A stretch of 64,000 nucleotides of DNA, taken from the NCBI RefSeq assembly GCF_001888165.1, contig NZ_CP015455.1, positions 310,001-374,000 of the forward strand, in the 5' to 3' direction. This DNA is from Syntrophotalea acetylenica (lineage in GTDB: Bacteria > Desulfobacterota > Desulfuromonadia > Desulfuromonadales > Syntrophotaleaceae). Shown in pieces: positions 1 through 64,000 of the stretch. The notes beneath the pieces were generated by a model. That model saw nothing but the letters and a program-made list of their open reading frames with translations, was not told where the DNA came from and searched no databases. The translations under genes were made by a program, and so were the position numbers. Numbering within the stretch: position 1 is the first letter of the stretch; the number at the start of each line of letters is the position of its first letter.

Positions 1-227
1 GAGCCTTGCGGATCGCAGAACAGGCATCCCGGCCGGTCGCGGGTAGCGCCACGGTTGGGACAGGAGAAGCCTGCATCGACGGATATTTTATGGACGCGGC
101 CGCCGAAGCGTTGTTTCAGATGTGCGGAAAAGCTGCGGTATGGTTTCTCTTGCATGGCGCGACTATGCCACCGGTAGCCCCTGAGAGCAAGGGGTTTGGA
201 AGAAGCCGCCGGATTTTCCGGGCGCGA
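1..227. other. Left edge, no recognisable gene
   Basis: No supportable gene is seen in the first 341 bases. A 76-codon open frame at 6-236 has no recognisable domain and no clear ribosome binding site. It may be the end of an upstream intergenic region. The part nearest the first gene carries the promoter described separately. Confidence 0.4.
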
Positions 228-255
228 TTGAAATAGCCCCCCTGCCTGATATAAT
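228..255 (+). promoter_or_regulatory. Sigma-70 promoter of the polysaccharide operon
   Basis: TTGAAA at 228-233 and a perfect TATAAT at 250-255 are separated by 16 bases. Transcription would start near 262, about 80 bases before the response regulator start codon. Seen directly; promoter activity is inferred. Confidence 0.6.
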
Positions 256-341
256 CCACTCGGCTTTCATGACGAGCCGCCATGCCCGCATTCTCGGCGG
301 ACTTGGCATCGGGTCCGGATAATCATCAAGGGAGGGGCTTT

Positions 342-731
342 GTGACGCGTTTGCTGGTGGTTGATGACGAACAGGACATCCGCTACCTGTTCCAATGTGA
401 ACTGGAGGAAGAGGGGTATCAGGTCGACGCGGTCGGTTCCGCGGTTGAAGCCGATGCCGCTTTGCGGAAGCACGTCTATGATCTGGTGGTGCTCGATATC
501 CAGGTCGGTGGGGACAGCGGTCTTGCCATGCTGCAGGATATTATCGGCCGCCGGAAGGACCTGCCGGTGATTCTCTGTACCGCCTTCAGTTGCTACAAAG
601 AGGATTTTTCCTCCTGGCTGGCGGACGGTTACGTGGTGAAAAGTTCGGATCTCACTGAACTTAAAAACGAGATCCGACGCGTGTTGATCAAACGGGGCAA
701 GCTGCTCCAGGGCGAGGGGGCGAACCGATGA
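342..731 (+). CDS. Single-domain response regulator (CheY-like receiver)
   Basis: A 129-residue stand-alone receiver domain with no output domain. The acidic pair D8/D9, the phosphoacceptor D52 (in VVLDIQ), T80 and K100 are all in the expected places. The GTG start at 342 is chosen because GGAGGGG lies just upstream and the receiver fold begins at once; the longer frame from 282 adds 20 residues of no family character. Its stop overlaps the ATG of the next gene by ATGA, so the two are translationally coupled. No histidine kinase is adjacent. Its place at the head of a sugar-nucleotide and glucan operon suggests a role in signalling for polysaccharide production, but the target is unknown. Confidence 0.85.
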   Translation: MTRLLVVDDEQDIRYLFQCELEEEGYQVDAVGSAVEADAALRKHVYDLVVLDIQVGGDSGLAMLQDIIGRRKDLPVILCTAFSCYKEDFSSWLADGYVVKSSDLTELKNEIRRVLIKRGKLLQGEGANR

Positions 732-3247
732 AAGCTGTGATCATGGCAGGCGGGTTCGGAACCCGCATGCAGCCTTTGACCATCAATCAGCCCAAACCGA
801 TGGTGCCTCTGGTCAACCAGCCAATCATGAGTCATATCATTGCGCTTTTGAAACAGCATGGTATCTCGGATGTCATCATGCTGTTGTTTCACCAGCCCGA
901 GATCATCAAGAACTATTTCGGCGACGGCAGCGAACTGGGGGTTCGCATCACCTATGTCACGCCCCTGGAGGATTTTGGAACTGCCGGCGCGGTCAGGGCC
1001 GCGGCGCCTTATCTGGACGAACGTTTTCTGGTAATCAGCGGTGACCTGCTGACCGATTTCGATCTGGGCGAGGTTTTGAAGTTTCACGAGGAAAAGCAGG
1101 CCCTGGCCACGATCACCCTGACATCCGTGGAGGATCCTCTGCAGTTCGGGGTGGTGATTACCGATCAGCAGGGCGCCATCACCAAGTTTCTTGAAAAACC
1201 GGGCTGGGGCGAGGTGTTCTCCGATACCATCAACACCGGCATCTATGTCTTCGAGCCCGCGGTACTCGATATGATCCCGGAAAAGACCAACCGGGACTGG
1301 TCCAAGGATATCTTCCCGCGTATGCTGGCCGAGGGGCGCCCGCTGTACGGATGCCGGCAGCGCGGCTACTGGGCAGATATCGGCAATACCGACGCCTACC
1401 TGGAAACCTGCCGGGACCTGTTTCGCGACAGAGTGGCGGTATCGCTGCCCGAACCGGTCCTGTGTGAGGCAGGCCGCAGGATTTATCTCGGCACCGATAC
1501 CCAGGTGGCGGAGGCCGACCTGTCGCGCCTTGAAGGGATGGTGGTGATCGGCGACAACAGTCAGGTGCAGGGAGGATCGCGGCTGAAGAATTGCGTCATC
1601 GGCCGCAACTGCGTGATCGAGGACGATGTTGAACTGGAGGATGTCATCCTCTGGGACAATGTGTTTGTCAAGCGCGGATGCCGTCTGTTCGGCACCGTGG
1701 CCGGACATCGCACCCGCCTCGGGCGCGGCGTGGTGTCGGAGGAAGGCGTGGTCATCGGCGACGAGACCGATGTCGGCGACGAGGCCTATCTGCGCAAGGA
1801 CGTTAAAATCTGGCCGCGCAAATCGATAGAGAGCGGCTCCATTGTCAGCACCAATCTGATCTGGGGCGACAAGTGGCGCAAGAGTCTGTTCGAAGGCGCC
1901 TCGGTTCGCGGCTTGAGCAATGTGGAACTGTCGCCCGAGTTCTGCGCCAAGCTTGGCGCCGCTTACGGATCGGTGTTGCCGCGCGACAGTTATGTGATCA
2001 CCAGCCGCGACGGCCAGCGTTCGTCGCGCATGCTCAAGCGCGCGTTTCTCGGGGGGGTGCTGTCCACCGGCGTGAATGTGCGCGATATCAAGCAGATGCC
2101 GCTGCCGGTTATGAGTTACAAGCTCGGCACCTTCGGCGAGGTCGGCGGGGTTCATTTCCGGCAATTCGGCGAGGATTCCGCGGCCACTGAGATCCTGTTT
2201 TACGATGCGGAAGGGTTTGAAATCCCCTCCGGCACCGCCAAGGCCGTCGAACGGATCTTCTTCAAGGAAAATTTTCGCCGCGTGCATTACGCCGAGCCGG
2301 GGGAGATCAGGGAACTGCCGCAATTGACCGCTTTTTACAGGGAAGGCTTTTTGCGCGCCCTCGATGGCGGCCTGTTGCGGTCGTTTGCGCCGAAAGTGGT
2401 CATCGACCTCAATCATTCCCCTGCCGGCGAGCTGCTTCCCGGCCTGTTGACGGATCTCGGTTGCGAGGTTGTCGAACTCAACTCCCGCTTTGAAGAAGGG
2501 CGCAGTGCAACGGCCCCGGATCAGACTGCCCGCGCCATGCAGCAGCTGTCCCGTATCGTCGTATCCCTCGAAGCTGCCGCTGGCTTCTGGCTCGATCCGT
2601 CGGGGGAGCGGGTGCGGATCATCGACGAAAGCGGCAGTCTGCTGACGGAAATCGAAGCCCTTGGCGTGGTGGTTTCCCTGGTGAGTCGCTGCGGAATGGC
2701 CGGGATCCTGGCGCTGCCGGTGTCAGCGCCGATGGCGCTTGAGAAGGTCGCCCAGGAGAGCGGCCTGACCTGCCGTATCGTCAAAAACGATGCGCGCGCC
2801 CTGCTGGAGGCGGTGTCCGAGCGTGGCGGCCTGCTGGCCGCCACGTTGGACGGCCGTTTCGCCGTGCCGGGTTTTCAGGGGCATTTTGACGGCATGTTCG
2901 CGGTGGCCAAGATTCTCGAAATGCTCGGTCACGCGGGCATGAGTCTCGGCAGTCTGCGTCGCAGTCTTCCCGACCGCGCTTACCGGCAGGCGCAAATCCC
3001 CTGCAGTCGGCAATTCAAGGGCGGCGTGATGCGCAAGATGAGCGAGCATACCGTGAATCTCGATGCTTCCTTCGTCGACGGCGTCAAGATCCGCTTCGAA
3101 GACGACTGGGTACTGGTATTGCCTGATCAGTATCGGCCGCTGATGCATATCGTGGCGGATTCCCCCGATATCCGGCGCGCCGAAAGCCTGCTGGAGAATT
3201 ACCGGAACAAGGTTGAAACCTGGAAAAAGGAACTTCTCAACCCCTGA
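728..3247 (+). CDS. Nucleotidyltransferase / phosphomannomutase-like fusion protein
   Basis: An 839-residue three-part protein. Residues 1-230 are a sugar-phosphate nucleotidyltransferase with the signature GGFGTRMQPLT and the later QPKPM motif, which would make an NDP-sugar from a sugar 1-phosphate. Residues about 250-370 show hexapeptide-type repeats of a left-handed beta helix. Residues about 380-839 resemble the alpha-D-phosphohexomutase domains. The mutase part appears disabled: the catalytic serine loop, normally TASHNP, reads RQFGED near residue 477, and the metal loop, normally DGDxDR, reads DPSGERVR near residue 622. Family relatives are annotated mannose-1-phosphate guanylyltransferase/phosphomannomutase; the nucleotide and sugar used here are not certain. 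Its start overlaps the response regulator stop. Confidence 0.85.
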   Translation: MKAVIMAGGFGTRMQPLTINQPKPMVPLVNQPIMSHIIALLKQHGISDVIMLLFHQPEIIKNYFGDGSELGVRITYVTPLEDFGTAGAVRAAAPYLDERFLVISGDLLTDFDLGEVLKFHEEKQALATITLTSVEDPLQFGVVITDQQGAITKFLEKPGWGEVFSDTINTGIYVFEPAVLDMIPEKTNRDWSKDIFPRMLAEGRPLYGCRQRGYWADIGNTDAYLETCRDLFRDRVAVSLPEPVLCEAGRRIYLGTDTQVAEADLSRLEGMVVIGDNSQVQGGSRLKNCVIGRNCVIEDDVELEDVILWDNVFVKRGCRLFGTVAGHRTRLGRGVVSEEGVVIGDETDVGDEAYLRKDVKIWPRKSIESGSIVSTNLIWGDKWRKSLFEGASVRGLSNVELSPEFCAKLGAAYGSVLPRDSYVITSRDGQRSSRMLKRAFLGGVLSTGVNVRDIKQMPLPVMSYKLGTFGEVGGVHFRQFGEDSAATEILFYDAEGFEIPSGTAKAVERIFFKENFRRVHYAEPGEIRELPQLTAFYREGFLRALDGGLLRSFAPKVVIDLNHSPAGELLPGLLTDLGCEVVELNSRFEEGRSATAPDQTARAMQQLSRIVVSLEAAAGFWLDPSGERVRIIDESGSLLTEIEALGVVVSLVSRCGMAGILALPVSAPMALEKVAQESGLTCRIVKNDARALLEAVSERGGLLAATLDGRFAVPGFQGHFDGMFAVAKILEMLGHAGMSLGSLRRSLPDRAYRQAQIPCSRQFKGGVMRKMSEHTVNLDASFVDGVKIRFEDDWVLVLPDQYRPLMHIVADSPDIRRAESLLENYRNKVETWKKELLNP

Positions 3248-3278
3248 ACGGGGCACTGGGTTGCGTATCGCGAAATCG

Positions 3279-5369
3279 ATGAAACCTCTGGATGTTGTCC
3301 TGATCTGGCATATGCATCAACCCGATTACCGGGATCCGCTGCAGGACGAAGTGCTGCTGCCTTGGGTGTTTTTGCATGCGGTCAAGGATTACGGCGATAT
3401 GTTGCAAACGGCCGTTGATCATGGTATCCGGGTGACCTTCAATCTGGTGCCGACCCTGTTGGAGCAGCTCCGGGAATACGCCTCCAAAAGCCTCAGGGAC
3501 CGCTGGCTCGAACTGGCGCGTCGTGATCCGCAGGCCATGTCCGACGGCGAGCGTGCCAGTCTGGTGCAGTGTTTTTTTTCGGTTCACGCTGAACGGCATA
3601 TCCGGCCCCATGCCCGCTACCGCGAACTGGCGGAGCAGCGCGCCTTGTGGAAATCTTCGGCCTGGCAGCGGTTCTCGGAAGCGGATCTGCGGGATCTGCA
3701 GGTATGGTTTCTGCTGTCATGGTCCGGATATTACCTGCGTCGGGAGCCGGGCGTCGTGGCCGACCTGCTGGCCAAGGGGCGGAACTTCGATGAGCAGGAC
3801 AAGCACCGGCTGTTACAGGCTTACCAGGAGGTTGTGGAGGGCATCCTGGCGCGGTTCCGGCAGGCCGAGGACGAGGGTGCCGTAGAACTGTCGGTAACGC
3901 CCTATGCCCATCCCATACTGCCGCTGCTGTGCGATAGCGGTGAAGCCGCCCGCGCCCGCGAGGGAGTTTTGTTGCCAAAAACGCCCTTCCGTTTTCCGGA
4001 GGATGCCCGTCGGCAGGTTCGCCTGGGACTGGCGAGCGCGGGGGATTTTTTCGGAGTCCGTTCGCGCGGCATCTGGCCGTCCGAAGGCGGACTGAGCGAA
4101 TCCGTGGTGCGCATCATGGCCGATGAAGGTGCCGTCTGGACTGCCGGCGATGAAGCCCTGCTGGAAAAATCCCTGCCCGGAGGGCTCGGCGACCGCACGT
4201 CACTTTATCGCCCGTACAGTTATCTGGGATTGCCGCTGCTGTTTCGGGACCGGGAGCTGTCGGACCGCATTGGTTTTGTGTATGCGACCTGGCCTTCGCA
4301 GACGGCGGCGGCGGATCTTCTTGACCGCCTGCGGGCACTGGCTCAGCAAGTGCCGGGCGGGGTGGTGACCCTGATTCTGGATGGAGAAAATTGCTGGGAA
4401 GGTTATGAAGAAAACGGCTTTGCTTTTTTGCAGGCTGTTTATCGGGGTCTGGCCGATTCGCCGGTTCTGCGGGCGGTCACCTTCAGCGAAGCCTTGGCCA
4501 GCCGCAAGCCTGAGCCGTTGAAGGTTTTGGCACCGGGATCCTGGATCAATGGGGATTTCGATATCTGGATCGGGCACCCCGAGGAAAATTGCGCCTGGGA
4601 ATGGCTGGGCGAAGCGCGCCGCGCCCTGCAGTCCGCAGATGCGGACTGCCAGGGTGAAGGCTGGCCGCATCTGCTGCGTGCGGAAGGCAGCGATTGGTTC
4701 TGGTGGTTTGGCGAGCACCATCGCAGCGAGCAGGCGGAAACTTTCGATCAGCTTTTCCGGCATCATCTGCAGGCTTTCTACCGCGCCATCAGAAAGCCGG
4801 TGCCGCCCTGCCTGCACTATCCGTTGAGGGGGGCGCGCCGCAGCAGTCGCGTTTATCCTCCCACCGAATCGGTAAGCCCCGTCATCGATGGACGGCTGAC
4901 CGATTATTTTGAATGGCACGGCGCCGGCACCGTGGAACTGGGCGGCGGCGGTGCCATGCATAATGCCAGCTTTGATCTTCTGGGTTTTTTTTATGGCTAC
5001 GATGAAAATTTTTTCTATCTGCGGTTCGATTTTCGCCAGCCCGTGGAACAAATAGCCGGGCCGGACGGAGAACTGCTGGTGCGCTTGCAGGCCGAGGGTG
5101 TCTGGGAAGCCCGCCTGGCGGCCAGGGCCAACCGCGTGCTGGTGCAAAGTGTCGATGGGGCCGGCGGCGGGGAGGGACCAGGGGCTGCGGGAACCATCGC
5201 GGAAATGGGCTTGCCGCTGAAGCTGCTGGACCTTAAGCCGGGCGGTGCACTGAACGTGTCCTTGACGGTGCTCGATTCCGGAAGGGAGTTGGCCCGTTGG
5301 CCCGCCGGGGGGGAGCTGGCCCTGATTTACCCGGGGCCCGATGCGGAAGCCCCGCAGTGGCCCCTTTGA
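3279..5369 (+). CDS. Glycoside hydrolase family 57 protein
   Basis: About 696 residues. The N-terminal catalytic barrel shows GH57 conserved regions: WHMHQP near residue 10 (region 1), the GIWPSEGG motif carrying the expected nucleophile glutamate (region 3) and LDGENCWEG carrying the expected acid aspartate (region 4). Known members act on alpha-1,4/1,6-glucans as amylases, 4-alpha-glucanotransferases or branching enzymes. The C-terminal third is beta-rich and carbohydrate-binding-like. No signal peptide is seen, so it is cytoplasmic. ATG 3279 is chosen because homologues begin at MKPLDVV; TTG 3261, with GGGG upstream, is an alternative. It lies between the nucleotidyltransferase and the GalT-like gene and probably remodels glycogen. 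Exact specificity cannot be read from the sequence. Confidence 0.85.
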   Translation: MKPLDVVLIWHMHQPDYRDPLQDEVLLPWVFLHAVKDYGDMLQTAVDHGIRVTFNLVPTLLEQLREYASKSLRDRWLELARRDPQAMSDGERASLVQCFFSVHAERHIRPHARYRELAEQRALWKSSAWQRFSEADLRDLQVWFLLSWSGYYLRREPGVVADLLAKGRNFDEQDKHRLLQAYQEVVEGILARFRQAEDEGAVELSVTPYAHPILPLLCDSGEAARAREGVLLPKTPFRFPEDARRQVRLGLASAGDFFGVRSRGIWPSEGGLSESVVRIMADEGAVWTAGDEALLEKSLPGGLGDRTSLYRPYSYLGLPLLFRDRELSDRIGFVYATWPSQTAAADLLDRLRALAQQVPGGVVTLILDGENCWEGYEENGFAFLQAVYRGLADSPVLRAVTFSEALASRKPEPLKVLAPGSWINGDFDIWIGHPEENCAWEWLGEARRALQSADADCQGEGWPHLLRAEGSDWFWWFGEHHRSEQAETFDQLFRHHLQAFYRAIRKPVPPCLHYPLRGARRSSRVYPPTESVSPVIDGRLTDYFEWHGAGTVELGGGGAMHNASFDLLGFFYGYDENFFYLRFDFRQPVEQIAGPDGELLVRLQAEGVWEARLAARANRVLVQSVDGAGGGEGPGAAGTIAEMGLPLKLLDLKPGGALNVSLTVLDSGRELARWPAGGELALIYPGPDAEAPQWPL

Positions 5370-5417
5370 ACTCGCGGGCCGTAATGACGGCAGTGATGCC
5401 GGAAAGGAGTGTTGCGT

Positions 5418-6445
5418 TTGTCCGAATTGCGTTGGGACCCCTTTATTGATAGCTGGGTGGCGATTATCGAAGCGCGGGGGCGCCGCCCCGTCGATTTTAT
5501 CACCGAGCGCAAGCGCATCGAAACCAGCGTCTGTCCGTTCTGCTACGGGCAGGAAGACAAAACGCCGGCGGAAGTCTATGCCCTGCGGCCGGATGCCGGT
5601 CTTCCCAACCAGCCCGGATGGAAAGTGCGTGTCATTCCGAACAAGTTTCCCATTCTGCGCATCGAAGGGCAACTCGAAGCAAGAGGGGAAGGGGTATACG
5701 ATGTCAAAAACGGTATCGGCGCCCATGAGGTGATTATCGAAACCCCGGAACACGAGCGCCAACCTGCCGACCTGCGGGCGGCGGAGCTGGCCGATGTGTT
5801 TCGCGCGTTTCGCTCGCGGCTGGTCGACCTGCGGCGCGACAAACGCTTCCGGCATATTGTTATTTACAAAAATCACGGGCTGGAAGCCGGCGCCACGATC
5901 CCCCATACCCATTCGCAGCTGCTGGCCCTGCCCGTCATTCCGCCTCATCTGCGGATCGCATTGCGGGCCAGTCGCGACTATTTCCGCCGCAAGGAACGCT
6001 GCCTGATGTGCGACATGCTCGCCCAGGAACTGTCCGACGGACGGCGTCTGGTGCGAGTCGATGGGGAATTCGCGGTTTTTGCACCGTTTGCTTCGCGCCA
6101 TCCCTTTACTCTGCGTATCGTGCCGCGCAGTCATCTTCATGATTTTGCCCAATTGACCGACCATATGCTGCTCGCGCTGGGGGAAACCCTGCATGATGTG
6201 TTACGGCGCCTGCGTGCGGTGCTGCGCGATCCCCCCTTCAATCTGGTACTGCACAATGCGCCACTGGCCGTGCCGCGGCCGGGGCGTCCGGAGTTCTGGC
6301 ATTCGCTGCCTGCCGATTATCACTGGTATTTTGAGCTTACCCCAGAATCATGGATCCGGCAGGATTCGAAGGGGGGACCGGATTTTTCATCAACCCGACT
6401 TCACCTGAAGATGCGGCACGCTATCTGGTTGAAGCGGTGCAATGA
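5418..6445 (+). CDS. galT: GalT-like nucleotidyltransferase, frameshifted near its 3' end
   Basis: A HIT-superfamily hexose-1-phosphate uridylyltransferase-like enzyme of about 342 residues. It has the zinc pairs CPFC and CLMC and an active-site HTHSQ (classical GalT has HPHxQ). TTG 5418 gives MSELRWDP, typical of the family, with AAGGAG eight bases upstream; GTG 5409 is the alternative. In the frame read from the start, the family C-terminus is lost after ELTPE near 6347. One frame over, the expected ending ([16 protein letters not shown] to VEAVQ) runs to TGA 6443-6445 and overlaps the next ATG by ATGA. The length is one base short of a multiple of three, so one base is missing, most simply an A near 6346-6348. 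Galactose use is not certain: no galK or galE is nearby, and an ADP-glucose phosphorylase-type role within a glucan operon is possible. Confidence 0.8.
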
Positions 6446-9400
6446 CACCGTTCCAGTCAGGTTTGCCATCACCTGTTTTGCAAGCGTTTTCCAGAAAGGT
6501 TGCTCAGCCCATTGCCATGACTGCTCCCCTTGATCCCCTGTCGGCATCGGTTCCCGGTTTTGAACCCTATTTTTCCCTGTCTTTTCAGATCAGTGCCGGG
6601 GCGCGGCGTCAATTGGCCGAGCTGCCGGCTCCGGCCGGTGTTTCGCGGATATACCGGCTGCGCCAGGTGACGGATCACCTGGGGGAACGTTACGCGAATC
6701 CCGCCTGCAGCGCCGGAAGGCTGGAACTGCTGGCGATGCTCAGCAACGCACTGCGCTGGACGGCGTACCGGTATCTGCAGACACGCAATTGCATGGTCGG
6801 CAGGGATGACGTGGTAATCGCGGGCCGGGCCGTGGCCCTTGCCGGCCTGCAACGCAGCCTGGCGTCCTTTGTCGCGCTTTATCCTCCGGATGTGGTTTGG
6901 AAAGGTATGACGCCGCATCGGTTTTTGATGGGTCCCGACGGCGATCCAGGCCGTGGCGCGGCGCTGCTTGAATTGCTGGTACTGTCGGTGCAGAGCGCCA
7001 ACCCGGCAGCCGCGGCCTTTCGTCCTCTGTTCGATGACGATGAACTGAACCGCATGATCCCCTACCGGGCCACCTTGCAGGCGCTGGACAAGCTGCTGTG
7101 TCGCCCCGACGGGGGCGGGCTTTTTAGTGATGTGCCTTTGTTGCAGCTGCTGCAGGCACCGGTACAGGCCTCTCCCGACAGTCTCGAGGGGCAACTGGCC
7201 TTTGTGCGCGAGCACTGGAAGGGGATCCTGCCGGAGCATGTGTTGCTGGCTATCGATGCCGGATTTGCGCTGCGGACCGAGGAGACGCGCATGCGGGGTT
7301 TCGGTCCCGGCCCTCAGGCCGTGCCGGATTATGGCAGGCTGCCGGTCGTGGAGGAAGAACGGTTTTCGCCGGACCGAGACTGGATGTCCGATCTGGTGTT
7401 GCTGGCCAAGTCGGTGCATGTCTGGTTTTATCAGCTGTCCCGCCATTACGGGCGTGCCGTGAACCGCCTGCGGGACATCCCCGACGCCGAGCTGGATCAG
7501 CTGGCGGCGCGCGGGTTTTCAGGATTGTGGCTGATCGGCATCTGGGAGCGTTCTCCGGCATCCCGACAGATCAAGCGGCTGCGCGGCAATCCCGAAGCCG
7601 AGGCTTCGGCCTATGCCCTCTACGATTACCGGGTTGCCGATGAACTTGGCGGGCAGGCGGACCTGGACGATCTCGACCGGCGCTGTCGGCAGCGCGGCAT
7701 CCGGCTGGCCTGCGACGTGGTGCCGAACCATACCGGCATCGATTCGCGCTGGATGCGGGAGCATCCCGACTGGTTCGTGCAGACATCCCATCCGCCTTAC
7801 CCGGGCTACCGCTTTACGGGCCCCGACCTGTCGACCAACAACGGCATGAGCCTTTATCTGGAAGACGGCTACTGGGACCACAGCGATGCCGCCGTGGTTT
7901 TCAAGCGGGTCGATCATTACAGTGGCGAAGAGCGTTACATCTATCATGGCAATGACGGCACCCACTTGCCCTGGAATGACACCGCCCAGCTGAATTTTCT
8001 GCTGCCGCAGGTGCGCGAAGCGATGATCCGCACCATCCTCGAGGTTGCACGCACCTTTCGCGTGATCCGCTTCGACGCGGCCATGACTCTGGCCAAAAAA
8101 CATTATCAGCGGCTGTGGTTTCCGCTGCCCGGCGGCGGTGCGGGTGTGCCGTCGCGTTCGGAATTCAGCCTCGCCAGCGCTCAATTCGAGGAACTGTTCC
8201 CGATGGAATTCTGGCGCGAGGTGGTCGACCGGGTGGCTGCCGAGGCTCCCGATACACTGCTGCTGGCGGAAGCCTTCTGGCTGATGGAGAGTTATTTTGT
8301 CCGCACCCTCGGCATGCATCGGGTGTACAACAGCGCCTTCATGCACATGATGAAGCAGGAAGACAACGCCAGGTACCGTCAGCTGCTCAAAAACACGCTG
8401 GCTTTCAATCCCCAAATCCTCAAGCGCTTCGTCAATTTCATGAGCAATCCGGACGAAGCCACCGCCGTCGAGCAGTTCGGCAAGGGTGACAAATATTTCG
8501 GGGTGGCTGTGCTGTTGGCAACCCTGCCGGGGCTGCCCATGTTCGGCCATGGCCAGGTGGAGGGGTTCCGGGAAAAATACGGCATGGAATACCGGCGCGC
8601 CTATCTGCACGAGGAGGTCGACGAAGGGTTCGTGGCGCATCATGAAAAGGTGATCTTTCCGCTGCTGCACCGTCGCTCCCTGTTCAGTGGCGCCGAACAT
8701 TTCGCGTTGTACGATTGTGTCAGCGACGGCGCGGTGCTGGAGGATGTTCTGGCTTACAGCAATCGCCGGGGTGAACAGCGGGCCCTGGTGGTGTTTCATA
8801 ACCGATCGTTGCAGGTTGGCGGGTGGATCCGCAATGCCTGTCCCCGCGCCGGAGAATCCGGAACCGGGTTTGGGCCGACCCTGGCCGATGCACTGGCCTT
8901 ACGGTCAGAGCCGGAGATTCTTTACCGGTTTCGCGATCATTGCACCGGGTTGCAGTATCTGCGTTTTTCGCAGGAACTGGCGCAGCAGGGGTTGTTTGTC
9001 TCCCCTGGCCCCTATCAATGCCATGTGTTCCTCGATTTTGTCGAAGTGAGCGACGCCGACGGCCATTGGCGGCATTTGTGGCAGGCTCTGGAAGGGCGGC
9101 CGGTAGCTGATCTCGATCGGGAATATCGGCGGATTGTACATGGGGAGCTGCTGCGGTCTCTGCGGCAGGTGCTGGAAAGCTGTGACGCTGTCCTTTTTGA
9201 CAACGGTGCCGACCAGGGTCCGGTTCTGGAAGGCTACGCCGCCTTTCTGGGCGCACTGCAGCGCGATCTGCGCCTGGAGGTCAACCGGAGTCCCCTGCTG
9301 GAGCGGTTGCACGGACAGTTGCGGCGGGTAGTCGAGCTGGACGCTATTGCGGCGCGGCAGGCGGTTCGCGATGTGCTTGGCCCCTGGCTGATTGTGCATC

Positions 9401-9828
9401 CCCTGACGCTGCTTTCGGAGTCCCTTGCCGAACCTGCCGCCTTCATCCGGTGGCTGGAGCACCAGTTGCTGACCGATGTTGTCACGGCGCGCTGGCCCGA
9501 GGATGCGGCAGCGGAAAATCTGCAGCTGCTGCAGCTGCTGCTTCGCTGGCGCGGCTGCGGCTGCCTGCAGGAGGAGCACTGGCTTGGACCTTTGCTCGAC
9601 GATGTCGCCGTGCGGGAGTTTCTGCTGGTGCATCGCTACCAGGATTGCGACTGGTTCAATCGTGAACGTTTCGAAAGGTTACTGGCCGGCCTGATCCTGA
9701 CCGCGGCTCTGGAAGACACTTCTGATGACGAGGAATCCGCCGCAGGCTCGCCGCAGCAACTGGCGCTGATGCTGCACCGGGCCGAGCTGGCCGGATATCG
9801 TCTGGATAAATTCCGCGCCCTCGTATAA
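6442..9828 (+). CDS. Large GH13 alpha-amylase family protein
   Basis: A 1128-residue protein, about twice the usual size of an amylase. A GH13 barrel occupies the middle: DVVPNHTG (region I), [13 protein letters not shown] with the nucleophile aspartate (region II) and LLAEAFW with the acid/base glutamate (region III). Region IV reads SNPDEA rather than the usual NHD. The N-terminal about 300 residues are helical and the C-terminal about 350 residues are leucine-rich and unlike known carbohydrate-binding modules. No signal peptide is seen. The start ATG 6442 overlaps the galT-like stop and suits translational coupling; there is no separate ribosome binding site, and ATG 6517 is a weaker alternative. 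It likely acts on glycogen or maltodextrin made by the neighbouring glycogen synthase. Reaction type is unknown. Confidence 0.8.
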
Positions 9829-9893
9829 GCCGGGCCGCTGCAGTTTTTCTCAGATTGCCCGTAAACATGGCGGCAAGCCGCAGGAGTTTTGCA

Positions 9894-11348
9894 ATGAACA
9901 TAGTGTTGATGGCTTCCGAAGTGGCCCCTTTTGCCAAAACCGGCGGGTTGGCCGATGTGGCCGGTTCGCTGCCCGGCGAACTGCACCGCCTGGGACATGA
10001 TGTCCGCATTTTCATGCCGTTGTATCGCAGCGTCAAACAGGGCGACTTCCAGCTGTCCCCTCTGGCGCCGTTGCCGTCCATCGAAATCGCCGGCACGGCC
10101 GTTGCCGGGCGGTTGTGGCAAGGGAGCCTTGGAGAGGTGCCGGTTTATTTTCTGGAACAGGACCGGTTTTATGATCGCGACGGCCTTTACGGCACATCGC
10201 GCGGCGACCACGCCGACAATGCCTTGCGTTTCGGCTATTTTGCCCGGGCCCTGCTGGCGGCCTTGCCACAGATCGGTTTCAGACCGGACGTGCTGCATCT
10301 CAACGACTGGCAGACCGGGCTGGTGCCGGCGCTTTTACGCACCGATTGGCGCGACAGCGCGTTTTATACCGGCACGGCAACCGTCGCCACCATACACAAT
10401 CTCGGTTACCAGGGTTTGTTTCCGGCGGAGGTGGTCGCTGCCCTGAACCTGGATCCCGCGCTGTTCGCCATGGAAGGATTCGAGTATTACGGCCAGGTAT
10501 CGTTTTTGAAAAGCGCTCTGGTTTACGCCGATCTGCTTACCACCGTTTCCGAAACCTACTGTACTGAAATCCAGACCCCGGAAATGGGGCATGGTTTTGA
10601 CGGCATCCTGCGTTCAAGGGCCGATCGCCTGTTCGGAGTATTGAACGGCATCGACGACCAGCTCTGGGATCCCAGCCACGATGCGGCGTTGGCGGCTGTT
10701 TACCATGTCGACGATGTCGACGGGAAGCACGCCAACAAGCGCCGCCTGCAAAGCCGTCTCGGCCTGGCATGCGAGGCTGAAACGCCGCTGCTGGCGATGG
10801 TGACGCGGCTGGCGTCCCAGAAGGGTCTCGATCTGGTCGAACAGGCCTGGCCGGCATTGCTGGAGCGGGGGGTGCAGATTGCGATTCTGGGATCGGGGGA
10901 TCAGGATTACATGGACCGTTTTGCGCGCCTGGGTGCCCAAAGCAAGGGACAAGCGGCGGTGCGTCTGGGATTTGACGATCGTCTCGCCCGTTTGATTTAC
11001 GCCGGCAGCGACATGTTTCTGATGCCAAGCCGTTACGAACCCTGCGGGCTGGGGCAGCTTATCGCCTTGCGTTACGGCAGCGTGCCGGTGGTGCGCAGTA
11101 CCGGCGGGCTTGCCGATACGGTTTTTGACCCGCGGGACGGCGTGGCGCAGGCCAACGGTTTTACCTTCGAGGAAATTTCGTCGCCCGCCATGCTGCGCGC
11201 GATGGATCGCGCCCTTGCACTTTATCGGCAGCCCGGCGATTGGCTGCGTTTGATGCGCAACGGCATGGCGGGGGATTTTTCCTGGCGGCGGTCGGCGCTG
11301 CGCTACCTCGATTTGTACCGCAAGGCCGGGCAGTTGCACCATGCGTGA
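9894..11348 (+). CDS. glgA: Glycogen synthase (GT5)
   Basis: A 484-residue starch/glycogen synthase that transfers glucose from a nucleotide sugar, normally ADP-glucose, to the non-reducing end of a growing alpha-1,4-glucan. The N-terminal ADP-glucose loop KTGGLADV (around residues 15-22) is intact. The C-terminal GT-B domain has the nucleotide-binding PSRYEPCGLGQ region with its conserved glutamate, and the STGGLADTV motif. AGGAG lies eight bases before ATG 9894. It is the last gene of the operon that begins at 342. Its length and motifs are normal. No glgC or glgB is in the window; GH57 may supply the branching function. Confidence 0.95.
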   Translation: MNIVLMASEVAPFAKTGGLADVAGSLPGELHRLGHDVRIFMPLYRSVKQGDFQLSPLAPLPSIEIAGTAVAGRLWQGSLGEVPVYFLEQDRFYDRDGLYGTSRGDHADNALRFGYFARALLAALPQIGFRPDVLHLNDWQTGLVPALLRTDWRDSAFYTGTATVATIHNLGYQGLFPAEVVAALNLDPALFAMEGFEYYGQVSFLKSALVYADLLTTVSETYCTEIQTPEMGHGFDGILRSRADRLFGVLNGIDDQLWDPSHDAALAAVYHVDDVDGKHANKRRLQSRLGLACEAETPLLAMVTRLASQKGLDLVEQAWPALLERGVQIAILGSGDQDYMDRFARLGAQSKGQAAVRLGFDDRLARLIYAGSDMFLMPSRYEPCGLGQLIALRYGSVPVVRSTGGLADTVFDPRDGVAQANGFTFEEISSPAMLRAMDRALALYRQPGDWLRLMRNGMAGDFSWRRSALRYLDLYRKAGQLHHA

Positions 11349-11349
11349 T

Positions 11350-11400
11350 GGGCAGGGCCATGCTGTGGAGGATGACGCCGGTTCCGGCATCATCCCTGCC
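11350..11400. terminator. Hairpin between convergent glgA and the HNH gene
   Basis: A 12-bp stem (11370-11381 with 11384-11395, one G-T wobble, two-base loop) is extended by an outer GGGCAGGG/CCCTGCC pairing. On the plus strand a short T run (GAGTTTTTCC) follows. It overlaps the HNH stop codon and probably ends transcription from glgA. Confidence 0.5.
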
Positions 11401-11680
11401 TGAGTTTTTCCAGATAAGCTTCCCATTCGACCGGCAACAGGTGCTGTTTCTGACTGTTGCATTCCTTGCAGGCCGGCACGCAATTGCCTTTGCTGCTGCG
11501 CCCGCCCCGAACCAGGGGCACGATATGGTCGAGGGTCAGATCCCGCGGTGCGACTTTTTTCCCGCAGTAGTGGCAGATACCGCTGGCGATACGGTTTTTC
11601 CACCACTGGCTGTTACGCAGTTCCCGGGCTTTCTGCCGTTCCCGACGCATCTGTTCTTCTGAAGCTTCCATCCAATCCAT
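11390..11680 (-). CDS. HNH endonuclease family protein
   Basis: A small zinc-supported HNH (beta-beta-alpha metal) protein of about 96 residues. It has CHYC, the LDHIVPLVRGG core with the catalytic histidine, NCVPACKECNSQK with the second CxxC, and a C-terminal EWEAYLEK. Such short chromosomal HNH proteins are widespread in this group and are not linked to a mobile intron here; their substrate is unknown. The start at 11680 (MDWMEASEEQ) fits the family N-terminus. The longer frame starting at 11749, five bases after the upstream stop, is an alternative. It is last in the minus-strand group behind the laccase-domain gene. Confidence 0.75.
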   Translation of the reverse strand: MDWMEASEEQMRRERQKARELRNSQWWKNRIASGICHYCGKKVAPRDLTLDHIVPLVRGGRSSKGNCVPACKECNSQKQHLLPVEWEAYLEKLRQG

Positions 11681-11754
11681 GTGGGCCCTGTTCGAAAAAA
11701 TGCCTGGCGATTCGTGGCTGGGATTGGCGTTTTTCCAATCACCGATCATTGCTT

Positions 11755-12546
11755 TTAAAGGACCATGAAGCCGATCTGACGGCCAGTTATCCCCTTATCG
11801 CGGCGATAGGAGAAGAACATTTCGCGGTGACAACAGGTGCATTCCTCCACCACGCCGATGCTTGCTGCGGGGATGCCGACCTCCTGCAGTTGCAGCAGGC
11901 AGCTGCGCTGCAGATCCAGCTGCCACTTGCCGAGGGAGGTTTCCTGGGCGATCTGCTGCCAGTGCCCGCTGCCCTGGCGAAAAGCGTCCCGCACCGCGCG
12001 ATCGACCTCGTATTCATGGGCCGCGATGCCCGGTCCTATGGCGGCCAGCAGGTTCTCGGGCCGGCAGCCGAAGTTGGTCTGCATCGCCTCCACGGTTTTT
12101 CCCAGCAGGCCGCTGGCGGCGCCGCGCCAGCCGGCATGAACGGCGGCTCCGACCCGTTTGGCCGGATCGTGAAGCAGGATGGGGAAGCAGTCCGCCACCA
12201 GCACCCCGAACATGAACCCGGGTTGATTGGTAATGATGGCGTCGCTGGCCACCGTCAGAAAATGTGAAAGATCGTGATTCGGCTGGTCGATGACCAAAAT
12301 GTCGGTGCCGTGCACCTGCTTCACCGTCAGCAGCTGATGGGGGTGCAAATCAAAGGCCCGGGTCAGGGTCGAGCGGTTGCCCTCGACATTGTGTCGTGCG
12401 TCCTCGGTATTATAGGCGAGGTTGAGGGAGTTGTAAGGCGGGCGGCTGACGCCGCCGTTGCGGGTGGTAAATCCGGCCTGGACCGCCGTTTCGGCGGCCC
12501 AGTCGGGTTGCATATAGCTGATCTTGCCTTTACGTACCAGTTTCAT
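11755..12546 (-). CDS. pgeF: Peptidoglycan editing factor PgeF-type laccase-domain protein
   Basis: A 263-residue member of the YfiH/PgeF (Cu-oxidase_4, DUF152) family. It has the metal-site histidine in KQVHGTD, the VADCFPILLHD motif with its cysteine, VHAGWRGAASG, and ECTCCHREMFFSYRRD near the C-terminus. Members have been described as purine nucleoside phosphorylase/oxidase-like enzymes and as correcting misincorporated residues in murein precursors; which role applies here cannot be told. GGAG lies about nine bases upstream of ATG 12546. It follows rluD on the same strand, an arrangement common in bacteria. Confidence 0.85.
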   Translation of the reverse strand: MKLVRKGKISYMQPDWAAETAVQAGFTTRNGGVSRPPYNSLNLAYNTEDARHNVEGNRSTLTRAFDLHPHQLLTVKQVHGTDILVIDQPNHDLSHFLTVASDAIITNQPGFMFGVLVADCFPILLHDPAKRVGAAVHAGWRGAASGLLGKTVEAMQTNFGCRPENLLAAIGPGIAAHEYEVDRAVRDAFRQGSGHWQQIAQETSLGKWQLDLQRSCLLQLQEVGIPAASIGVVEECTCCHREMFFSYRRDKGITGRQIGFMVL

Positions 12547-12618
12547 AAACCGTGGGTTCTCCTGTTGAACGCACCGCCTTAAAGGGGGTGCGGAAAAGTT
12601 GTCGAGGCAACGCGGCTG

Positions 12619-13599
12619 TCAGGCTGGCGGCCCTGTCTTGTATTTTTCGTTGAGATAATCGATGACCGCCCGCAGATCCGGCGGCAGCGGGCTGTCGAAC
12701 TCCAGGTAATCCCCGGTTTCCGGATGCCTGAATCCGAGCAGGCGGGCATGCAGGGCCTGCCGGTCAAGGGCCCTGACAAGGGCGAGAAGCCGCGGGTCGG
12801 CGATGGTTTTCATGCGACTTTTGCCGCCGTAGGTGGCATCGCCCACCAGGGGATGGCGCGACTCCGATAAATGTACCCGGATCTGGTGGGTGCGTCCCGT
12901 TTCGAGGGCCAATTCGACCAGGGTCATGCGGTCGGCGTCAAAACGCTGCAGGACGCGCCAGTGGGTTACCGCGCGGCGACCGCCGCGGCAGGCACTGCTC
13001 ATCTTTTTGCGCTGGGTAGGGTGGCGCCCTATGGGGCGATCGATGCTGCCGGCATCGCCGGTCAGCAGACCGTGAACCAGAGCGACATAACGCCGGGTGA
13101 TGGAATGCTCCTTGAACTGGGCGGCGAGGTGCTGATGGGCCGCGTCGGTTTTGGTGGCCACCATCACCCCCGAAGTGTCCTTGTCGAGGCGGTGGACGAT
13201 GCCGGGTCGCAAGGTGCCGCCGATGCCGGAAAGGTCCTGGCAGCAATGCAGCAAGGCGTTGACCAGCGTTCCCTGTTGATGCCCAGGCGCCGGATGTACC
13301 ACCATGCCGGGCGGTTTGTCAACGACGATCAGGCAACGGTCCTCGTAGAGAACCGTCAGCGGGATATCCTCGGAAACAGCTTTGGCGGGGCCGGGATCCG
13401 GCAAGGTGACGGTCAGGGCTTCGCCGCCCTTGAGTTTGCTGGCAGCCTTGGCGGGTGCACCGTTGAGCAGTACCAGTCCGTCATCGATGAGCTTTTTCAG
13501 CTGGGACCGGCTCAGCTCCGGCAACTGTTCGGCCAGGAAGCGGTCCAGTCTTTCCGGCGGCTGTCCCCGGTCAAAACAAAATGCACGCTGCCGAAACAT
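12619..13599 (-). CDS. rluD: RluD-type 23S rRNA pseudouridine synthase
   Basis: A 326-residue pseudouridine synthase with an N-terminal S4 RNA-binding domain (about residues 15-75, RLDRFLAEQLP to LLNGAPAKAASKLKGGE) and the catalytic HRLDKDTSGVM motif containing the essential aspartate. The later GRTHQIRVHL and the C-terminal ALHARLLGFRHP are also typical. RluD modifies the helix 69 uridines of 23S rRNA; the exact target set is assigned by homology. ATG 13599 follows the stop codon of the small upstream gene directly, so the two are coupled. Confidence 0.9.
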   Translation of the reverse strand: MFRQRAFCFDRGQPPERLDRFLAEQLPELSRSQLKKLIDDGLVLLNGAPAKAASKLKGGEALTVTLPDPGPAKAVSEDIPLTVLYEDRCLIVVDKPPGMVVHPAPGHQQGTLVNALLHCCQDLSGIGGTLRPGIVHRLDKDTSGVMVATKTDAAHQHLAAQFKEHSITRRYVALVHGLLTGDAGSIDRPIGRHPTQRKKMSSACRGGRRAVTHWRVLQRFDADRMTLVELALETGRTHQIRVHLSESRHPLVGDATYGGKSRMKTIADPRLLALVRALDRQALHARLLGFRHPETGDYLEFDSPLPPDLRAVIDYLNEKYKTGPPA

Positions 13600-13869
13600 T
13601 TACCAGATAGAGCTCTTGATGCGGCCAGCCTGCTTGATCATGACATCGACGACCGCACGATCGAACATGTGCTCACGATCGGGGATGTCTTCCGAAATCC
13701 GTGCCAGGAAGTGCTCGCGACCTTCCTGAAGCTCATCGTTGAGCACGTCGAAGAGGGTGTCCTTTTCAATGCCTTCCTGCACTTTGTTCTGGTTGTACAG
13801 AGCGATATCCGAAACGATGGCGCGAGCCAGCCGGAAGGCGAGCTTGGGGTTGTCAACAATCCTTGCCAT
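13600..13869 (-). CDS. Small conserved protein of unknown function
   Basis: An 89-residue soluble, helical, acidic protein beginning MARIVDNPKLAF. No catalytic motif, signal peptide or membrane segment is seen. GGAGGAACCC directly precedes ATG 13869, so the gene is real. It lies 12 bases after the protease gene and its stop abuts the rluD start, forming a protease-small protein-rluD operon. I do not recognise a function. Proteins of this size in the same place occur in related deltaproteobacteria, as I recall, but I could not check this. Confidence 0.75.
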   Translation of the reverse strand: MARIVDNPKLAFRLARAIVSDIALYNQNKVQEGIEKDTLFDVLNDELQEGREHFLARISEDIPDREHMFDRAVVDVMIKQAGRIKSSIW

Positions 13870-13881
13870 GGGTTCCTCCCA

Positions 13882-15399
13882 TTATGAAAAGGGTATGCGG
13901 GCGGTGCGGTCCGCCGGCAGGGCCGCGGAAGTCAGGGCGCCCCGGCCATAAAACGGATGATGATCGCGGCGGGACATTTTTTCTCCGCGCTTGAGCGGAA
14001 AAGCCAGGTACAAGGTGGCGTTCCCCCGCTTGATCAGCAGCCGTATGATTTTGCCCTTGCGGGCTTCCTTCAGGGCTTTGTCCCAGGATTTCAGATTGGT
14101 CAGCCGGGTTTTGTTGAGGGCCAGAATGATGTCCTGGGGCAGAATCCCCGCCGCGGCGCCGTCGCCTTCCGGATCGACCTGGCGCACCATGATGCCCTGC
14201 CCCTGGGGTATGTTGGTCAGAACCAGCCCAAGACTGTGGCGCTCATCCGCACTCTGTGCCGCAACGGTCTGGCCGCGGGGGTGAATGGTGACCTGCAGAG
14301 TCATCTCCTGACCGTCGCGCAGAATTTTGAGCGGCACGGTGGTGCCGGCCGGCATGCTTGCGATGCGAAGCTGCAGGTCGCTGGCGTTGCGGATGGCATG
14401 GCCGTTTACCTCCAGCAGAATATCGCCGCGACGCAGTCCGGCCTGCTGGGCCGGGGATTCCGGCAGCACCTGATTGATCAGGGCGCCTCTGCTGCGGTCC
14501 AGGCCGAAGGTCTCCGCCAGTTCGGGGGACAGGTCCTGGATGCCGACGCCCAGCCAGCCGCGAATCACCTGCCCGGTCGTCATGAGCTGCTCGGCGATGG
14601 CCCGCGCCATGTTAACGGGGATGGCAAAGCCGATGCCCTGGCCGCTGGCGACGATTGCGGTGTTGATGCCGATCACTTCGCCGTAGATGTTGAGTAGCGG
14701 GCCGCCGGAATTGCCGGGATTGATGGAGGCGTCGGTCTGGATAAAATCCTCGAAATCCTCGATGCCGATGTTGGTGCGACCGGTGGCCGACACGACTCCT
14801 ACCGTCAAGGTGCGATCGAGGCCGAAAGGATTTCCGATCGCCAGCGCCCACTGCCCGACTTTCAGGGCGTCGGAATCGCCGAGTACCGCCGATGGCAGTG
14901 CTTCGTCCGTTTCGATTTTGAGCACGGCGATATCGGTTCGGGGATCGGAGCCGACCAGTTTGCCTTCGTAAATCCGGTCATCCGACAGCTTGATTTTGAT
15001 TTCCTCGGCGCCCCGGATGACGTGTTCATTGGTCAGGATGTAGCCGTCACCGCTGATGATTACCCCGGATCCGAGGCTGCGGGATTTCTGTTCCGGGATG
15101 GTGCGGCCCTTGAACATCTCGTTGAAGAATTCTTCGAACAGAGGTCCCAGGTCCGGTCCGCGGCTCACGGTGGCGGCCTGGATGTTGACGACCGAAGGCG
15201 TAACTTTTTCGGAGACCTCGATAAACGCGGATTGGGCGACAAGCAGTTCCTGGGCCGGCCGGGGCACCGGCGGCGCTTTGGTCGCCTGTTCCGAAAACGG
15301 GCTTGAAGGCGTTTGTTTGTCGTCCTGACAGCCCGACACGGCTGCCAGGAGTATTCCGCTGATGATGCATGTCAGAAAAACGCGTCGGAAATGACTCAT
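13882..15399 (-). CDS. degP: DegP/HtrA-type serine protease, lipoprotein
   Basis: A 505-residue periplasmic trypsin-like protease. Its N-terminal signal ends in a lipobox (AVSGC), so it is probably membrane-anchored, unlike the soluble E. coli DegP. The catalytic triad is complete: the histidine in LTNEHV, the aspartate in PRTDIAV and the serine in GNSGGP. Two PDZ domains follow (about residues 280-370 and 385-480). It would degrade or refold damaged envelope proteins. ATG 15399 has AAAGGAAC upstream. The last about 35 residues, rich in arginine and histidine, run past the usual family end. It heads the minus-strand operon that continues into rluD. Confidence 0.9.
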   Translation of the reverse strand: MSHFRRVFLTCIISGILLAAVSGCQDDKQTPSSPFSEQATKAPPVPRPAQELLVAQSAFIEVSEKVTPSVVNIQAATVSRGPDLGPLFEEFFNEMFKGRTIPEQKSRSLGSGVIISGDGYILTNEHVIRGAEEIKIKLSDDRIYEGKLVGSDPRTDIAVLKIETDEALPSAVLGDSDALKVGQWALAIGNPFGLDRTLTVGVVSATGRTNIGIEDFEDFIQTDASINPGNSGGPLLNIYGEVIGINTAIVASGQGIGFAIPVNMARAIAEQLMTTGQVIRGWLGVGIQDLSPELAETFGLDRSRGALINQVLPESPAQQAGLRRGDILLEVNGHAIRNASDLQLRIASMPAGTTVPLKILRDGQEMTLQVTIHPRGQTVAAQSADERHSLGLVLTNIPQGQGIMVRQVDPEGDGAAAGILPQDIILALNKTRLTNLKSWDKALKEARKGKIIRLLIKRGNATLYLAFPLKRGEKMSRRDHHPFYGRGALTSAALPADRTARIPFS

Positions 15400-15460
15400 T
15401 TTAATGGTTCCTTTGCCAAGGGATAAATCATCGGCAGCGTAGCGGAAAATGCAGAAACTG

Positions 15461-16204
15461 TCAATCGTTGCGGCGTTTTTGCAGGCTCTTGATAAATTGC
15501 AGGAGCACGTCATGACCGCCTCTCCAGGTGGCCTGTGCGGCCCGCTGATCATGATCGATCAGGCAGGTGTCGACGAGAAAGGTAGGAATACCGGCCCGGC
15601 TGGCCGGCAAATCGTAGGCGGTATCGTTGCCGACCATGAGGACCTGGGCGGCGGGCAGACTCAGGCGGTGGAGGACGTCGCGGAAAAATTCCGGATGCGG
15701 TTTGCAGCAATGGCTGTTTTCGTAACTGCTGATATGATGGTAGGCAAAGTCGTCCAGCCCGGCGGCGCGCAGCCGGGCCTTGATGGCGGGCCGCGGAAAA
15801 ACCGGATTGGTGGCGAGGGCGACCTTCAACCCGCGATCAAAGCAGCTTTGCACGATGGCGCGGGATTCCGGGAACGGTTTTACCAGATGAGACAGGGCGG
15901 CGAGCCCCTCCCGGTAAAAACGCTGCAGGCGTTTGCGCAACTGGGGGATGCCGATGCCGAGCTGCCGGGCTATCATGGACAAAAAAAGCTGTTCGTTGGT
16001 CATTTGGTCGCTGCGCGCGTTCAGCAGCGCATAGGCCGAACTTATCAGGACTTCCGCAAAGACCATGGGGTCCGTCAGGTCTTCGAAACAGCGCGCCAGG
16101 CCCTCGATATAGCCATCTATATAGGCTTTCATTTCAATATCCAGCAACGTGCCGTCGAGATCGAACAGGATGCCGTGTATGTTTTCGGGAGGATAAAAGT
16201 CCAT
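15461..16204 (-). CDS. HAD-family hydrolase (phosphoglycolate phosphatase-like)
   Basis: A 247-residue HAD superfamily phosphatase. Motif I is FDLDGTLLD (residues about 14-22) with the nucleophile aspartate, motif II is ALATNP, motif III is the lysine in CKPHPEFF and motif IV is MVGNDTAYD. A helical cap follows motif I. The family includes phosphoglycolate and nucleotide phosphatases; the substrate cannot be told from the sequence. It is on the minus strand, divergent from the cupin regulator, and separated from degP by about 60 bases. Confidence 0.8.
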   Translation of the reverse strand: MDFYPPENIHGILFDLDGTLLDIEMKAYIDGYIEGLARCFEDLTDPMVFAEVLISSAYALLNARSDQMTNEQLFLSMIARQLGIGIPQLRKRLQRFYREGLAALSHLVKPFPESRAIVQSCFDRGLKVALATNPVFPRPAIKARLRAAGLDDFAYHHISSYENSHCCKPHPEFFRDVLHRLSLPAAQVLMVGNDTAYDLPASRAGIPTFLVDTCLIDHDQRAAQATWRGGHDVLLQFIKSLQKRRND

Positions 16205-16343
16205 AGTGTTCCTGCAGGGCTTTCAAAAGTCTTACGGGCTTTTGGGGGTCGCTTGTCTCATCCATGGAGCTCTTTCTGTCAAGCATAACACGGCAGCAGC
16301 CGTTTTTGGACATCCCCGATCCTTCATGCCGGCGACAAAGCCC

Positions 16344-16372
16344 TTGACTTGGTTGCCTGTCCAATGTAGAAA
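16344..16372 (+). promoter_or_regulatory. Sigma-70 promoter of the cupin regulator
   Basis: TTGACT at 16344-16349, a 17-base spacer and TAGAAA at 16367-16372. Transcription would start near 16379, about 26 bases before the ATG, so the leader is short. Confidence 0.55.
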
Positions 16373-16404
16373 ATTTAACAAAAACAGCGAGGTAACCAAA
16401 ATCC

Positions 16405-17004
16405 ATGTCGGATATACGCGAAGAAGTCAAGGATCTGCAGATCGGCCTCAAGATACGCCGCCTGCGACAGGAACGGCGCATGACCCTGCAGAACCTTTCG
16501 GAAGCCACGGGGCTTTCCAAGCCGTTGTTGTCCCAGGTGGAGAACGAACAGGTGATTCCGCCGCTGGCGACGCTGCTGCGCATCGCCAAGGCGCTCAAGG
16601 TAGGGCTGCATACCTTTTTCCAGGAGGAAGGCAGCGTTGAAAAGTGTATTCTGGTAAGGGCTGGCGAAGGTGGCCGGCAGGATGCGCACAGCAGTCGCAG
16701 CCGCAGCCGCAGGCGCACGCCCTACGAATACCAGTCTCTGGGTTACGGAAAGAAACAGCGCAGCCTTGAACCGTTTCTGATAGAATTCGACGTACAGCCC
16801 TGGCGGGACGAATTGCTGGTAAGCCACGAAGGCGAGGAATTCCTGTATATTCTCGAAGGGCGGCTGGAATTTCATTACGGCGCTGAGATCATGACCGTCG
16901 GGCCGGGCGATTCACTTTATTACGACTCCAACGAACCCCACGGCTATGTCGCTGTCGGCACCGGTCCCGCGCGGGCGGTGGCGGTCATTTATTCCATGGA
17001 GTAG
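16405..17004 (+). CDS. XRE-type helix-turn-helix regulator with cupin domain
   Basis: 199 residues. An N-terminal HTH_3 domain (about residues 15-70: KIRRLRQERRMTLQNLSEATGLSKPLLSQVE) is followed by a serine/arginine-rich linker and a C-terminal cupin (about residues 110-195) with HEGEEFLYILEG and a GDSLYYDSNEPHG motif. Such proteins are usually repressors that sense a small ligand through the cupin, often acting on amino acid or polyamine metabolism, and often on themselves. GAGG lies upstream of the ATG. It precedes elbB on the same strand; a link is possible but unproven. Confidence 0.85.
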   Translation: MSDIREEVKDLQIGLKIRRLRQERRMTLQNLSEATGLSKPLLSQVENEQVIPPLATLLRIAKALKVGLHTFFQEEGSVEKCILVRAGEGGRQDAHSSRSRSRRRTPYEYQSLGYGKKQRSLEPFLIEFDVQPWRDELLVSHEGEEFLYILEGRLEFHYGAEIMTVGPGDSLYYDSNEPHGYVAVGTGPARAVAVIYSME

Positions 17005-17014
17005 CACCAGGGGG

Positions 17015-17042
17015 TTGACAAGCGCGGCAGGGTTTTTATGTT
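17015..17042 (+). promoter_or_regulatory. Possible promoter of elbB
   Basis: TTGACA at 17015-17020, a 16-base spacer and TATGTT at 17037-17042, about 55 bases before the elbB start. The -35 box is perfect and the -10 box is weak. Confidence 0.45.
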
Positions 17043-17097
17043 GGACAGATGATCCCGGTTATAGGAACGCAACCCGGCGAGGACAGGAGGTGACGAC

Positions 17098-17754
17098 ATG
17101 AAACGAATAGGCGTGATGCTTTCCGGCAGCGGCGTGTATGACGGCAGCGAGATTCACGAAGCGGTACTTGCCCTGCTGGCTATCGAACGTGGTGGCGCAG
17201 AGGCCGTCTGCATGGCCCCCGACATGCAGCAGATGCATGTCATCAACCATTTTACCGGCCAGGTCGAGGCGGGACAGGCACGAGCGGTGCTGGCCGAGTC
17301 GGCGCGCATTGCACGGGGCAAGGTCGTGGATGCCGCCACCGTTAGCGTGGAGGATATCGATGCACTGGTGATCCCCGGCGGTTATGGCGCAGCCAAGAAC
17401 CTGTGCGATTTTGCCGTCAAGGGCGCCGACTGCACGGTGCATCCCGAGGTGCGGCGCCTGGTGCGGGCCCTGGTTGACAGGGGCAAACCGGTGGCGGGCA
17501 TCTGCATCGCGCCGGCGGTTCTGGCCAAGGCGCTTGACGGGTATGCACCGCAACTGACCATAGGCAACGATGCGGACACCGCCGCCGCTCTCGAAGCCAT
17601 GGGGGCGCGGCATGTGGCCTGTCCGGTCGATGATATCGTCGTGGACGAGAAAAACCGGCTTGTTACCACCCCGGCCTACATGCTGGCGGAGAATATCGCC
17701 GAAGCCGCGGCGGGGATCGAAAAGGCGGTCAAACAACTGCTGGCCATGTGCTGA
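17098..17754 (+). CDS. elbB: ElbB-type DJ-1/PfpI superfamily protein (glyoxalase)
   Basis: A 218-residue member of the DJ-1/PfpI class of glutamine amidotransferase-like proteins. It has the N-terminal VMLSGSGVYDGSEIHE and the nucleophile-elbow cysteine in GICIAPAVLA near residue 138. E. coli ElbB has weak glyoxalase III activity; the physiological role is unclear. AGGAGG sits well placed before ATG 17098. It ends about 50 bases before a very long perfect hairpin. No isoprenoid gene is nearby, so the old annotation 'enhancing lycopene biosynthesis' should not be taken as function. Confidence 0.85.
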   Translation: MKRIGVMLSGSGVYDGSEIHEAVLALLAIERGGAEAVCMAPDMQQMHVINHFTGQVEAGQARAVLAESARIARGKVVDAATVSVEDIDALVIPGGYGAAKNLCDFAVKGADCTVHPEVRRLVRALVDRGKPVAGICIAPAVLAKALDGYAPQLTIGNDADTAAALEAMGARHVACPVDDIVVDEKNRLVTTPAYMLAENIAEAAAGIEKAVKQLLAMC

Positions 17755-17801
17755 ACGGTTACGGTGTGCTGAATCTCAAAGGCGAGCACTTCAGAGCCGA
17801 T

Positions 17802-17861
17802 GACCTGTGCAAACAAAAGCGCCTCTCTTGAACAAGAGAGGCGCTTTTGTTTGCACAGGTC
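17802..17861. terminator. Perfect 28-bp inverted repeat, probable terminator
   Basis: Left arm 17802-17829 and right arm 17834-17861 are exact reverse complements around a GAAC loop. The hairpin contains A-rich and T-rich stretches (CAAAAGCG/CGCTTTTG) that could serve as the U tract of a shorter inner terminator. It lies between elbB and the glutamate synthase gene, both on the plus strand. Confidence 0.65.
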
Positions 17862-17995
17862 CGCTAAGTAAACAAAGTAAACACCTTGCCTGAAGTGTTG
17901 TAGGGTTTTATTGATCGGGTATGCTTGTTAGAAGATCGTGTGCGGGAAAAAAGACTCATGAATTATCCGGACCCATTTGTTGAGGAGCCTATCCT

Positions 17996-20900
17996 ATGAA
18001 AGTAGCCGGTCTTCCGGGCCTTCTGGACAGCAACGACGAACGGGATGCCTGCGCCATTATCGGGTTTTTCAAAAAGCACGGGCACCCGACCCACGGCAAT
18101 CTGCAGCGGACCATCGATGCGCTGATCAAAATGGGGCATCGCGCCGGTGGCGTCGGCGGGGAAGGGGACGGTTGCGGTGTCCTCACCGATATCCCCCGGC
18201 TTCTGTGGCGTGAAGTTCTGGCCGGCGCCGATTATGTCCCGGAATTGGCCGATGCGCCCGGTTTCGCCGTCGGGCATCTGCTGCTCCCCGCCGCTCTTTC
18301 AAAAGTTGATCGGGAGGATCTGCAGAAGCGGATCATCGACATGTTTACCGCACGCGGTTGCCGGATGTTGTTGCACCGCCCGTTGCCGGTGCGCAGCGAG
18401 ATCCTGTCGGCCAGCGCCCGGGCCAGCGAGCCGGTGCTCTGGCAGTTGGCATTGACGGTTCCCGATGCGACGGACGGGCCGCCCCTGCTGTACCGGTTGC
18501 ATGTGGAGCTTGAGGACGCGTTGCCGGTGCAGGTAGCCTCTCTGTCTCAGCGCACCGCGGTTTACAAAATGCTCGGCGCTCCGGAATTGCTGGCGCGTTA
18601 CTATCCCGATCTCAAGCGGCGCGATTTTCTGTCAGCCGTGACCATCGGCCATAGCCGGTTTTCCACCAACACCCTTCCCACCGTTTTGCGGGCCCAGCCG
18701 TTTAGCCTGCTCGGACACAATGGCGAGATCAATACCATCGAACGGTTGCGGGAAGAGGCCCGTTTGCTCGGCATCGCCCTGCCTGCCGGGGGCAGCGACT
18801 CTCAGGACCTCAACCGGCTTCTGGAAGGGTTAATGCAGGGTCAGGGCCTGACCCTGTTCGAAGCCATGGAAATGGTGCTCCCGCCTATTTTCAGTGAAAT
18901 GCAGCGACTGCCGCAGGATCAGCGGGCGCTTTACGGGTTTTTCCGGAGGTTTTTCCCCGCCAGTGCTCAGGGTCCGGCGGCGGTCATTGCCCGATCCGGT
19001 GATCAGGTGGTCTGCAGTGTTGACGCCATGGGGTTGCGGCCCCTCTGGTTCGGCGAGACCGAGCGGGAATACTTTGCTTCCTCGGAAGTCGGCGTGGTTC
19101 CCCAGGAAGAGATTCTGTCCGATCCCAAACCCCTCGCGCCGGGAGAAAAGGTCGGCCTGGCCATCCCCCTGCTCCAGGCGGTTGAAGTATTCAATCATCA
19201 GCGGCTGCGCCAGCGGGTTTTGAGTACCTATAAAAAGCGCACCCCCCTGTCTTCTCAGGCGCGTATGGTGACGCCGGGGCGCGCGCTGCCGGATCGCAAC
19301 GTCGCCGTGGCTGCGGTGTTTACGCGCAGTCGTAAACTGTTGCGCGACAACCTGTTGTCGGCCTACGCCTGGAAATCGAGCGATCTGCGCAATCTCGGGG
19401 AGATGGCCGCTACCGGCCGGGATCCCATCGCCTCTCTCGGTTATGACGGCCCGCTGGCGGCCCTGGCGACCTCCCGGCAGAATCTGGCCGATTATCTCAA
19501 GGAACAGGTCGCGGTGGTCACCAACCCCGCTATCGACCGGGAACGGGAGGCGGAACATTTTTCCACCCGGGTGTTTATCGGAGGCTGTCCGACCCTGCAT
19601 GGGCGCAGGCGCAAGGCCGTCGAACTGATGATGCCGCTGCTCCCCGGCGGACGGCGCCTTGGGCCCGCCAACGTCGATGACGAGGTCGCGGTTGCCCACG
19701 GAAGCACTACCCTGGAGCGACTGCTCGGTCATTTCAGTGGAGGCAAGCATCGTTTCCGCCGCCTTTCCTGTGCTCTGCAACGCCGGGAAACGGTTCCCGA
19801 TGCGCTGGCAAGGCTCGCGGAAGAAGCGGCCTCGGCCGTTGCGGGCGGCGCGGTTCTGTTATTGCTCGACGACAGCCAGTGTTTCAGTCCCGGTTCCGGT
19901 TTTCTCGATCCGTTGCTGGTTCTGGCATGGTTGCAGGACCACCTTATAGCACGGCTCGACGAACATGGGGAATGCCTGCGCCGCAGCTGTTCGCTGGTAT
20001 TGCGGTCGGGAGCCCTGCGCAATCTGCACGACCTCATCTGTGCGCTCGGCGCCGGGGCGGACGCCCTCTGCCCTTACCTCATGTGGGAGTTGGCCGACCA
20101 ACAGCAGGACGGCATGGGGCATCTGCTCGACGTGCTGGGCAAGGGTCTGGAAAAGGTTATGTCGACCATGGGCATCCATGAAATCGGCGGCTACGGACGG
20201 CATTTTGCGGCCATCGGGCTGGCGCCGGAGATCGCCGATATCCTTGGTGTGGCCAGTTTCTGCGGCAGCGATCGGGGCGGGCTTACCCTCGCGGCGATGG
20301 GTGGCGACGGGCAGCAGCGCAGCGCTGTGGCCCGTAGCCGTCAACAGCAGCCGGTGGTGGAACTGTTCCGCCTCTACCCCCGCATCTGGAAGACCGTGGC
20401 CGCGGTGGCCAAAATGGAAGAGAACTACGATGAACTGTCGCGACTGATCCGTAAATTCAAGGAAGAGCACCCCCTGGCCATCCGTCATCTTCTCGATTTC
20501 GATATTACGGGGGACCTGAGCGTCGATCCCAGGGAAGTCGATGCATCGATTGACGGGCACGATCTGCCCATCATCTTTTCGGCGATGAGCTTCGGTTCCC
20601 AGGGCGAGACGGCCTTTCGCATTTATGCCGAAGCGGCCAAACGTCTCAATATCGTCTGTATGAACGGCGAGGGGGGCGAGATCCCCGACATGCTCGGAAA
20701 ATATCGGCACAACCGCGGGCAGCAGCTGGCTTCGGGACGCTTTGGTGTGCATATGAACCTGCTCAATTCCGCCGATATTCTTGAAATAAAGGTCGGCCAG
20801 GGCGCCAAACCCGGCGAGGGCGGCCACCTTCCCGGGTTCAAGGTGACGGACAAGATTGCCGCGGCGCGCAATGCCGCTCCCGGCGTGACACTTATCTCGC

Positions 20901-22537
20901 CGTCCAACAACCACGATATCTATTCTATTGAGGATCTGGCCCAGATCATCGAGGAACTGCGCACCGCCAATCCTCGCGCCCGCATTTCGGTCAAGGTGCC
21001 GGCGGTCGCCGGCATCGGCACCATTGCCATGGGCATCGCCAAGGCCGGTGCCGATATCATCACCATCAGTGGCTATGATGGTGGTACCGGAGCGGCGCGC
21101 CAGCATGCCATCAAGTTTGTCGGCATGCCTGCCGAAATCGGGGTGCGCGAGGCCCACCGCGCCCTCGCCGAATCGGGGCTGCGCCACAAGGTAGAGATCT
21201 GGGCGGACGGCGGCATGCACAGCGGCCGCGATGTTGTAAAAATGATCCTGCTGGGAGCCAACCGGGTTGGCTTCGGCACGTTGCCCATGGTGGTGATAGG
21301 CTGCACCGCATGCCGCAGTTGCCATCTTGGAACCTGCCACGTCGGCATCGCTACTCAGATCGAAAGCATCGAAGAGGCGGAGGCCAAAGGTCTCAAGCGT
21401 TTCGTGCCCCGGGTTCTGGAAAACGGCATCATATACGAAACCACCTTTTTTCGCGCTCTTGGCGAGGAGATCCGCAACCTGACGGCGCGCCTCGGCTTTC
21501 ACCGCACCCAGGACATGGTCGGCAAGGCCGAACTGCTGCAGCAGCAGCGCGGTCACGAGCGTCTCGATCTGACCGATCTGCTCGCGCCTGTGCCGTTGGG
21601 CAGCATGCCACGCTCCTCGGCCGATGTGCGCATTATTCGCAAACCGCTGAACTATTTGACTTCGCTGATTTCAAGCCTGGTCACGGAGGCATTTGATGGT
21701 CCCGAGAGCCGGATCCGATACGAGGACCACGGCGCTTCGAGCAGTGACCGTGCCATCGGTACCTATCTGGCTGGTGCCATGAACCGCGATCGGTCGGAAA
21801 AGGGCGCCGCCGCGGAAAAGCAGGTGCTGCTGCACTTCCGGCGCAATGCCATCCCCGGTAACGGCCTGGCCGCCTTCAACATCCCGCGCATCAACCTGCG
21901 CATTGAAGGCAGCGCCCAGGACGGCGTTGGCAAGGGCGCCTGCGGCGGCAAGATCGTCATCCTCAAGGGCGAAAACCGGCATGGCCAGAGGGTCGGCGGC
22001 GCGGTTGGCAAGGGCTTGGCCTATGGCGCTCAGGGGGGGCTGTTCCTGATCCAGGGGGATGCCGACAGCCGTGCCTGCGTGCGCCTGTCCGGCGCGGAGG
22101 TGGTCATCGGCGGCCGGCTGCGCGCCCCTCTTGACGACAGCGGCGGCAATCTGGCCGGGCAGGCCAACATCAAGGGCTTTGCCTTTGAATACATGACGGC
22201 CGGGCGTGCGGTGGTCCTCGGCGACCCCGGTCCATGGATGTGTTCCGGCATGACCGGCGGGGTTGTTTACTGTCACCTCGACGAGGCCATGGGCATGACG
22301 CGGGAGTCTCTCAAGTGGCGGTTGGCCCGTGGGGCGCAGGTTGATCTTTACGATCTGGCGGCGGATGACGTGGAAGCGTTGCGTCGCATGCTTGGTGCCT
22401 ACCATCGCGAACTGTTGTATTCCCATCAGGTCGAAGAGGCCGAATGGGTGGCGGAACTCGCGGAACATTGCAGCCAGCGGTTCGTTCGGATCGCGCCGGC
22501 CGGGGCGGTCGCCGTGCCTCCGGTGTCGACGGAGTAA
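17996..22537 (+). CDS. gltB: Glutamate synthase large subunit
   Basis: 1513 residues, full length for the family. The N-terminal class II glutaminase domain has its nucleophile cysteine in DACAIIG near residue 19, after a short propeptide. The central and FMN/2-oxoglutarate synthase domains follow, with GGEIPDMLGKYRHNRGQQ and IKVGQGAKPGEGGHL. The cysteine cluster ACRSCHLGTCHVG near residue 1105 is the iron-sulfur site. The C-terminal GXGXG beta helix is at about 1270-1480. It converts glutamine plus 2-oxoglutarate to two glutamates. GAGGAG precedes ATG 17996. No NADPH-oxidising small subunit (gltD) is in the window; the next gene is a thioredoxin-reductase-like flavoprotein, so electrons may come from ferredoxin or from that partner. 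Confidence 0.85.
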   Translation: MKVAGLPGLLDSNDERDACAIIGFFKKHGHPTHGNLQRTIDALIKMGHRAGGVGGEGDGCGVLTDIPRLLWREVLAGADYVPELADAPGFAVGHLLLPAALSKVDREDLQKRIIDMFTARGCRMLLHRPLPVRSEILSASARASEPVLWQLALTVPDATDGPPLLYRLHVELEDALPVQVASLSQRTAVYKMLGAPELLARYYPDLKRRDFLSAVTIGHSRFSTNTLPTVLRAQPFSLLGHNGEINTIERLREEARLLGIALPAGGSDSQDLNRLLEGLMQGQGLTLFEAMEMVLPPIFSEMQRLPQDQRALYGFFRRFFPASAQGPAAVIARSGDQVVCSVDAMGLRPLWFGETEREYFASSEVGVVPQEEILSDPKPLAPGEKVGLAIPLLQAVEVFNHQRLRQRVLSTYKKRTPLSSQARMVTPGRALPDRNVAVAAVFTRSRKLLRDNLLSAYAWKSSDLRNLGEMAATGRDPIASLGYDGPLAALATSRQNLADYLKEQVAVVTNPAIDREREAEHFSTRVFIGGCPTLHGRRRKAVELMMPLLPGGRRLGPANVDDEVAVAHGSTTLERLLGHFSGGKHRFRRLSCALQRRETVPDALARLAEEAASAVAGGAVLLLLDDSQCFSPGSGFLDPLLVLAWLQDHLIARLDEHGECLRRSCSLVLRSGALRNLHDLICALGAGADALCPYLMWELADQQQDGMGHLLDVLGKGLEKVMSTMGIHEIGGYGRHFAAIGLAPEIADILGVASFCGSDRGGLTLAAMGGDGQQRSAVARSRQQQPVVELFRLYPRIWKTVAAVAKMEENYDELSRLIRKFKEEHPLAIRHLLDFDITGDLSVDPREVDASIDGHDLPIIFSAMSFGSQGETAFRIYAEAAKRLNIVCMNGEGGEIPDMLGKYRHNRGQQLASGRFGVHMNLLNSADILEIKVGQGAKPGEGGHLPGFKVTDKIAAARNAAPGVTLISPSNNHDIYSIEDLAQIIEELRTANPRARISVKVPAVAGIGTIAMGIAKAGADIITISGYDGGTGAARQHAIKFVGMPAEIGVREAHRALAESGLRHKVEIWADGGMHSGRDVVKMILLGANRVGFGTLPMVVIGCTACRSCHLGTCHVGIATQIESIEEAEAKGLKRFVPRVLENGIIYETTFFRALGEEIRNLTARLGFHRTQDMVGKAELLQQQRGHERLDLTDLLAPVPLGSMPRSSADVRIIRKPLNYLTSLISSLVTEAFDGPESRIRYEDHGASSSDRAIGTYLAGAMNRDRSEKGAAAEKQVLLHFRRNAIPGNGLAAFNIPRINLRIEGSAQDGVGKGACGGKIVILKGENRHGQRVGGAVGKGLAYGAQGGLFLIQGDADSRACVRLSGAEVVIGGRLRAPLDDSGGNLAGQANIKGFAFEYMTAGRAVVLGDPGPWMCSGMTGGVVYCHLDEAMGMTRESLKWRLARGAQVDLYDLAADDVEALRRMLGAYHRELLYSHQVEEAEWVAELAEHCSQRFVRIAPAGAVAVPPVSTE

Positions 22538-22644
22538 AAGTCCATAATCGCAATTGGCGGCTTGAGATGCTGTCCTGTTATCGGGCCAGACGTCCAGGGC
22601 GCCAGTACGTCTTGATGGTTTTGCCGCTGGAAAGGAGAGAAGCG

Positions 22645-23646
22645 ATGCCCGTGCGTGACAAGATTCATGATCAGATCATCATCGGTTCCGGGCCCGCCGG
22701 TTACACGGCGGCGATCTATACGGCCCGCAGCAACTGTTGCCCGCTGCTGATTTGCGGCATGGAGCCGGGCGGCCAGTTGACCGGCACCACGCTGGTGGAA
22801 AATTTCCCCGGCTTTCCCGACGGCGTCGACGGTCCGGAACTGATGGAGGCCATGCGCCGGCAGGCCGAGAAGTTTGGTACGGTGTTCGTCAACGGCGAAG
22901 TGACTCGCGTCGAGCTCTCCAGCCATCCCTACAGCCTGTGGCTGGGGGAGGAGCACTACCGTTGCCGTTCCCTGATCATCTGTACCGGCGCGTCGCCGCG
23001 CCTGCTCGGTTTGCCCAACGAAAAGGAGCTCTATGGCCGCGGCGTTTCGGTGTGTGCTACCTGTGACGGATTTTTCTATCGGGGCAAGGAAGTGGTAGTG
23101 GTCGGCGGCGGCGATACCGCCATGGAGGATGCGCTGTTTCTGGCGCGTTTCGCAAAAAAGGTGACAGTGGTGCACAGGCGCAATGCCCTGCGTGCCAGCC
23201 CGCCCATGCAACAGCGTGCCCTGGAAAACGCCAGGATTCAGTTTGTCTGGGATACGGTGGTAAACGGCATTCTCGGCGATCGGGACAAAGGCGTGCATGG
23301 CGCGCGTCTGCAGCATCTGCCCACCGGCAAGGAAGAAGACTTTCCCTGCGACGGCATCTTTATCGCCATCGGCCATGTGCCCAACACAGCGCTGGTCAAA
23401 GGGCAGCTCGATCTCGATGACTGGGGGTATATCCTGACCCGCAACGGTACCGAGACCAATCTCCCCGGTGTGTTTGCCGCGGGCGATGTGCAGGATCCCT
23501 TTTTCCGGCAGGCCATCAGCGCTGCCGGCAGCGGGTGTATGGCCGCCATGCAATCGCAGCGTTTCCTCGAATGCCTTGAAGACGCCGATTGCAGGAAATG
23601 CCAGGCATTGCAGAAGCGGCAGCTGATGGCAAAGGGCGGGGATTAG
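22645..23646 (+). CDS. trxB: Thioredoxin reductase-like flavoprotein
   Basis: 333 residues with two nucleotide-binding folds: FAD-binding GSGPAGYTAAIYTAR at about residue 13, and NAD(P)-binding VVGGGDTAMEDA at about 153. The redox pair CATCDG lies between them, as in low-molecular-weight thioredoxin reductase. The C-terminal FAD motif GVFAAGDVQDP is present. An extra cysteine-bearing tail (CRKCQALQKRQ) extends past the usual family end. AAAGGAGAG is ideally placed before ATG 22645. It follows gltB by about 107 bases; whether it reduces thioredoxin or serves GltB is open. Confidence 0.85.
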   Translation: MPVRDKIHDQIIIGSGPAGYTAAIYTARSNCCPLLICGMEPGGQLTGTTLVENFPGFPDGVDGPELMEAMRRQAEKFGTVFVNGEVTRVELSSHPYSLWLGEEHYRCRSLIICTGASPRLLGLPNEKELYGRGVSVCATCDGFFYRGKEVVVVGGGDTAMEDALFLARFAKKVTVVHRRNALRASPPMQQRALENARIQFVWDTVVNGILGDRDKGVHGARLQHLPTGKEEDFPCDGIFIAIGHVPNTALVKGQLDLDDWGYILTRNGTETNLPGVFAAGDVQDPFFRQAISAAGSGCMAAMQSQRFLECLEDADCRKCQALQKRQLMAKGGD

Positions 23647-23757
23647 GTCTGTACATTTATCCGCCGGGCATTTAAGCTGGCAGTTGGCAGTTGTGGCGGA
23701 GCGGAAATTCGCGAGAGATGTGAATCGCTGTATGATTTTTTAATCGGGAGGGATACC

Positions 23758-24123
23758 ATGGATATCACCAAAACCATCGCGCAATTGAAACAGGAGCCGG
23801 GGTTCAGGGAAAATGTCGGCATGTTGCTGGTGCACAACGGCGTGGTGCGCGGCTGGTCGCGGGGCGACGGCAAAACCGTGACGGCCGTGGAAGTGAAGGT
23901 CGATAAGGAGCGCGTTGAAGCACTGCGGCAGGAATATGAAGGCAAGCCAGGCATTTTCCGGGTTCTGATCGAGGCCTGCGAGGGTCGCCTGGAACCCGGC
24001 GACGATTTGCTGTTCATCATTGTGGCCGGCGCCCTGCGCGAAGATGTCAAGCCGGTGCTGGCGGAACTGCTCGACCGCGTCAAGGCCGAGGCGGTGAGCA
24101 AGTCCGAAGCCAAGGTCGGGTAA
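23758..24123 (+). CDS. MoaE-like molybdopterin synthase large-subunit family protein
   Basis: A 121-residue protein that resembles the MoaE fold (NVGMLLVHNGVVRGWSRGDG, then a beta/alpha half, then GDDLLFIIVAGALREDV). The MoaE hallmark arginine and lysine positions are only partly recognisable, so transfer of sulfur to precursor Z is not established. GGGAGGGATACC precedes ATG 23758. It stands alone between the flavoprotein gene and the convergent sucB. No other molybdopterin genes are in the window. The assignment is from overall resemblance only. Confidence 0.55.
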   Translation: MDITKTIAQLKQEPGFRENVGMLLVHNGVVRGWSRGDGKTVTAVEVKVDKERVEALRQEYEGKPGIFRVLIEACEGRLEPGDDLLFIIVAGALREDVKPVLAELLDRVKAEAVSKSEAKVG

Positions 24124-24212
24124 GTTTTTTAGTGCTGAGTGCCGAGGGAGAGCATAAAATGCACTCGGTGGCCATCGCATCAAACCTTCCGTAGGGGCGG
24201 CACCCGCCGCCC

Positions 24213-25229
24213 CTACTCGAGTAATAAATCTTCCGGTTCCTCGATCGATTCCACCACCCGTTTCAAAAAACTCACAGCTTCCCGTCCGTCGATCAAACGG
24301 TGGTCGTAGCTAAGGGCCAGATACATCATCGGCCGGGCGACGATCTGGCCGTTGCGCACCACCGCCCGTTGCTGAATGCTATGCATGCCGAGGATGGCGC
24401 TTTGGGGAGGGTTCGGAAGGGGGGTGCCGAGCAGCGAACCATACACCCCGCCGTTGCTGATGGAAAAGGTGCCGCCCTGCAGATCGGCCAGTTCCAGACG
24501 GTGCTCTCGAGCTTTGTCCGCCAGTTCGGCAATCCGCCTTTCAGTATCGGCAAAGGTCATGGCGTCGGCGTCCCGCAGTACCGGCACCACCAGGCCCTGT
24601 TCGGTGGCCACGGCGATGCCGATATCGTAAAACTCCTGGTAAACGATGGCCTGTTCCTCCATGCGGGCGTTGATGACCGGGTATTCCCGCAGGGCATCTA
24701 TACAGGCCTTGACAAAGAACGCCATCAGGCCGAGTTTGACACCATGCCGCCGGGCAAAGCGTTCTCCCCGGTGACTGCGCAGTTCCATGACCCGCGACAT
24801 ATCGGCTTCGTTGAAGGTTGTGACGATGGCACTGTTCTGGCGTGCCTGCAGCAGCCGCCTGGCAATGGTCAAACGCAAAGGCGAGAGGGGCTCGTGACGG
24901 CTCAGGCGTTCCCTGGCCGTCAACGGGGCGAGCTCTTCCCCCTCGGCAAAGGGGGCACCGGGATGAGGGGGTACCAGCTCCTCCGGATGGTTGGCGGCGT
25001 CGGTTTCCTTCAGGGTGGCGATCACCGTTCCGATGGGAAGAGTTTCTCCTTCCCCGGCAAGGATGCGGATCACACCGTCCTGTTCAGCGCATATATCCAG
25101 CGTGATTTTATCCGTTTCCAGTTCGCACAGCAGGTCGTCCTTGGCGATTGTAGCGCCGTCCCGGCAATGCCACTTGGCCAGCCTGGCCTCGATGATCGAT
25201 TCGCCGACTTCGGGGATGCGGATTTCCAT
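24213..25229 (-). CDS. sucB: 2-oxoglutarate dehydrogenase E2, dihydrolipoyl succinyltransferase, lacking the E3-binding domain
   Basis: 338 residues, about 60 shorter than usual. Residues 1-75 form a lipoyl domain with the lipoylated lysine in ELETDKI. The catalytic domain runs from about residue 110 to the end and has the acyltransferase [10 protein letters not shown] with its histidine. Between them is only about 35 residues of linker; the peripheral subunit-binding domain that normally docks E3 is absent. ATG 25229 has AGTGAGGA upstream; TTG 25247 is an alternative. It follows sucA with 22 bases between, in one operon. No E3 (lpd) gene is in the window. Confidence 0.9.
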
Positions 25230-25251
25230 GGGGGCGTCCTCACTCAAGAAT

Positions 25252-27969
25252 TCAGTCTGCCGATCCGGCAGTCGCGTCGGATGGCAGCGCGGCTGCGATG
25301 ATGCGCCGCTGTTCGGTCAGGAATTGCCGGTGGGAGCCGCCGTCCGGCGCCGCGGCATCGGGGCGGCCGCAATAGTCCGGCCATCGACCGGCGATGGTTG
25401 CCAGTCGGGGTGCGATGAAGGACCAGGCACCCATATTGCGCGCCTCTTCCTGCACCCAGAGCAGGTGCCGCGTTTCGCGTAAGGGCTGCAATATGCCGGC
25501 GAGCAGGTCCTCGCGCAAGGGATAGAGTTGCTCGATGCGGATGATGGCGACATCAAAGCGCCGCTGCCGTAGACGTTCTGCCTGCAATTCGTGATAAATT
25601 TTGCCGCTGCACAAAAGCACCCTTGCGGGTTTGCCGATGTTTTGCGTGTCGGGAAGGATTTCATGGAACTGGTTGTCTGCCAGATCCTTCAGCGGGCTGC
25701 GGCAGCAGGGGTGCCGCAGCAGGCTCTTGGGCGTGAAAACGATCAGTGGCCGGCGGAAGGGGAGTTTGAGCTGCCGCCGCAGCAGGTGAAAATACTGGCC
25801 TGGCGTGGTTGGTTGCGCCACCAGCAGGTTGTTCTCGGCACAGCTCTGCAAAAAACGTTCAATGCGGGCACTGGAGTGCTCGGGACCCTGGCCTTCATAG
25901 CCGTGGGGCAGCAGCATGACCAGGCCGCTGACCCGGTCCCATTTGCGCTGGCCGCTGCTGATGAACTGGTCGATGATGACCTGCGCGCCGTTGGCGAAAT
26001 CCCCGAATTGGGCTTCCCACAGGACCAGACCGTCAGGGCGTTCCAGAGAATATCCGTATTCGAAACCGAGCACGGAGGCTTCGGACAGACTGCTGTCAAA
26101 GGCGCGGAAACTTGCCGCGCCGTTCAGAGTTGCCATCGGCATATGGCTCTGTCCGGTGTGGATATCGAACTGTATCAGGTGGCGCTGGCTGAATGTGCCG
26201 CGGCGGCAGTCCTGGCCCGACAGGCGCACACTGTGGCCTTCTTCGACCAGGCTGGCAAAGGCGAGGGTTTCAGCCGTGGCCCAGTCCAGTTCGCCATCAG
26301 GCTGCAGGACTGCGTCCCTGCGTTTTTCGAGCAGAGCGCGGATGCGTGAGTCGGGGGTGAATCCGGCGGGCCATTGTGCCAGCCGGTCCGCCAGGGAGCG
26401 CAGTCGATCCGGCTCTGCTCCGGTGTCCGGGCTGATCGGTGCATAGTTGGGCTCGATATGCTGCCACCTGCCGTGAAAGCCGCGGTCAACGGGGTGCCGT
26501 TGGCGCTGCAGCGCTGCCTCCAGTTCCTCCTCCAGTTCCGTTGCCTGCTGTTTCATGCGGGATGGATCCAGCCCTTGTTCGATAAGCCGGTCCCGGTAAA
26601 TATGGTGTGCCGGCGGGCGCTTCTTGATGGCCTGATACATGAGCGGCTGGGTGAAATAGGGCTCGTCTCCTTCGTTGTGTCCATGGCGTCGATAGCAGAT
26701 GATTTCCAGCAGCACATCCCGACCGAAATTCTGACGGTATTCAACAGCCAGTTCCACGGCCCGGATGGCGGCTTCCGGGTTTTCGCCGTGCACATGGAAA
26801 ATCGGGATCATGAGCATTTTGGCGACATCGGTGGCATAGCGGCTGGAGCGCGCGTCGGCAGGTATCGTGGTAAAACCGATCTGGTTGTTGAGCACGATAT
26901 GCAGGGTGCCGCCGGTGCCGAAGCCTTCGAGCCCGGCCAGATTGAGGGTTTCGGCCACCACACCCTGGCCGGCAAATGCGGCGTCGCCATGAATCAGGAT
27001 CGGCAGCACCCGTTTGGCGCCGTTGGCGCCGAAGGCATCCTGGCGAGCGCGGGCCTTGCCTTCCACCACCGGATTGACCGCTTCGAGATGGCTAGGGTTG
27101 GAGGCCATGGTCATATGTACGAGGCGATCGTCGGGGAGAGTCAGATCCGTTGAGAATCCTTTGTGGTACTTGACATCACCCTCGCCGACGAAATGGAATT
27201 CGGCATTGTCGGCGAACTCCGCGAAAATGTTTTCCAGCGGCTTGCCAAAAATGTTGGCCAACACGTTGAGCCGGCCCCGGTGCGGCATGCCAAGCACCAT
27301 GTCCCGCATCCCCAGTGTCGCGGCGCGACGCACGGCCCGTTCCAATACCGGAACGAGCACCTCGCCGCCCTCAAGGGAAAAGCGTTTCTGGCCGACAAAC
27401 TTGCGGTGCAGAAAGCGCTCAAAAAGGGCGGCTTGCTGCAGTTTGCGCAGGATGGTGTAGCGCTCCTCGTCCGATAGTGCCGGCCGGTCGTTTTGGCTTT
27501 CCAGTCGCTGCTGCAGCCAGAAACGTTCCGCCGGTTCAATGATGTGCATGTATTCCACGCCGGTGGCCTGGCAATAGGTCTGGCGCAGCCTGGCAAGGAG
27601 GTCGCGCAGGGACTTGGTTTCGGTATCGAAGCCGGCGACATGAAAGATACGGTCCAGATCATCGTCGTCGAGACCGAAGACTTTGATGTCAAGCAGTGGA
27701 TGTGCGGTTTTGCAGGGCGACAAAGGATCGGTACAGGCCAGCAGGTGACCAAGTTCGCGATAGCGGTTGACAAGGGTGTCGACAGCGGATTGCTTGAGGA
27801 CGAAATCCGATGCCGGGCCAGCCGTAGAGGGCAGGCCCGCCGATTGCCGACCGGTATCGAAGCCCTCGAAAAACGCCTGCCAATCGGCGCTCAGTTGCCC
27901 TGGCGTGCGTTGCCATTTGCGGTACAGCGCTTCGACCCATGCCGGACTGACGTTGGCCTGAAAAGGCAT
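25252..27969 (-). CDS. sucA: 2-oxoglutarate dehydrogenase E1
   Basis: 905 residues. The thiamine diphosphate-dependent E1 component decarboxylates 2-oxoglutarate and passes the succinyl group to E2. Seen are [39 protein letters not shown], the TPP/Mg motif [14 protein letters not shown] to LNNQIGFTT, and [21 protein letters not shown]. The true start is ATG 27969, preceded by GGAGGAATCG; the frame open further upstream is not coding. It heads a two-gene minus-strand operon with sucB. The protein is normal in length and motifs. Confidence 0.93.
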
Positions 27970-28044
27970 CGATTCCTCCATGTCATCATGCCTGGCTGCA
28001 AGCCATATGGTGAGCCGCGGCGACACGACATCCCTGGCCCGGTT

Positions 28045-28072
28045 ATTATAACAACGCCAGCGGGTTGAGCAA
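28045..28072 (-). promoter_or_regulatory. Sigma-70 promoter of sucAB
   Basis: On the minus strand TTGCTC (28072-28067) and a perfect TATAAT (28050-28045) are 16 bases apart. Transcription would start near 28038, about 70 bases before the sucA ATG. Confidence 0.6.
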
Positions 28073-28167
28073 CGGCCGGTCGAGTCGGGCAAATCAATCG
28101 CCGATGGGCCTGCCGGAAGCCGCATTACGACAGGCGCAGTGGAAGAGTTTCCCATGGGTGCCCGATC

Positions 28168-28176
28168 TGGTATAAT
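28168..28176 (+). promoter_or_regulatory. Extended -10 promoter of the hybrid sensor gene
   Basis: TGGTATAAT at 28168-28176 matches the extended -10 consensus exactly. The -35 position holds a poor TTTCCC. Transcription would begin near 28183, so translation must start downstream, favouring ATG 28270. Confidence 0.55.
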
Positions 28177-28269
28177 GTGAGCGTCATGTTCGGGCGCAAT
28201 ATCCTTTGCGTTTCACGGGAAGATTTACAGTCCCGGCCATTTTGTACAAATCTTGTCAACAGAGTCGAC

Positions 28270-29475
28270 ATGAACTTTTACGAATACAGTCTGAAGTTTG
28301 ATGACAGTGGAGAAAACGGGGACCTGGGTTGTGGACAGAAAGACAGCGTTTCCTGTTTTTCCGTCGACGAATGGCTTTCCCTTCTTGGTCACGAACTGCG
28401 TACCCCACTGGCCGGAACCCTGGGCATGCTGGAGCTCGTGCTGACCGGCGAGTTGGCCGCCGAGCAGCGTAATGCCCTGGAATTGGCCAATGCTTCGGCC
28501 CGGACCATGTTGCGCCTTGTGGAGGATTTGCACGATCTGGCCCGTCTGGAAACAGGGCGCGCACAGTTGCAGCAGGACCCTTTCGAGGTGCGTTCCTGGG
28601 TGCAAAATCTGACGGCTGAACTGAATGTTACAGAAGGTGTGCGGGTTCTTTTCATGGTCGACGCGCGCGTTCCGGAACTTCTGGTCGGCGACAGTGGCCG
28701 CATGTCCCATGTCCTTCTGAACCTCATCGAGATATATCTGAAACGTGGCGGGGTGGCTTGTCTGAAAGTGGGCCTTGCAATGGATACGCTGGACGGAGCC
28801 CATTTTCTGCGCATCGACGTGGGCGACGTTTGTGGCGAGGAGATGCGCGTTGCTTTGCTCCGGGCCTGCGGCAACCTGTCGCGGGTTCCCTTGGCGGCCC
28901 TTCGTCAGGTTGGGGTCAAGCAGGCCGTGGTCCGCAATCTGACCGCCTTTCTGGGTGGTGCTTTATGGCCTGCCGGGCAACAGGCCGACGCAGAGATTCG
29001 GTCTTTGGTTCTGCCAGTGGCCCTGCCGACGGAGTACGCCGTTACCTCTATCGAACCGCAAGTGGCCGAAAAAATACCGAAAATGGAAGGAGGGCGATCC
29101 GCCGTATCGATCCTGCTGGTGGAGGACGACGATGCCATCCGCAAGCTGGTCGAGCTGCTGTTGCAGCAGCGCAGTTGGCAGGTAACGGCGGTGGCGGATG
29201 GCGTTCAGGCGTTGGAATCGCTTCAGTCCCGGCAGTTTGATCTGGCGTTGATGGATATCCGCATGCCGCGTCTCGACGGGCTTGAAACCACCCGCCGGAT
29301 TCGTCGGCGAGAACGGATCCTCGGCCTGCCGCCCCTGCCGATTGTCGGTATGACGGCCCATGCGGCCCAGCAGGATCGCGCCATGTGCCTTGAAGCGGGG
29401 ATGAACGATCATGTCAGCAAGCCCATTGCTTCGGCTCACCTTTACGCCATCATCGAAAAGTGTCTCGCCTGTTAG
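28270..29475 (+). CDS. Histidine kinase-like / receiver hybrid protein
   Basis: About 401 residues. A dimerisation domain with the H-box LLGHELRTPLAG (histidine near residue 43) is followed by an ATPase-like region that keeps only HVLLNLIE of the N-box; the G1 and G2 glycine motifs are not recognisable. The C-terminal receiver (about residues 280-400) is complete: EDDDAI, phosphoacceptor in LALMDIRMP, T in GMTAHA and K in VSKPI. It is cytoplasmic, with no membrane segment. It is probably a phosphorelay or phosphatase component rather than an active kinase. Start codon uncertain: 28270 lies after the promoter; in-frame GTG 28177 lies inside it and ATG 28186 lies almost at the transcription start. 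Confidence 0.75.
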   Translation: MNFYEYSLKFDDSGENGDLGCGQKDSVSCFSVDEWLSLLGHELRTPLAGTLGMLELVLTGELAAEQRNALELANASARTMLRLVEDLHDLARLETGRAQLQQDPFEVRSWVQNLTAELNVTEGVRVLFMVDARVPELLVGDSGRMSHVLLNLIEIYLKRGGVACLKVGLAMDTLDGAHFLRIDVGDVCGEEMRVALLRACGNLSRVPLAALRQVGVKQAVVRNLTAFLGGALWPAGQQADAEIRSLVLPVALPTEYAVTSIEPQVAEKIPKMEGGRSAVSILLVEDDDAIRKLVELLLQQRSWQVTAVADGVQALESLQSRQFDLALMDIRMPRLDGLETTRRIRRRERILGLPPLPIVGMTAHAAQQDRAMCLEAGMNDHVSKPIASAHLYAIIEKCLAC

Positions 29476-29568
29476 GACGCCGGAACAGGGGTTTTGCCAT
29501 GGCGCGGGCCGGGTGGCGGAGCTCGGGAGCAGGATTCCGGCGGGCTGTTTTTCCGCTGTTTTTTCTGC

Positions 29569-29597
29569 TTGACAAGATTTATTCAGGCATGTATAAA
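29569..29597 (+). promoter_or_regulatory. Sigma-70 promoter of tRNA-Asn
   Basis: A perfect TTGACA (29569-29574), an ideal 17-base spacer and TATAAA (29592-29597). The start site would be near 29604, about 42 bases before the mature tRNA. Confidence 0.8.
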
Positions 29598-29645
29598 CAC
29601 AACTCACTTCGGCTTGATTTTTTATTTTAATGGTCGAGGTTGCAT

Positions 29646-29721
29646 TCCCTGGTAGCTCAGTAGGTAGAGCAGGTGGCTGTTAACCACCCTGTCGCTGGTT
29701 CGAGTCCGGCCCGGGGAGCCA
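29646..29721 (+). tRNA. tRNA-Asn (GTT)
   Basis: A 76-nt cloverleaf with encoded CCA. The acceptor stem pairs 29646-29652 with 29711-29717. The anticodon stem GGTGG/CCACC encloses CTGTTAA, giving anticodon GTT. The T arm GCTGG-TTCGAGT-CCGGC is intact. A strong terminator follows 35 bases downstream. Confidence 0.97.
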
Positions 29722-29756
29722 AAATTGATCCGTCGCTGGTGACGGTTTTTAATTCA

Positions 29757-29800
29757 CGACAAGGCCCCGCGAAAAAACTTCGCGGGGCCTTGTCGTTTTT
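29757..29800 (+). terminator. Rho-independent terminator after tRNA-Asn
   Basis: A 17-bp perfect stem (29757-29773 with 29779-29795), a five-base loop and TTTTT at 29796-29800. Confidence 0.9.
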
Positions 29801-29889
29801 GTCGTGCGGGCTTTATACTGAGAGCGTTGTCTTGTGGCGCCATGGTGCGCCCCGGATCCGGTGTAACGTTTTTGCTCGGAGGTATGCAT

Positions 29890-30351
29890 ATGTCCACTCA
29901 GGCCGCTGGGAAGAAGGTCGGAATCATCATCTGTGCCCGTTATCGGGATTGTGGTGGAGGCAAATGTTTTCGGGCGCTGCGCGAGCGGTGCGGCGGTTTT
30001 GCCCGCTACGGTGCCGATGAGCCCGTTGAGATCGTCGGTTATGCCAGTTGTGGCGGTTGCCCCGGTGGAAATGTGGAATACGTGCCCGCTGAATTTCTGA
30101 AAAACGGCTGCAATGTCGTGCATCTGGCCACCGGACTGGTGGTGGGATATCCGCCCTGCCCCCGCATCCGGCAGTTCAAGGAATTCATCGAAACGCATCA
30201 TGGCCTGCCGGTGGTGGTGGGGACCCATCCCATTCCTCTTAAGTATCTGACGTCTCATGAGCGCCTGTCTTTCTGGGCGCAGAGCGACATGCGGAGTCTT
30301 GCCGGAGAGCTTCTGACGGAAGCGCGCGCCACCATGGAGGCGTACGATTGA
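29890..30351 (+). CDS. CGGC-domain protein
   Basis: 153 residues. It belongs to the CGGC-domain family (putative metal-binding) by the internal CGGCPGG motif near residue 54 and other conserved cysteines (CARYRDCGGGKC, CGGF, PPCPRI). It is cytoplasmic. The family is common in anaerobes; its function is unknown, possibly metal or redox handling. CGGAGG lies upstream; ATG 29890 is at better spacing (7 bases) than ATG 29884. It stands first in a short run with a methyltransferase and a metallo-hydrolase. Confidence 0.8.
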   Translation: MSTQAAGKKVGIIICARYRDCGGGKCFRALRERCGGFARYGADEPVEIVGYASCGGCPGGNVEYVPAEFLKNGCNVVHLATGLVVGYPPCPRIRQFKEFIETHHGLPVVVGTHPIPLKYLTSHERLSFWAQSDMRSLAGELLTEARATMEAYD

Positions 30352-30456
30352 AAGTACCGGGAGTCGGTCTATCTGGCGGGATGAGCGATGCCGATTAGGG
30401 CGGACGTCCATCCCGCCAATTCGGTTTTCCCGGGCAAACCGTGATGGGAGGATGCC

Positions 30457-31068
30457 ATGACCAGGGGACAAGGTCCGGAACCTCGATATTTCGAGGCGTG
30501 CAAAAGTGCCTTCTGGCAGGAGGTGTTTCGATACGAGCTTGAATATCTTGTCCAGCACCTCCAGGGATGCCGGGAAGTGCTGAGTGTGGGGTGCGGCCCC
30601 GCTACGATAGAGGCCGAACTGGTCAGACACGGTTTTCGGGTAACGGGACTGGACGTTTCAAGCGAGGCTTTGAGCCGAGCTCCGGACACCGTTCGAACGG
30701 TATTGGCAAGGGCCGAGGAAATGCCCTTTCCGCCGGATACCTTTGATGCCGTGATTTATGTGGCTTCCCTGCAGTTTGTTGCGGATTATGCCCGTGCTTT
30801 GGAAAAAACGGTTCCCGTGCTGCGGCCCGGCGGGCGGCTCATTCTGATGCTGCTCAATCCGGCGTCGAAGTTCTTTCAAAAAAAACAGGGTGAACCCGGC
30901 TCTTATGTTGCGGGCATCAGGCATACGGATCTCAAAGCCATGAAAAACGCGGCCGCCAGGTATTTTTCAGTACGCAGCGAATATTTTCTTGGCATCGAGG
31001 GCGACGCAATATCCCGGGAGGCGGATCGGGAGCATGCGGCTTTGTATGTGATTCTGGGTACCCGGTAG
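30457..31068 (+). CDS. Class I SAM-dependent methyltransferase
   Basis: 203 residues with a Methyltransf_11-type Rossmann fold. The SAM motif I is VLSVGCGPATIE (about residues 46-57), the acidic motif II is GLDVSSEAL and motif III is FDAVIYVASLQFV. The later LRPGGRLILMLLNP is typical. The substrate is unknown; the family includes small-molecule and quinone methyltransferases. GGGAGG precedes ATG 30457. It is about 105 bases from the CGGC gene. Confidence 0.85.
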   Translation: MTRGQGPEPRYFEACKSAFWQEVFRYELEYLVQHLQGCREVLSVGCGPATIEAELVRHGFRVTGLDVSSEALSRAPDTVRTVLARAEEMPFPPDTFDAVIYVASLQFVADYARALEKTVPVLRPGGRLILMLLNPASKFFQKKQGEPGSYVAGIRHTDLKAMKNAAARYFSVRSEYFLGIEGDAISREADREHAALYVILGTR

Positions 31069-31209
31069 GCATTGCGTTGACCTCTGGTCGTCGTGGATGT
31101 AAAATGCATCGATTTTTGCTTGATTGATGGATGTGTTTTGCATCAACAAAAGTGGAATCTGGCGTGGATGCAGCCTGGTGCCGGATTCGGGGATGATATG
31201 GAGGTACGC

Positions 31210-32046
31210 ATGCCACTCGCGGAAGTAAAAATAACGATTCTGGTCGATAACCATGCCGAGGCCGGCCTTCTGGAGGAACATGGCCTGTCTTTCTGGATTG
31301 AGGCGGGGGGCAAGCGTATTCTTTTTGATACGGGTCAGGGTAAGGTGCTGGCGCAGAATGCCCGGACCCTCGGCGTCGATCTTGGCACGACCGATACTTT
31401 GGTGCTGAGCCATGGGCATTACGATCATACCGGGGGCATCCCGCATGTGCTGCGGCTCGCCAGGAATCCCGAGGTATATTGCCATCCCGGGGTCGTGCAG
31501 CCGCGATATGCGATTCGTGACGGTCGCTCGAGGTCGATACAGATGCCGTCGGAGGCCATGACCGCCATTGACGGATTGCCGCCTCGCTGTCTGCACTGGG
31601 CTTGTGATCCCGTGCTGCTGGCGGAGGATATCGGCATTACCGGCCAGATCCCCCGCAAGTATGATTGTCGGGAGAGCGAGGAGCCTTTCTTTCTTGATCC
31701 GGAGGGGAAAAGATCCGACCCTGTCGCGGATGACCTGGCTCTCTGGATGCGGAAGGATGACGGGCTTGTCGTGGTGGTGGGGTGTGCCCACGCGGGCTTG
31801 GTGAATACCCTGGACTACGTTCGTCAGCTGCATGACGGTATGAAGATTCGGGCTGTTATCGGCGGGTTTCATCTTGGGGGTGCCGATCGTGACCGCATCA
31901 CTCGGACCCTTGACGGCTTGCGCCCGCTGCTGCCGGAAATGCTGGTTCCCTGCCATTGCACCGGTGACCAGGCGGTTGCCATGCTGCAGGAAGCTTATGG
32001 AGATCGGGTTGCCCCCGGCGCGGCCGGCATGACCCTGTTGTTTTGA
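31210..32046 (+). CDS. Metallo-beta-lactamase fold hydrolase
   Basis: 278 residues. The metal-binding signature SHGHYDHTGG (about residue 70) and further histidines (VVGCAHAG, GGFHLGG, VPCHCTGD) match the subfamily often annotated as 7,8-dihydropterin-6-methyl-4-aminobenzene-5'-phosphate synthase-like. The true substrate of bacterial members is not known. GGAGG lies five bases before ATG 31210, chosen over upstream ATGs that add residues of no family character. It follows the methyltransferase gene. Confidence 0.82.
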   Translation: MPLAEVKITILVDNHAEAGLLEEHGLSFWIEAGGKRILFDTGQGKVLAQNARTLGVDLGTTDTLVLSHGHYDHTGGIPHVLRLARNPEVYCHPGVVQPRYAIRDGRSRSIQMPSEAMTAIDGLPPRCLHWACDPVLLAEDIGITGQIPRKYDCRESEEPFFLDPEGKRSDPVADDLALWMRKDDGLVVVVGCAHAGLVNTLDYVRQLHDGMKIRAVIGGFHLGGADRDRITRTLDGLRPLLPEMLVPCHCTGDQAVAMLQEAYGDRVAPGAAGMTLLF

Positions 32047-32338
32047 AGCCGCACCGATGGAGAAAAGCGGGTCGAAAATGCCGATAAACGGCCCGGTATG
32101 GTTGGAGAAATATAATTCAGACTGCATAAAAAACCGAAAAATTGGGATTGCTTTTTTCTGAACCAATATGATAAAAAAAGCCAACTTAAGTAAGTTTGTG
32201 TAGATTTGCTTGTCGAGCAGATTGATCGTCAGTCGATTATGAGCCGCACAAACCTCTTGGGATGTGGGGCTTTTTACTTAAGGACAGCGCAAATACTGCA
32301 CAACCAAAACGCCCCCTGCGGGGTAAAGAGGAAGAAAA

Positions 32339-32539
32339 ATGGCAGAAGGTACTGTTAAGTGGTTCAATGACGCAAAAGGTTTCGGTTTCATCGAGCAGGA
32401 CAACGGCCCCGACGTGTTCGTGCACTTCTCGGCTATCCAGTCTGACGGTTTCAAGTCCCTGGCCGAGGGCGACCGGGTCAGCTTCGATGTTGTCCAGGGT
32501 CAGAAAGGTCCCCAGTCGGCCAACGTGCGGAAGATCTGA
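32339..32539 (+). CDS. csp: Cold-shock protein (CspA family)
   Basis: A 66-residue single cold-shock domain RNA chaperone. RNP1 is KGFGFIEQ and RNP2 is [13 protein letters not shown] precedes ATG 32339. There are about 290 bases between the metallo-hydrolase stop and this ATG, enough for the long structured leader typical of csp genes. A strong terminator follows at 32611. The sequence does not show whether it is cold-induced. Confidence 0.95.
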
Positions 32540-32610
32540 GACCGCCCGGGCCTTCAGGAAAAACACCATTGCCTGTCAGTGAGTGAGTCCACCTCGCGAC
32601 AGTAATTATG

Positions 32611-32647
32611 AAAAGGGTTCGCAATCTCCTGGTTGCGAACCCTTTTT
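32611..32647 (+). terminator. Rho-independent terminator after csp
   Basis: A 14-bp stem (32611-32624 with 32633-32646), an eight-base loop and a T run on the 3' side. Confidence 0.9.
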
Positions 32648-32834
32648 TAATAGGTCGTATTTTCGGGCGTTTCAAGTCGGCCGGTTCATTTCTGGCGCTC
32701 CTGCGCCTTGGTTCTGACGTTCTTCTTTCTTTTTGTTATGCTTTTGTTTTGCGCTGTTGATTGTTCGATGGCACGGAAAGCGGTCCTCGCTTGCCTTTGC
32801 CGCTCCCGCCGTTTTACTGGAAAGCGTCAGAACG

Positions 32835-33833
32835 ATGCAGGCATACATGCAAATGGCAGGCTGGGAAGGATTGGCTGTTTTTGGTGTCGCGTTGTTTCTG
32901 TTTATCGTCGTGGGGATGGCGATGCTGGGGCACCGGGAGCCTTGTCGCGGTGAGTCACACAATGATTACTTTCGGCTTATGGTTGATGCCGCAGGCGAGG
33001 GGATCTGGCTTCTGGACGATTCCGCGAACATTCTTTATGCAAATCACCGGGCTGCCGAGATGTTCGAAATCGCGACGGACGAAATGGTCGGCAAGACGCT
33101 GTTCCATTTTGTGGATGGACAGGAGCGCGGTCTGGCGGAGTCCCGCTTCAAGAGTTCCCGGTTGGGGCGCGATGAGCATTTTGAGTTGCGTCTGCGAAAG
33201 CGGGACGGGGAGTCCCTGTGGGTTCTGGTGGCCAGTCGGATGCTGGTTGGGGAGGGGGGTAAAACCCTTGGTACCTTATGGGTGCTGGCGGATATTTCGG
33301 ATCGCAAGGAGCGGGAGCGGTTTTCCGGTCATCTGACGCAGCGCGACCCCCTGACGGATCTGCCGAACCGGGCTCTGCTCTTCGATCGCATGGTGCAGGA
33401 TATCGGCAGGGCGCATCGATACGACAGGCACGTTGCCGTATTGTTTCTCGACCTGGACCGTTTCAAGCAAGTGAACGACCGCTTTGGTCATGCGGCGGGG
33501 GATCGTGTGTTGCTGGAGGCGGCCCGGAGGCTTGCCTCGCGAGTGCGCCGCGTGGACACGGTGGCTCGCTTCGGAGGGGACGAATTCGTTGTCGTGCTGT
33601 CTGATCTTGCAAGCCCCGGTGAGGCGGATACGGTAGCCCGGGCGCTTGTCGACCTGCTGGCCGAACCCTTTGCCGGAGAGGGTGGAGAGTGCCCCGTTGG
33701 CGTCAGTATCGGTATTGCAGTGTTTCCGAAAGACGGAAGCTCCCCTTCGGAGTTGCTGGAGAAGGCCGATGCGGCCATGTATCTTGCCAAGCAGGCCGGA
33801 GGCGGCTGTTATCGCGGCTGGCCCGGTTCATGA
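32835..33833 (+). CDS. PAS-GGDEF diguanylate cyclase
   Basis: About 332 residues. One N-terminal membrane segment (LAVFGVALFLFIVVGMAML), a PAS domain (about residues 45-160) and a GGDEF domain (about 175-330). The catalytic motif FGGDEFVVV is intact and no RxxD inhibitory site is evident five residues ahead (the expected position reads RVDT). It would make cyclic-di-GMP from GTP at the membrane. ATG 32835 is chosen for its fit with the membrane segment and GGAAAG upstream; the open frame runs from 32733. It precedes the tRNA-Ser gene. The MshE-type ATPase at 48 kb is a possible c-di-GMP target. Confidence 0.85.
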   Translation: MQAYMQMAGWEGLAVFGVALFLFIVVGMAMLGHREPCRGESHNDYFRLMVDAAGEGIWLLDDSANILYANHRAAEMFEIATDEMVGKTLFHFVDGQERGLAESRFKSSRLGRDEHFELRLRKRDGESLWVLVASRMLVGEGGKTLGTLWVLADISDRKERERFSGHLTQRDPLTDLPNRALLFDRMVQDIGRAHRYDRHVAVLFLDLDRFKQVNDRFGHAAGDRVLLEAARRLASRVRRVDTVARFGGDEFVVVLSDLASPGEADTVARALVDLLAEPFAGEGGECPVGVSIGIAVFPKDGSSPSELLEKADAAMYLAKQAGGGCYRGWPGS

Positions 33834-33894
33834 GGGCATTGCGGGGCGGCTCTCGTGTTTGTGCTCCGAGGGTCACGCAGGGTAATAAAAATGC

Positions 33895-33924
33895 TTTACA
33901 TCGCCGGGAAAGTTGTTGTATTCT
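33895..33924 (+). promoter_or_regulatory. Promoter of tRNA-Ser
   Basis: TTTACA (33895-33900), an 18-base spacer and TATTCT (33919-33924), twelve bases before the mature tRNA. Confidence 0.6.
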
Positions 33925-33935
33925 GCGCAACCTGC

Positions 33936-34025
<90 letters not shown>

Positions 34026-34166
34026 TAGAATCAAGCAGAAAAGAATCCCCTGGGGATTCGAAGCGGAACGAGCGCAGGGTGAGTCCACGTGATGTGGGCG
34101 ACATGGTTTGAGGATCCCTCGCTCTCCGATATTGGTTTTATTCTTCGATCGGGTTTTTGCCGATAG

Positions 34167-34276
34167 AAGTGACAGCCGGGTCCCGCGCAACGGACGGCCG
34201 CCAACCCCGTCAGGCCCGGGAGGGAGCAGCGGTAACGGCCTCAGCCGTGTGCCGCGGGGAAGCCTGGCTGTCACTT
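34167..34276 (+). ncRNA. ffs: 4.5S RNA, signal recognition particle RNA (small bacterial type)
   Basis: A long hairpin whose 5' end (AGTGACAGCC near 34168) pairs with the 3' end (GGCTGTCACT near 34275). The apex has the conserved SRP signature GTCAGGCCCGG followed by GGGAGCAGCGGTA near 34209-34233. It lies between tRNA-Ser and dnaX, a very common place for this gene. A T run follows at 34289-34297. Ends are approximate. Confidence 0.92.
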
Positions 34277-34342
34277 GTGTCGGCAATCCTTTTTTTGCCC
34301 CCGCCGGCTGTATTTCCATGTATACGGAGATCTTTGCACTGC

Positions 34343-36091
34343 ATGTCTTACCTGGTACTGGCTCGTAAGTATCGGCCCCAGAGTTTTGAGGACCTGGTCG
34401 GGCAGGAACACGTCAGCCAAACCCTGGGAAACGCCATTAAAAGCGGACGCGTCCATCACGCTTTCCTTTTTACGGGGGCGCGTGGCGTAGGTAAAACCTC
34501 GGCTGCGCGCATCTTCGCCAAGGCGCTGAATTGCGAACGGGGATTGTCCGCCCAGCCCTGCAACGTCTGCCAGTCCTGTCTGGAAATTTCCGCCGGTCAG
34601 GGGCTCGACGTGTTCGAGATAGACGGCGCATCCAATACCGGGGTTGACGATGTGCGCGAACTGCGGGAGAACATCCGTTATCTGCCTTCCCGGTCCCGCT
34701 TCAAGATATTTATCATCGACGAAGTTCATATGCTCTCCATCAACGCCTTCAACGCCCTGTTGAAAACGCTGGAAGAGCCCCCCGATCACGCCAAGTTTAT
34801 ATTTGCAACCACCGAGCCGCATAAAATCCCCATAACCATCCTGTCGCGTTGCCAGCGGTTCGATTTTCGCAAGATTCCCCTGCCTTTGATATCAGCCCGC
34901 CTGAAGCAGATTGCCGAAGCCGAAAATATACGGATTTCCGATCGGGCTATGGGATTGGTGGCGCGGCGTGGTGAAGGCAGCATGCGCGATGCCTTGTCCA
35001 CTTTCGATCAGGTTATCGCGTTTTGCGGCGAAACGGTCGAAGATGCCGATGTGCAGGGATTGCTTGGCATGGTTGACAGGCGTCTGCTGCTTGAGACCCT
35101 GACGGGCATGCTCAATCACGACGGCCGGCAGGTTCTGCACGGCGTGCAACGGGTTGATGATCTCGGGTATTCCTTTCGCCAATTCTGCCGGGAACTGGTT
35201 GATGCGCTGCGCTCTCTGGTCGTTCTGAAAGTGGTGCCGCAGCCGGCCTCGCTGCTTGACTGCGCCCCCGATGAGCTGGAGGAACTGGAGCGTCTGGCGG
35301 CGGGCACGGCGCTGGAAGATCTGGACCGCGCGGTTACGGTGCTGATGCGTAGCGAGGCGGAGCTTGCCGGTTCATCTTTTCCCCGGCTGGTGCTCGAAAT
35401 GGCGCTGGTGCGTCTGGCCCACTTGCCTGCAGGCCGCGATGTGGCAACGTTGATGCGACAGATGGAAGATCTGCAGCGGCGACTGGAGGCCGGCATTCCG
35501 GCAGCCGGGCGCGCGGTGCCGGCGAATGGCGGGCGGCCTTCCCCGGCCGCTGCGCGGTTACCCGCCGCGGGCCGTGCCGATGGCGCGCAAGCCCCTGTTG
35601 CAAAACCGGCTGCCGCGCAGAGCCCTGATTGCGGGCATTCGGCGAGCAAAGAGGCCGGTTGCCATGACTGGCAGGCTTTGGTTCAGCGAATCCGTCAGGA
35701 GCGCCCCCGCATTGGCGGGATCCTGGAACACGGGCGGGTCATGAAGCTGGCGCTGCCTGTGGTTGAGTTGGGATTTGCAGAAGGCTCGTTTCATCTGTTG
35801 CAGATGCAGGACGCCGAATTGCAAGGCGTTTTTACGGCCATAGCCGAGGATTTTTTCGGGCAGTCCATTTCCCTGCGCGTTGTGCCGCTGCGCAATCAGG
35901 ACTCTTCCGTGGCGCCCCCTTCCCTGGCGGAGGAGCGGCAGGTGCGGGAAAGCACCGCGCGAAATCGCGTCAGGGATGAAGCATTGGGGCATCCCGCGGT
36001 GCAGGCCGCCCAAAAAATTCTCGGTGCTGAAGTGGTTGAAGTCAAGCCGCTGCAGGGCGGCGGCGATCATGATAAAGACGATCGCCATTGA
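34343..36091 (+). CDS. dnaX: DNA polymerase III gamma/tau subunit
   Basis: 582 residues. The AAA+ clamp-loader ATPase has Walker A GARGVGKTSAAR near residue 47, a C4 zinc module (CERG to CNVCQSC), Walker B FIIDEVHML and the sensor TTEPHKIPITILSRCQR. Domain III and a proline/alanine-rich tau-like tail follow. It loads the sliding clamp and organises the replisome. ATG 34343 begins at MSYLVLARKYRPQ, the family start; GGAG lies about 13 bases upstream, so initiation may be weak. The frame open upstream passes through the 4.5S RNA gene and is not coding. No clear programmed frameshift site was noted, so separate gamma is not predicted. Confidence 0.95.
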   Translation: MSYLVLARKYRPQSFEDLVGQEHVSQTLGNAIKSGRVHHAFLFTGARGVGKTSAARIFAKALNCERGLSAQPCNVCQSCLEISAGQGLDVFEIDGASNTGVDDVRELRENIRYLPSRSRFKIFIIDEVHMLSINAFNALLKTLEEPPDHAKFIFATTEPHKIPITILSRCQRFDFRKIPLPLISARLKQIAEAENIRISDRAMGLVARRGEGSMRDALSTFDQVIAFCGETVEDADVQGLLGMVDRRLLLETLTGMLNHDGRQVLHGVQRVDDLGYSFRQFCRELVDALRSLVVLKVVPQPASLLDCAPDELEELERLAAGTALEDLDRAVTVLMRSEAELAGSSFPRLVLEMALVRLAHLPAGRDVATLMRQMEDLQRRLEAGIPAAGRAVPANGGRPSPAAARLPAAGRADGAQAPVAKPAAAQSPDCGHSASKEAGCHDWQALVQRIRQERPRIGGILEHGRVMKLALPVVELGFAEGSFHLLQMQDAELQGVFTAIAEDFFGQSISLRVVPLRNQDSSVAPPSLAEERQVRESTARNRVRDEALGHPAVQAAQKILGAEVVEVKPLQGGGDHDKDDRH

Positions 36092-36171
36092 GACAAACAT
36101 TGCAAAAATAACCGATTGCTCCCTTGGTCGGGCTGAAACGATTAACGTGCCATCAGGCTTTGGAGGTAGAT

Positions 36172-36486
36172 ATGGCGAAGGGTTTGGGAAATATCATGAA
36201 ACAGGCGCAGCTTATGCAGCAGAAAATGGAGCGACTGCAGCAGGAGCTGGCGACCCGTCAGGTCGAAGCATCCGCCGGCGGCGGCATGGTTACCGCGGTG
36301 GTCAATGGGCAGCACCAGGTGGTAAGCCTCAGAATCGAAGCGAGCGTGGTTGATCCGGAGGATGTTGAAATGCTTCAGGATCTGGTTTTGGCCGCGGTTA
36401 ACGAAGCGCTGAAGAAAAGCCAGGACATGGCTCAGCAGGAAATGAACAAGTTGACGGGAGGATTCAATATTCCCGGATTAATGTAG
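36172..36486 (+). CDS. ybaB: YbaB/EbfC nucleoid-associated protein
   Basis: A 104-residue YbaB/EbfC DNA-binding protein: helical N-terminus (NIMKQAQLMQQKMERLQQEL), central beta hairpin with GGMVTAVVNG and the helical C-terminus. It binds DNA as a dimer. TTGGAGG is well placed upstream of ATG 36172. The order dnaX-ybaB-recR is the common bacterial arrangement. Confidence 0.95.
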   Translation: MAKGLGNIMKQAQLMQQKMERLQQELATRQVEASAGGGMVTAVVNGQHQVVSLRIEASVVDPEDVEMLQDLVLAAVNEALKKSQDMAQQEMNKLTGGFNIPGLM

Positions 36487-36580
36487 GTGTGAAGCTGTTT
36501 GTTTCGGGTAAAAAAATTTTTTTATCCCGAAAAAACAATAGAACGTTATTTCAAAACCCGTTGCCATAACCTTAATCGAC

Positions 36581-37180
36581 ATGGTAAAATTTACCCCATC
36601 GTTTAACAGACTCGTCGTCGAGCTTTCCAAATTGCCCGGTATCGGCAGAAAAACCGCTGCCAGATTGGCGCTTTACATTTTGCGGCGGCCTTTGGACGAT
36701 GCTTGCGCGCTGGCTGATGCCATTCGGGAGTTGAAGGAAAGAACCCGGTTTTGCTCGCGTTGTTTTCATTTTACTGAAGAAGATCCCTGTCCATTGTGTA
36801 CCGATATGGGCCGAGATGATCATCTGCTCTGCGTGGTCGAAGAGCCTCAGGACGTTATGGCCATCGAACGCAGTCGTTCCTACCGGGGTCGATACCATGT
36901 TTTGCATGGTTCTCTTTCCCCTCTGGATGGCATTGGTCCGGATGATTTAAAGATTGACGCATTGCTGGACAGGTTGCAGCAAGGCACCGTCAAGGAGGTG
37001 CTGCTGGCAACCAATTTCGATGTAGAGGGCGAGGCTACCGCGCTTTATCTGGCAAATCTGATAAGGCCGCTGGGCATCCGCGTAACCCGTCTGGCCCATG
37101 GCATCCCCCTCGGCAGCGATCTGGAATATGTGGATGAGGCGACCGTAAACCATGCTGTGGAAGGTCGTCGGGAGCTCTGA
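36581..37180 (+). CDS. recR: Recombination mediator protein RecR
   Basis: 199 residues. The N-terminal helix-hairpin-helix (LSKLPGIGRKTAARLA), a C4 zinc finger (CSRCFHFTEEDPCPLC), a Toprim domain (CVVEEPQDVMAIE) and the C-terminal GSDLEYVDEATV are all present. It works with RecF and RecO to load RecA at gaps. No strong ribosome binding site is seen before ATG 36581. Confidence 0.95.
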   Translation: MVKFTPSFNRLVVELSKLPGIGRKTAARLALYILRRPLDDACALADAIRELKERTRFCSRCFHFTEEDPCPLCTDMGRDDHLLCVVEEPQDVMAIERSRSYRGRYHVLHGSLSPLDGIGPDDLKIDALLDRLQQGTVKEVLLATNFDVEGEATALYLANLIRPLGIRVTRLAHGIPLGSDLEYVDEATVNHAVEGRREL

Positions 37181-37379
37181 CCGCGCGGAACAGGCAAATG
37201 TTTTGCATGGGAAAGGGCGAACGAGGGTTCTCTACCTCTGTTCTGGCAAGTAAAACGTACCCCGCTGTGCCGTTGGTTCAGGCGGGAATTGAAGAATACA
37301 AGATGTGCCCGGAAAAGCATATTCAGAGAAGATAGAGAGACAGCATTAAAAGATCGAGATGATCCACAAGGAGGAAACA

Positions 37380-40300
37380 ATGTCACGAAAAATGGTGACG
37401 ATCGATGGCAATACGGCGGCGGCGCATGTCGCGCATGCCACCAACGAAGTTATTGCTATTTACCCGATTACGCCCTCGTCCAATATGGGAGAGATCTCCG
37501 ACGCCAAGAGCGCTCTGCATGAAACCAACATCTGGGGCACCATTCCCGATGTGGTGGAGCTGCAATCCGAAGGTGGTGCGTCGGGCGCCGTGCATGGCGC
37601 CTTGCAGGCTGGTGCCCTGACCACGACCTTTACCGCGTCCCAGGGCCTTCTGCTGATGATCCCCAATATGTTCAAAATTGCCGGGGAGCTGACGCCGACG
37701 GTTTTTCATGTTTCGGCTCGCGCCATTGCCTGCCAGGCGCTGTCGATTTTCGGAGATCACTCCGACGTCATGTCCACCCGCTCCACCGGATGGGCGCTGC
37801 TTGCCGCCAACAACGTGCAGGAGGTCATGGATTTTGCCCTGATCGCCCAGGCCGCAACGCTGGAAGCGCGGGTGCCGTTTTTGCACTTCTTCGATGGATT
37901 CCGCACCTCTCACGAGGTGCAGAAGGTTGAAGAACTGACCATGGACGACATGCGCTTCATGATCGACGATAAGCTGGTGCACGCCCATCGCGATCGCGCC
38001 CTGTCGCCCGACCGCCCGAAAATACGCGGAACGTCCCAGAACCCGGATGTTTATTTCCAGGGTCGGGAAACCGTCAACGCCTACTATGACAAGGTGCCGG
38101 GCATTCTTCAGGCCCAGATGGACAAGTTTGCCAGGCACGTGGGGCGCCAGTATTCGCTGGTCGACTATGTCGGCGCTCCTGATGCCGAGCGCGTGGTGGT
38201 GGTGATGGGCTCCGGTGCCGATACCGTTCACGAACTGGTTGAATATCTGAATGCCAGGGGAGAAAAGATCGGCGTTTTGAAGGTACGCCTTTTCCTGCCG
38301 TTCCCTACGGAGGCATTTGCCCGGGCCCTTCCTGCGACCGTCCGGAAAATCGCCGTGCTCGATCGTACCAAGGAACCCGGTTCTCTCGGCGAGCCGCTTT
38401 ATCAGGCTGTGCGTACCGCCGTTGGAGAGGCCATGAGCGATGGGCTGGCAGCGTTTTCGCATTATCCGGTGATCGTCGGCGGACGTTACGGCCTCGGCTC
38501 CAAGGAGTTTTCCCCCGCCCTGGCCAAGGCGGTATTCGACAATCTGTCCCAGGACCGGCCGAAAAATCATTTCACTGTGGGTATTGTCGATGACGTCACC
38601 GGCACCAGCCTGACTGTCGATCCGGATTTCAAGCTGTCCCATGACGGTCTTTATTCGGCGGTGTTCTATGGCCTCGGATCGGACGGCACGGTCGGCGCCA
38701 ACAAGAACTCCATTAAAATTATCGGCGAAACCACCGACAACAAGGTGCAGGCCTATTTTGTCTACGATTCCAAGAAGGCCGGTAGTATCACCACCAGTCA
38801 CCTGCGTTTCGGGAAAGAGACCATCCGGGCGCCGTACCTTATCGACAGCGCCGATTTCGTGGCTTGCCATAATTTCTCCTTCCTGGAGAAATATGACATG
38901 CTCGGCAAGGCCAAACCCGGTGCCACCTTCCTGCTCAACAGCCCTTATGGCAAGGATGAAATCTGGCAGCACCTGCCCAGCGAAGTGCAGCAGGCAATCA
39001 TCGATAAAAAGCTGAAATTCTATGTTATCGATGGGGTTCGTCTGGGCAATGAAATCGGTCTCGGACCTCGCATCAACGTGATCATGCAGACCGCTTTTTT
39101 CGCCATATCCAACATCATCCCCTGGAGACGGCCGTTGCGCAGATCAAGGATGCCATCGTCAAGAGTTATGGCAAGCGCGGGGAAAAAGTCGTCAACATGA
39201 ACTATCAGGCGGTCGATGTCGCTCTGGCCAATCTGGCCGAGGTTACAGTGCCGTCCCGCGCCGACAGCGGCCTGGCGATGAAGCCCCCCGTCGGTCCCCA
39301 CGCGCCGGCTTTCGTTCAGGCTGTAACCGCGGAAATCATCGCAGGCAAGGGCGATGAGTTGCCGGTTTCCGCCATGCCGGCCGACGGTACCTTCCCCGTG
39401 GCGACTTCCCAATATGAAAAACGCAACATCGCCATCAATATCCCCGTATGGCAGCCGGAGCTCTGCGTGCAGTGTGGCATCTGCTCTTTTGTCTGCCCCC
39501 ACGCGACCATTCGCATGAAAGTGTATGCTCCCGAGCTGCTGGATGGTGCGCCGGAGACCTTCAAATCCTGCGAGGCCAAGGGCAAGGGCATGGAAGGTCT
39601 CAGATTCTCCCTGCAGGTGGCGCCCGAGGATTGTACCGGTTGTGGTGCCTGTGTGCACAACTGCCCGGCCCGAAGCAAGGACGATCCTTCCGTGAAGGCT
39701 ATCAACATGGCTTTCCAGCCGCCGCTGCGTGAGCAGGAAGCCGTCAACTGGGACTTCTTCCTCGATCTGCCCGATACCGATCCTTCCTTGATCAACCGGG
39801 CCACGGTCAAGGGCAGCCAGCTGCTGCCGCCCATGTTTGAATTCTCGGGGGCCTGCGCCGGTTGCGGGGAGACTCCTTTCGTGAAGCTTCTTTCACAGTT
39901 GTTCGGTGATCGCCTGTTGGCGGCCAACGCTACGGGCTGCTCTTCCATCTACGGTGGCAACCTGCCGACCACTCCCTGGACGGTGCGCAAGGACGGTCTC
40001 GGTCCGAGCTGGAACAATTCCCTGTTTGAAGATTGCGCCGAGTTCGGATACGGCATGCGGCTGGCTGTGGACAAGTTCAAGGCCTACGCCCTGGAGCTGC
40101 TGGACAGGATCATGGACTGTGCCAGTGAAAGCTGCGCTGCCGCCAAGGCCCTGATGGCTGAAATCAAGGCGGCTGACCAGTCGACCCAGGAGGGAATCGA
40201 GGAGCAGCGCAAGCGCGTTGCTCAATTGAAGGAGATCCTCAAGGGTTGCGACAGGGAAGAAGCCGTGCAGTTGCACTCGATCGCCGATTATCTGGTCGAG

Positions 40301-40960
40301 AAATCCGTATGGTTGATCGGCGGTGATGGCTGGGCATACGATATCGGCTATGGCGGTCTCGATCATGTCCTGGCTTCCGGTCGCAATGTCAATGCTCTGG
40401 TTCTCGACACGGAAGTTTATTCCAATACCGGTGGGCAGGCCAGCAAGGCTACCCCCCTGGGGGCCGTGGCCCAGTTTGCCGCCGGCGGCAAGCGTATGCC
40501 CAAGAAGGACCTCGGCATGATATCGATGACCTACGGCAATATTTATGTCGCCCAGGTCTCCCTGGCCAATCCAGCCCAGGTCGTCAAGGCTTTTCTGGAG
40601 GCCGAAGCCTATGACGGTCCGTCACTGATTATCGCTTACAGCCACTGCATCGCCCATGGCATCAAGATGGCCGAGGCTGTCGATGCCTGTAAAAAAGCAG
40701 TGACTTCAGGGCACTGGCCTCTGTATCGCTTTGATCCGACGCTGATTGAAAAAGGCAGAAACCCCCTTCAGCTCGACAGCAAGGAGCCAACGATCTCCTT
40801 CGAGGAATATGCCTACAGCGAGAACCGTTATCGGGTGCTGAAAAAACTCCAGCCCGAAGCGGCAGCCAAACTTATGACGCAGGCCAATCAGGATACAGCG
40901 AGACGCTTCGACCTGTACCGGAAGTTGTCCGAAATGCCCGCGGATTGCGGCGGCAAGTAA
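37380..40960 (+). CDS. por: Pyruvate:ferredoxin oxidoreductase, one-base frameshift near 39120
   Basis: A single-chain 2-oxoacid:ferredoxin oxidoreductase of about 1193 residues once repaired, the usual size. Domains in order: pyrimidine-binding POR domain (YPITPSSNMGE), transketolase C-like domain, gamma domain, two 4Fe-4S clusters (CVQCGICSFVCP and CTGCGACVHNCP), and the C-terminal TPP domain with GDGWAYDIGYGGLDHV. It converts pyruvate and CoA to acetyl-CoA and reduced ferredoxin. AAGGAGG precedes ATG 37380. As given, the frame breaks after SNIIP near 39120; one frame over, it continues as ETAVAQIKDAIVKSYG. A run of four C where five are needed accounts for it. The total length is one base short of a multiple of three. 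Confidence 0.92.
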
Positions 40961-40977
40961 GTCAGGCCCCTCCCGTC

Positions 40978-41013
40978 AAAGCTCCCGGCGAGTCCGCCGG
41001 GAGCTTTTTTTTT
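40978..41013 (+). terminator. Rho-independent terminator after por
   Basis: A 13-bp stem (40978-40990 with 40995-41007), a four-base loop and a run of nine T. Confidence 0.92.
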
Positions 41014-41151
41014 CGACCAGGATTACAAACACGTTTTTGTTGGGCAGATTATTGCAGGAGATCATGCACCTGCGGTCGAGAACAACAACGCCCTTGATGC
41101 ATTTTGTGGGTGACGGTGTGATTTGCCGTATCATGGGAAAATTCAAAATTC

Positions 41152-41180
41152 TTGATCGTTGTCGGCAGAGATGCTATAAA
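41152..41180 (+). promoter_or_regulatory. Sigma-70 promoter of mglBA
   Basis: TTGATC (41152-41157), a 17-base spacer and TATAAA (41175-41180). The start would be near 41187, about 30 bases before mglB. Confidence 0.7.
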
Positions 41181-41217
41181 AACGCTTGGTTCAGACATTT
41201 AGCCGGGGAGCAGAGGC

Positions 41218-41715
41218 ATGCTAGGTTTCCAGTCCTCCTTAGTCATGTACGATGAGGAATATCAGAAGATCATTGAAATCGCGGGAAAACTGTTGCGCGA
41301 ATCCAATGCCAAGGCGGTTTTTCTGGTTGATCGCAATGGACAACTGATTGCTGCTACAGGTGAGACGGAACATCTGGACACAACGAGCCTGGCATCGCTG
41401 ACAGCCGGCAATATCGCCGCGACCGGAGGGTTGGCCAAACTCATCGGAGAGAAGGAATTTTCCATTCTGTTCCATGAAGGGGAGAAGGACAATATCCATA
41501 TCTCCATCGTCGGCGGACGGGTCATTCTTGTCGTTATTTTCGACCAGCGCAGTTCCCTGGGCCTGGTGCGCTTGCGCGTCAGGAAAGCTAGCGACGAGTT
41601 TGATCACACGCTTGCGGAGCTTGATCGCAAATCAGAGGAGGAAGCCGGGGGCGGTGGACCCCAGAACCCCTTTGCGGAAATTACCGATGACGATATCGAC
41701 AATCTCTTTCGGTAA
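41218..41715 (+). CDS. mglB: MglB-type Roadblock/LC7 protein, GTPase-activating partner of MglA
   Basis: 165 residues. A Roadblock/LC7 domain (about residues 15-125: [17 protein letters not shown], then [13 protein letters not shown] and [18 protein letters not shown]) is followed by an acidic tail. In Myxococcus MglB is the GTPase-activating protein that sets MglA polarity. AGAGG lies close to ATG 41218; ATG 41245 is an alternative. mglA begins 14 bases after its stop, so they form one operon. Confidence 0.9.
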
Positions 41716-41729
41716 CAGGAAGACAGCGG

Positions 41730-42320
41730 ATGGCTTTTATAAATTACGCTTCACGTGAAATTAACTGCAAGATCGTCTATTATGGACCCGGTCTGTGTGG
41801 CAAGACCACCAATCTGCAGACGATATATCAGCGGACCTCTCCCGATGCCCGGGGCAAGATGATCTCCCTTGCCACCGAGACCGAGCGGACCCTGTTTTTT
41901 GATTTTCTGCCGCTTGCGCTTGGAGATATCCGTGGATTCAAGACCCGGTTCCATCTTTACACGGTGCCTGGCCAGGTTTTTTACGATGCGTCTCGCAAAC
42001 TTATTCTCAAGGGGGTTGACGGCGTGGTGTTTGTCGCCGATTCTCAGGAGGAACGCCTCGATGCCAATATCGAGAGCATGGAAAATCTGAAGGACAACCT
42101 TGAAGAACAGGGCTATCAGCTGGAAAAGCTGCCTTTCGTTATTCAATACAACAAGCGCGACCTTCCGAATCAGACCCCCCTGGAAGAGCTCAAGGATTTG
42201 CTCAATCCCGATAATGTGCCGGACTTTGAAGCCTGTGCCCTTACGGGAGAGGGGGTTTTTGAAACGCTCAAGGCGGTGGCGAAACAGATTCTGGTGGAGC
42301 TTAAAAAAGGACGTCGGTGA
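41730..42320 (+). CDS. mglA: MglA-type small Ras-like GTPase
   Basis: 196 residues. The P-loop is [12 protein letters not shown] (about residues 20-31), the switch II region is TVPGQVFYD with the threonine typical of MglA in place of the usual aspartate, and the base-recognition NKRDLP is present. In Myxococcus MglA controls cell polarity and gliding or twitching motility. Here it probably positions type IV pili or other polar systems; the pilus cluster begins about 1.1 kb downstream. A terminator follows its stop. Confidence 0.93.
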
Positions 42321-42362
42321 GCTTCCGTGGTGAGCCGTCGCTTCTCTTTCAGTTTTTTACTT

Positions 42363-42398
42363 CAGCTTGTCGATAACATCGGCAAGCTTTTTTTTTGG
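42363..42398 (+). terminator. Rho-independent terminator after mglA
   Basis: An 11- to 12-bp imperfect stem (AGCTTGTCGAT with ATCGGCAAGCT) with a three-base loop, then a run of nine T. Confidence 0.85.
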
Positions 42399-42492
42399 GT
42401 GTGCCCGGCACGGCGCGTAGCGCCATGCCGGGCGCCTCGTTTCTGGTGGTGAGGTCAGAGGGATAGCCGCCGGCGGCCAGCAACCAGCGGTA

Positions 42493-43029
42493 TTACCAGC
42501 AGCGCACGCGGCCGGTGTCGAGATGAATGAAATTGGATTGCGGATAATAGCCGACGCCGCCCTGTTTCATGGAGATAGCGGCCTTGCGGAGTTTGCCGAG
42601 GGGGTATCCGGGCAGGCGGATATCAATAGCCTGTCCGACCATGTGCAGGCTGTTTTTGGCCACGCCCCGGGAGTGGGACTGCAGTTTGTGGTTGGTGGCG
42701 GGAGAACGATAGCCGGAAATGATTTCAAACGGTGCGTCACCCGCGGTTTTGCTCTGCAGTCCGTTGAGAATGTCAAACAGCCTCGGGTCAATGGTTTTGA
42801 CTTCGCCGGTTCGATGGTCCCGCAACAGGTGATTGATCTGCTGCAACTGTTCCGGCAGGTATGCTCCATTCTCCCAATAGACGATTTTACGAAGGTGTTC
42901 ACCGGTATGGGTGTTGTAGAGAGACAGGCTGCGACGGGGCGTGCCGGCAAGGCTGGCCAGTGCCGGCCAGGGCAAAAGCATGCTGCCGGTGACGGCCAGG
43001 CTTGTTTTTAGAAATTGTCTTCGATTCAT
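42493..43029 (-). CDS. DUF882/YcbK-family, M15-like peptidase, Tat-exported
   Basis: 178 residues. The N-terminus NRRQFLKTSLAV is a twin-arginine signal. The mature part is a peptidase M15A-like DUF882 domain: GYRSPATNHKL, HSRGVAKNSLHMVGQAIDIRLPG and NFIHLDTGRVR carry the expected zinc ligands (two histidines and an aspartate). Relatives cleave murein cross-links or are of unknown role. It is monocistronic, divergent from the pilus cluster. Confidence 0.87.
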   Translation of the reverse strand: MNRRQFLKTSLAVTGSMLLPWPALASLAGTPRRSLSLYNTHTGEHLRKIVYWENGAYLPEQLQQINHLLRDHRTGEVKTIDPRLFDILNGLQSKTAGDAPFEIISGYRSPATNHKLQSHSRGVAKNSLHMVGQAIDIRLPGYPLGKLRKAAISMKQGGVGYYPQSNFIHLDTGRVRCW

Positions 43030-43453
43030 TTTGGTTTTCTGGGCGTGGTAAAGGATTTAAAGATTGGGCTGCTGGTTAAAATGATGTCCCGATGCAGAAG
43101 GCGTGCCGCAGGCTTCGCCGCTGCCCGCTGCAAAAGGCGTCTCAGCATAACAAAGGAAAGAAACCATTGCCAGAGGGTTTTTGCTTAAAAAACAATTAGG
43201 TAACAGGCCTTTAAATCCTTTCATGATGTCCGCGATGCGGCTCCATGTTTTTTAAAAGGGTGACAAGAAATGTCTGGCCGGCAGGCTAAATAACGAAAAG
43301 CCCGGATTTTTCTTGAAGAGATGACTAAAAGTGCATAATATTCCATCAACTCTGCTGTTTAATGAGGAATCGCAGGGCTTTATGTGATCGCATGCCGTTG
43401 GGGCCTCCCGAGTCGACATATTGACAGGGGGGGTGGATCTGCAGGGGGGCACA
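43030..43453. other. Divergent regulatory region, no gene
   Basis: About 420 bases between the DUF882 gene (minus) and the pilus operon (plus). No convincing gene is seen. It holds the promoter at 43313-43341. A short motif, ATGATGTCC followed by GATGC, occurs twice, near 43080 and 43223, and may be a regulator site; that is speculative. Confidence 0.45.
43313..43341 (+). promoter_or_regulatory. Sigma-70 promoter of the msh operon
   Basis: TTGAAG (43313-43318), a 17-base spacer and TAATAT (43336-43341). Transcription would start near 43348, about 106 bases before the first start codon. Confidence 0.6.
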
Positions 43454-44386
43454 TTGAAATTCTTTTTCGGAAATTCGACGTCGGCGAGCGGTTTGACGGG
43501 GATTTCCCGGGAAGTCGGTGGCGTGGGACTGGTGCATGTCACGGGAGCGATTGACAGCCCGCATCTGGCCTGTTGTGCTTTCGTGGAGGGTGAGGATAGT
43601 CGTTGCGATGCCTTTCTTCAGGAGGAGGTCAAGCGCAGGGGCCTGGCGAAAAGCCGCGGCGTCGGCGTGCTTTCTTTCAACACCTACGGCCTGTTTCAGG
43701 TAGCCCCTCCCGCCGTTCCGGATGCCGAACTGCGGGATGCGGTTCGCTGGCAGATCAAGGATCTCATCGAATTTCCACTTGATGAAGCGGTTGTCGATGT
43801 TTTCCGGGTGGGTCTCGACGCGCGCCGTGAGGGCACTAAAAACGCATATGTGGTCGCTGCCAGGCAGGCAGTGGTGCGGCAAATGGCCCTGATGATGCGC
43901 CAGGCACGCCTGAAAATCGAAGCCATCGACATTCCCGAATTGTCGCTGCGAAACCTCGCCACCTTGCTTCCGGAGGATGAAAGGGGCGTGTCTCTGCTCT
44001 TTCTCGGGGTCCACAGCGGCGTGGTGATCGTGTGTCGCGCCGGTCGCCTGCAGCTGGCCCGGGACATTCCTTTCGGGACCGACGCACTGTCCGCCCAAGA
44101 CGCCGATTTTCAGGAGCGTCTGGGGTTGCTGGCACTGGACATCCAGCGATCTCTTGATTTCTATGAAAGCAGCTTTCGGCAAACCCCTGTCGCGGCGCTG
44201 TATCTTCTCCCCACCGTGGAACCAGTCAAGGGACTTCTGCAGGAACTGCAGTCCCGACTCGGCACCCCTGTAAAACCCTTCGTTCTTGCAGACTTGCTTA
44301 GCGGCGACAGCCTCGATCTGGCAGCTGCCGACCGCTGTCTGCTGGCTGTCGGTGCCGCATTGCGCAGGGATCGGGAGGGCGCATGA
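43454..44386 (+). CDS. mshI: MshI/PilM-like pilus assembly protein
   Basis: About 310 residues. An actin-like PilM/MshI protein of the inner-membrane platform, with the features LRDAVRWQIKDLIEFPLDEAVVDVF and IDIPELSLRNLA. TTG 43454 (MKFFFGN) is chosen because GGGGGG lies five bases upstream; the frame opens at TTG 43421. It starts the operon, and its stop overlaps the next ATG by ATGA. It would bind the N-terminus of the PilN-like protein. Confidence 0.82.
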   Translation: MKFFFGNSTSASGLTGISREVGGVGLVHVTGAIDSPHLACCAFVEGEDSRCDAFLQEEVKRRGLAKSRGVGVLSFNTYGLFQVAPPAVPDAELRDAVRWQIKDLIEFPLDEAVVDVFRVGLDARREGTKNAYVVAARQAVVRQMALMMRQARLKIEAIDIPELSLRNLATLLPEDERGVSLLFLGVHSGVVIVCRAGRLQLARDIPFGTDALSAQDADFQERLGLLALDIQRSLDFYESSFRQTPVAALYLLPTVEPVKGLLQELQSRLGTPVKPFVLADLLSGDSLDLAAADRCLLAVGAALRRDREGA

Positions 44387-44988
44387 GGCAGCAGGTCAAT
44401 CTTTACCAGCTTTCGCTGCTCGAAAAACGTATCCCATTTAGCGCCCGGGTCATGGCCATGACACTGGCTGCCCTGTTTGTCTGCGGGCTTCTGGCGGGTG
44501 TTCTCGCGGGCTGGCGGACGGTGCGGTTCCAGGGCGAGGTGACGCGGCTGCGGCAGAGACAGGTTGAAGCTCTGCAACGTATCGATGCGAACCGGCGCCA
44601 ATATCCGCAACCTGTACCCGATCCCGTTCTGGCCGGCAAGGTAGAGGCCATGCTGGCGGAACGTCAGGCGCTTCTGGCGCTGCTGGAGTTGTTGACCGTG
44701 GAGCAGCCCGGCAATCGCCAGGGTTTTTCCCGGCATATGGAAGGGTTGGCACGGGAGGACCTGCCGACCGTATGGTTGCGCCGCATCCGCTTTGACGATG
44801 GCGGCCAGGAATTGCTGCTGGAGGGGAGCGCCACCCGGCCGGCCGATGTGCCTCTTTATCTGCAGCGGCTTACCCGTCAGCAGGATTATGCGGGGCGGGA
44901 GTTCGAGCGGCTGCGGTTGCAGCGGTCCGAGCAGGATCCGGGGACCGTCGACTTTTTGCTGCAGTCCGCCAAACAGGAGAAGCCATGA
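44383..44988 (+). CDS. PilN-like pilus assembly protein
   Basis: 201 residues. A short cytoplasmic N-terminus (QQVNLYQLSLLEK, the PilN-type NLY motif that docks PilM/MshI), one membrane segment at about residues 24-44 and a periplasmic coiled coil plus ferredoxin-like domain. It corresponds to the MshI2-type protein of the MSHA system. Its ATG overlaps the previous stop, and its own stop overlaps the next start, so the genes are tightly coupled. Confidence 0.85.
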   Translation: MRQQVNLYQLSLLEKRIPFSARVMAMTLAALFVCGLLAGVLAGWRTVRFQGEVTRLRQRQVEALQRIDANRRQYPQPVPDPVLAGKVEAMLAERQALLALLELLTVEQPGNRQGFSRHMEGLAREDLPTVWLRRIRFDDGGQELLLEGSATRPADVPLYLQRLTRQQDYAGREFERLRLQRSEQDPGTVDFLLQSAKQEKP

Positions 44989-45662
44989 AGGCGTACGCAG
45001 AGAAACTCCGACAGTGGGCCGCCTGGCTCGATAGCTGCAGTCTTCGGGAGCGAATCCTGCTGGCCATCGTGGTTCTTGTTGTGGCGGGGTTCGCTGCCGA
45101 CAGCCTGTTTTTTCACCCCAGGGCGGTTCGGAATCGCCAGCTGCAGGAGGAGATCGCCGGCCTCCAGACTGCCCTCGCCGAACTGGATCGCCAGGCCGCG
45201 GCGATCGAAGCCCGGGCCAAGGAAGATCCGAACCGGGAGAAGCGAGCCCAACAGCAGCAGTTGCAGCAGGAGTTGACGGAACTCGACGGGCGCCTCAAGG
45301 CTATGACCGTCGACCTGGTTCCGCCGCGTGACATGGCGGAGATGCTGAGGCAGATTCTGGTGCGGCAGCAGGGATTGACGCTGGTCAGCCTGGAAAACCT
45401 GCCGCCGGAGGATCTGCTGTCGGTATCGGAAAAAAAACCGGCCGGCCAGCAGAGCTCGCCCATTACGCTGTACCGCCATCCGGTGCGAATCGTCGTATCC
45501 GGATCCTATCTGCAGGCAATGAATTACCTGAAGGATCTTGAGCGGATGCCCGGAAAGTTGTTCTGGGACAGTATTGAAATTACGGTGGGGGCCTATCCGG
45601 CAACCGAAATAATGGTGACGGTCCATACCCTGAGTCGTGAAAAGAGGTGGATAGGTGTTTAG
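44985..45662 (+). CDS. mshJ: MshJ/PilO-like pilus assembly protein
   Basis: 225 residues. One membrane segment at about residues 24-44 (ILLAIVVLVVAGFAA), a periplasmic coiled coil rich in glutamine and glutamate, then a PilO-like domain (HPVRIVVSGSYLQAMNYLKDLE). It pairs with the PilN-like protein in the alignment complex. It overlaps its neighbours at both ends. Confidence 0.85.
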   Translation: MKAYAEKLRQWAAWLDSCSLRERILLAIVVLVVAGFAADSLFFHPRAVRNRQLQEEIAGLQTALAELDRQAAAIEARAKEDPNREKRAQQQQLQQELTELDGRLKAMTVDLVPPRDMAEMLRQILVRQQGLTLVSLENLPPEDLLSVSEKKPAGQQSSPITLYRHPVRIVVSGSYLQAMNYLKDLERMPGKLFWDSIEITVGAYPATEIMVTVHTLSREKRWIGV

Positions 45663-46020
45663 CCGCATGTCGTGGATAGCGGCGCTGGGCGTGGCGTTTT
45701 GTCTGGTCTGTCCGGGGTTTTTCCCTTCGGTCCGGGCGGCGGCAGAGTTGCCGGATCCGACTCGGCCGCCGCTGTCTTCCGGCGCTGTGGTACACCGCAA
45801 AGGTCCGCCGCGCACATGGCAGCTGACTTCCCTGCTGATTTCTCCCGAACGCAAGGTGGCGGTGATCAATGGACAGGTGGTGCGGGTTGGCGACAGTATC
45901 AACGGTGCGCGGCTGGTGTCCATTGAACCCGGACGCGCCCTGCTGCAGCATGCGGGACAGAATATTCGATTAGAGCTGATCGCCGGTTCCGTCAGGCAGC
46001 CATTGGATCCGGCCCCTTGA
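45655..46020 (+). CDS. mshK: MshK-like pilus biogenesis protein
   Basis: 121 residues. An N-terminal signal peptide (IAALGVAFCLVCPG to VRAAA), the DPTRP motif typical of MshK and PilP, and a beta domain resembling the secretin-docking HR domain (INGQVVRVGDSINGARLVSIE). GTG 45655 overlaps the mshJ stop; ATG 45667 is an alternative. It would link the inner-membrane complex to the MshL secretin. Confidence 0.78.
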   Translation: MFSRMSWIAALGVAFCLVCPGFFPSVRAAAELPDPTRPPLSSGAVVHRKGPPRTWQLTSLLISPERKVAVINGQVVRVGDSINGARLVSIEPGRALLQHAGQNIRLELIAGSVRQPLDPAP

Positions 46021-46043
46021 AATGTGCATAGATGGGATAAACG

Positions 46044-47756
46044 ATGACGATCAGGACAGACTATTTCATCCCCTGGATTTTTTCCGGCTTCGCCGTCGCG
46101 TGCTTGTTCGGCGGTTGCGCTCCCATGCCGCGGGGCGAATTTCCTCTGGAGCAGTTTGACCGCCAGTTGGCGGAACAACGTCAATCCCCTCCGGCGTTGC
46201 CGGAAGAGGGGTCCGCAGCGCTTCTTCAGCCGGTGCCGGGTGGTGCTCCGGACCAAAATGGCTTTGCCGAGGAACCGCGTTTCGATGTGGCCGCCAAGGA
46301 TACGCCGGCACGGGAATTTTTCATGGGGCTGGTGGAGGGAACGCCCTACAACATGGTGGTGCATCCATCGGTTTCGGGCAGTATATCCCTTGACATGAAA
46401 GGCGTAACCATCCCGGAAGTGATGGATGTGCTGCGCGATGTCCACGGTTTTCAGTATCAGGCGAACCGCACCGGTTTTCAGGTCATGCCCGATACGCTGC
46501 AGACCCGAATCTATCATGTCGATTATCTCAACCTGGTGCGCAAGGGGCTGTCCCAGACCAGGGTCAGTTCCGGCCAGGTCAGCGAAACGGCCGGCAGCGA
46601 CGAAGGCAGCAGCGGCAGCGATTCGCGGCGAAGAGGGCGCGAGGATGGCGCCGCCATGGTCTCGGGCAGCCGCATCGATACCGAATCGAGCGCCGATTTC
46701 TGGAGTGAACTGGGACTCGCCCTGCGTACCATGATCGGCCAGGACGAGGGGCGGCGGGTGGTTGTACAGCCCCAGGCCGGCGTGGTAGTGGTTCGCGCGC
46801 TGCCAGAGGAATTGCGTACCATCGAACGCTATCTTTCCGCCATCCAGGGCAATCTGCGGCGTCAGGTTATTCTCGAAGCCAAAATTCTCGAAGTTGAACT
46901 GGGCGATGGCTATCAGGCCGGCATTAACTGGACGGCCATGAGCGGTGACGTGACGGTGGGGCAGACGCGGGGTGATATTTTCGCCGATAACGGCATGGCC
47001 GAGGTCGTTGGCAGTGATGGTGCAGCCATTGCCTCCGGCCTGGCTTCTGGCGCCTTCGGCGGGGTGTTCAGCGCTGCTCTGAATTTCAAGAACTTCCAGG
47101 CTTTTATTGAACTGCTGGAGACGCAGGGGGATGTGCAGGTTCTGTCCAGCCCGCGGATCGCCACCGTCAACAACCAGAAAGCCATGATCAAGGTCGGGTC
47201 CGACGAATTCTTCGTCACCGATGTTTCCAGCGACACGGTTACCGGCACCACTACCACCACTTCACCCGACATCACGCTGACGCCGTTTTTTTCCGGCATT
47301 GCGCTGGATGTTACGCCCCAGATCGATGCGGATGGCCGGGTTACGCTGCATATCCATCCCACGGTCAGCGAAGTCACGGACCAGACCAAGAACATTACCG
47401 TCGCCGGCCAGACGCAGAGTCTGCCGTTGGCATTCAGCACGGTGCGGGAGTCCGACAGCATCGTTTCGGCCGACAGCGGCCAGGTGGTGGTGATTGGCGG
47501 GTTGATGAAGGACCAGGTGCAAAAGCGTGACGCGGGCGTGCCGCTGCTCGGCCGGTTGCCGGGCATCGGCAGTCTGTTTCGTCAGACCCAGTCGGTGTCG
47601 CGTAAAAGTGAACTGGTGATTCTGCTGCGGCCGATGGTCGTCGAACCCGGCACCTGGGAACAGTCGCTCGACGCGTCCCGGCAGCGTTTTAAAAGCCTCG
47701 GCCGGGATTTCGACATGCAATGGCGCGGCGGCCGCTTTGCGCGGCCTGTCCAGTGA
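46044..47756 (+). CDS. mshL: MshL-type secretin
   Basis: 570 residues. A lipoprotein signal ends in LFGGC (cysteine near residue 25). Secretin N-domains (about residues 85-280) with an internal serine/glycine-rich stretch are followed by the C-terminal secretin beta-barrel domain (about 330-550: VQVLSSPRIATVNNQKA, IALDVTPQIDADG, VVVIGGLMKDQ). It forms the outer-membrane pore through which the pilus emerges. It is the last gene before a 255-base gap that holds no gene I can support. Confidence 0.92.
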   Translation: MTIRTDYFIPWIFSGFAVACLFGGCAPMPRGEFPLEQFDRQLAEQRQSPPALPEEGSAALLQPVPGGAPDQNGFAEEPRFDVAAKDTPAREFFMGLVEGTPYNMVVHPSVSGSISLDMKGVTIPEVMDVLRDVHGFQYQANRTGFQVMPDTLQTRIYHVDYLNLVRKGLSQTRVSSGQVSETAGSDEGSSGSDSRRRGREDGAAMVSGSRIDTESSADFWSELGLALRTMIGQDEGRRVVVQPQAGVVVVRALPEELRTIERYLSAIQGNLRRQVILEAKILEVELGDGYQAGINWTAMSGDVTVGQTRGDIFADNGMAEVVGSDGAAIASGLASGAFGGVFSAALNFKNFQAFIELLETQGDVQVLSSPRIATVNNQKAMIKVGSDEFFVTDVSSDTVTGTTTTTSPDITLTPFFSGIALDVTPQIDADGRVTLHIHPTVSEVTDQTKNITVAGQTQSLPLAFSTVRESDSIVSADSGQVVVIGGLMKDQVQKRDAGVPLLGRLPGIGSLFRQTQSVSRKSELVILLRPMVVEPGTWEQSLDASRQRFKSLGRDFDMQWRGGRFARPVQ

Positions 47757-48011
47757 CAGGCGCCCTTTAAGTTGGAGGGCGCGGCTGGTAGCGGCAAGAC
47801 CCTGAGCTGCCGGCATTTGCTGGATGGGGCTTGGCATCGCTCTTGAAGGATTCTGTTCAAAAAGGCAGGCCTGTCAAGCTTATGACCGGGCCCTCGCTCG
47901 GGGCGGTTTGCCCGACGGCGTGCGAGCCTGCGTCCGCCAGCGGTTGCAGGCTCTGGCGTAGAGGCCCTGCGGCGACACTGCCGCCGCAACGGGTACGGAT
48001 GGGGATAGAAC

Positions 48012-49796
48012 GTGACGGTACGCAAAAAAATACGCATCGGCGAGCTTCTGGTCCAGCACGGCATCATCAGCGAGGAACAGCTGCATCTGGCGCTGGCCGA
48101 GCAGAAGCGCACCGGCAGCAAGCTCGGCCACACGCTGGTCGAGCTGGGTTATCTGAGCCTGACCGGCTTTCTGAAGTTTCTCGGCCAGCAGTTGCAGATT
48201 CCCTTCATCGATCTGCGTCACTATCAGTACAAGTCGGAGACGGTGCGCCTGCTGCCGGAAATCTATGCCCGGCGGTTCCGCGCCCTGGTGCTGGCGGAGG
48301 AGCGTGACGGCCTGCTGGTGGGCATGGCCGATCCGACGGATATTTTCGCTTTCGACGAGCTGCGGCGCATTCTCAAGCGGCCCGTGAAGCTGGCCGTGGT
48401 CGGCGAGGATGAACTGCTCGATATCGTCGACCGCATCTACCGTCGTACCGACGAAATCATCCACATCGCCGGCGAACTCAGCGAGGAACTCGGCGAAGGC
48501 GGCATCGACCTGGAGTCGTTGCTGTCGGGCAGTGATGTCGAGGACGCGCCGGTGGTGCGACTGCTGCATACCCTGTTCGAGGATGCCGTGCAGGTCGGCG
48601 CTTCCGACATCCATATCGAACCGGATGAAACGGTGCTGCGCATCCGGCAGCGCATCGACGGCCTGCTGCATGAGCAGGTCATGAAGGAAAAACGCATCGG
48701 CGCGGCGCTGGTGTCGCGGTTGAAGCTGATGAGCGGCCTCGATATCTCCGAACGGCGCCTGCCGCAGGACGGGCGTTTCAATATCCGCGTGCGCGGCCGC
48801 AGCATCGACATCCGCCTCTCGACCATGCCGCTGCAATACGGCGAGTCGGTGGTCATGCGTCTGCTCGATCAGTCCGGCGGCCTGTTGAGCCTGGAACAGA
48901 TCGGCATGCCGGACACCATGCTGCAGCGGTTTCGCACCCTTGTTCAGCGGCCCCACGGTCTGGTACTGGTTACCGGCCCGACCGGCAGCGGCAAGACCAC
49001 CACGCTGTACGGTGCTCTGAATACCCTCAACGACGCCGGCAAGAAGATCATCACCGTCGAGGATCCCGTCGAATACCGCCTGCCGCGCATCAATCAGGTG
49101 CAGGTGCAACACCGCATCGATCTGTCCTTCGCCCGCATACTGCGGGCCGCTTTGCGGCAGGACCCCGACATCGTCATGGTCGGCGAAATGCGCGACCAGG
49201 AAACCGCCCAGATCGGCCTGCGCGCCGCCATGACCGGCCATCTGGTGCTCTCCACCCTGCACACCAACGATGCCATCAGCACCGCTCTGCGGCTTCTGGA
49301 CATGGGCGCCGAAGGATTTGTGGTCGGCAGCTCCCTGCTGGCCATTTTGGCCCAGCGTCTGGTGCGGCGCATCTGTGAAAGCTGCGTCGAAGACGATCCT
49401 CTCGATGCCGGACAGCGCAGCTGGCTGGCCGCCATGGTCGGGCCACAGTCTCTGGGACAGCGGTTCAGACGCGGCGCCGGCTGTCCCCGCTGTCACAATA
49501 CCGGCTATCACGGCCGCATCGGTGTTTTTGAGCTGCTGCGGATCGACACGCCGCTGGCCGATGCGCTGCGGCGCAGCGACAGCGCCGGCTTTGCGCGGCT
49601 GGCTCGCTGCCAACCGGGATTTGTGGGGTTGTCCATGGCCGCTTACGACTATGCCTGCCAGGGGATCACCAGCATGGAAGAAGTGCTGCGTGTCTCCGGG
49701 CAGCTCGAAGACCTGGATCCTGTTGCCGGCGATCCGGCCGGTTATGTACTGAATGAGGATGGTGAGCATGCCCCGGTTCCGATACCAGGCACGTAG
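48012..49796 (+). CDS. mshE: MshE-type pilus assembly ATPase with c-di-GMP-binding domain
   Basis: 594 residues. The N-terminal MshEN domain carries two copies of the c-di-GMP-binding motif: RIGELLVQHGIISEEQL (about residues 6-22) and the KLGHTLVELGYLS repeat (about 36-48). The GspE/PilB ATPase follows, with Walker A GPTGSGKTTTLYGAL near residue 322, an Asp box and Walker B (DPDIVMVGEMRD). A zinc module, CESC with CPRC, lies near the C-terminus. It powers pilus extension and is probably switched by cyclic-di-GMP. GTG 48012 is the start. It overlaps mshG. Confidence 0.93.
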   Translation: MTVRKKIRIGELLVQHGIISEEQLHLALAEQKRTGSKLGHTLVELGYLSLTGFLKFLGQQLQIPFIDLRHYQYKSETVRLLPEIYARRFRALVLAEERDGLLVGMADPTDIFAFDELRRILKRPVKLAVVGEDELLDIVDRIYRRTDEIIHIAGELSEELGEGGIDLESLLSGSDVEDAPVVRLLHTLFEDAVQVGASDIHIEPDETVLRIRQRIDGLLHEQVMKEKRIGAALVSRLKLMSGLDISERRLPQDGRFNIRVRGRSIDIRLSTMPLQYGESVVMRLLDQSGGLLSLEQIGMPDTMLQRFRTLVQRPHGLVLVTGPTGSGKTTTLYGALNTLNDAGKKIITVEDPVEYRLPRINQVQVQHRIDLSFARILRAALRQDPDIVMVGEMRDQETAQIGLRAAMTGHLVLSTLHTNDAISTALRLLDMGAEGFVVGSSLLAILAQRLVRRICESCVEDDPLDAGQRSWLAAMVGPQSLGQRFRRGAGCPRCHNTGYHGRIGVFELLRIDTPLADALRRSDSAGFARLARCQPGFVGLSMAAYDYACQGITSMEEVLRVSGQLEDLDPVAGDPAGYVLNEDGEHAPVPIPGT

Positions 49797-50994
49797 CGCC
49801 GCTGGCGCACTGCTCGAAGGGACCATGGAGGCGGTAAACGCCGCACTGGTTGCCGACCAGTTGCTGGCGAACGGATCGACGCCGGTGCGCATTGCGGAAG
49901 AATCCGGCAACACCCCTTCGCCTTCGGTTTTGACCTGGCAATTCGGCGGGCGGCGCATCAACTCCGCAGACCTGATCCTGTTCTGTCGTCAGATGTACAG
50001 CCTCACCAGGGCCGGGGTGCCGCTGCTGCGGGCCCTGCGCGGCATGACCGAATCGGCCTGCAAGCCGATCATGGTGGAGACCCTGCAAGCGGTACTGGAG
50101 GATCTCGAAGGCGGCCGCGACCTGTCCGGGGCGATGCGGCGGCACCCCGGGGTTTTTCCGCCCCTGGTGGTCAACATGATTCAGGTCGGCGAAAGCAGCG
50201 GGCGGCTCGATACATCGTTCAGCGAGGTCGCGACCTATCTGACCCGCGAGAAGCAGACCGCCGACCAGATTCGGGCGGCGCTGCGCTATCCGACGTTTGT
50301 GCTGGTGGCCATCTCCGTGGCCATCGCCATCATTACCCTGTTCGTCATACCGGCTTTCGAAAAACTGTTCAGAGGACACGGCGCCCAATTGCCTTTGCCG
50401 ACCCGCGCCATTCTTGGCATCTCCAACTTTGCCGTGTCCTGGTGGTGGGCCATCCTTATCGCCCTGGTCGCCGGCTTTTTCAGCTGGCGCGCCTGGGTTC
50501 GCACCGAACGGGGCGCAATGGTCCGGGACCGGTTCAAGCTGCGCCTGCCGGTGGTTGGCAGCATCATCCATCGGGCTGTTCTGGTGCGCTTCGCACGGGG
50601 TTTCGCCATGGGCTACGGCGCCGGGATGCCGCTTATCCAGTCCCTGACCCTGACCGCCCAGGCGGTGGGCAACAGTTACGTGCAGCAGCGCCTCGGCAAG
50701 CTGCGGCGCGGCGTCGAGCACGGCGATACCCTGACGCGCAGCGCCGCCGCCAGCGAGATGTTTACCCCGCTGGTGCTGCAGATGCTGGCGGTCGGCGAGG
50801 AGGCCGGCTCCGTCGATACCATGCTGCTGGAGATCAGCGACTTCTATGAACGTGGGATTGAATACGACATCAGCCGCCTGTCCAGCGCCATCGAGCCGAT
50901 CCTGATCGTCATCATCGGCGCCATGGTGCTGGTGCTGGCTCTGGGCGTGTTCTTGCCCATGTGGAACATGGCCAGCGTCATGCGCGGGGGCTGA
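49768..50994 (+). CDS. mshG: MshG/PilC-type inner-membrane platform protein
   Basis: About 408 residues with the GspF/PilC architecture: two homologous cytoplasmic helical domains (FCRQMYSLTRAGVPLLRALRG and FARGFAMGYGAGMPLIQSL), each followed by membrane segments (about residues 165-190, 215-235 and 375-400). It anchors the ATPase and pilin assembly. ATG 49768 has GAGG nine bases upstream and lies inside the end of mshE, showing tight coupling. ATG 49753 or GTG 49762 are alternatives. Confidence 0.92.
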   Translation: MPRFRYQARSAAGALLEGTMEAVNAALVADQLLANGSTPVRIAEESGNTPSPSVLTWQFGGRRINSADLILFCRQMYSLTRAGVPLLRALRGMTESACKPIMVETLQAVLEDLEGGRDLSGAMRRHPGVFPPLVVNMIQVGESSGRLDTSFSEVATYLTREKQTADQIRAALRYPTFVLVAISVAIAIITLFVIPAFEKLFRGHGAQLPLPTRAILGISNFAVSWWWAILIALVAGFFSWRAWVRTERGAMVRDRFKLRLPVVGSIIHRAVLVRFARGFAMGYGAGMPLIQSLTLTAQAVGNSYVQQRLGKLRRGVEHGDTLTRSAAASEMFTPLVLQMLAVGEEAGSVDTMLLEISDFYERGIEYDISRLSSAIEPILIVIIGAMVLVLALGVFLPMWNMASVMRGG

Positions 50995-50999
50995 GGCGC

Positions 51000-51530
51000 A
51001 TGGCGAAGCCCAAAAGTTCCCGGTATCAGCGCCGCTGGACCCTGCGGCTGTTCGAATGGGGTGTGCTGGCCTGTGTCCTTCTGATTCTGACAGGGGTGTT
51101 TCTGCGCAAGGTTCGCCATCTGCAATGCGAAGCCGAGCGGTTCGCTGTGCAGGCCACCATCGACAATCTGCGCACTGCTGTGCTGCTGGCTTCCGTATTT
51201 CACAAAGAAAATGAACGGGCCTGCCGCAATGCCCGGCCGTGCGGCAATCCGGCGGCACTGCTGACGGCAGAAACGGGCCTGGCGCCGGAAGGCTACCGGG
51301 GAGCAGCGGACGACGTGGATCCGGCCGCAGTCGCTCCGGGCGCCTGGTATTTCGACCGGGCAACAAAGACGCTGATCTATCGGGTGCGCTGTGCCGAAGG
51401 CTTTCAAAGCCCCCTGTCCGGACCGGCGCGGCTTCGCCTGTGTCTTCGCAGGGCGCACCCATCCACCACAAACGCCATGCCCCTGGTCGTTGAACCGTGC
51501 GAGAGCTACGCGTGGGGGGACTCAGATTAA
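51000..51530 (+). CDS. MshF-like pilus-associated membrane protein
   Basis: 176 residues. One membrane segment near residues 18-38 (WGVLACVLLILTGVFL), a basic start, and a periplasmic domain with six cysteines. It lacks the GFTLxE pilin motif. Position between mshG and the pilin and the general layout match MshF, a poorly defined MSHA component. GGGGGCTGAGG precedes ATG 51000. Its last codons are followed by the promoter region of the pilin. Confidence 0.65.
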   Translation: MAKPKSSRYQRRWTLRLFEWGVLACVLLILTGVFLRKVRHLQCEAERFAVQATIDNLRTAVLLASVFHKENERACRNARPCGNPAALLTAETGLAPEGYRGAADDVDPAAVAPGAWYFDRATKTLIYRVRCAEGFQSPLSGPARLRLCLRRAHPSTTNAMPLVVEPCESYAWGDSD

Positions 51531-51573
51531 CCGAAGGCATTTTTATCAGGGTTTAGAAAAAGACGGCATGTTT

Positions 51574-51601
51574 TTGGCATTTTTTATGAAAATTATATGA
51601 T
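51574..51601 (+). promoter_or_regulatory. Sigma-70 promoter of the pilin gene
   Basis: TTGGCA (51574-51579), a 16-base spacer and TATGAT (51596-51601). The start would be near 51608, giving a leader of about 128 bases. A separate promoter would fit the high level of pilin needed. Confidence 0.55.
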
Positions 51602-51735
51602 CCTATGTCCATACATGTCAAAAATATGGCTTATATGAGAGCCTTTTCGGAGGGTTGTTGCTGTCCTTCAGGCGAGGACAGAAGCCAGCCTTCTTATTTT
51701 TAACCATGTTTTTGAACACATCAAAGGAGAGAAAC

Positions 51736-52143
51736 GTGAAAAGTCAGAGTGGTTTTACCCTGATCGAGCTGGTGGTGGTGATTGTAATTCTGGGGATCCT
51801 GGGGGCGGTCGCCGTACCGAAGTTCATCAGCATGGAAGCAGAGGCGGCGCGCGCATCAGCAAAAGGCATTGCCGGTGCGTTGACTTCCGCGTCAGCCATC
51901 AACTATGCACTTTACAAGGCAAATCCGGACTCGGCCGATGTCGTTGCGGTAAATAGCTGCGAGGACGTAAAGGTGTGCGTCGAAGGCGATGATCTGGATA
52001 GTAATTTTGAGATCGTTGCAGATACGGCAATTGCAGCAGACACAAATGTCGGGGATTGCTCAGTCAAGTATGTGAATGATGAATCGATTACGGCCTCTTT
52101 CAAGATTTACCGCACGGCGGCCGCCGATCCCGTCACTCCCTGA
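51736..52143 (+). CDS. mshA: MshA-type type IV pilin
   Basis: 135 residues. A short leader (VKSQSG) ends at the prepilin peptidase site G/FTLIELVVVIVILGILG with the conserved +5 glutamate. The hydrophobic helix is followed by AVAVPKFISMEAEAARASAKG, characteristic of MSHA-like major pilins. Three cysteines lie in the C-terminal half, two of them close together (CEDVKVC). GTG 51736 with AAAGGAGAG upstream is chosen; the longer frame is leader RNA. It ends the pilus cluster. A G/C-rich hairpin follows the stop. Confidence 0.92.
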   Translation: MKSQSGFTLIELVVVIVILGILGAVAVPKFISMEAEAARASAKGIAGALTSASAINYALYKANPDSADVVAVNSCEDVKVCVEGDDLDSNFEIVADTAIAADTNVGDCSVKYVNDESITASFKIYRTAAADPVTP

Positions 52144-52154
52144 TATGTTATGCG

Positions 52155-52190
52155 CCCCCTCCCGCTGTTCGGCGAGCGGCTGGGAGGGGG
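52155..52190. terminator. Possible terminator hairpin after mshA
   Basis: A G/C-rich stem, CCCCCTCCC (52155-52163) with GGGAGGGGG (52182-52190), lies between convergent genes. There is no T run, so it may only stabilise the mRNA end. Confidence 0.45.
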
Positions 52191-52248
52191 ACGAAAGTAC
52201 CCGGTCTATCCATATTGTGCCTGTCCGGGCATGTACGTTGCGATCGCT

Positions 52249-52734
52249 TCACGGTTTGTCAAGCGATACTTCCCTGAAAAACCGCACCAGCACATCTTTG
52301 ATTTCATCCCTTGCTTTTCGGTAGGCTTCCCTGATCTCATCATCGCTTCCCAGTGACCGCGACGGGTCCAAAACGCCTGTAAGGTACACTCTTCTGCCGC
52401 CATGGCTGGTCTGTTGCAGGTGGGGGCAGACGGCATTGCAGCGCCCGCAGTAACTCGTGGCGCCGTGGAGCAGGCACTTTTCCCCGGCGTCGCCCAGCAG
52501 CGTGATTACATAGTCGAAGGTTTCTTCGGCGAAGTCCTCCTCCGCTTTTGTCATGCAGTCGGTAACGGCGATGCCGATTTCGGACAGGACCGCTATCAGG
52601 CGTGGATCGACGGGTGCGGCATCGGCCGCGGCGGCCGAGGCGTGGACCCGATCCCGCAGAAAATGGTTGGCCAGCCACGCGGCCATTTGCGCGCGGCAAA
52701 AGCCGTGGGTATCCAGAAACAGTACGCGTATCAT
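52249..52734 (-). CDS. Low-molecular-weight phosphatase / arsenate reductase-like protein
   Basis: 161 residues. The N-terminus MIRVLFLDTHGFCRAQMA resembles the LMW protein-tyrosine phosphatase / ArsC signature (VLFVCxxNxCRSxxA), with one cysteine in FCRAQ. The usual first cysteine of CxxNxCR is replaced, reading DTHGFCR, so the catalytic cysteine must be that in CRAQ. Two more cysteine clusters (CLLHGATSYCGRCNAVC) may bind a metal. GGAGAAGG lies upstream of ATG 52734. Function is uncertain. Confidence 0.7.
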   Translation of the reverse strand: MIRVLFLDTHGFCRAQMAAWLANHFLRDRVHASAAAADAAPVDPRLIAVLSEIGIAVTDCMTKAEEDFAEETFDYVITLLGDAGEKCLLHGATSYCGRCNAVCPHLQQTSHGGRRVYLTGVLDPSRSLGSDDEIREAYRKARDEIKDVLVRFFREVSLDKP

Positions 52735-52957
52735 GGCCTTCTCCGTTTTGGTATGCTCCGGGGGAGTGTTTCCCGGCAGTCTGTGCCGCGTTGCCTGGCC
52801 CTTTCTTCTGCAAATTACGGACCCGGGCCCGTCAAGAGCGGCGGGTTGATGCGACAGCCCCCGCGGAGCATGGTAAGCTTGACTGAACGGAGGGCGGTCC
52901 CCTGCGCAGCAGGCGAGCCGCACATGCCTGTTATTTCATGACTCACGGAGGGAGACC

Positions 52958-54367
52958 ATGAATATTACCTTTCACGGCGCGGCGGGCACAGTGACCGGTT
53001 CCCAGCATCTGGTCGAGGTCAATGGCCGAAAAATCATGCTGGACTGCGGGCTGTTTCAAGGCAAGCGAAAAGAAGCTTTCGAGCGCAACCGGCATGAATG
53101 CTGTCCGGCCGGGGAAATCGACTGCCTGGTTCTGTCCCATGCCCACATCGATCATTCGGGTCGCATCCCCTGCCTGGTGAAAAACGGTTTCGATGGCAAC
53201 ATTTTCTGTACCTCCGCAACCCGCGATCTGTGCGAAGTGATGCTCATGGACAGCGCCTTTATCCAGGAAAAGGATGTGGAGTTCGTGAATCGCCGTCGCC
53301 ATAAAAAAGGGCAGCGGCTTTTCGAACCGCTTTACACCCGGGGGGACGTGACCCGTGCCATGCAGCAGTTTATCGGGATTGGCTACAACCGGCGGCATCA
53401 GCTCCTGCCCGGCATACACCTTACCCTGGTCGATGCGGGGCATATGCTGGGCAGTGCGCATGTCCTTCTTGATATTGACGACAATCAAACCGGGCGTCAG
53501 CGGCGGCTCGTGTTCAGTGGCGATATCGGCAGACCGGGCATCCCCATCATCCGAGATCCTGTTCCCATCACAGATGGCGCCGATATCCTGATCATGGAAA
53601 GCACCTACGGCAACCGGCTGCACCCTCCCTATCCCGAATCGGAGCGGGAAATGGAGCGCATCGTCAATGATACCGTCAAACGGGGCGGTTCGCTGCTGAT
53701 CCCGGCGTTTGCCGTCGGTCGAACCCAGCAACTGGTGTATACTCTGCACAAGTTGCACAGCAATGGGCGGATTCCCGATCTGCCGATTTTTGTCGACAGC
53801 CCCCTGGCCACGCGAACCACCGATATTTTTCGCCTGCATCTGGAGCTTTACGATGCCGACGTGCGTGAATTTCTGCTGACGGACGATGACAACGACCCCT
53901 TCGGATTCGGCCGTCTGCAGTACACCATGGCGGTTGCCCAGTCCAAGGCGCTCAACAGCCTCAAGGTGCCGGCCATCATCATCAGCGCCAGCGGCATGCT
54001 GGAAGGGGGCCGCATTCTCCACCATCTTCGAAACCGCATCAGCGACTCCCGCAACACGATTCTGATCACCGGCTGGCAGGCGCCCAATACCCTTGGGCGG
54101 CGTCTGGTGGAAGGGGAACAAACGGTGCGCATATACGGCGAGGAGTATCCGTTGCGGGCGCGGGTGGAAACTCTGACCGGTTTTTCCGGGCACGCCGACC
54201 GGGAAGGTCTGCTGGCGTTTGTCCGCAATATGAACAACAGGCCGCGGCATACATTTGTGGTTCATGGCGAGGAGGAATCCTCTGCAAGTCTGGCGCAAGC
54301 CTTGCGGGACGAGTTGAATCTGGACAATGTAATTGTTCCGGAGCCTTTGCAGTCGTTTCCGTTGTAA
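52958..54367 (+). CDS. MBL-fold RNA-processing exonuclease (beta-CASP)
   Basis: 469 residues of the CPSF-73-like family. The metallo-beta-lactamase part has SHAHIDHSGRIP (about residues 57-68) and LVDAGHMLGSAH. The beta-CASP domain includes the motifs ESTYGN and SASGMLEGG, and the C-terminal RMMBL segment has GFSGHADREG. Such enzymes process RNA or act in RNA decay. GGAGGGAGACC precedes ATG 52958. It is monocistronic and divergent from the phosphatase-like gene. Confidence 0.9.
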   Translation: MNITFHGAAGTVTGSQHLVEVNGRKIMLDCGLFQGKRKEAFERNRHECCPAGEIDCLVLSHAHIDHSGRIPCLVKNGFDGNIFCTSATRDLCEVMLMDSAFIQEKDVEFVNRRRHKKGQRLFEPLYTRGDVTRAMQQFIGIGYNRRHQLLPGIHLTLVDAGHMLGSAHVLLDIDDNQTGRQRRLVFSGDIGRPGIPIIRDPVPITDGADILIMESTYGNRLHPPYPESEREMERIVNDTVKRGGSLLIPAFAVGRTQQLVYTLHKLHSNGRIPDLPIFVDSPLATRTTDIFRLHLELYDADVREFLLTDDDNDPFGFGRLQYTMAVAQSKALNSLKVPAIIISASGMLEGGRILHHLRNRISDSRNTILITGWQAPNTLGRRLVEGEQTVRIYGEEYPLRARVETLTGFSGHADREGLLAFVRNMNNRPRHTFVVHGEEESSASLAQALRDELNLDNVIVPEPLQSFPL

Positions 54368-54543
54368 CCCAAGGCTCGAACTGTCCCGTTGCCAGCGCCA
54401 GGACCTTTCGGCCGTCATGACAGATGGACACCCCTGGCGGTTGCGATCAGTTGATATGAAACAGGGATTTTAGAGCTTGTACGTATCCTGCAGCTTTGCA
54501 CGGGCCGGGTCGGTGCCGGCCTTTAACCTAAGGGAGGCAAGAT

Positions 54544-54798
54544 ATGAGCTGGATCATGGCATTGATTATTGGCGGAATCGTCGGCTGGCTGGCGAGCATC
54601 CTTATGAAGACCAATGCACAGATGGGAATGCTTGCCAATGTGCTTGTGGGCGTGGCGGGTTCGATGCTGGGTTTCTGGATTGCCGGAGTGCTTGGCATGT
54701 CGGCTTCCGGCGGCATTATGCGCTTCATTGTCGCCATTGCGGGAGCATCGCTGCTGATCTTTATCCTGCGCAAGCTGGGTTTATTCGGCAAAGCGTGA
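54544..54798 (+). CDS. GlsB/YeaQ/YmgE family membrane protein
   Basis: 84 residues with three membrane segments. The pattern GGIVGWLASILMK and GVAGSMLGFWIAGVLG matches the transglycosylase-associated protein family, small stress-linked inner-membrane proteins of unknown biochemical role. AAGGGAGG precedes ATG 54544. Confidence 0.88.
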   Translation: MSWIMALIIGGIVGWLASILMKTNAQMGMLANVLVGVAGSMLGFWIAGVLGMSASGGIMRFIVAIAGASLLIFILRKLGLFGKA

Positions 54799-54924
54799 CA
54801 ACCGGGCGAAGACAGGGCGCCGGCCCGACCGGTTGCCGTTGCCGGCGCCTTTGTTGTTACCTGTAGCGGTGCTTCTCCGGGCGGGGTAATGGGACCCTGT
54901 CCTGCAAGGGAAAGACGTGGCATC

Positions 54925-55404
54925 ATGACCATTTTATTATGGTTGTTGGCCGGATTGCTGATTCTGTCGGGGTTGGCAGGGATGATTCTGCCGGCGCTTC
55001 CCGGACCTCCGCTGCTGTTCGCGGGCTTGTTCTGCGCCGCCTGGGCGGAAGATTTTGTCTATGTCGGCTGGCGGACCCTGATTGTTATGGGCGGTTTGGC
55101 TTTGCTGGCGCTTGCTGCCGATTTCATTGCCGGAGCCTTGGGCGCAAAGCGTTTCGGGTCCTCTTCCAGAGCCATGGTCGGGGCTGCCGTCGGGGCTCTG
55201 GTCGGTCTTTTTTTCGGGCCACCGGGCCTGATTTTGGGGCCTTTTTTCGGCGCCATGGCCGGAGAACTCACCGCGCGGACCGATCTGCGGACCGCAAGCC
55301 GGGCCGGCGTCGGCGCGGTGGTTGGCCTGATCGTGGGCACCGCGGCAAAAATGGCTCTCGCCATCGCCATGATTGGTTTGTTTCTCGCGGTGCGTCTGTT
55401 CTGA
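54925..55404 (+). CDS. DUF456 family membrane protein
   Basis: 159 residues, about five membrane segments. The glycine-rich pattern (GMILPALPGPPLLFAG, GAAVGALVGLFFGPPGLILGPFFGA, GAVVGLIVGTAAKM) is that of DUF456. Function is unknown. AAGGGAAAG lies somewhat far (about 10 bases) from ATG 54925. It is 126 bases from the GlsB-like gene and may share its transcript. Confidence 0.85.
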   Translation: MTILLWLLAGLLILSGLAGMILPALPGPPLLFAGLFCAAWAEDFVYVGWRTLIVMGGLALLALAADFIAGALGAKRFGSSSRAMVGAAVGALVGLFFGPPGLILGPFFGAMAGELTARTDLRTASRAGVGAVVGLIVGTAAKMALAIAMIGLFLAVRLF

Positions 55405-55739
55405 CAGGCCATCGGTTCTCCAATAAACCCGAAGCGATGTCGATTTTAGGCTGGATTTTATGCCTGAATTCTGCTATGTTGAGCGGATTAAAGCGGCAGT
55501 GGTCGTTTAATCGCTTCCAGCTATTGTTGCGAAGGGCCTGGCCTTGAACGGTCAGGCCCTTTATGTTTGCCTCCATGACCTGTTCAGGAGGAAACATCCA
55601 TTGGGAAAAGTGCCATCTTCCGGGGGAAAAGGGAGCGATGGCATTTCGGGCGGCCAGCAGGGTCGCCAGGTCATCGACCGTACCTTTGTTTTTTGCCCCT
55701 TGCTCCTTCCATCCGGGCTTTTTCCAGACAGGCTTGCTC
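55405..55739 (+). other. Leader region before the DEAD-box helicase gene, no gene
   Basis: About 335 bases with no supportable gene. It contains the hairpin at 55532-55561 and then 178 bases that would be helicase leader RNA. Long leaders are usual for cold-induced helicase genes, so the hairpin may be regulatory rather than only a terminator for the DUF456 gene. Confidence 0.4.
55532..55561 (+). terminator. Hairpin terminator or attenuator
   Basis: A 12-bp stem (55532-55543 with 55550-55561, one G-T pair), a TTGAAC loop and a short T-rich tail (TTTATGTTT). Confidence 0.6.
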
Positions 55740-57487
55740 ATGAGTGAAGAAATCCTTACCAGTTTTGCAGATTTATCCCTGGCTCCCGAAATCAACCGGG
55801 TCATTGCCGAGATCGGCTATGAGACGCCCTCGCCGATTCAGGCGCGCAGCATTCCGCCCCTGCTTGATGGGCGCGATCTTCTCGGACAGGCTCAGACCGG
55901 TACCGGCAAAACGGCTGCTTTTGCGCTGCCGTTGCTGAGCCGCCTCGATCTTTCGCTGAAAAGTCCCCAGATCCTGGTGTTGGCTCCGACCCGGGAGCTG
56001 GCCCTGCAGGTGGCCGAGGCCATGCAGACCTATGCCCGGCACCTGAAAGGATTTCAAGTACTCCCCGTTTATGGCGGTCAGAACATGGGACAGCAATTGC
56101 GCCAGCTGGAGCGTGGCACCCATGTGGTGGTCGGGACGCCCGGACGTATCCAGGATCACCTGCGACGCGGCACCCTGAAGCTGGACCGGCTGTCCAGTGT
56201 GGTCATCGATGAGGCCGACGAGATGCTTAAAATGGGCTTTATCGACGATGTCGAGCAGATCCTCCAGCATACCCCCGCGGATCGTCAGACGGCCCTGTTT
56301 TCCGCTACCATGCCCACCGAAGTGTTTAAAATCGCCCGTCGTCATCTGCGCAACCCCATCGAGGTGCGCATTCAGGCCAAAACCTCGACCGTCGATACCA
56401 TCAGCCAGCGATTCTGGCAGGTCAAAGGGCTGCACAAGCTCGATGCTCTGACCAGGATTCTGGAAGCGGAAGATATCGATGCCATGATCGTCTTTGTCCG
56501 CACCAAGGTCGCCACTGTGGAACTGGCCGAAAAGCTCGAAGCGCGCGGTTTTTCCAGTGCTCCCTCAACGGCGACATGACCCAGGCGTTGCGGGAAAAAA
56601 CCATCGAACGTTTTAAGGGAGGCAGTCTCGATATTGTTGTCGCCACGGATGTGGCGGCGCGCGGCCTTGACGTTCAGCGCATCAGCCACGTGGTCAACTA
56701 CGATATCCCCTACGACACCGAATCCTACGTGCATCGCATCGGCCGCACCGGCCGTGCCGGCCGCGAAGGGACCGCGATTCTCTTTGTCGCGCCGCGTGAA
56801 CGCCGCATGCTGTCGGCCATCGAGCAGGCAACACGGCAGAAAATCACTCCCATGAAGCTGCCGAGCCGGCAGGATATTACGGATCGGCGCGTCGGCCTTT
56901 TCAAGGAACAGATCCTCAACGTCATGCAATCCCAGGATCTCGATTTTTTCGAAGATTTGATCGACAATATGCAGGCAGAATACGATGCCGATGCACGCAA
57001 GATAGCCGCTTCGCTGGCGTATCTGCTGCAGAAGGATCGCCCTCTGATGCCCGAAGACGCCGGAGAGGAGTTGTGTCCGGAAGCCGGCACCATGCCCCGC
57101 GAAGCGACCTCTCGCTGGTCCGATGAGGGCTTGCAGCGCTATCGTATCGAGGTCGGACGCATTCATGGTGTGGAGCCCGGCCATATCGTTGGCGCTATTG
57201 CCAACGAAGCCGGGATCAGCAGCCGGGATATCGGACAGATAAAAATTCAGCACGATTTCAGCCTCGTCGACCTGCCCGCGAAACTGCCCGAATCTGTTTT
57301 CCGGCAGCTGCAGACGGTGTGGGTTTGCGGCCAGCAGCTGCGGCTGGTTGCCGATACGTATTCGAGAACAAAGCAGGAACGTCCACCCAAGCGCCGTTCC
57401 GTCGGTCGCTCTTTTGAAAAGCCCAAGGGCAAACCGGTGCGAAAGAATTTCTCCGGCGCTAAGCGTCAGGCAAAGAAACCCTTGTAG
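55740..57487 (+). CDS. deaD: DEAD-box RNA helicase (DeaD/CsdA type), one-base frameshift near 56563
   Basis: About 582 residues once repaired. The helicase core has the Q motif, Walker A AQTGTGKT, motif Ia [25 protein letters not shown] and [10 protein letters not shown]. The tail holds a DbpA-type RNA-binding domain ([22 protein letters not shown]) and a basic end. As given, the first frame ends soon after ARGFSSA (stop at 56577-56579) and the frame reading [12 protein letters not shown], expected to follow, is one base over. The length is one base short of a multiple of three; GCTGCC in place of GCTCC would restore it. ATG 55740 begins the family start. It would unwind structured RNA, often in the cold. 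Confidence 0.9.
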
Positions 57488-57663
57488 CATTCTCCTTTTT
57501 TCTCAAGATCGAGCTAGTTTTCATCCGGAAACGGCCCTTTTCCGCCATGGCGGCGTCAATCCGCAGGCTTGCTTGTGCGGCGTACCGATGTATGCCTCCG
57601 CGCAACCCCTTGATTTCCTTGCCACAGCGAAAAATTGCTCGTTTCCCATATGAAAACTACGCT

Positions 57664-57692
57664 GTATCCATCCGGAGTTTCCGGATGGATAC
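57664..57692. repeat. Perfect 13-bp inverted repeat
   Basis: GTATCCATCCGGA and its exact complement flank a three-base GTT loop. No T run follows. It may be an RNA hairpin or a protein site. Confidence 0.6.
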
Positions 57693-57723
57693 GAGCCAGC
57701 AATATTTGCCATGCGTTTTTTCA

Positions 57724-57760
57724 AGAATGCCCGGCCTGACATTGGCCGGGCATTCTTTTT
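57724..57760 (+). terminator. Rho-independent terminator
   Basis: A stem of 14 base pairs (AAGAATGCCCGGCC with GGCCGGGCATTCTT), a seven-base loop and TTTTT. It probably ends transcripts from the helicase gene about 240 bases upstream. Confidence 0.85.
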
Positions 57761-58407
57761 GGGCTTGCCTGTCCCTGCGGTCTTGCCTCGCGCCGTCGGT
57801 TGCAGAGGGTTGCTCAGAGAGGTCCGGCGGGCTGCGGTCTTCAGGGGCGTATTCGAAAAACCGGACTCCTGTTTGTAGAACATTGGTTGCCATGTCTGGA
57901 AGGAACCCGTTCTTTGCGGGTTTGCCGGCGCCCGATGTTTTCCCGCGATCCGTTTATGAAATCTTTCGGCCGCTTTTACATTCACGCTTTATGCGACGCA
58001 TCCACCAGGCGGAGTTTGCTTTTGGAACAGGTGTCAAAATGGATCACCCTGAAAACAATATAATGTTTCCTGGCGCTTGACATTCGTCAGCGACGTTGCT
58101 GGTTCGACTTTTTGAAATCATAAAGCATTCTTCAAATTATCAATGGTTTAGACGGCGTATACTGGTCTGCAGGCACTGTCCGGAAAATTTTTTTATTCAC
58201 GAAAAAACGTCTGGTACAGGGGCTTTTCAAAGTAATACATCTGTCTCACTTCGACTTATCCGTCTCAAAAGTATCTCTCCTGTCGCCTTGCTTTCAGCCC
58301 CCCCACCGCCTGCCGCCGGTGTATCCGATTTTTCGAATATTTATGTAATTGCAGGTAAAACAACAGTTTGAAAACATCGTTTACGAAAATTTTTCATAGA
58401 GGATGAT

Positions 58408-58424
58408 TTGGTACAACCATTGCG
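58408..58424 (+). promoter_or_regulatory. Sigma-54 (RpoN) promoter candidate
   Basis: TTGGTAC, then AACCA, then TTGCG: GG (58410-58411) and GC (58422-58423) are exactly 10 bases apart, as in the -24/-12 consensus TGGCAC-N5-TTGC. The start would be near 58435. It would drive the butanediol cluster with a leader of about 130 bases to the small ORF and 300 to the membrane protein. Sigma-54 control of acetoin/butanediol genes by an AcoR-type activator is known in other bacteria. No such activator gene is in the window. Confidence 0.65.
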
Positions 58425-58563
58425 GAACAGGTTGCACAGTAAAGCTGTTTTACAAACGTGTTTCAGTCAGGGTGCATTCGGCATGCACCGTGACGGCGGT
58501 AAGGTCTGACCGGTTGGCCAGAAGTTGATTTTCCCGTTCGGGTGTATTCCACGAAAGGAGGCT

Positions 58564-58683
58564 ATGGGGGGTGTCTCGGATTATGACTGTATGGAGGAGG
58601 TTTATGCGGTTGGAGAAAACAAGGGACAGTTCATTATTGGAATGTGTGTTCTGATTCGCGCAAGTCTGGAGCCTGGCGGTTGA
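58564..58683 (+). CDS. Small ORF, 39 residues, unknown
   Basis: ATG 58564 is preceded by AAAGGAGG at ideal spacing, one of the best ribosome binding sites in the window. It encodes a 39-residue acidic peptide (MGGVSDYDCMEEVYAVGE at the start) ending in a hydrophobic patch (FIIGMCVLI) and PGG. A perfect hairpin overlaps its stop codon. It lies between the sigma-54 promoter and the membrane protein. It may be a real small protein or a translated leader controlling the next gene; I recognise no family. Confidence 0.5.
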   Translation: MGGVSDYDCMEEVYAVGENKGQFIIGMCVLIRASLEPGG

Positions 58684-58699
58684 GCGTTCTGACGCTCAA
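58680..58699 (+). promoter_or_regulatory. Leader hairpin over the small ORF stop codon
   Basis: TTGAGCGT (58680-58687) pairs perfectly with ACGCTCAA (58692-58699) around a TCTG loop. The stop codon of the small ORF (58681-58683) lies in the left arm, so a ribosome finishing the small ORF would open the hairpin. No T run follows. Confidence 0.5.
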
Positions 58700-58735
58700 T
58701 CACTCGTGTAAACGTCTAGCAAAAGGAAGCTTTAC

Positions 58736-59722
58736 ATGGAACCTTATAGTCTTAATACCCTTTTGATAGTTTTTGGTGGCGGCATTATCGGTACGGCACT
58801 GGGTGGCCTCTGGGCGATCATCCTTTGCGCCCTTTTCGGGCTGATCGGTTGTGGCATTCTGCTTTCGGGCGGATCCGATTTCGTGCTGGCGCAGATCGCA
58901 TTCGGCCCCATTTTCGGCCCGCACACCGGTGGCTTCGGCGCGGCACTGATGGCCGGTTGCTACGCTGTGATGAAAAAGAATCACCCCGGTGGTTCCGCCA
59001 AGGATATCCTGAGTCCGTTGCTGCATACCTCAGGCGACGTGCTGCTGATGGGTGGCGCTCTCTCGGTTGTTGCCCATCTGGTTCTGCAGGTGGTGGTCAA
59101 GATCCCCATTGTCAATCAGTCCGACGGCGTCGCCGTGACCCTGGTGCTCATGACGTTCCTGACCCGTGCGATATTCCTCAAGGAAGGTCCCCTGGGGCAG
59201 GCTTCCTCGATCAAGGAGCATGGCCTTTTCGGCACCAACAATTACGCGATTTCCTGGGCTGGCTGGCAGTCTCCCATGAGTAAAAACATTCCCATGTCTT
59301 TCGGGATGGGGCTGCTGTCGGCAGGTCTTGCCTGGGGCTTCAAGATGCAGCTCGACCCCCTCGTCGAAGCCGGGACGGTCTCGGGTCTGGGCGGATTCCT
59401 CGCACCGCTGGTCATCGGCTGGATACTCTGTATCCTGATTCTCCTGCCGCTGCAGGTATCGACTGGCACGATCCAGCAGGTGCCGATCATGCACTGCATG
59501 GCGATCATCGGCGCCTGGGCGTTCATGCACACCGGCTCCATTTTGCTGGGCGGCATCGTTGCCGTGATTGCCGGCATGGTGCAGGAAGCCTGCGCACGTC
59601 TGTTCTACAACCATGGCAGCTCGCATATCGACCCGCCTGCCGTGGGGATTATGATCTGTACCCTGCTCATCAATCTGGCGATGAAGCCGGAATTCCTGAA
59701 TCTGGCAGCCCTGTTCAAATAG
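58736..59722 (+). CDS. Polytopic membrane protein of unknown function
   Basis: 328 residues with roughly eight to nine membrane segments rich in glycine, among them LLIVFGGGIIGTALGGLWAI, the MGGALSVVAHLVLQVVVKI segment, and the LLGGIVAVIAGMV segment near the C-terminus. No nucleotide-binding or known transporter signature is seen. AAGGAAG precedes ATG 58736. As the first full gene of the butanediol cluster it might be a permease for butanediol, acetoin or a related alcohol, but that is inference. Its last codons and stop are copied in the tandem repeat that follows. Confidence 0.75.
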   Translation: MEPYSLNTLLIVFGGGIIGTALGGLWAIILCALFGLIGCGILLSGGSDFVLAQIAFGPIFGPHTGGFGAALMAGCYAVMKKNHPGGSAKDILSPLLHTSGDVLLMGGALSVVAHLVLQVVVKIPIVNQSDGVAVTLVLMTFLTRAIFLKEGPLGQASSIKEHGLFGTNNYAISWAGWQSPMSKNIPMSFGMGLLSAGLAWGFKMQLDPLVEAGTVSGLGGFLAPLVIGWILCILILLPLQVSTGTIQQVPIMHCMAIIGAWAFMHTGSILLGGIVAVIAGMVQEACARLFYNHGSSHIDPPAVGIMICTLLINLAMKPEFLNLAALFK

Positions 59723-59821
59723 GGGATTTCTACTAAACAAAGCGCCTAGGCGCTACTTCTGAATCTGGCAGCCCTGTTCAAATAGGGGATTTCTACTAAA
59801 CAAAGCGCCTAGGCGCTACTT
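59696..59821. repeat. Perfect 63-bp tandem duplication with palindrome
   Basis: Bases 59696-59758 and 59759-59821 are identical. The first copy holds the last nine codons, including the stop, of the membrane protein gene; the second repeats them after the stop. Each copy contains the perfect 14-base palindrome AGCGCCTAGGCGCT (59741-59754 and 59804-59817). Confidence 0.95.
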
Positions 59822-59842
59822 AACTCGGAAAGGATCAAAGAA

Positions 59843-60910
59843 ATGGCTCAAACGATGAAAGCAGCCGTATGGCACGCCAAAAAAGACATCCGCGTAGAAG
59901 AAGTTCCCGTGCCTGCAGCCCCCGGGCCCGATGAAGTACAGGTTGAGGTAGCGGTTTGTGGCATCTGCGGTTCCGACCTCCACGAATATCTGGCCGGTCC
60001 GATCTTCATTCCTACCGCACCTCATCCTCTGACCGGCCACTTTGGCAAGACCATCCTTGGTCACGAGTTTTCCGGCAAAGTCGTTGCCGTCGGCTCCAAT
60101 GTCACCAACGTGCGGGTCGGCGATCTGGTCGCTCCCGACGCCTGCCAGCATTGCGGTACCTGCGTTACTTGCCGTGAAGGCCGCTACAACGTTTGTGAAA
60201 AGCTGGCCTTTACCGGTCTGATGGCCGATGGCGCGTTCGCCAAGTATGTCAACATTCCTGCCAACATCTGCTACGTCGTACCTCCCGGCACCGACCTGGA
60301 CGCCGCGGCCCTGATCGAGCCGATCGCCACCGGTTTCAAAGCCGTGCGCCTGGCTGGCTCCATTCTCGGTAAAACCGCTGTAATCCTCGGGTCCGGCACC
60401 ATCGGCCTCGGTACCCTGCAGTGCGCCAAGGCTGCCGGCGCCGGTCAGGTCATCGTGATCGAGATGTCTGCTGCCCGTAAGGAGCTGGCCAAGAAGTGCG
60501 GCGCCGACGTGGTTCTCGATCCCAGAGAGTGCGACGTGGTTGCCGAAGTCAAGAAACTGACCAACGGTTCCGGTGCCGACGTCTCCTTCGAGTGTATCGG
60601 CAACGTCAAGACCGGTCCTCTTGCCATCGATCTCATTCGCAACAACGGTACTGCGATGATCGTCGGTATCTTCGAGGGCCCGAGCGAATTCAACTTCTTC
60701 AGCCTCAGCGCCACCGACAAGAGGGTCATCGGTACCCTGGCCTACACCGTGGACGATTTCCAGGGTGTCTGTGCTTTGCTGAACAACGGCGCGATTAGTG
60801 CCGAGCCGATGATCACTGGTAAAATCGAGCTGGACGATATCGTTGAAAAGGGTTTCGAAGAGTTGGTCAACAACAAGGATGCCCATATCAAGATCCTTGT
60901 GAAGCCCTGA
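59843..60910 (+). CDS. bdhA: (R,R)-2,3-butanediol dehydrogenase-like zinc alcohol dehydrogenase
   Basis: 355 residues of the MDR family. Catalytic zinc ligands lie in CGICGSDLHE and GHEFSGKV, and the structural zinc cysteines are CQHCGTCVTCREGRYNVC. The NAD-binding site is ILGSGTIGLGTLQ. The sequence pattern (AGPIFIPTAPHPLTG) is typical of (R,R)-butanediol dehydrogenase, which interconverts 2,3-butanediol and acetoin with NAD. GGAAAGGATC lies before ATG 59843. A paired hairpin follows its stop. With the acetoin reductase at 62401 it forms a stereochemically complementary pair. Confidence 0.88.
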   Translation: MAQTMKAAVWHAKKDIRVEEVPVPAAPGPDEVQVEVAVCGICGSDLHEYLAGPIFIPTAPHPLTGHFGKTILGHEFSGKVVAVGSNVTNVRVGDLVAPDACQHCGTCVTCREGRYNVCEKLAFTGLMADGAFAKYVNIPANICYVVPPGTDLDAAALIEPIATGFKAVRLAGSILGKTAVILGSGTIGLGTLQCAKAAGAGQVIVIEMSAARKELAKKCGADVVLDPRECDVVAEVKKLTNGSGADVSFECIGNVKTGPLAIDLIRNNGTAMIVGIFEGPSEFNFFSLSATDKRVIGTLAYTVDDFQGVCALLNNGAISAEPMITGKIELDDIVEKGFEELVNNKDAHIKILVKP

Positions 60911-60923
60911 AAAGTGTGATGGA

Positions 60924-60955
60924 AAGCTCCGCCGGGGAAACCTCCGGCGGAGCTT
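60924..60955. terminator. Hairpin after butanediol dehydrogenase
   Basis: A 12-bp stem, AAGCTCCGCCGG with its complement, and an eight-base loop, but no T run. It may cause partial termination or protect the mRNA end; downstream genes are on the same strand. Confidence 0.55.
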
Positions 60956-61015
60956 AATCTCTGACCAGAGATCTGCAATACGGACTTTGGAAACGGGTTG
61001 GCAAGAGGACAAAAA

Positions 61016-61354
61016 ATGAACAGCCGAATAAGCGACGACATACTGGAACGTCTCGTTGCCTACGAAAAGTATGTAGGGAAACTCTTTGCCAGGGCTGCGC
61101 GCAAGCGGTGGCTGGAGATTAACAGCGAGGCTGTGGAGGATTACGAGAGGCTCAAGGCCCTGAAGGCTGAAATAGCTTCCATCGTCGATCTTGCCTTTAT
61201 CCGGTATGGGGTTGAACAGGGCCTGATGAGGGATGACAGGAACGCGCCCATGTCCGGTCTGGATGAAGACCTCGAAGCCCTCGCCGCCCAGCTGTCAAGT
61301 TCACAATGGGTGGATTCCTGTCGCAGCGCGGACAGGCTGGCTTTGGTCAGATGA
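61016..61354 (+). CDS. Unknown small helical protein
   Basis: 112 residues, strongly helical and charged (MNSRISDDILERLVAYEKYV, then AARKRWLEINSEA). No signal, membrane segment or recognised domain. AGAGGAC precedes ATG 61016. It is conserved in position within the butanediol cluster here; I cannot say more. Confidence 0.7.
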   Translation: MNSRISDDILERLVAYEKYVGKLFARAARKRWLEINSEAVEDYERLKALKAEIASIVDLAFIRYGVEQGLMRDDRNAPMSGLDEDLEALAAQLSSSQWVDSCRSADRLALVR

Positions 61355-61420
61355 GGGTTATCCGGGGGAGTGCGGTCGTTCTGTCCAAACGGTTCCTCTA
61401 AATCAAAGAAAGGCTCTGTT

Positions 61421-61723
61421 ATGGCTCTTAAAGCTGCATTCATTTTTATCGGTCCGAGTGCCGATCCGGACAAGCACCGCAGTGTCGTCAGTACGCCCGG
61501 CGTGGAGCTGACGGTGGTCGGGGTCAGCGACTACGCCGCCGCGGAAAAGGTGGCCATCGCCCTGGTGGACGAAGGGGTTGTCGCCATTGAACTCTGTGGT
61601 GGTTTCGGTCATGCCGGTACAGCTCGCATTGCCAGGGCGGTGGAGGGAAAAGCCGCTGTCGGCGTGGTGCGATTCGACAGCCACCCTGGCCTGGGGGGCA
61701 AGAGCGGCGACGAGATCTTTTAG
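61421..61723 (+). CDS. DUF6506-like small protein
   Basis: 100 residues, alternating beta and alpha: ALKAAFIFIGPSADPDKH, GVELTVVGVSDYAAAEKVA, GVVAIELCGGFGHAGTARIA and VGVVRFDSHPGLGGKSG. I believe it is of the DUF6506 family, of unknown function. Start ATG 61421 has GAAAGG some 10 bases upstream. It sits between the helical protein and the VOC protein. Confidence 0.65.
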   Translation: MALKAAFIFIGPSADPDKHRSVVSTPGVELTVVGVSDYAAAEKVAIALVDEGVVAIELCGGFGHAGTARIARAVEGKAAVGVVRFDSHPGLGGKSGDEIF

Positions 61724-61804
61724 GCGCATGTCCGGATTCTGGTTTTTTCCTGGTCTGTTTCTTCCCGATGACAAGCGCGGCATCTGCTTTTAAAGGAGCG
61801 TTAA

Positions 61805-62296
61805 ATGAAGCCTCTGTATAACAAAGTGCTGCAAGTGGCGATGGTCGTCAAGGACTGCGATGAAGCGGTGAAAATCTGGGCCGACAAATATGGCATCGGC
61901 CCCTGGAATATCTATGAATTCAATCCCGATACCGTCAACGACATGATCATCCGGGGCGAGAAGGTTGATTATGCCATGCGTCTGGCGCTGTGCGATATCG
62001 GCGGCGTTCAGTGGGAACTGATCGAGCCGCAAGACGATAAAAGCATTTACGCGGAGTTCCTCAAGGAAAAGGGCGAAGGTCTGCATCATGTTGCCTTCGG
62101 CACCGACAACTATCAGCAAGCCGTCAAGTTTTACAAGGATCAGGGGCTTCCCGTTCTGCAGGGTGGCGAGTGGTCCGGGTTGACCTATACCTATCTCGAT
62201 TCGCAGAAAGATCTCAATCTGATTGCCGAAATTTACGACCTGGTGCCGGATTTCAGCTGGCCCGAGCCTCAGGCCGTTTATCCCCCGGAGCAATAG
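61805..62296 (+). CDS. VOC/glyoxalase-fold protein
   Basis: 163 residues with two beta-alpha-beta-beta-beta modules of the vicinal oxygen chelate fold. Likely metal ligands are in LQVAMVVKD, GGVQWELIEP, GLHHVAFGTD and NLIAEIYDL. It resembles methylmalonyl-CoA epimerase-type proteins, but the substrate is unknown. AAGGAGCG precedes ATG 61805. It could act on a carbonyl intermediate of the cluster. Confidence 0.8.
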   Translation: MKPLYNKVLQVAMVVKDCDEAVKIWADKYGIGPWNIYEFNPDTVNDMIIRGEKVDYAMRLALCDIGGVQWELIEPQDDKSIYAEFLKEKGEGLHHVAFGTDNYQQAVKFYKDQGLPVLQGGEWSGLTYTYLDSQKDLNLIAEIYDLVPDFSWPEPQAVYPPEQ

Positions 62297-62400
62297 CCTG
62301 GCAGGGACTATAGCAGGCCAGACTGGGTATATTTTGCTTGTTTTCCTTTTGATAGGGGTATTTTGCCCGGGTTTTCCAACCAGAAAAAAGGAGCACGGAC

Positions 62401-63210
62401 ATGAGCGAAAAGAAACTTGCAGGTAAGGTTGCAATTGTAACGGGATCGGGCCGTGGCATCGGCAGGGCCATCGCCATGCGGCTGGCGGCCGATGGGGCTG
62501 CCGTGGTGGTAAGCGATGTCATGGCGGACAACATGAACAAGGTTGCGGCCGAGATTGAAGCTGCCGGCGGCAAATCACTGGCGGTTGCCTGCGATGTAAC
62601 CAATGAGCAGCAAGTCAATGCCCTGGTGGAAAAGGCTGTAGCAAAATTCGGCAAGCTGGACATCATGGTGGCCAACGCCGGCATCGGCATCGTCAAGGTC
62701 GGTCTTGACCATACCCCCGAGGATATCGACAAGCAGCTTGCCGTCAACGTGAAGGGCGTCATTCTTTGTGACAACGCAGCCGCCCGGCAGATGATCAAGC
62801 AGGGCCATAAAGGCTATCTGGGCAGCGGCGGCAAAATCATCAACTGCGCCAGCATCGCCGGTCACGCCGGTTTTGCCTTTCTGCCTGTCTACAGTGCTTC
62901 CAAGTTCGCCGTCCGGGGCTACACGCAAGCTTTTGCCAAGGAAATGGCGGAAAACAAAATTACGGTCAATGCCTACTGCCCCGGCATCGTCGGTACCGAT
63001 ATGTGGGATCTTATCGATGAAAAAATCGGGGCCTACACCGGTGCGGCCAAAGGTGAAACCCTCAAGGCCTATGTTGACAGCGCCATCCTTGCAAAAGAAG
63101 TCGGAAAACCGGAGCAGGTTGCCGGTTACGTATCCTTTGTCGCTTCCGATGATGGCGATTACATGACCGGCCAGTCGGTCATGATCGATGGCGGGATTAT
63201 CCTGGTATAG
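62401..63210 (+). CDS. budC: Acetoin reductase / (S,S)- or meso-butanediol dehydrogenase (SDR)
   Basis: 269 residues, a classical short-chain dehydrogenase. The cofactor motif is TGSGRGIGRA (residues about 15-24), the structural motif is NAGIG, the catalytic serine is in NCASIAG and the YSASKFA motif bears the tyrosine and lysine. The PGIVGTDMW segment and the GYLGSGGK insert resemble BudC/ButA diacetyl/acetoin reductases. It interconverts acetoin and butanediol with NAD. AAAAAGGAGC precedes ATG 62401. Confidence 0.85.
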   Translation: MSEKKLAGKVAIVTGSGRGIGRAIAMRLAADGAAVVVSDVMADNMNKVAAEIEAAGGKSLAVACDVTNEQQVNALVEKAVAKFGKLDIMVANAGIGIVKVGLDHTPEDIDKQLAVNVKGVILCDNAAARQMIKQGHKGYLGSGGKIINCASIAGHAGFAFLPVYSASKFAVRGYTQAFAKEMAENKITVNAYCPGIVGTDMWDLIDEKIGAYTGAAKGETLKAYVDSAILAKEVGKPEQVAGYVSFVASDDGDYMTGQSVMIDGGIILV

Positions 63211-63308
63211 AGTTCTATGACTCCGGGGGCAACCCTGACGGGTGCCCCCGGGATCTCTCCCGCGTTTCGATGCGGCCGTCATCGTCACCAGCGTGAAAGG
63301 AACCTGTT

Positions 63309-63607
63309 TTGAGCGGAAACAAGCTGTATATCGTGGCCAAGTTCACGGCAAAGCCGGGGTTGGAAGAGGTTGTAAAAAAGAGTTGACGTCATTGCTGGAG
63401 CCTACGCGTGCCGAAGCCGGCTGCATCAGTTACGACTGTCATCAATCCCAGGAGAATGCCGCGATCTTCGTGTTTTACGAGGTGTGGAAAAACCGGGAAG
63501 AGCTGGATAAGCACCTTGGCATGCCTTATCTGAAGGCGTTGCTCGGCAAGGTGGATGAACTGTTCGCCGTGCCCCCCGAACTGCACTTTTTGAACAAACT
63601 GGGCTGA
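63309..63607 (+). CDS. ABM-domain (putative quinol monooxygenase-like) protein, one-base frameshift
   Basis: About 99 residues once repaired. TTG 63309 (MSGNKLYIVAKFTAKPG) has AAAGGAAC upstream. The frame stops at 63384-63386 after EEVVKKS; one frame over, the protein goes on as ELTSLLEPTRAEAGCISYD and ends at TGA 63605-63607. Six A stand where seven are needed (near 63373-63378). The pattern GCISYDCHQ, FVFYEVWKNREEL and HFLNKLG is that of the antibiotic biosynthesis monooxygenase fold. It lacks a cofactor, and its role in this cluster is unknown. Confidence 0.8.
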
Positions 63608-63663
63608 CTCTTTCACCATTTTGTCAATGTGTCCAACCCGTCACCTTGAACTGAGGAGGTATT

Positions 63664-64000
63664 ATGAGCGTTGAAGGTAAGGCAAAAATATTGCGGATTT
63701 TTCTTAACGAAAAAACCAAGCTCGGCAACGAGCTGGTGTACGAGGCGATGGTTCAGGCTGCCTTCAAAAAAGGCATAGAAGGGTCCATGGTGTTTCGCGG
63801 AGTCGAAGGATTCGGATTCTGTTGCGACCAATGCCGTACCATTCATGAAGGCATGACGATTTCCGTCAAATGTCAACCGATGGTTATCGAATTTATCGAT
63901 ACCGAAGCGAAACTCAATGAGCTGCTGCCGATTTTGAAGGGCATGCTCAAAACGGGCGCCATGATCATGCAGGATGCGGATATCGTATTTAATCAGGGCT
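63664..64000 (+). CDS. DUF190-like protein, partial at the window end
   Basis: At least 112 residues, running off the right edge. The N-terminal KAKILRIFLNEKTKLGNELVYE, the helix MVQAAFKKGIEGSMVFRG and the PMVIEFIDT segment match DUF190, a PII-like fold. The usual region after GVEGFG is replaced by FCCDQCRTIHEGM, a cysteine cluster I do not know in the family. GAGGAGG precedes ATG 63664. Confidence 0.75.
   Translation, partial: MSVEGKAKILRIFLNEKTKLGNELVYEAMVQAAFKKGIEGSMVFRGVEGFGFCCDQCRTIHEGMTISVKCQPMVIEFIDTEAKLNELLPILKGMLKTGAMIMQDADIVFNQG

Follow-up and report, generated by a model that had tools for sequence, protein, structure and literature searches.

The acetoin operon and its 5′ leader

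The window is a 64,000-nucleotide stretch of the Syntrophotalea acetylenica genome (NZ_CP015455.1, positions 310,001 to 374,000). It contains a conserved leader followed by a run of genes for a multi-spanning membrane protein, a zinc-dependent dehydrogenase, a small gene product, a DUF6506 protein, a glyoxalase-family protein, an SDR protein and an ABM protein. Farther downstream, the cluster encodes a protein that combines a sigma-54 activation domain with a Fis-type HTH, and downstream ORFs can be read, from their translations alone, as thiamin genes, an acoX-like gene and acetoin dehydrogenase subunits. The gene order matches the P. carbinolicus acetoin dehydrogenase cluster, for which the main text of PMC3543383 gives the membrane protein Pcar_0329, budX (Pcar_0330) and the epimerase-family Pcar_0333, and then acoR1 (Pcar_0336), thiamin genes, acoX and acoABCSL. 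According to the same text, budX comes third in the cluster, directly after Pcar_0329, which leaves one annotated gene ahead of Pcar_0329 in P. carbinolicus. The membrane protein of the window (58736-59722) matches nothing in Pfam (E up to 1) or NCBIfam (E up to 0.1).

The features of the locus, all on the forward strand, are as follows.

58355..58371, +, conserved element GTAAAACAACAGTTTGA upstream of the promoter
58409..58423, +, sigma-54-type promoter TGGTACAACCATTGC
58434..58735, +, conserved 5′ leader, from a DNA search of the order and a search of the class with RNA model R1
58550..58561, +, upstream Shine-Dalgarno-like (SD) stretch CACGAAAGGAGG, invariant in four leaders
58564..58683, +, 39-codon ORF, with ATG at 58564 and TGA at 58681-58683, not conserved as a unit
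58604..58654, +, alternative 16-codon micro-ORF (GGAGGAGG-TTT-ATG) in another frame, overlapping the 39-codon ORF, from frame translations
58676..58703, +, hairpin over the ORF stop codon, whose perfect 8-bp core (58680-58699) can be lengthened to 12 pairs if one mismatch is allowed
58721..58738, +, AAAAGGAAGCTTTACATG, ribosome site and start of the membrane protein gene, invariant in four leaders and in the fifth
58736..59722, +, multi-spanning membrane protein gene, orthologue of Pcar_0329 by position
59843..60910, +, budX-type 2,3-butanediol dehydrogenase (zinc MDR) gene, with Pfam ADH_N and ADH_zinc_N and the position of budX

Distribution of the leader

Leader DNA is present in five of the 136 genomes of the order, and RNA model R1, under stricter filters, matches in five of the 277 genomes of the class. 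The leader-bearing genomes are those of the window, a P. carbinolicus-type organism (G004), Pelobacter UBA6812, Pelobacter UBA5610 and Desulfuromonas CSMB_57, and the leader DNA identity in the related organisms is 72–73%. We take G004 to be P. carbinolicus because of the gene order of its acetoin cluster. The comparison comprises only five lineages, among which UBA6812 and UBA5610 are metagenome assemblies, CSMB_57 is a draft and the P. carbinolicus-type genome is one contig; the UBA5610 membrane gene matches in two pieces, and assembly errors are possible there.

One additional locus (L027) is nearly identical to the CSMB_57 locus (L026), with one G fewer in a G run; it was excluded from the lineage counts and from alignments A2, A3, A4 and A6, and included in A1 and A5. 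The P. carbinolicus-type leader (L002) is in A1, A2, A4 and A6 and not in A3 and A5, and the periodicity, coding-test and invariant-run counts cover the four lineages other than this one. At L024 the membrane gene has, by eye, a different upstream sequence, and this locus stands outside all leader counts. Inspection by eye of 14 non-orthologous loci with other copies of the membrane protein found no similar leader. Literature searches, which covered main texts of mostly open-access papers, found no description of this leader.

Promoter and upstream element

A preliminary description of this DNA had placed a sigma-54 promoter about 130 bases upstream of the 39-codon ORF, and such a promoter, TGGTACAACCATTGC, is indeed present. 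It is separated from the ORF ATG by about 140 nt, and the ATG lies 130 nt from the transcript start at 58434, a position predicted from that of the promoter. The promoter core TGGTACAWCCATTG has a single match in each of the five leader-bearing genomes, always at the acetoin operon; in the −12 box of two of the five, TTGA replaces TTGC. In addition, the pattern RWAAAACAACAGTTTRA, which describes the conserved element upstream of the promoter, has exactly one match in each of these genomes, again always at the acetoin operon. The AAAACAACAGTTT element (58355-58371), unique to the acetoin operon in all five leader-bearing genomes, is a candidate activator, bending-protein or IHF-type site upstream of the sigma-54-type promoter.

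The ORF and its ribosome site

The 39-codon ORF of the preliminary description exists, with its ATG at 58564, its TGA at 58681-58683 and AAAGGAGG at 58554-58561. The spacing of its ribosome site, which had been called ideal, is short. Specifically, GGAGG is only 2 nt and AGGAG 3 nt from the ATG, compared with 5–8 nt in the six ATG-start ORFs of a crude scan that found a GGAGG or AGGAG core at 12 of the 40 long ORFs of the window. In the six GTG- or TTG-start ORFs of that scan, the starts of which are probably miscalled, the spacing is 1–17 nt. The length of the ORF is unremarkable, as 0.153 of 5000 dinucleotide shuffles also keep the frame open over 38 more codons. The motif AGGAGGNNNTGGGG has one match in the window versus 0.04 expected. 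The SD-spacing scan, the hairpin count and the codon test were performed using custom scripts with simple nulls.

An ATG or TTG is positioned 2–4 nt downstream of the SD stretch in all five leaders, with a 2-nt spacing in four of them, and initiation there is therefore possible. The P. carbinolicus-type leader retains AAGGAGG of the SD stretch. The stretch is located about 120 nt inside the predicted transcript, away from the 5′ end, and in two leaders the folding model has most of it paired (mean probability of being unpaired 0.19 in the window and 0.20 in UBA5610). Frame translations indicate that the length of the 16-codon micro-ORF at 58604..58654 is likewise not conserved.

Conservation of the SD stretch and of the reading frame

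Only three runs of at least 7 bases are invariant in the four leaders, namely TTGGTACA (the −24 box), CACGAAAGGAGG and AAAAGGAAGCTTTACATG. The mean pairwise identity is 0.94 in the SD block, 0.65 in the leader before the SD and 0.86 after the hairpin. Within the ORF it is 0.60 in the first half and 0.79 in the second half, where 33 of 51 positions are invariant.

The preliminary description had also considered a new small protein, which the comparison does not support in that form: a start after the SD and a stop are present together in only two of the five lineages, the P. carbinolicus-type organism and CSMB_57 have interrupted frames, and codon periodicity is absent. UBA6812 has a TTG start, the same stop as the window and indels that restore the frame. 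In UBA5610, the frame is open and has neither a start right after the SD nor a stop at the hairpin; in CSMB_57, an in-frame stop precedes the core of the peptide and there is no stop at the hairpin; in the P. carbinolicus-type leader, about 100 nt of extra sequence lies between the SD and the core, and the core is interrupted. Counted from the SD-adjacent start, the ORFs have 39 codons in the window, 39 in UBA6812, 6 in UBA5610 and 2 in the P. carbinolicus-type leader, and the CSMB_57 ORF is open past the ATG of the membrane gene. An in-frame ATG at codon 10 is common to the window, UBA6812 and UBA5610, with no SD-like sequence directly before it in the window.

Across the four lineages, changes number 15, 12 and 17 at codon positions 1, 2 and 3 of 58606-58680, and 8, 3 and 8 in the last 48 bases of the ORF alone. 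A coding test of the ORF frame on six pairs gives P = 0.111, 0.017, 0.008, 0.235, 0.368 and 0.009; its null spreads changes evenly and may overstate the frame signal where conservation is clustered. In the other two frames, 2 of the 12 results are below 0.01. As a control, all 26 tiles of the membrane gene with 16–33 changes reach a P of at most 0.00125.

The peptide core IGMC[VIL]LIRA is recognisable in four of the five lineages, which hints at past or weak coding, no more. In a wider search for the peptide, matches with an E of 1 or lower come from 16 of 134 genomes. Three are below 1e-6, all in leader-bearing genomes, and the next best (0.022) is in G006, the CSMB_57 genome, which is leader-bearing and contains a stop; the P. 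carbinolicus-type genome has no match in this search. The peptide has no Pfam match and one NCBIfam match far under the cut-off (13.9 versus 224.8 bits). A longer ancestral protein running through the SD was rejected; three lineages have frames that stay open upstream of the ATG position (57, 86 and 89 codons in total), but the upstream parts disagree.

A hairpin over the stop codon

The perfect 8-bp hairpin over the stop codon and upstream of the membrane protein gene, as noted before, is found at 58680-58699. It consists of the stem TTGAGCGT-TCTG-ACGCTCAA and spans the ORF stop codon. Of 1000 leader shuffles, 11 contain a perfect stem of at least 8 bp with a loop of 3–8. The hairpin at 58676-58703 has no U tract, and therefore is no intrinsic terminator; it is also absent from the terminator-like sites listed for the window.

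The hairpin is recognisable in all five lineages and covers the stop codon in the window and UBA6812. Standard pairs occupy 89.8% of its 59 cells across the five lineages, against 33.9–46.3% in slid controls, which a structure read from one member sequence tends to exceed, and two pairs are changed on both sides. The shuffle control is weak: among 500 shuffles, the observed number of paired cells is reached by 15, the double changes by 76, the pair types by 177 and the covariation score by 43. Single-sequence folds of the hairpin segment have z of −1.89 in the window, −4.01 in UBA6812, −0.30 in CSMB_57, 0.31 in UBA5610 and −1.59 in the P. carbinolicus-type leader. Of the two sides on which conservation was compared, the peptide as a unit is thus not conserved and the hairpin is.

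Taken as a whole, the leader does not differ significantly in stability from its shuffles (z of −1.43; 8 of 100 equal or exceed it). In the folding model, the five leaders have no common sequestering structure in their ensembles and no SD pairing partner present in all five. Two candidate pairings were rejected. Sequestration of the upstream SD by an AGCCT stretch near the hairpin has a mean of 0.48 in the window ensemble and 0.0 in the other four; a CACGAA/TTCGTG pairing inside the ORF is, by eye, perfect in three leaders, but imperfect in those of the window and the P. carbinolicus-type organism. A third pairing, of the transcript 5′ end (GTAAAG) with CTTTAC of the membrane-gene ribosome site, appears in one consensus fold and is not favoured in single-sequence ensembles. 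A search of 58200-58900 with 4227 Rfam models gives 0 matches at E up to 10, and a known RNA family was rejected on this basis.

A regulatory leader as the preferred explanation

The region of the 39-codon frame is most likely a conserved regulatory leader of the acetoin/butanediol operon rather than the gene of a new small protein, and we regard the frame as mostly a side effect of the low density of stop codons that follows the SD stretch. In the explanation that we tentatively prefer, with a confidence somewhat short of even, the locus would encode a lineage-restricted conserved 5′ leader RNA, whose upstream SD stretch and hairpin would be selected for docking or stabilisation and whose peptide would not. 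Specifically, transcription would proceed from the sigma-54-type promoter, presumably activated by the AcoR-type regulator of the cluster. The key elements would be CACGAAAGGAGG and the hairpin, positioned about 115 nt downstream of the SD stretch and just upstream of the membrane-gene ribosome site. The SD stretch may dock a 30S subunit or a ribosome with little or no selected peptide product, and the stretch and the hairpin together could shield the long operon mRNA from 5′ decay. Furthermore, the hairpin could isolate the ribosome site of the membrane gene, keeping the real site free. The likely effect would be on mRNA stability or initiation, with a spacing role as a further option. It is the conservation pattern that we observe, and docking, stabilisation or spacing that we infer from it.

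This explanation is supported by the lack of a joint start after the SD and stop in three of the five lineages, and by the identity of the SD block (0.94) compared with the first half of the ORF (0.60) and the leader before it (0.65). The three invariant runs, the absence of codon periodicity and the presence of the hairpin in every lineage support it as well. The genome also contains two RNase E/G-family genes and a TIGR00649 protein (551 bits, over the cut-off), a family which we take to be RNase J; the TIGR00649 match is non-specific evidence, because 13 of 14 control genomes match too, nine of them over the cut-off. These genes, the protein with the sigma-54 activation domain and the STAB-SD precedent described in PMC4113751 add to the support. 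Several observations weaken the explanation, namely the SD-adjacent ATG or TTG in all five leaders and the codon-10 ATG in three lineages, the better conserved second half of the ORF with P below 0.02 in three of six pairs, and the SD stretch itself, which lies about 120 nt inside the predicted transcript and which the folding model pairs for the most part in the window and UBA5610. The explanation is likewise weakened by a leader that folds no better than its shuffles, by the weak shuffle control of the hairpin, by the restriction to five lineages, and by the one annotated gene before Pcar_0329 in P. carbinolicus that the main text of PMC3543383 implies. Of the earlier suggestion of a translated leader that gates downstream expression, an influence of the leader on that expression is supported in outline, as the SD stretch and the hairpin are conserved and the codons less so; translation and gating are putative.

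Alternative explanations

The main rival is a leader that is translated but yields no selected peptide, given the ATG or TTG just after the SD in each of the five leaders. Ribosomes would start at 58564 or 58604 and melt or stop at the hairpin, thereby gating the membrane gene, with the peptide largely irrelevant. We consider this conceivable but doubtful. The 2–4 nt distance from SD to ATG or TTG, the hairpin on the stop codon in the window and UBA6812, and the weak coding-test signal of the ORF frame all fit it, but the resulting ORFs vary widely in length (39, 39, open past the membrane ATG, 6 and 2 codons), the 2-nt SD spacing in four of five leaders is short, the hairpin is not terminator-like and no SD pairing partner is common to the five leaders. 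A real small protein, either MGGVSDYDCMEEVYAVGENKGQFIIGMCVLIRASLEPGG or a shorter form from the codon-10 ATG, would have to have decayed in some relatives, and we judge it improbable. Its core is recognisable in four of five lineages, UBA6812 combines a TTG start with the same stop and frame-restoring indels, the codon-10 ATG recurs in UBA6812 and UBA5610, and three of six pairs reach P of 0.017, 0.008 and 0.009. However, start and stop coincide in two of five lineages, the P. carbinolicus-type and CSMB_57 frames are interrupted, and the codon-10 ATG has no SD-like sequence just upstream. The control tiles of the next gene, moreover, reach 0.00125 or less in 26 of 26, and the Pfam and NCBIfam searches give no match and 13.9 bits against a cut-off of 224.8, respectively.

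There is a slim chance that the GGA motifs of the leader, including those of the two ribosome sites, bind CsrA, which would repress or stabilise the operon mRNA. The genome has a CsrA gene (84 bits), and GGA is found in the upstream SD and in AAAAGGAAG of the membrane gene in all five leaders, and in a second purine stretch in three (the window, UBA6812 and the P. carbinolicus-type leader). In the consensus folds, GGAG of the second stretch lies in the loop of a hairpin, as does GAGG of the first, there with a 4-bp stem. Yet GGA belongs to any ribosome site, it is missing from the second stretch in CSMB_57 and UBA5610, and neither GGA-loop hairpin shows a pair changed on both sides. Very improbable, in our view, is an ordinary leader whose only functional parts are the promoter and the membrane-gene ribosome site, conserved through common descent. 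The DNA identity of 72–73% in relatives, the 0.65 before the SD, the fold z of only −1.43 and the weak hairpin shuffle control agree with such a leader, whereas CACGAAAGGAGG stands out at 0.94 against the 0.65 background, and the pairing of the hairpin is far above the slid controls, though a structure read from one sequence tends to be so.

Comparison with known systems

The upstream SD stretch resembles the STAB-SD of cry3A, the letters of which we take to be of the GAAAGGAGG type, as in the acetoin-operon leader; CACGAAAGGAGG is conserved, and the host genome has a TIGR00649 protein, presumably of RNase J type. STAB-SD of Bacillus thuringiensis cry3A is described as a 5′ mRNA stabiliser, an SD-like sequence without a role in initiation that blocks RNase J1 (PMC4113751). 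STAB-SD sits near the 5′ end of the major transcript, whereas the SD of the acetoin leader is well inside the predicted one and is followed within 2–4 nt by an ATG or TTG with frames that are not conserved. The acetoin leader also differs in that its host is not Gram-positive and its promoter is of sigma-54 type. STAB-SD-like use of the upstream SD for 30S docking, with the hairpin, in a sigma-54-controlled catabolic operon, and not for making a protein, seems to us rather unlikely. To our knowledge, no such docking SD element is known in the bacterial group of the host. If 30S docking does shield the long catabolic mRNA, the STAB-SD idea would reach beyond Gram-positive bacteria and extend to the acetoin and 2,3-butanediol operon of Pelobacter-type organisms. 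If docking is false, the leader is a useful reminder that such ORFs should be annotated as small proteins only with care. The case separates an ORF with a good ribosome site from a conserved ribosome site without a conserved ORF.

Translated leaders and upstream-ORF attenuators of the trp or erm type are alike in having an SD, a short frame and a hairpin between the promoter and the first gene. In contrast to those systems, peptide and stop are not kept together across the acetoin leaders, the hairpin does not resemble a terminator, and the folding model gives no common alternative pairing in the five leaders. The P. carbinolicus acetoin dehydrogenase cluster has the same kind of gene order (PMC3543383), but the P. 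carbinolicus-type leader differs by its extra sequence between SD and core and its interrupted frame. The word "leader" is absent from the main text of PMC3543383, in which we found no description of one.

Additional observations on neighbouring genes

Relatives of the membrane protein occur in 10 of 98 genomes (its own included), with up to 5 matches per genome, some of them fragments. A second copy in the same genome (L020, G000:C1:586292-587274) is split between two reading frames. An exact 63-bp tandem duplication (59696-59821, two identical copies) runs from the end of the membrane gene into the gap before budX; judging by BLAST extent, the unit is present once at the P. carbinolicus-type, UBA6812, UBA5610 and L024 loci. 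A full-length SDR gene (62401-63210) follows the epimerase-family gene in the window, and likewise in CSMB_57; the locus compared with it is L035:9443-9574. Finally, a DEAD-box-type RNA helicase, identified by translation at 55563-57487, is in two frames of 338 and 303 aa in the window and in one 639-aa frame in the P. carbinolicus-type genome.

Follow-up and report, generated by a model that had tools for sequence, protein, structure and literature searches.

Candidate roles for the companion proteins of an acetoin and 2,3-butanediol gene cluster in Syntrophotalea acetylenica

A known acetoin cluster and its companion genes

The acetoin dehydrogenase cluster of Pelobacter carbinolicus consists of 28 genes on one strand, most of which are upregulated on acetoin (Aklujkar et al., 2012, PMC3543383). 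Roles have already been proposed there for Pcar_0329 as an inner-membrane facilitator, for the DUF190 protein as its modulator, and for the VOC protein Pcar_0333 as an epimerase (PMC3543383). Here we consider a related region of Syntrophotalea acetylenica in a window of 64 kb (bases 310001–374000 of a 3.19-Mb contig, in a genome of 3.2 Mb). On its + strand, from 58736 to the window end, eight genes encode a membrane protein (MEM, the counterpart of Pcar_0329), an MDR zinc dehydrogenase, a helical protein (HEL), a DUF6506 protein, a Glyoxalase_4/VOC protein, an SDR, an ABM-domain protein and a DUF190 protein. Six of these were assigned to families by Pfam, while a Pfam scan gave no family match for MEM or HEL. 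The HEL gene (61016–61354, 112 aa) adjoins the butanediol dehydrogenase (BDH) gene throughout this bacterial family.

The contig continues 3′ of the DUF190 gene with an outer-membrane Phenol_MetA_deg protein (a porin or barrel), AcoR (a sigma-54 activator), thiC, thiG, a thiH-like gene, acoX, acoA and acoB, and further 3′ with acoC, lipA, lpd, a nitroreductase/ferredoxin protein, a 3-hydroxyacyl-CoA dehydrogenase, lipB and a hydrolase; thiH, acoC, lipA, lpd, lipB and the last enzymes were named from their own sequences and the published layout rather than by family scan. The genes whose joint presence we took to define an aco cluster (acoR, acoX, acoA, acoB, acoC and acoL) are all found here together. 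NCBIfam names the E1 component as PDH-like, below its cut-off; from the neighbouring acoX and acoR genes and the characterised cluster of P. carbinolicus (PMC3543383) we infer that it would act on acetoin. AcoAB, AcoC and AcoL would cleave acetoin into acetyl-CoA and acetaldehyde, using TPP and lipoate, cofactors whose synthesis genes lie within the same cluster. Induction on acetoin may carry over from P. carbinolicus to this relative.

The original prediction had named the same eight genes on one strand, and all are present at the stated place on the + strand, but the ABM gene is not intact. Its assignment to butanediol and acetoin was correct, the block being the front of the published aco cluster, and it was right in calling several of the companions uncharacterised. 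Its view that the block does not match the acetoin dehydrogenase operon fails, as the block belongs to the published 28-gene cluster (PMC3543383), and the suggested new pathway gives way to a classical aco operon, published for P. carbinolicus, once the contig is extended to the right. Nor is there any indication of the protein microenvironment or microcompartment that it raised, with no shell-protein gene seen. The region is very probably the promoter-proximal part of the operon by which a Pelobacter (Syntrophotalea)-type fermenter catabolises acetoin and 2,3-butanediol; the cluster and its pathway are already known, and what is new are refined roles for the companion proteins.

From the membrane protein through the aco genes to lipB and the hydrolase, the genes, their order and their strand match Pcar_0329–0351 (PMC3543383). 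P. carbinolicus differs in having an SDR scrap alone (Pcar_3424), with no ABM gene found, where an intact SDR gene and an ABM gene stand here. The gene order from MEM to AcoB is the same in G000 and in G004, a genome that we regard as P. carbinolicus-like by its gene order, and it is identical in G001, G005 and G006 as far as the contig or stretch ends. The original prediction would have failed had the companions been scattered in other genomes; they are kept together in these four other genomes of the family (G001, G004, G005 and G006), which supports one functional unit and, with the partial gene sets of G011 and its contig L019/L116, argues that the grouping is not due to chance. The distant genome G320 also holds MEM, BDH, SDR, AcoA, AcoB, DUF190, VOC and AcoX together, in a different order.

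Predicted promoter, membrane protein and DUF190

Upstream of the operon, TGGTACAACCATTGC (58409–58423, + strand) is the sole exact match in 64 kb to the sigma-54 type −24/−12 pattern TGGYACN5TTGC, with 0.32 matches expected by chance. The site occurs at the equivalent place in five genomes (this one, G001, G004, G005 and G006) between diverged flanks, its final C being A in G001 and G005. Just upstream lies a conserved block, TAAAACAACAGTTTGAAAAC (58355–58377, + strand), which is near-identical in G004 and G005 and partly so in G001, again with diverging flanks, and is a candidate AcoR binding site. Since AcoR is a sigma-54 activator, its control of the predicted promoter is likely, and the operon is probably transcribed from 58409–58423 under the AcoR encoded downstream.

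Other features were observed around this site. A possible leader peptide of 30–39 aa with a ribosome site is found at 58564–58683; G001, G005 and G006 share its C-terminal IGMCxLIRAxL, which is not clearly present in G004. A dispersed intergenic element of ~178 bp (57515–57693) carries a 3′ hairpin and is bounded by short inverted ends, TAGTTTTCAT...ATGAAAACTA. This genome has at least 41 copies (89–99% identical), and several related genomes, from three genera, have tens of them; the element folds far better than its shuffles (z −7) and has no Rfam match. An Rfam scan of 50000–64000 gave no RNA element.

The first gene of the operon (58736–59722) encodes MEM, a multispanning membrane protein of 328 aa and a predicted inner-membrane channel for acetoin and 2,3-butanediol. 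An exact 63-bp tandem duplication (59696–59821, + strand) comprises the end of this gene and the GCGCCTAGGCGC hairpin. The AF2 model of MEM (pLDDT 89) has structural matches at Z 5.5–7.6, the best 15 being urea transporters (UT) and the next 16 being Mep2, Amt or Rh proteins, after which the scores drop to Z 4.8. Its two halves share an internal repeat that is in register and scores 27.7, where shuffles reach 18.9 at most; the fold of UT and Amt proteins is an inverted repeat of 5+5 helices. Membership of the urea-transporter family itself was rejected, as Pfam gave no match of MEM to PF03253 and the profile–profile score of 15.4 was as low as that of shuffles; with no sequence relation, only a possible similarity of fold is proposed, at Z values below 8.

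The DUF190 gene (63664–64000, ending 2 bases past the window) belongs to the PII/GlnB-like family PF02641 (80.4 bits in Pfam, cut-off 23.4), and its product matches the solved protein TM0021 (E 1.8e-9), which we take to be PII-like. A DUF190 gene also stands directly beside MEM paralogs in five other loci. One MEM paralog (L112, 6293–7676) has DUF190 directly 3′, and this MEM copy is frameshifted by one missing base. In their best structural matches, two-repeat layout and, in many loci, a PII-like DUF190 partner gene, MEM and its neighbour would resemble the UT/Amt-Rh channels with GlnK-type PII; they differ in that MEM has no sequence-level relation to UT proteins and DUF190 is not GlnK. A serious contender, to which we give a little under an even chance, is that MEM works as an ordinary secondary transporter and has an unrelated fold, with a chance arrangement of helices behind the resemblance and a different job for DUF190. 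Structural scores in this range do occur for chance arrangements, and the lack of a sequence match to the UT family fits as well, whereas the restriction of all top 31 rows to UT, Amt or Rh proteins, the internal repeat and the adjoining DUF190 genes all speak against it. As a channel, MEM would carry 2,3-butanediol and acetoin across the inner membrane after their passage through the Phenol_MetA_deg-type barrel of the outer membrane, and its opening would perhaps be modulated by the PII-like DUF190 protein.

Butanediol dehydrogenases, the ABM gene and the VOC protein

Two dehydrogenases of known kinds, the BudX MDR and the C. glutamicum-type SDR, are encoded here in one operon, which sets this locus apart from the described 2,3-butanediol dehydrogenases, as does the duplication of the SDR. 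The BudX-type MDR zinc dehydrogenase (59843–60910; Pfam and NCBIfam) is 83% identical to the G004 gene that matches Pcar_0330 budX by position (PMC3543383). The SDR (62401–63210) resembles (2S,3S)-2,3-butanediol dehydrogenases of the BudY type, with 11 of the 11 active-site residues of the C. glutamicum (2S,3S) enzyme present (residue table from PMC3543383); its best family is the acetoin reductase TIGR02415, at 279 bits, below the curated cut-off of 304. The MDR would act on R-hydroxyls and the SDR on S-hydroxyls, so that, with opposite stereochemistry, the butanediol stereoisomers would yield (R)- and (S)-acetoin. No BudZ-type meso enzyme was found in this genome at E 1e-60.

Remnants of the SDR gene stand at the same site in G004 (residues 224–267) and G001 (residues 240–268), and the whole gene is present in G006 and G011. 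With such a remnant in the P. carbinolicus-like G004, gene decay is the best reading of Pcar_3424, published as a ‘modulator’, which appears to be a scrap of the in-cluster SDR gene; this reading of the sequences would correct the published guess. P. carbinolicus does not grow on pure (2S,3S)-butanediol (PMC3543383), whereas such growth would be expected here. A second SDR copy in this genome, 98% identical, adjoins a second acoR. The DNA identity of the two copies (~97%) stops at the ends of the open reading frame, and this confinement suggests gene conversion. Directly upstream of the second budY copy (L109, 3216–5700) are IS3- and IS4-like transposase genes, the IS4-like one in pieces.

The ABM-domain gene (63309–63607; PF03992, 49.6 in Pfam, cut-off 23.1) is intact in relatives, while here its frame is broken by one missing base near 63374 (between about 63369 and 63385, at GTA AAA AAG AGT TGA), so that an uninterrupted frame is left for the C-terminal part alone. 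The DEAD-box RNA helicase gene at 55563–57487 is likewise split, with one base missing near 56565. With the MEM paralog at ~586.6 kb this makes two other genes of the genome that lack single bases, and deletions in the assembly are the simplest reading, so the ABM frameshift is probably an assembly error. The heptamer A AAA AAG does lie in the correct frame and a −1 product aligns with the relatives, as would be expected if the break were real, by programmed −1 frameshifting or as a pseudogene; given the other two broken genes, and the absence of the slippery site from intact ABM relatives, we consider a real break unlikely, and programmed frameshifting less likely than an assembly deletion.

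The VOC protein (61805–62296) is related to methylmalonyl-CoA epimerase (MMCE), far below the cut-off of the MMCE equivalog TIGR03081 (51.4 bits, cut-off 114.95). Its conserved Gln10, Glu71, His95 and Glu142 stand at what we take to be the metal-ligand positions of MMCE and form a putative metal site; ligand-type residues are thus kept at all four positions of this VOC fold family, although the set is Q-E-H-E here and H-Q-H-E in MMCE (first His to Gln, second Gln to Glu). The stereocentre of acetoin is alpha to its carbonyl, and an enediolate mechanism is typical of VOC enzymes; by such a mechanism the protein could racemise acetoin, and it is a candidate for the interconversion of the (R)- and (S)-forms.

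The epimerase published for Pcar_0333 would instead act as an acyl-CoA epimerase on 3-hydroxybutanoyl-CoA, and both the similarity to MMCE and the 3-hydroxyacyl-CoA dehydrogenase and hydrolase within the cluster (also PMC3543383) fit that role. It is nevertheless improbable, given that known VOC epimerases invert the carbon alpha to a thioester, that in 3-hydroxybutanoyl-CoA the C3 centre is a non-acidic beta carbon, that the metal set and score depart from those of MMCE, and that close VOC relatives accompany acoAB in the aco clusters of L016, L048 and G116. Still more doubtful is a reading of the companions as detoxifying or scavenging helpers for diacetyl, methylglyoxal-like dicarbonyls and acetaldehyde adducts, with VOC as a glyoxalase and ABM as a scavenger of small molecules. 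Both folds are common in such roles and the substrate pathway makes aldehydes, but among the genes of the cluster none was noticed that would supply a glutathione- or thiol-linked partner, and the link between DUF6506 and acoB would be left unexplained.

We hypothesise that acetoin racemase fits VOC chemistry better than the published epimerase proposal. An acetoin racemase has been postulated in Klebsiella and not confirmed (PMC4709696), and our literature search found no gene named as one. VOC as a universal companion of aco genes was ruled out, a close relative occurring in 2 of 32 DUF6506 genomes (in aco clusters in both); as most DUF6506/aco genomes lack the gene, it is optional. An acetoin racemase gene would test two competing models of butanediol stereoisomer formation.

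DUF6506 and the proposed working of the operon

The DUF6506 protein (PF20116; 61421–61723) scores 127.7 bits in Pfam, against a cut-off of 27. PF20116 occurs in 11 of the 297 genomes sampled from the phylum; nine of the 11 have an acoB-like gene within 15 kb, eight of them within 5 kb, where chance placement would give about none. In a wider collection, roughly two thirds of 42 DUF6506 loci also have acoA, acoB or acoX, the aco-linked loci coming from Anaerolineae, Synergistales, Acetobacterium, Syntrophomonas and one Thermococcus genome. Across phyla, DUF6506 is a protein of acetoin clusters, though not strictly so: in some carriers its gene adjoins that of a lipoate-protein ligase or an AraC regulator. 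The confident structural model (pLDDT 95.7) has no closer counterparts than generic Rossmann-like folds (Z 7.0 at best). Cys59 never varies, and Arg84 and Asp86 hardly do. Our literature search found no paper naming DUF6506. It may be a dedicated helper of acetoin dehydrogenase, perhaps in a cofactor-related role.

What the sequences show is which genes are present, their order and conservation, the promoter site, the active-site residues and the linkage of DUF6506 to aco genes; transport, gating, racemisation and the helper roles are proposals, the first three drawn from fold, context and chemistry. Put together, they would make MEM and DUF190 a PII-gated diol channel with a UT/Amt-like fold and no detectable sequence relation, gated as AmtB is by GlnK and with paralogs for other diols. 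The VOC protein would be the acetoin racemase that has long been postulated, and DUF6506 would assist acetoin dehydrogenases in general; that all three hold jointly is a tentative and rather unlikely proposal. DUF6506 can now serve to mark acetoin clusters across bacteria and in one archaeal genome. If true, a PII-like gate on a diol channel would bring the textbook regulatory pair AmtB–GlnK into carbon uptake.
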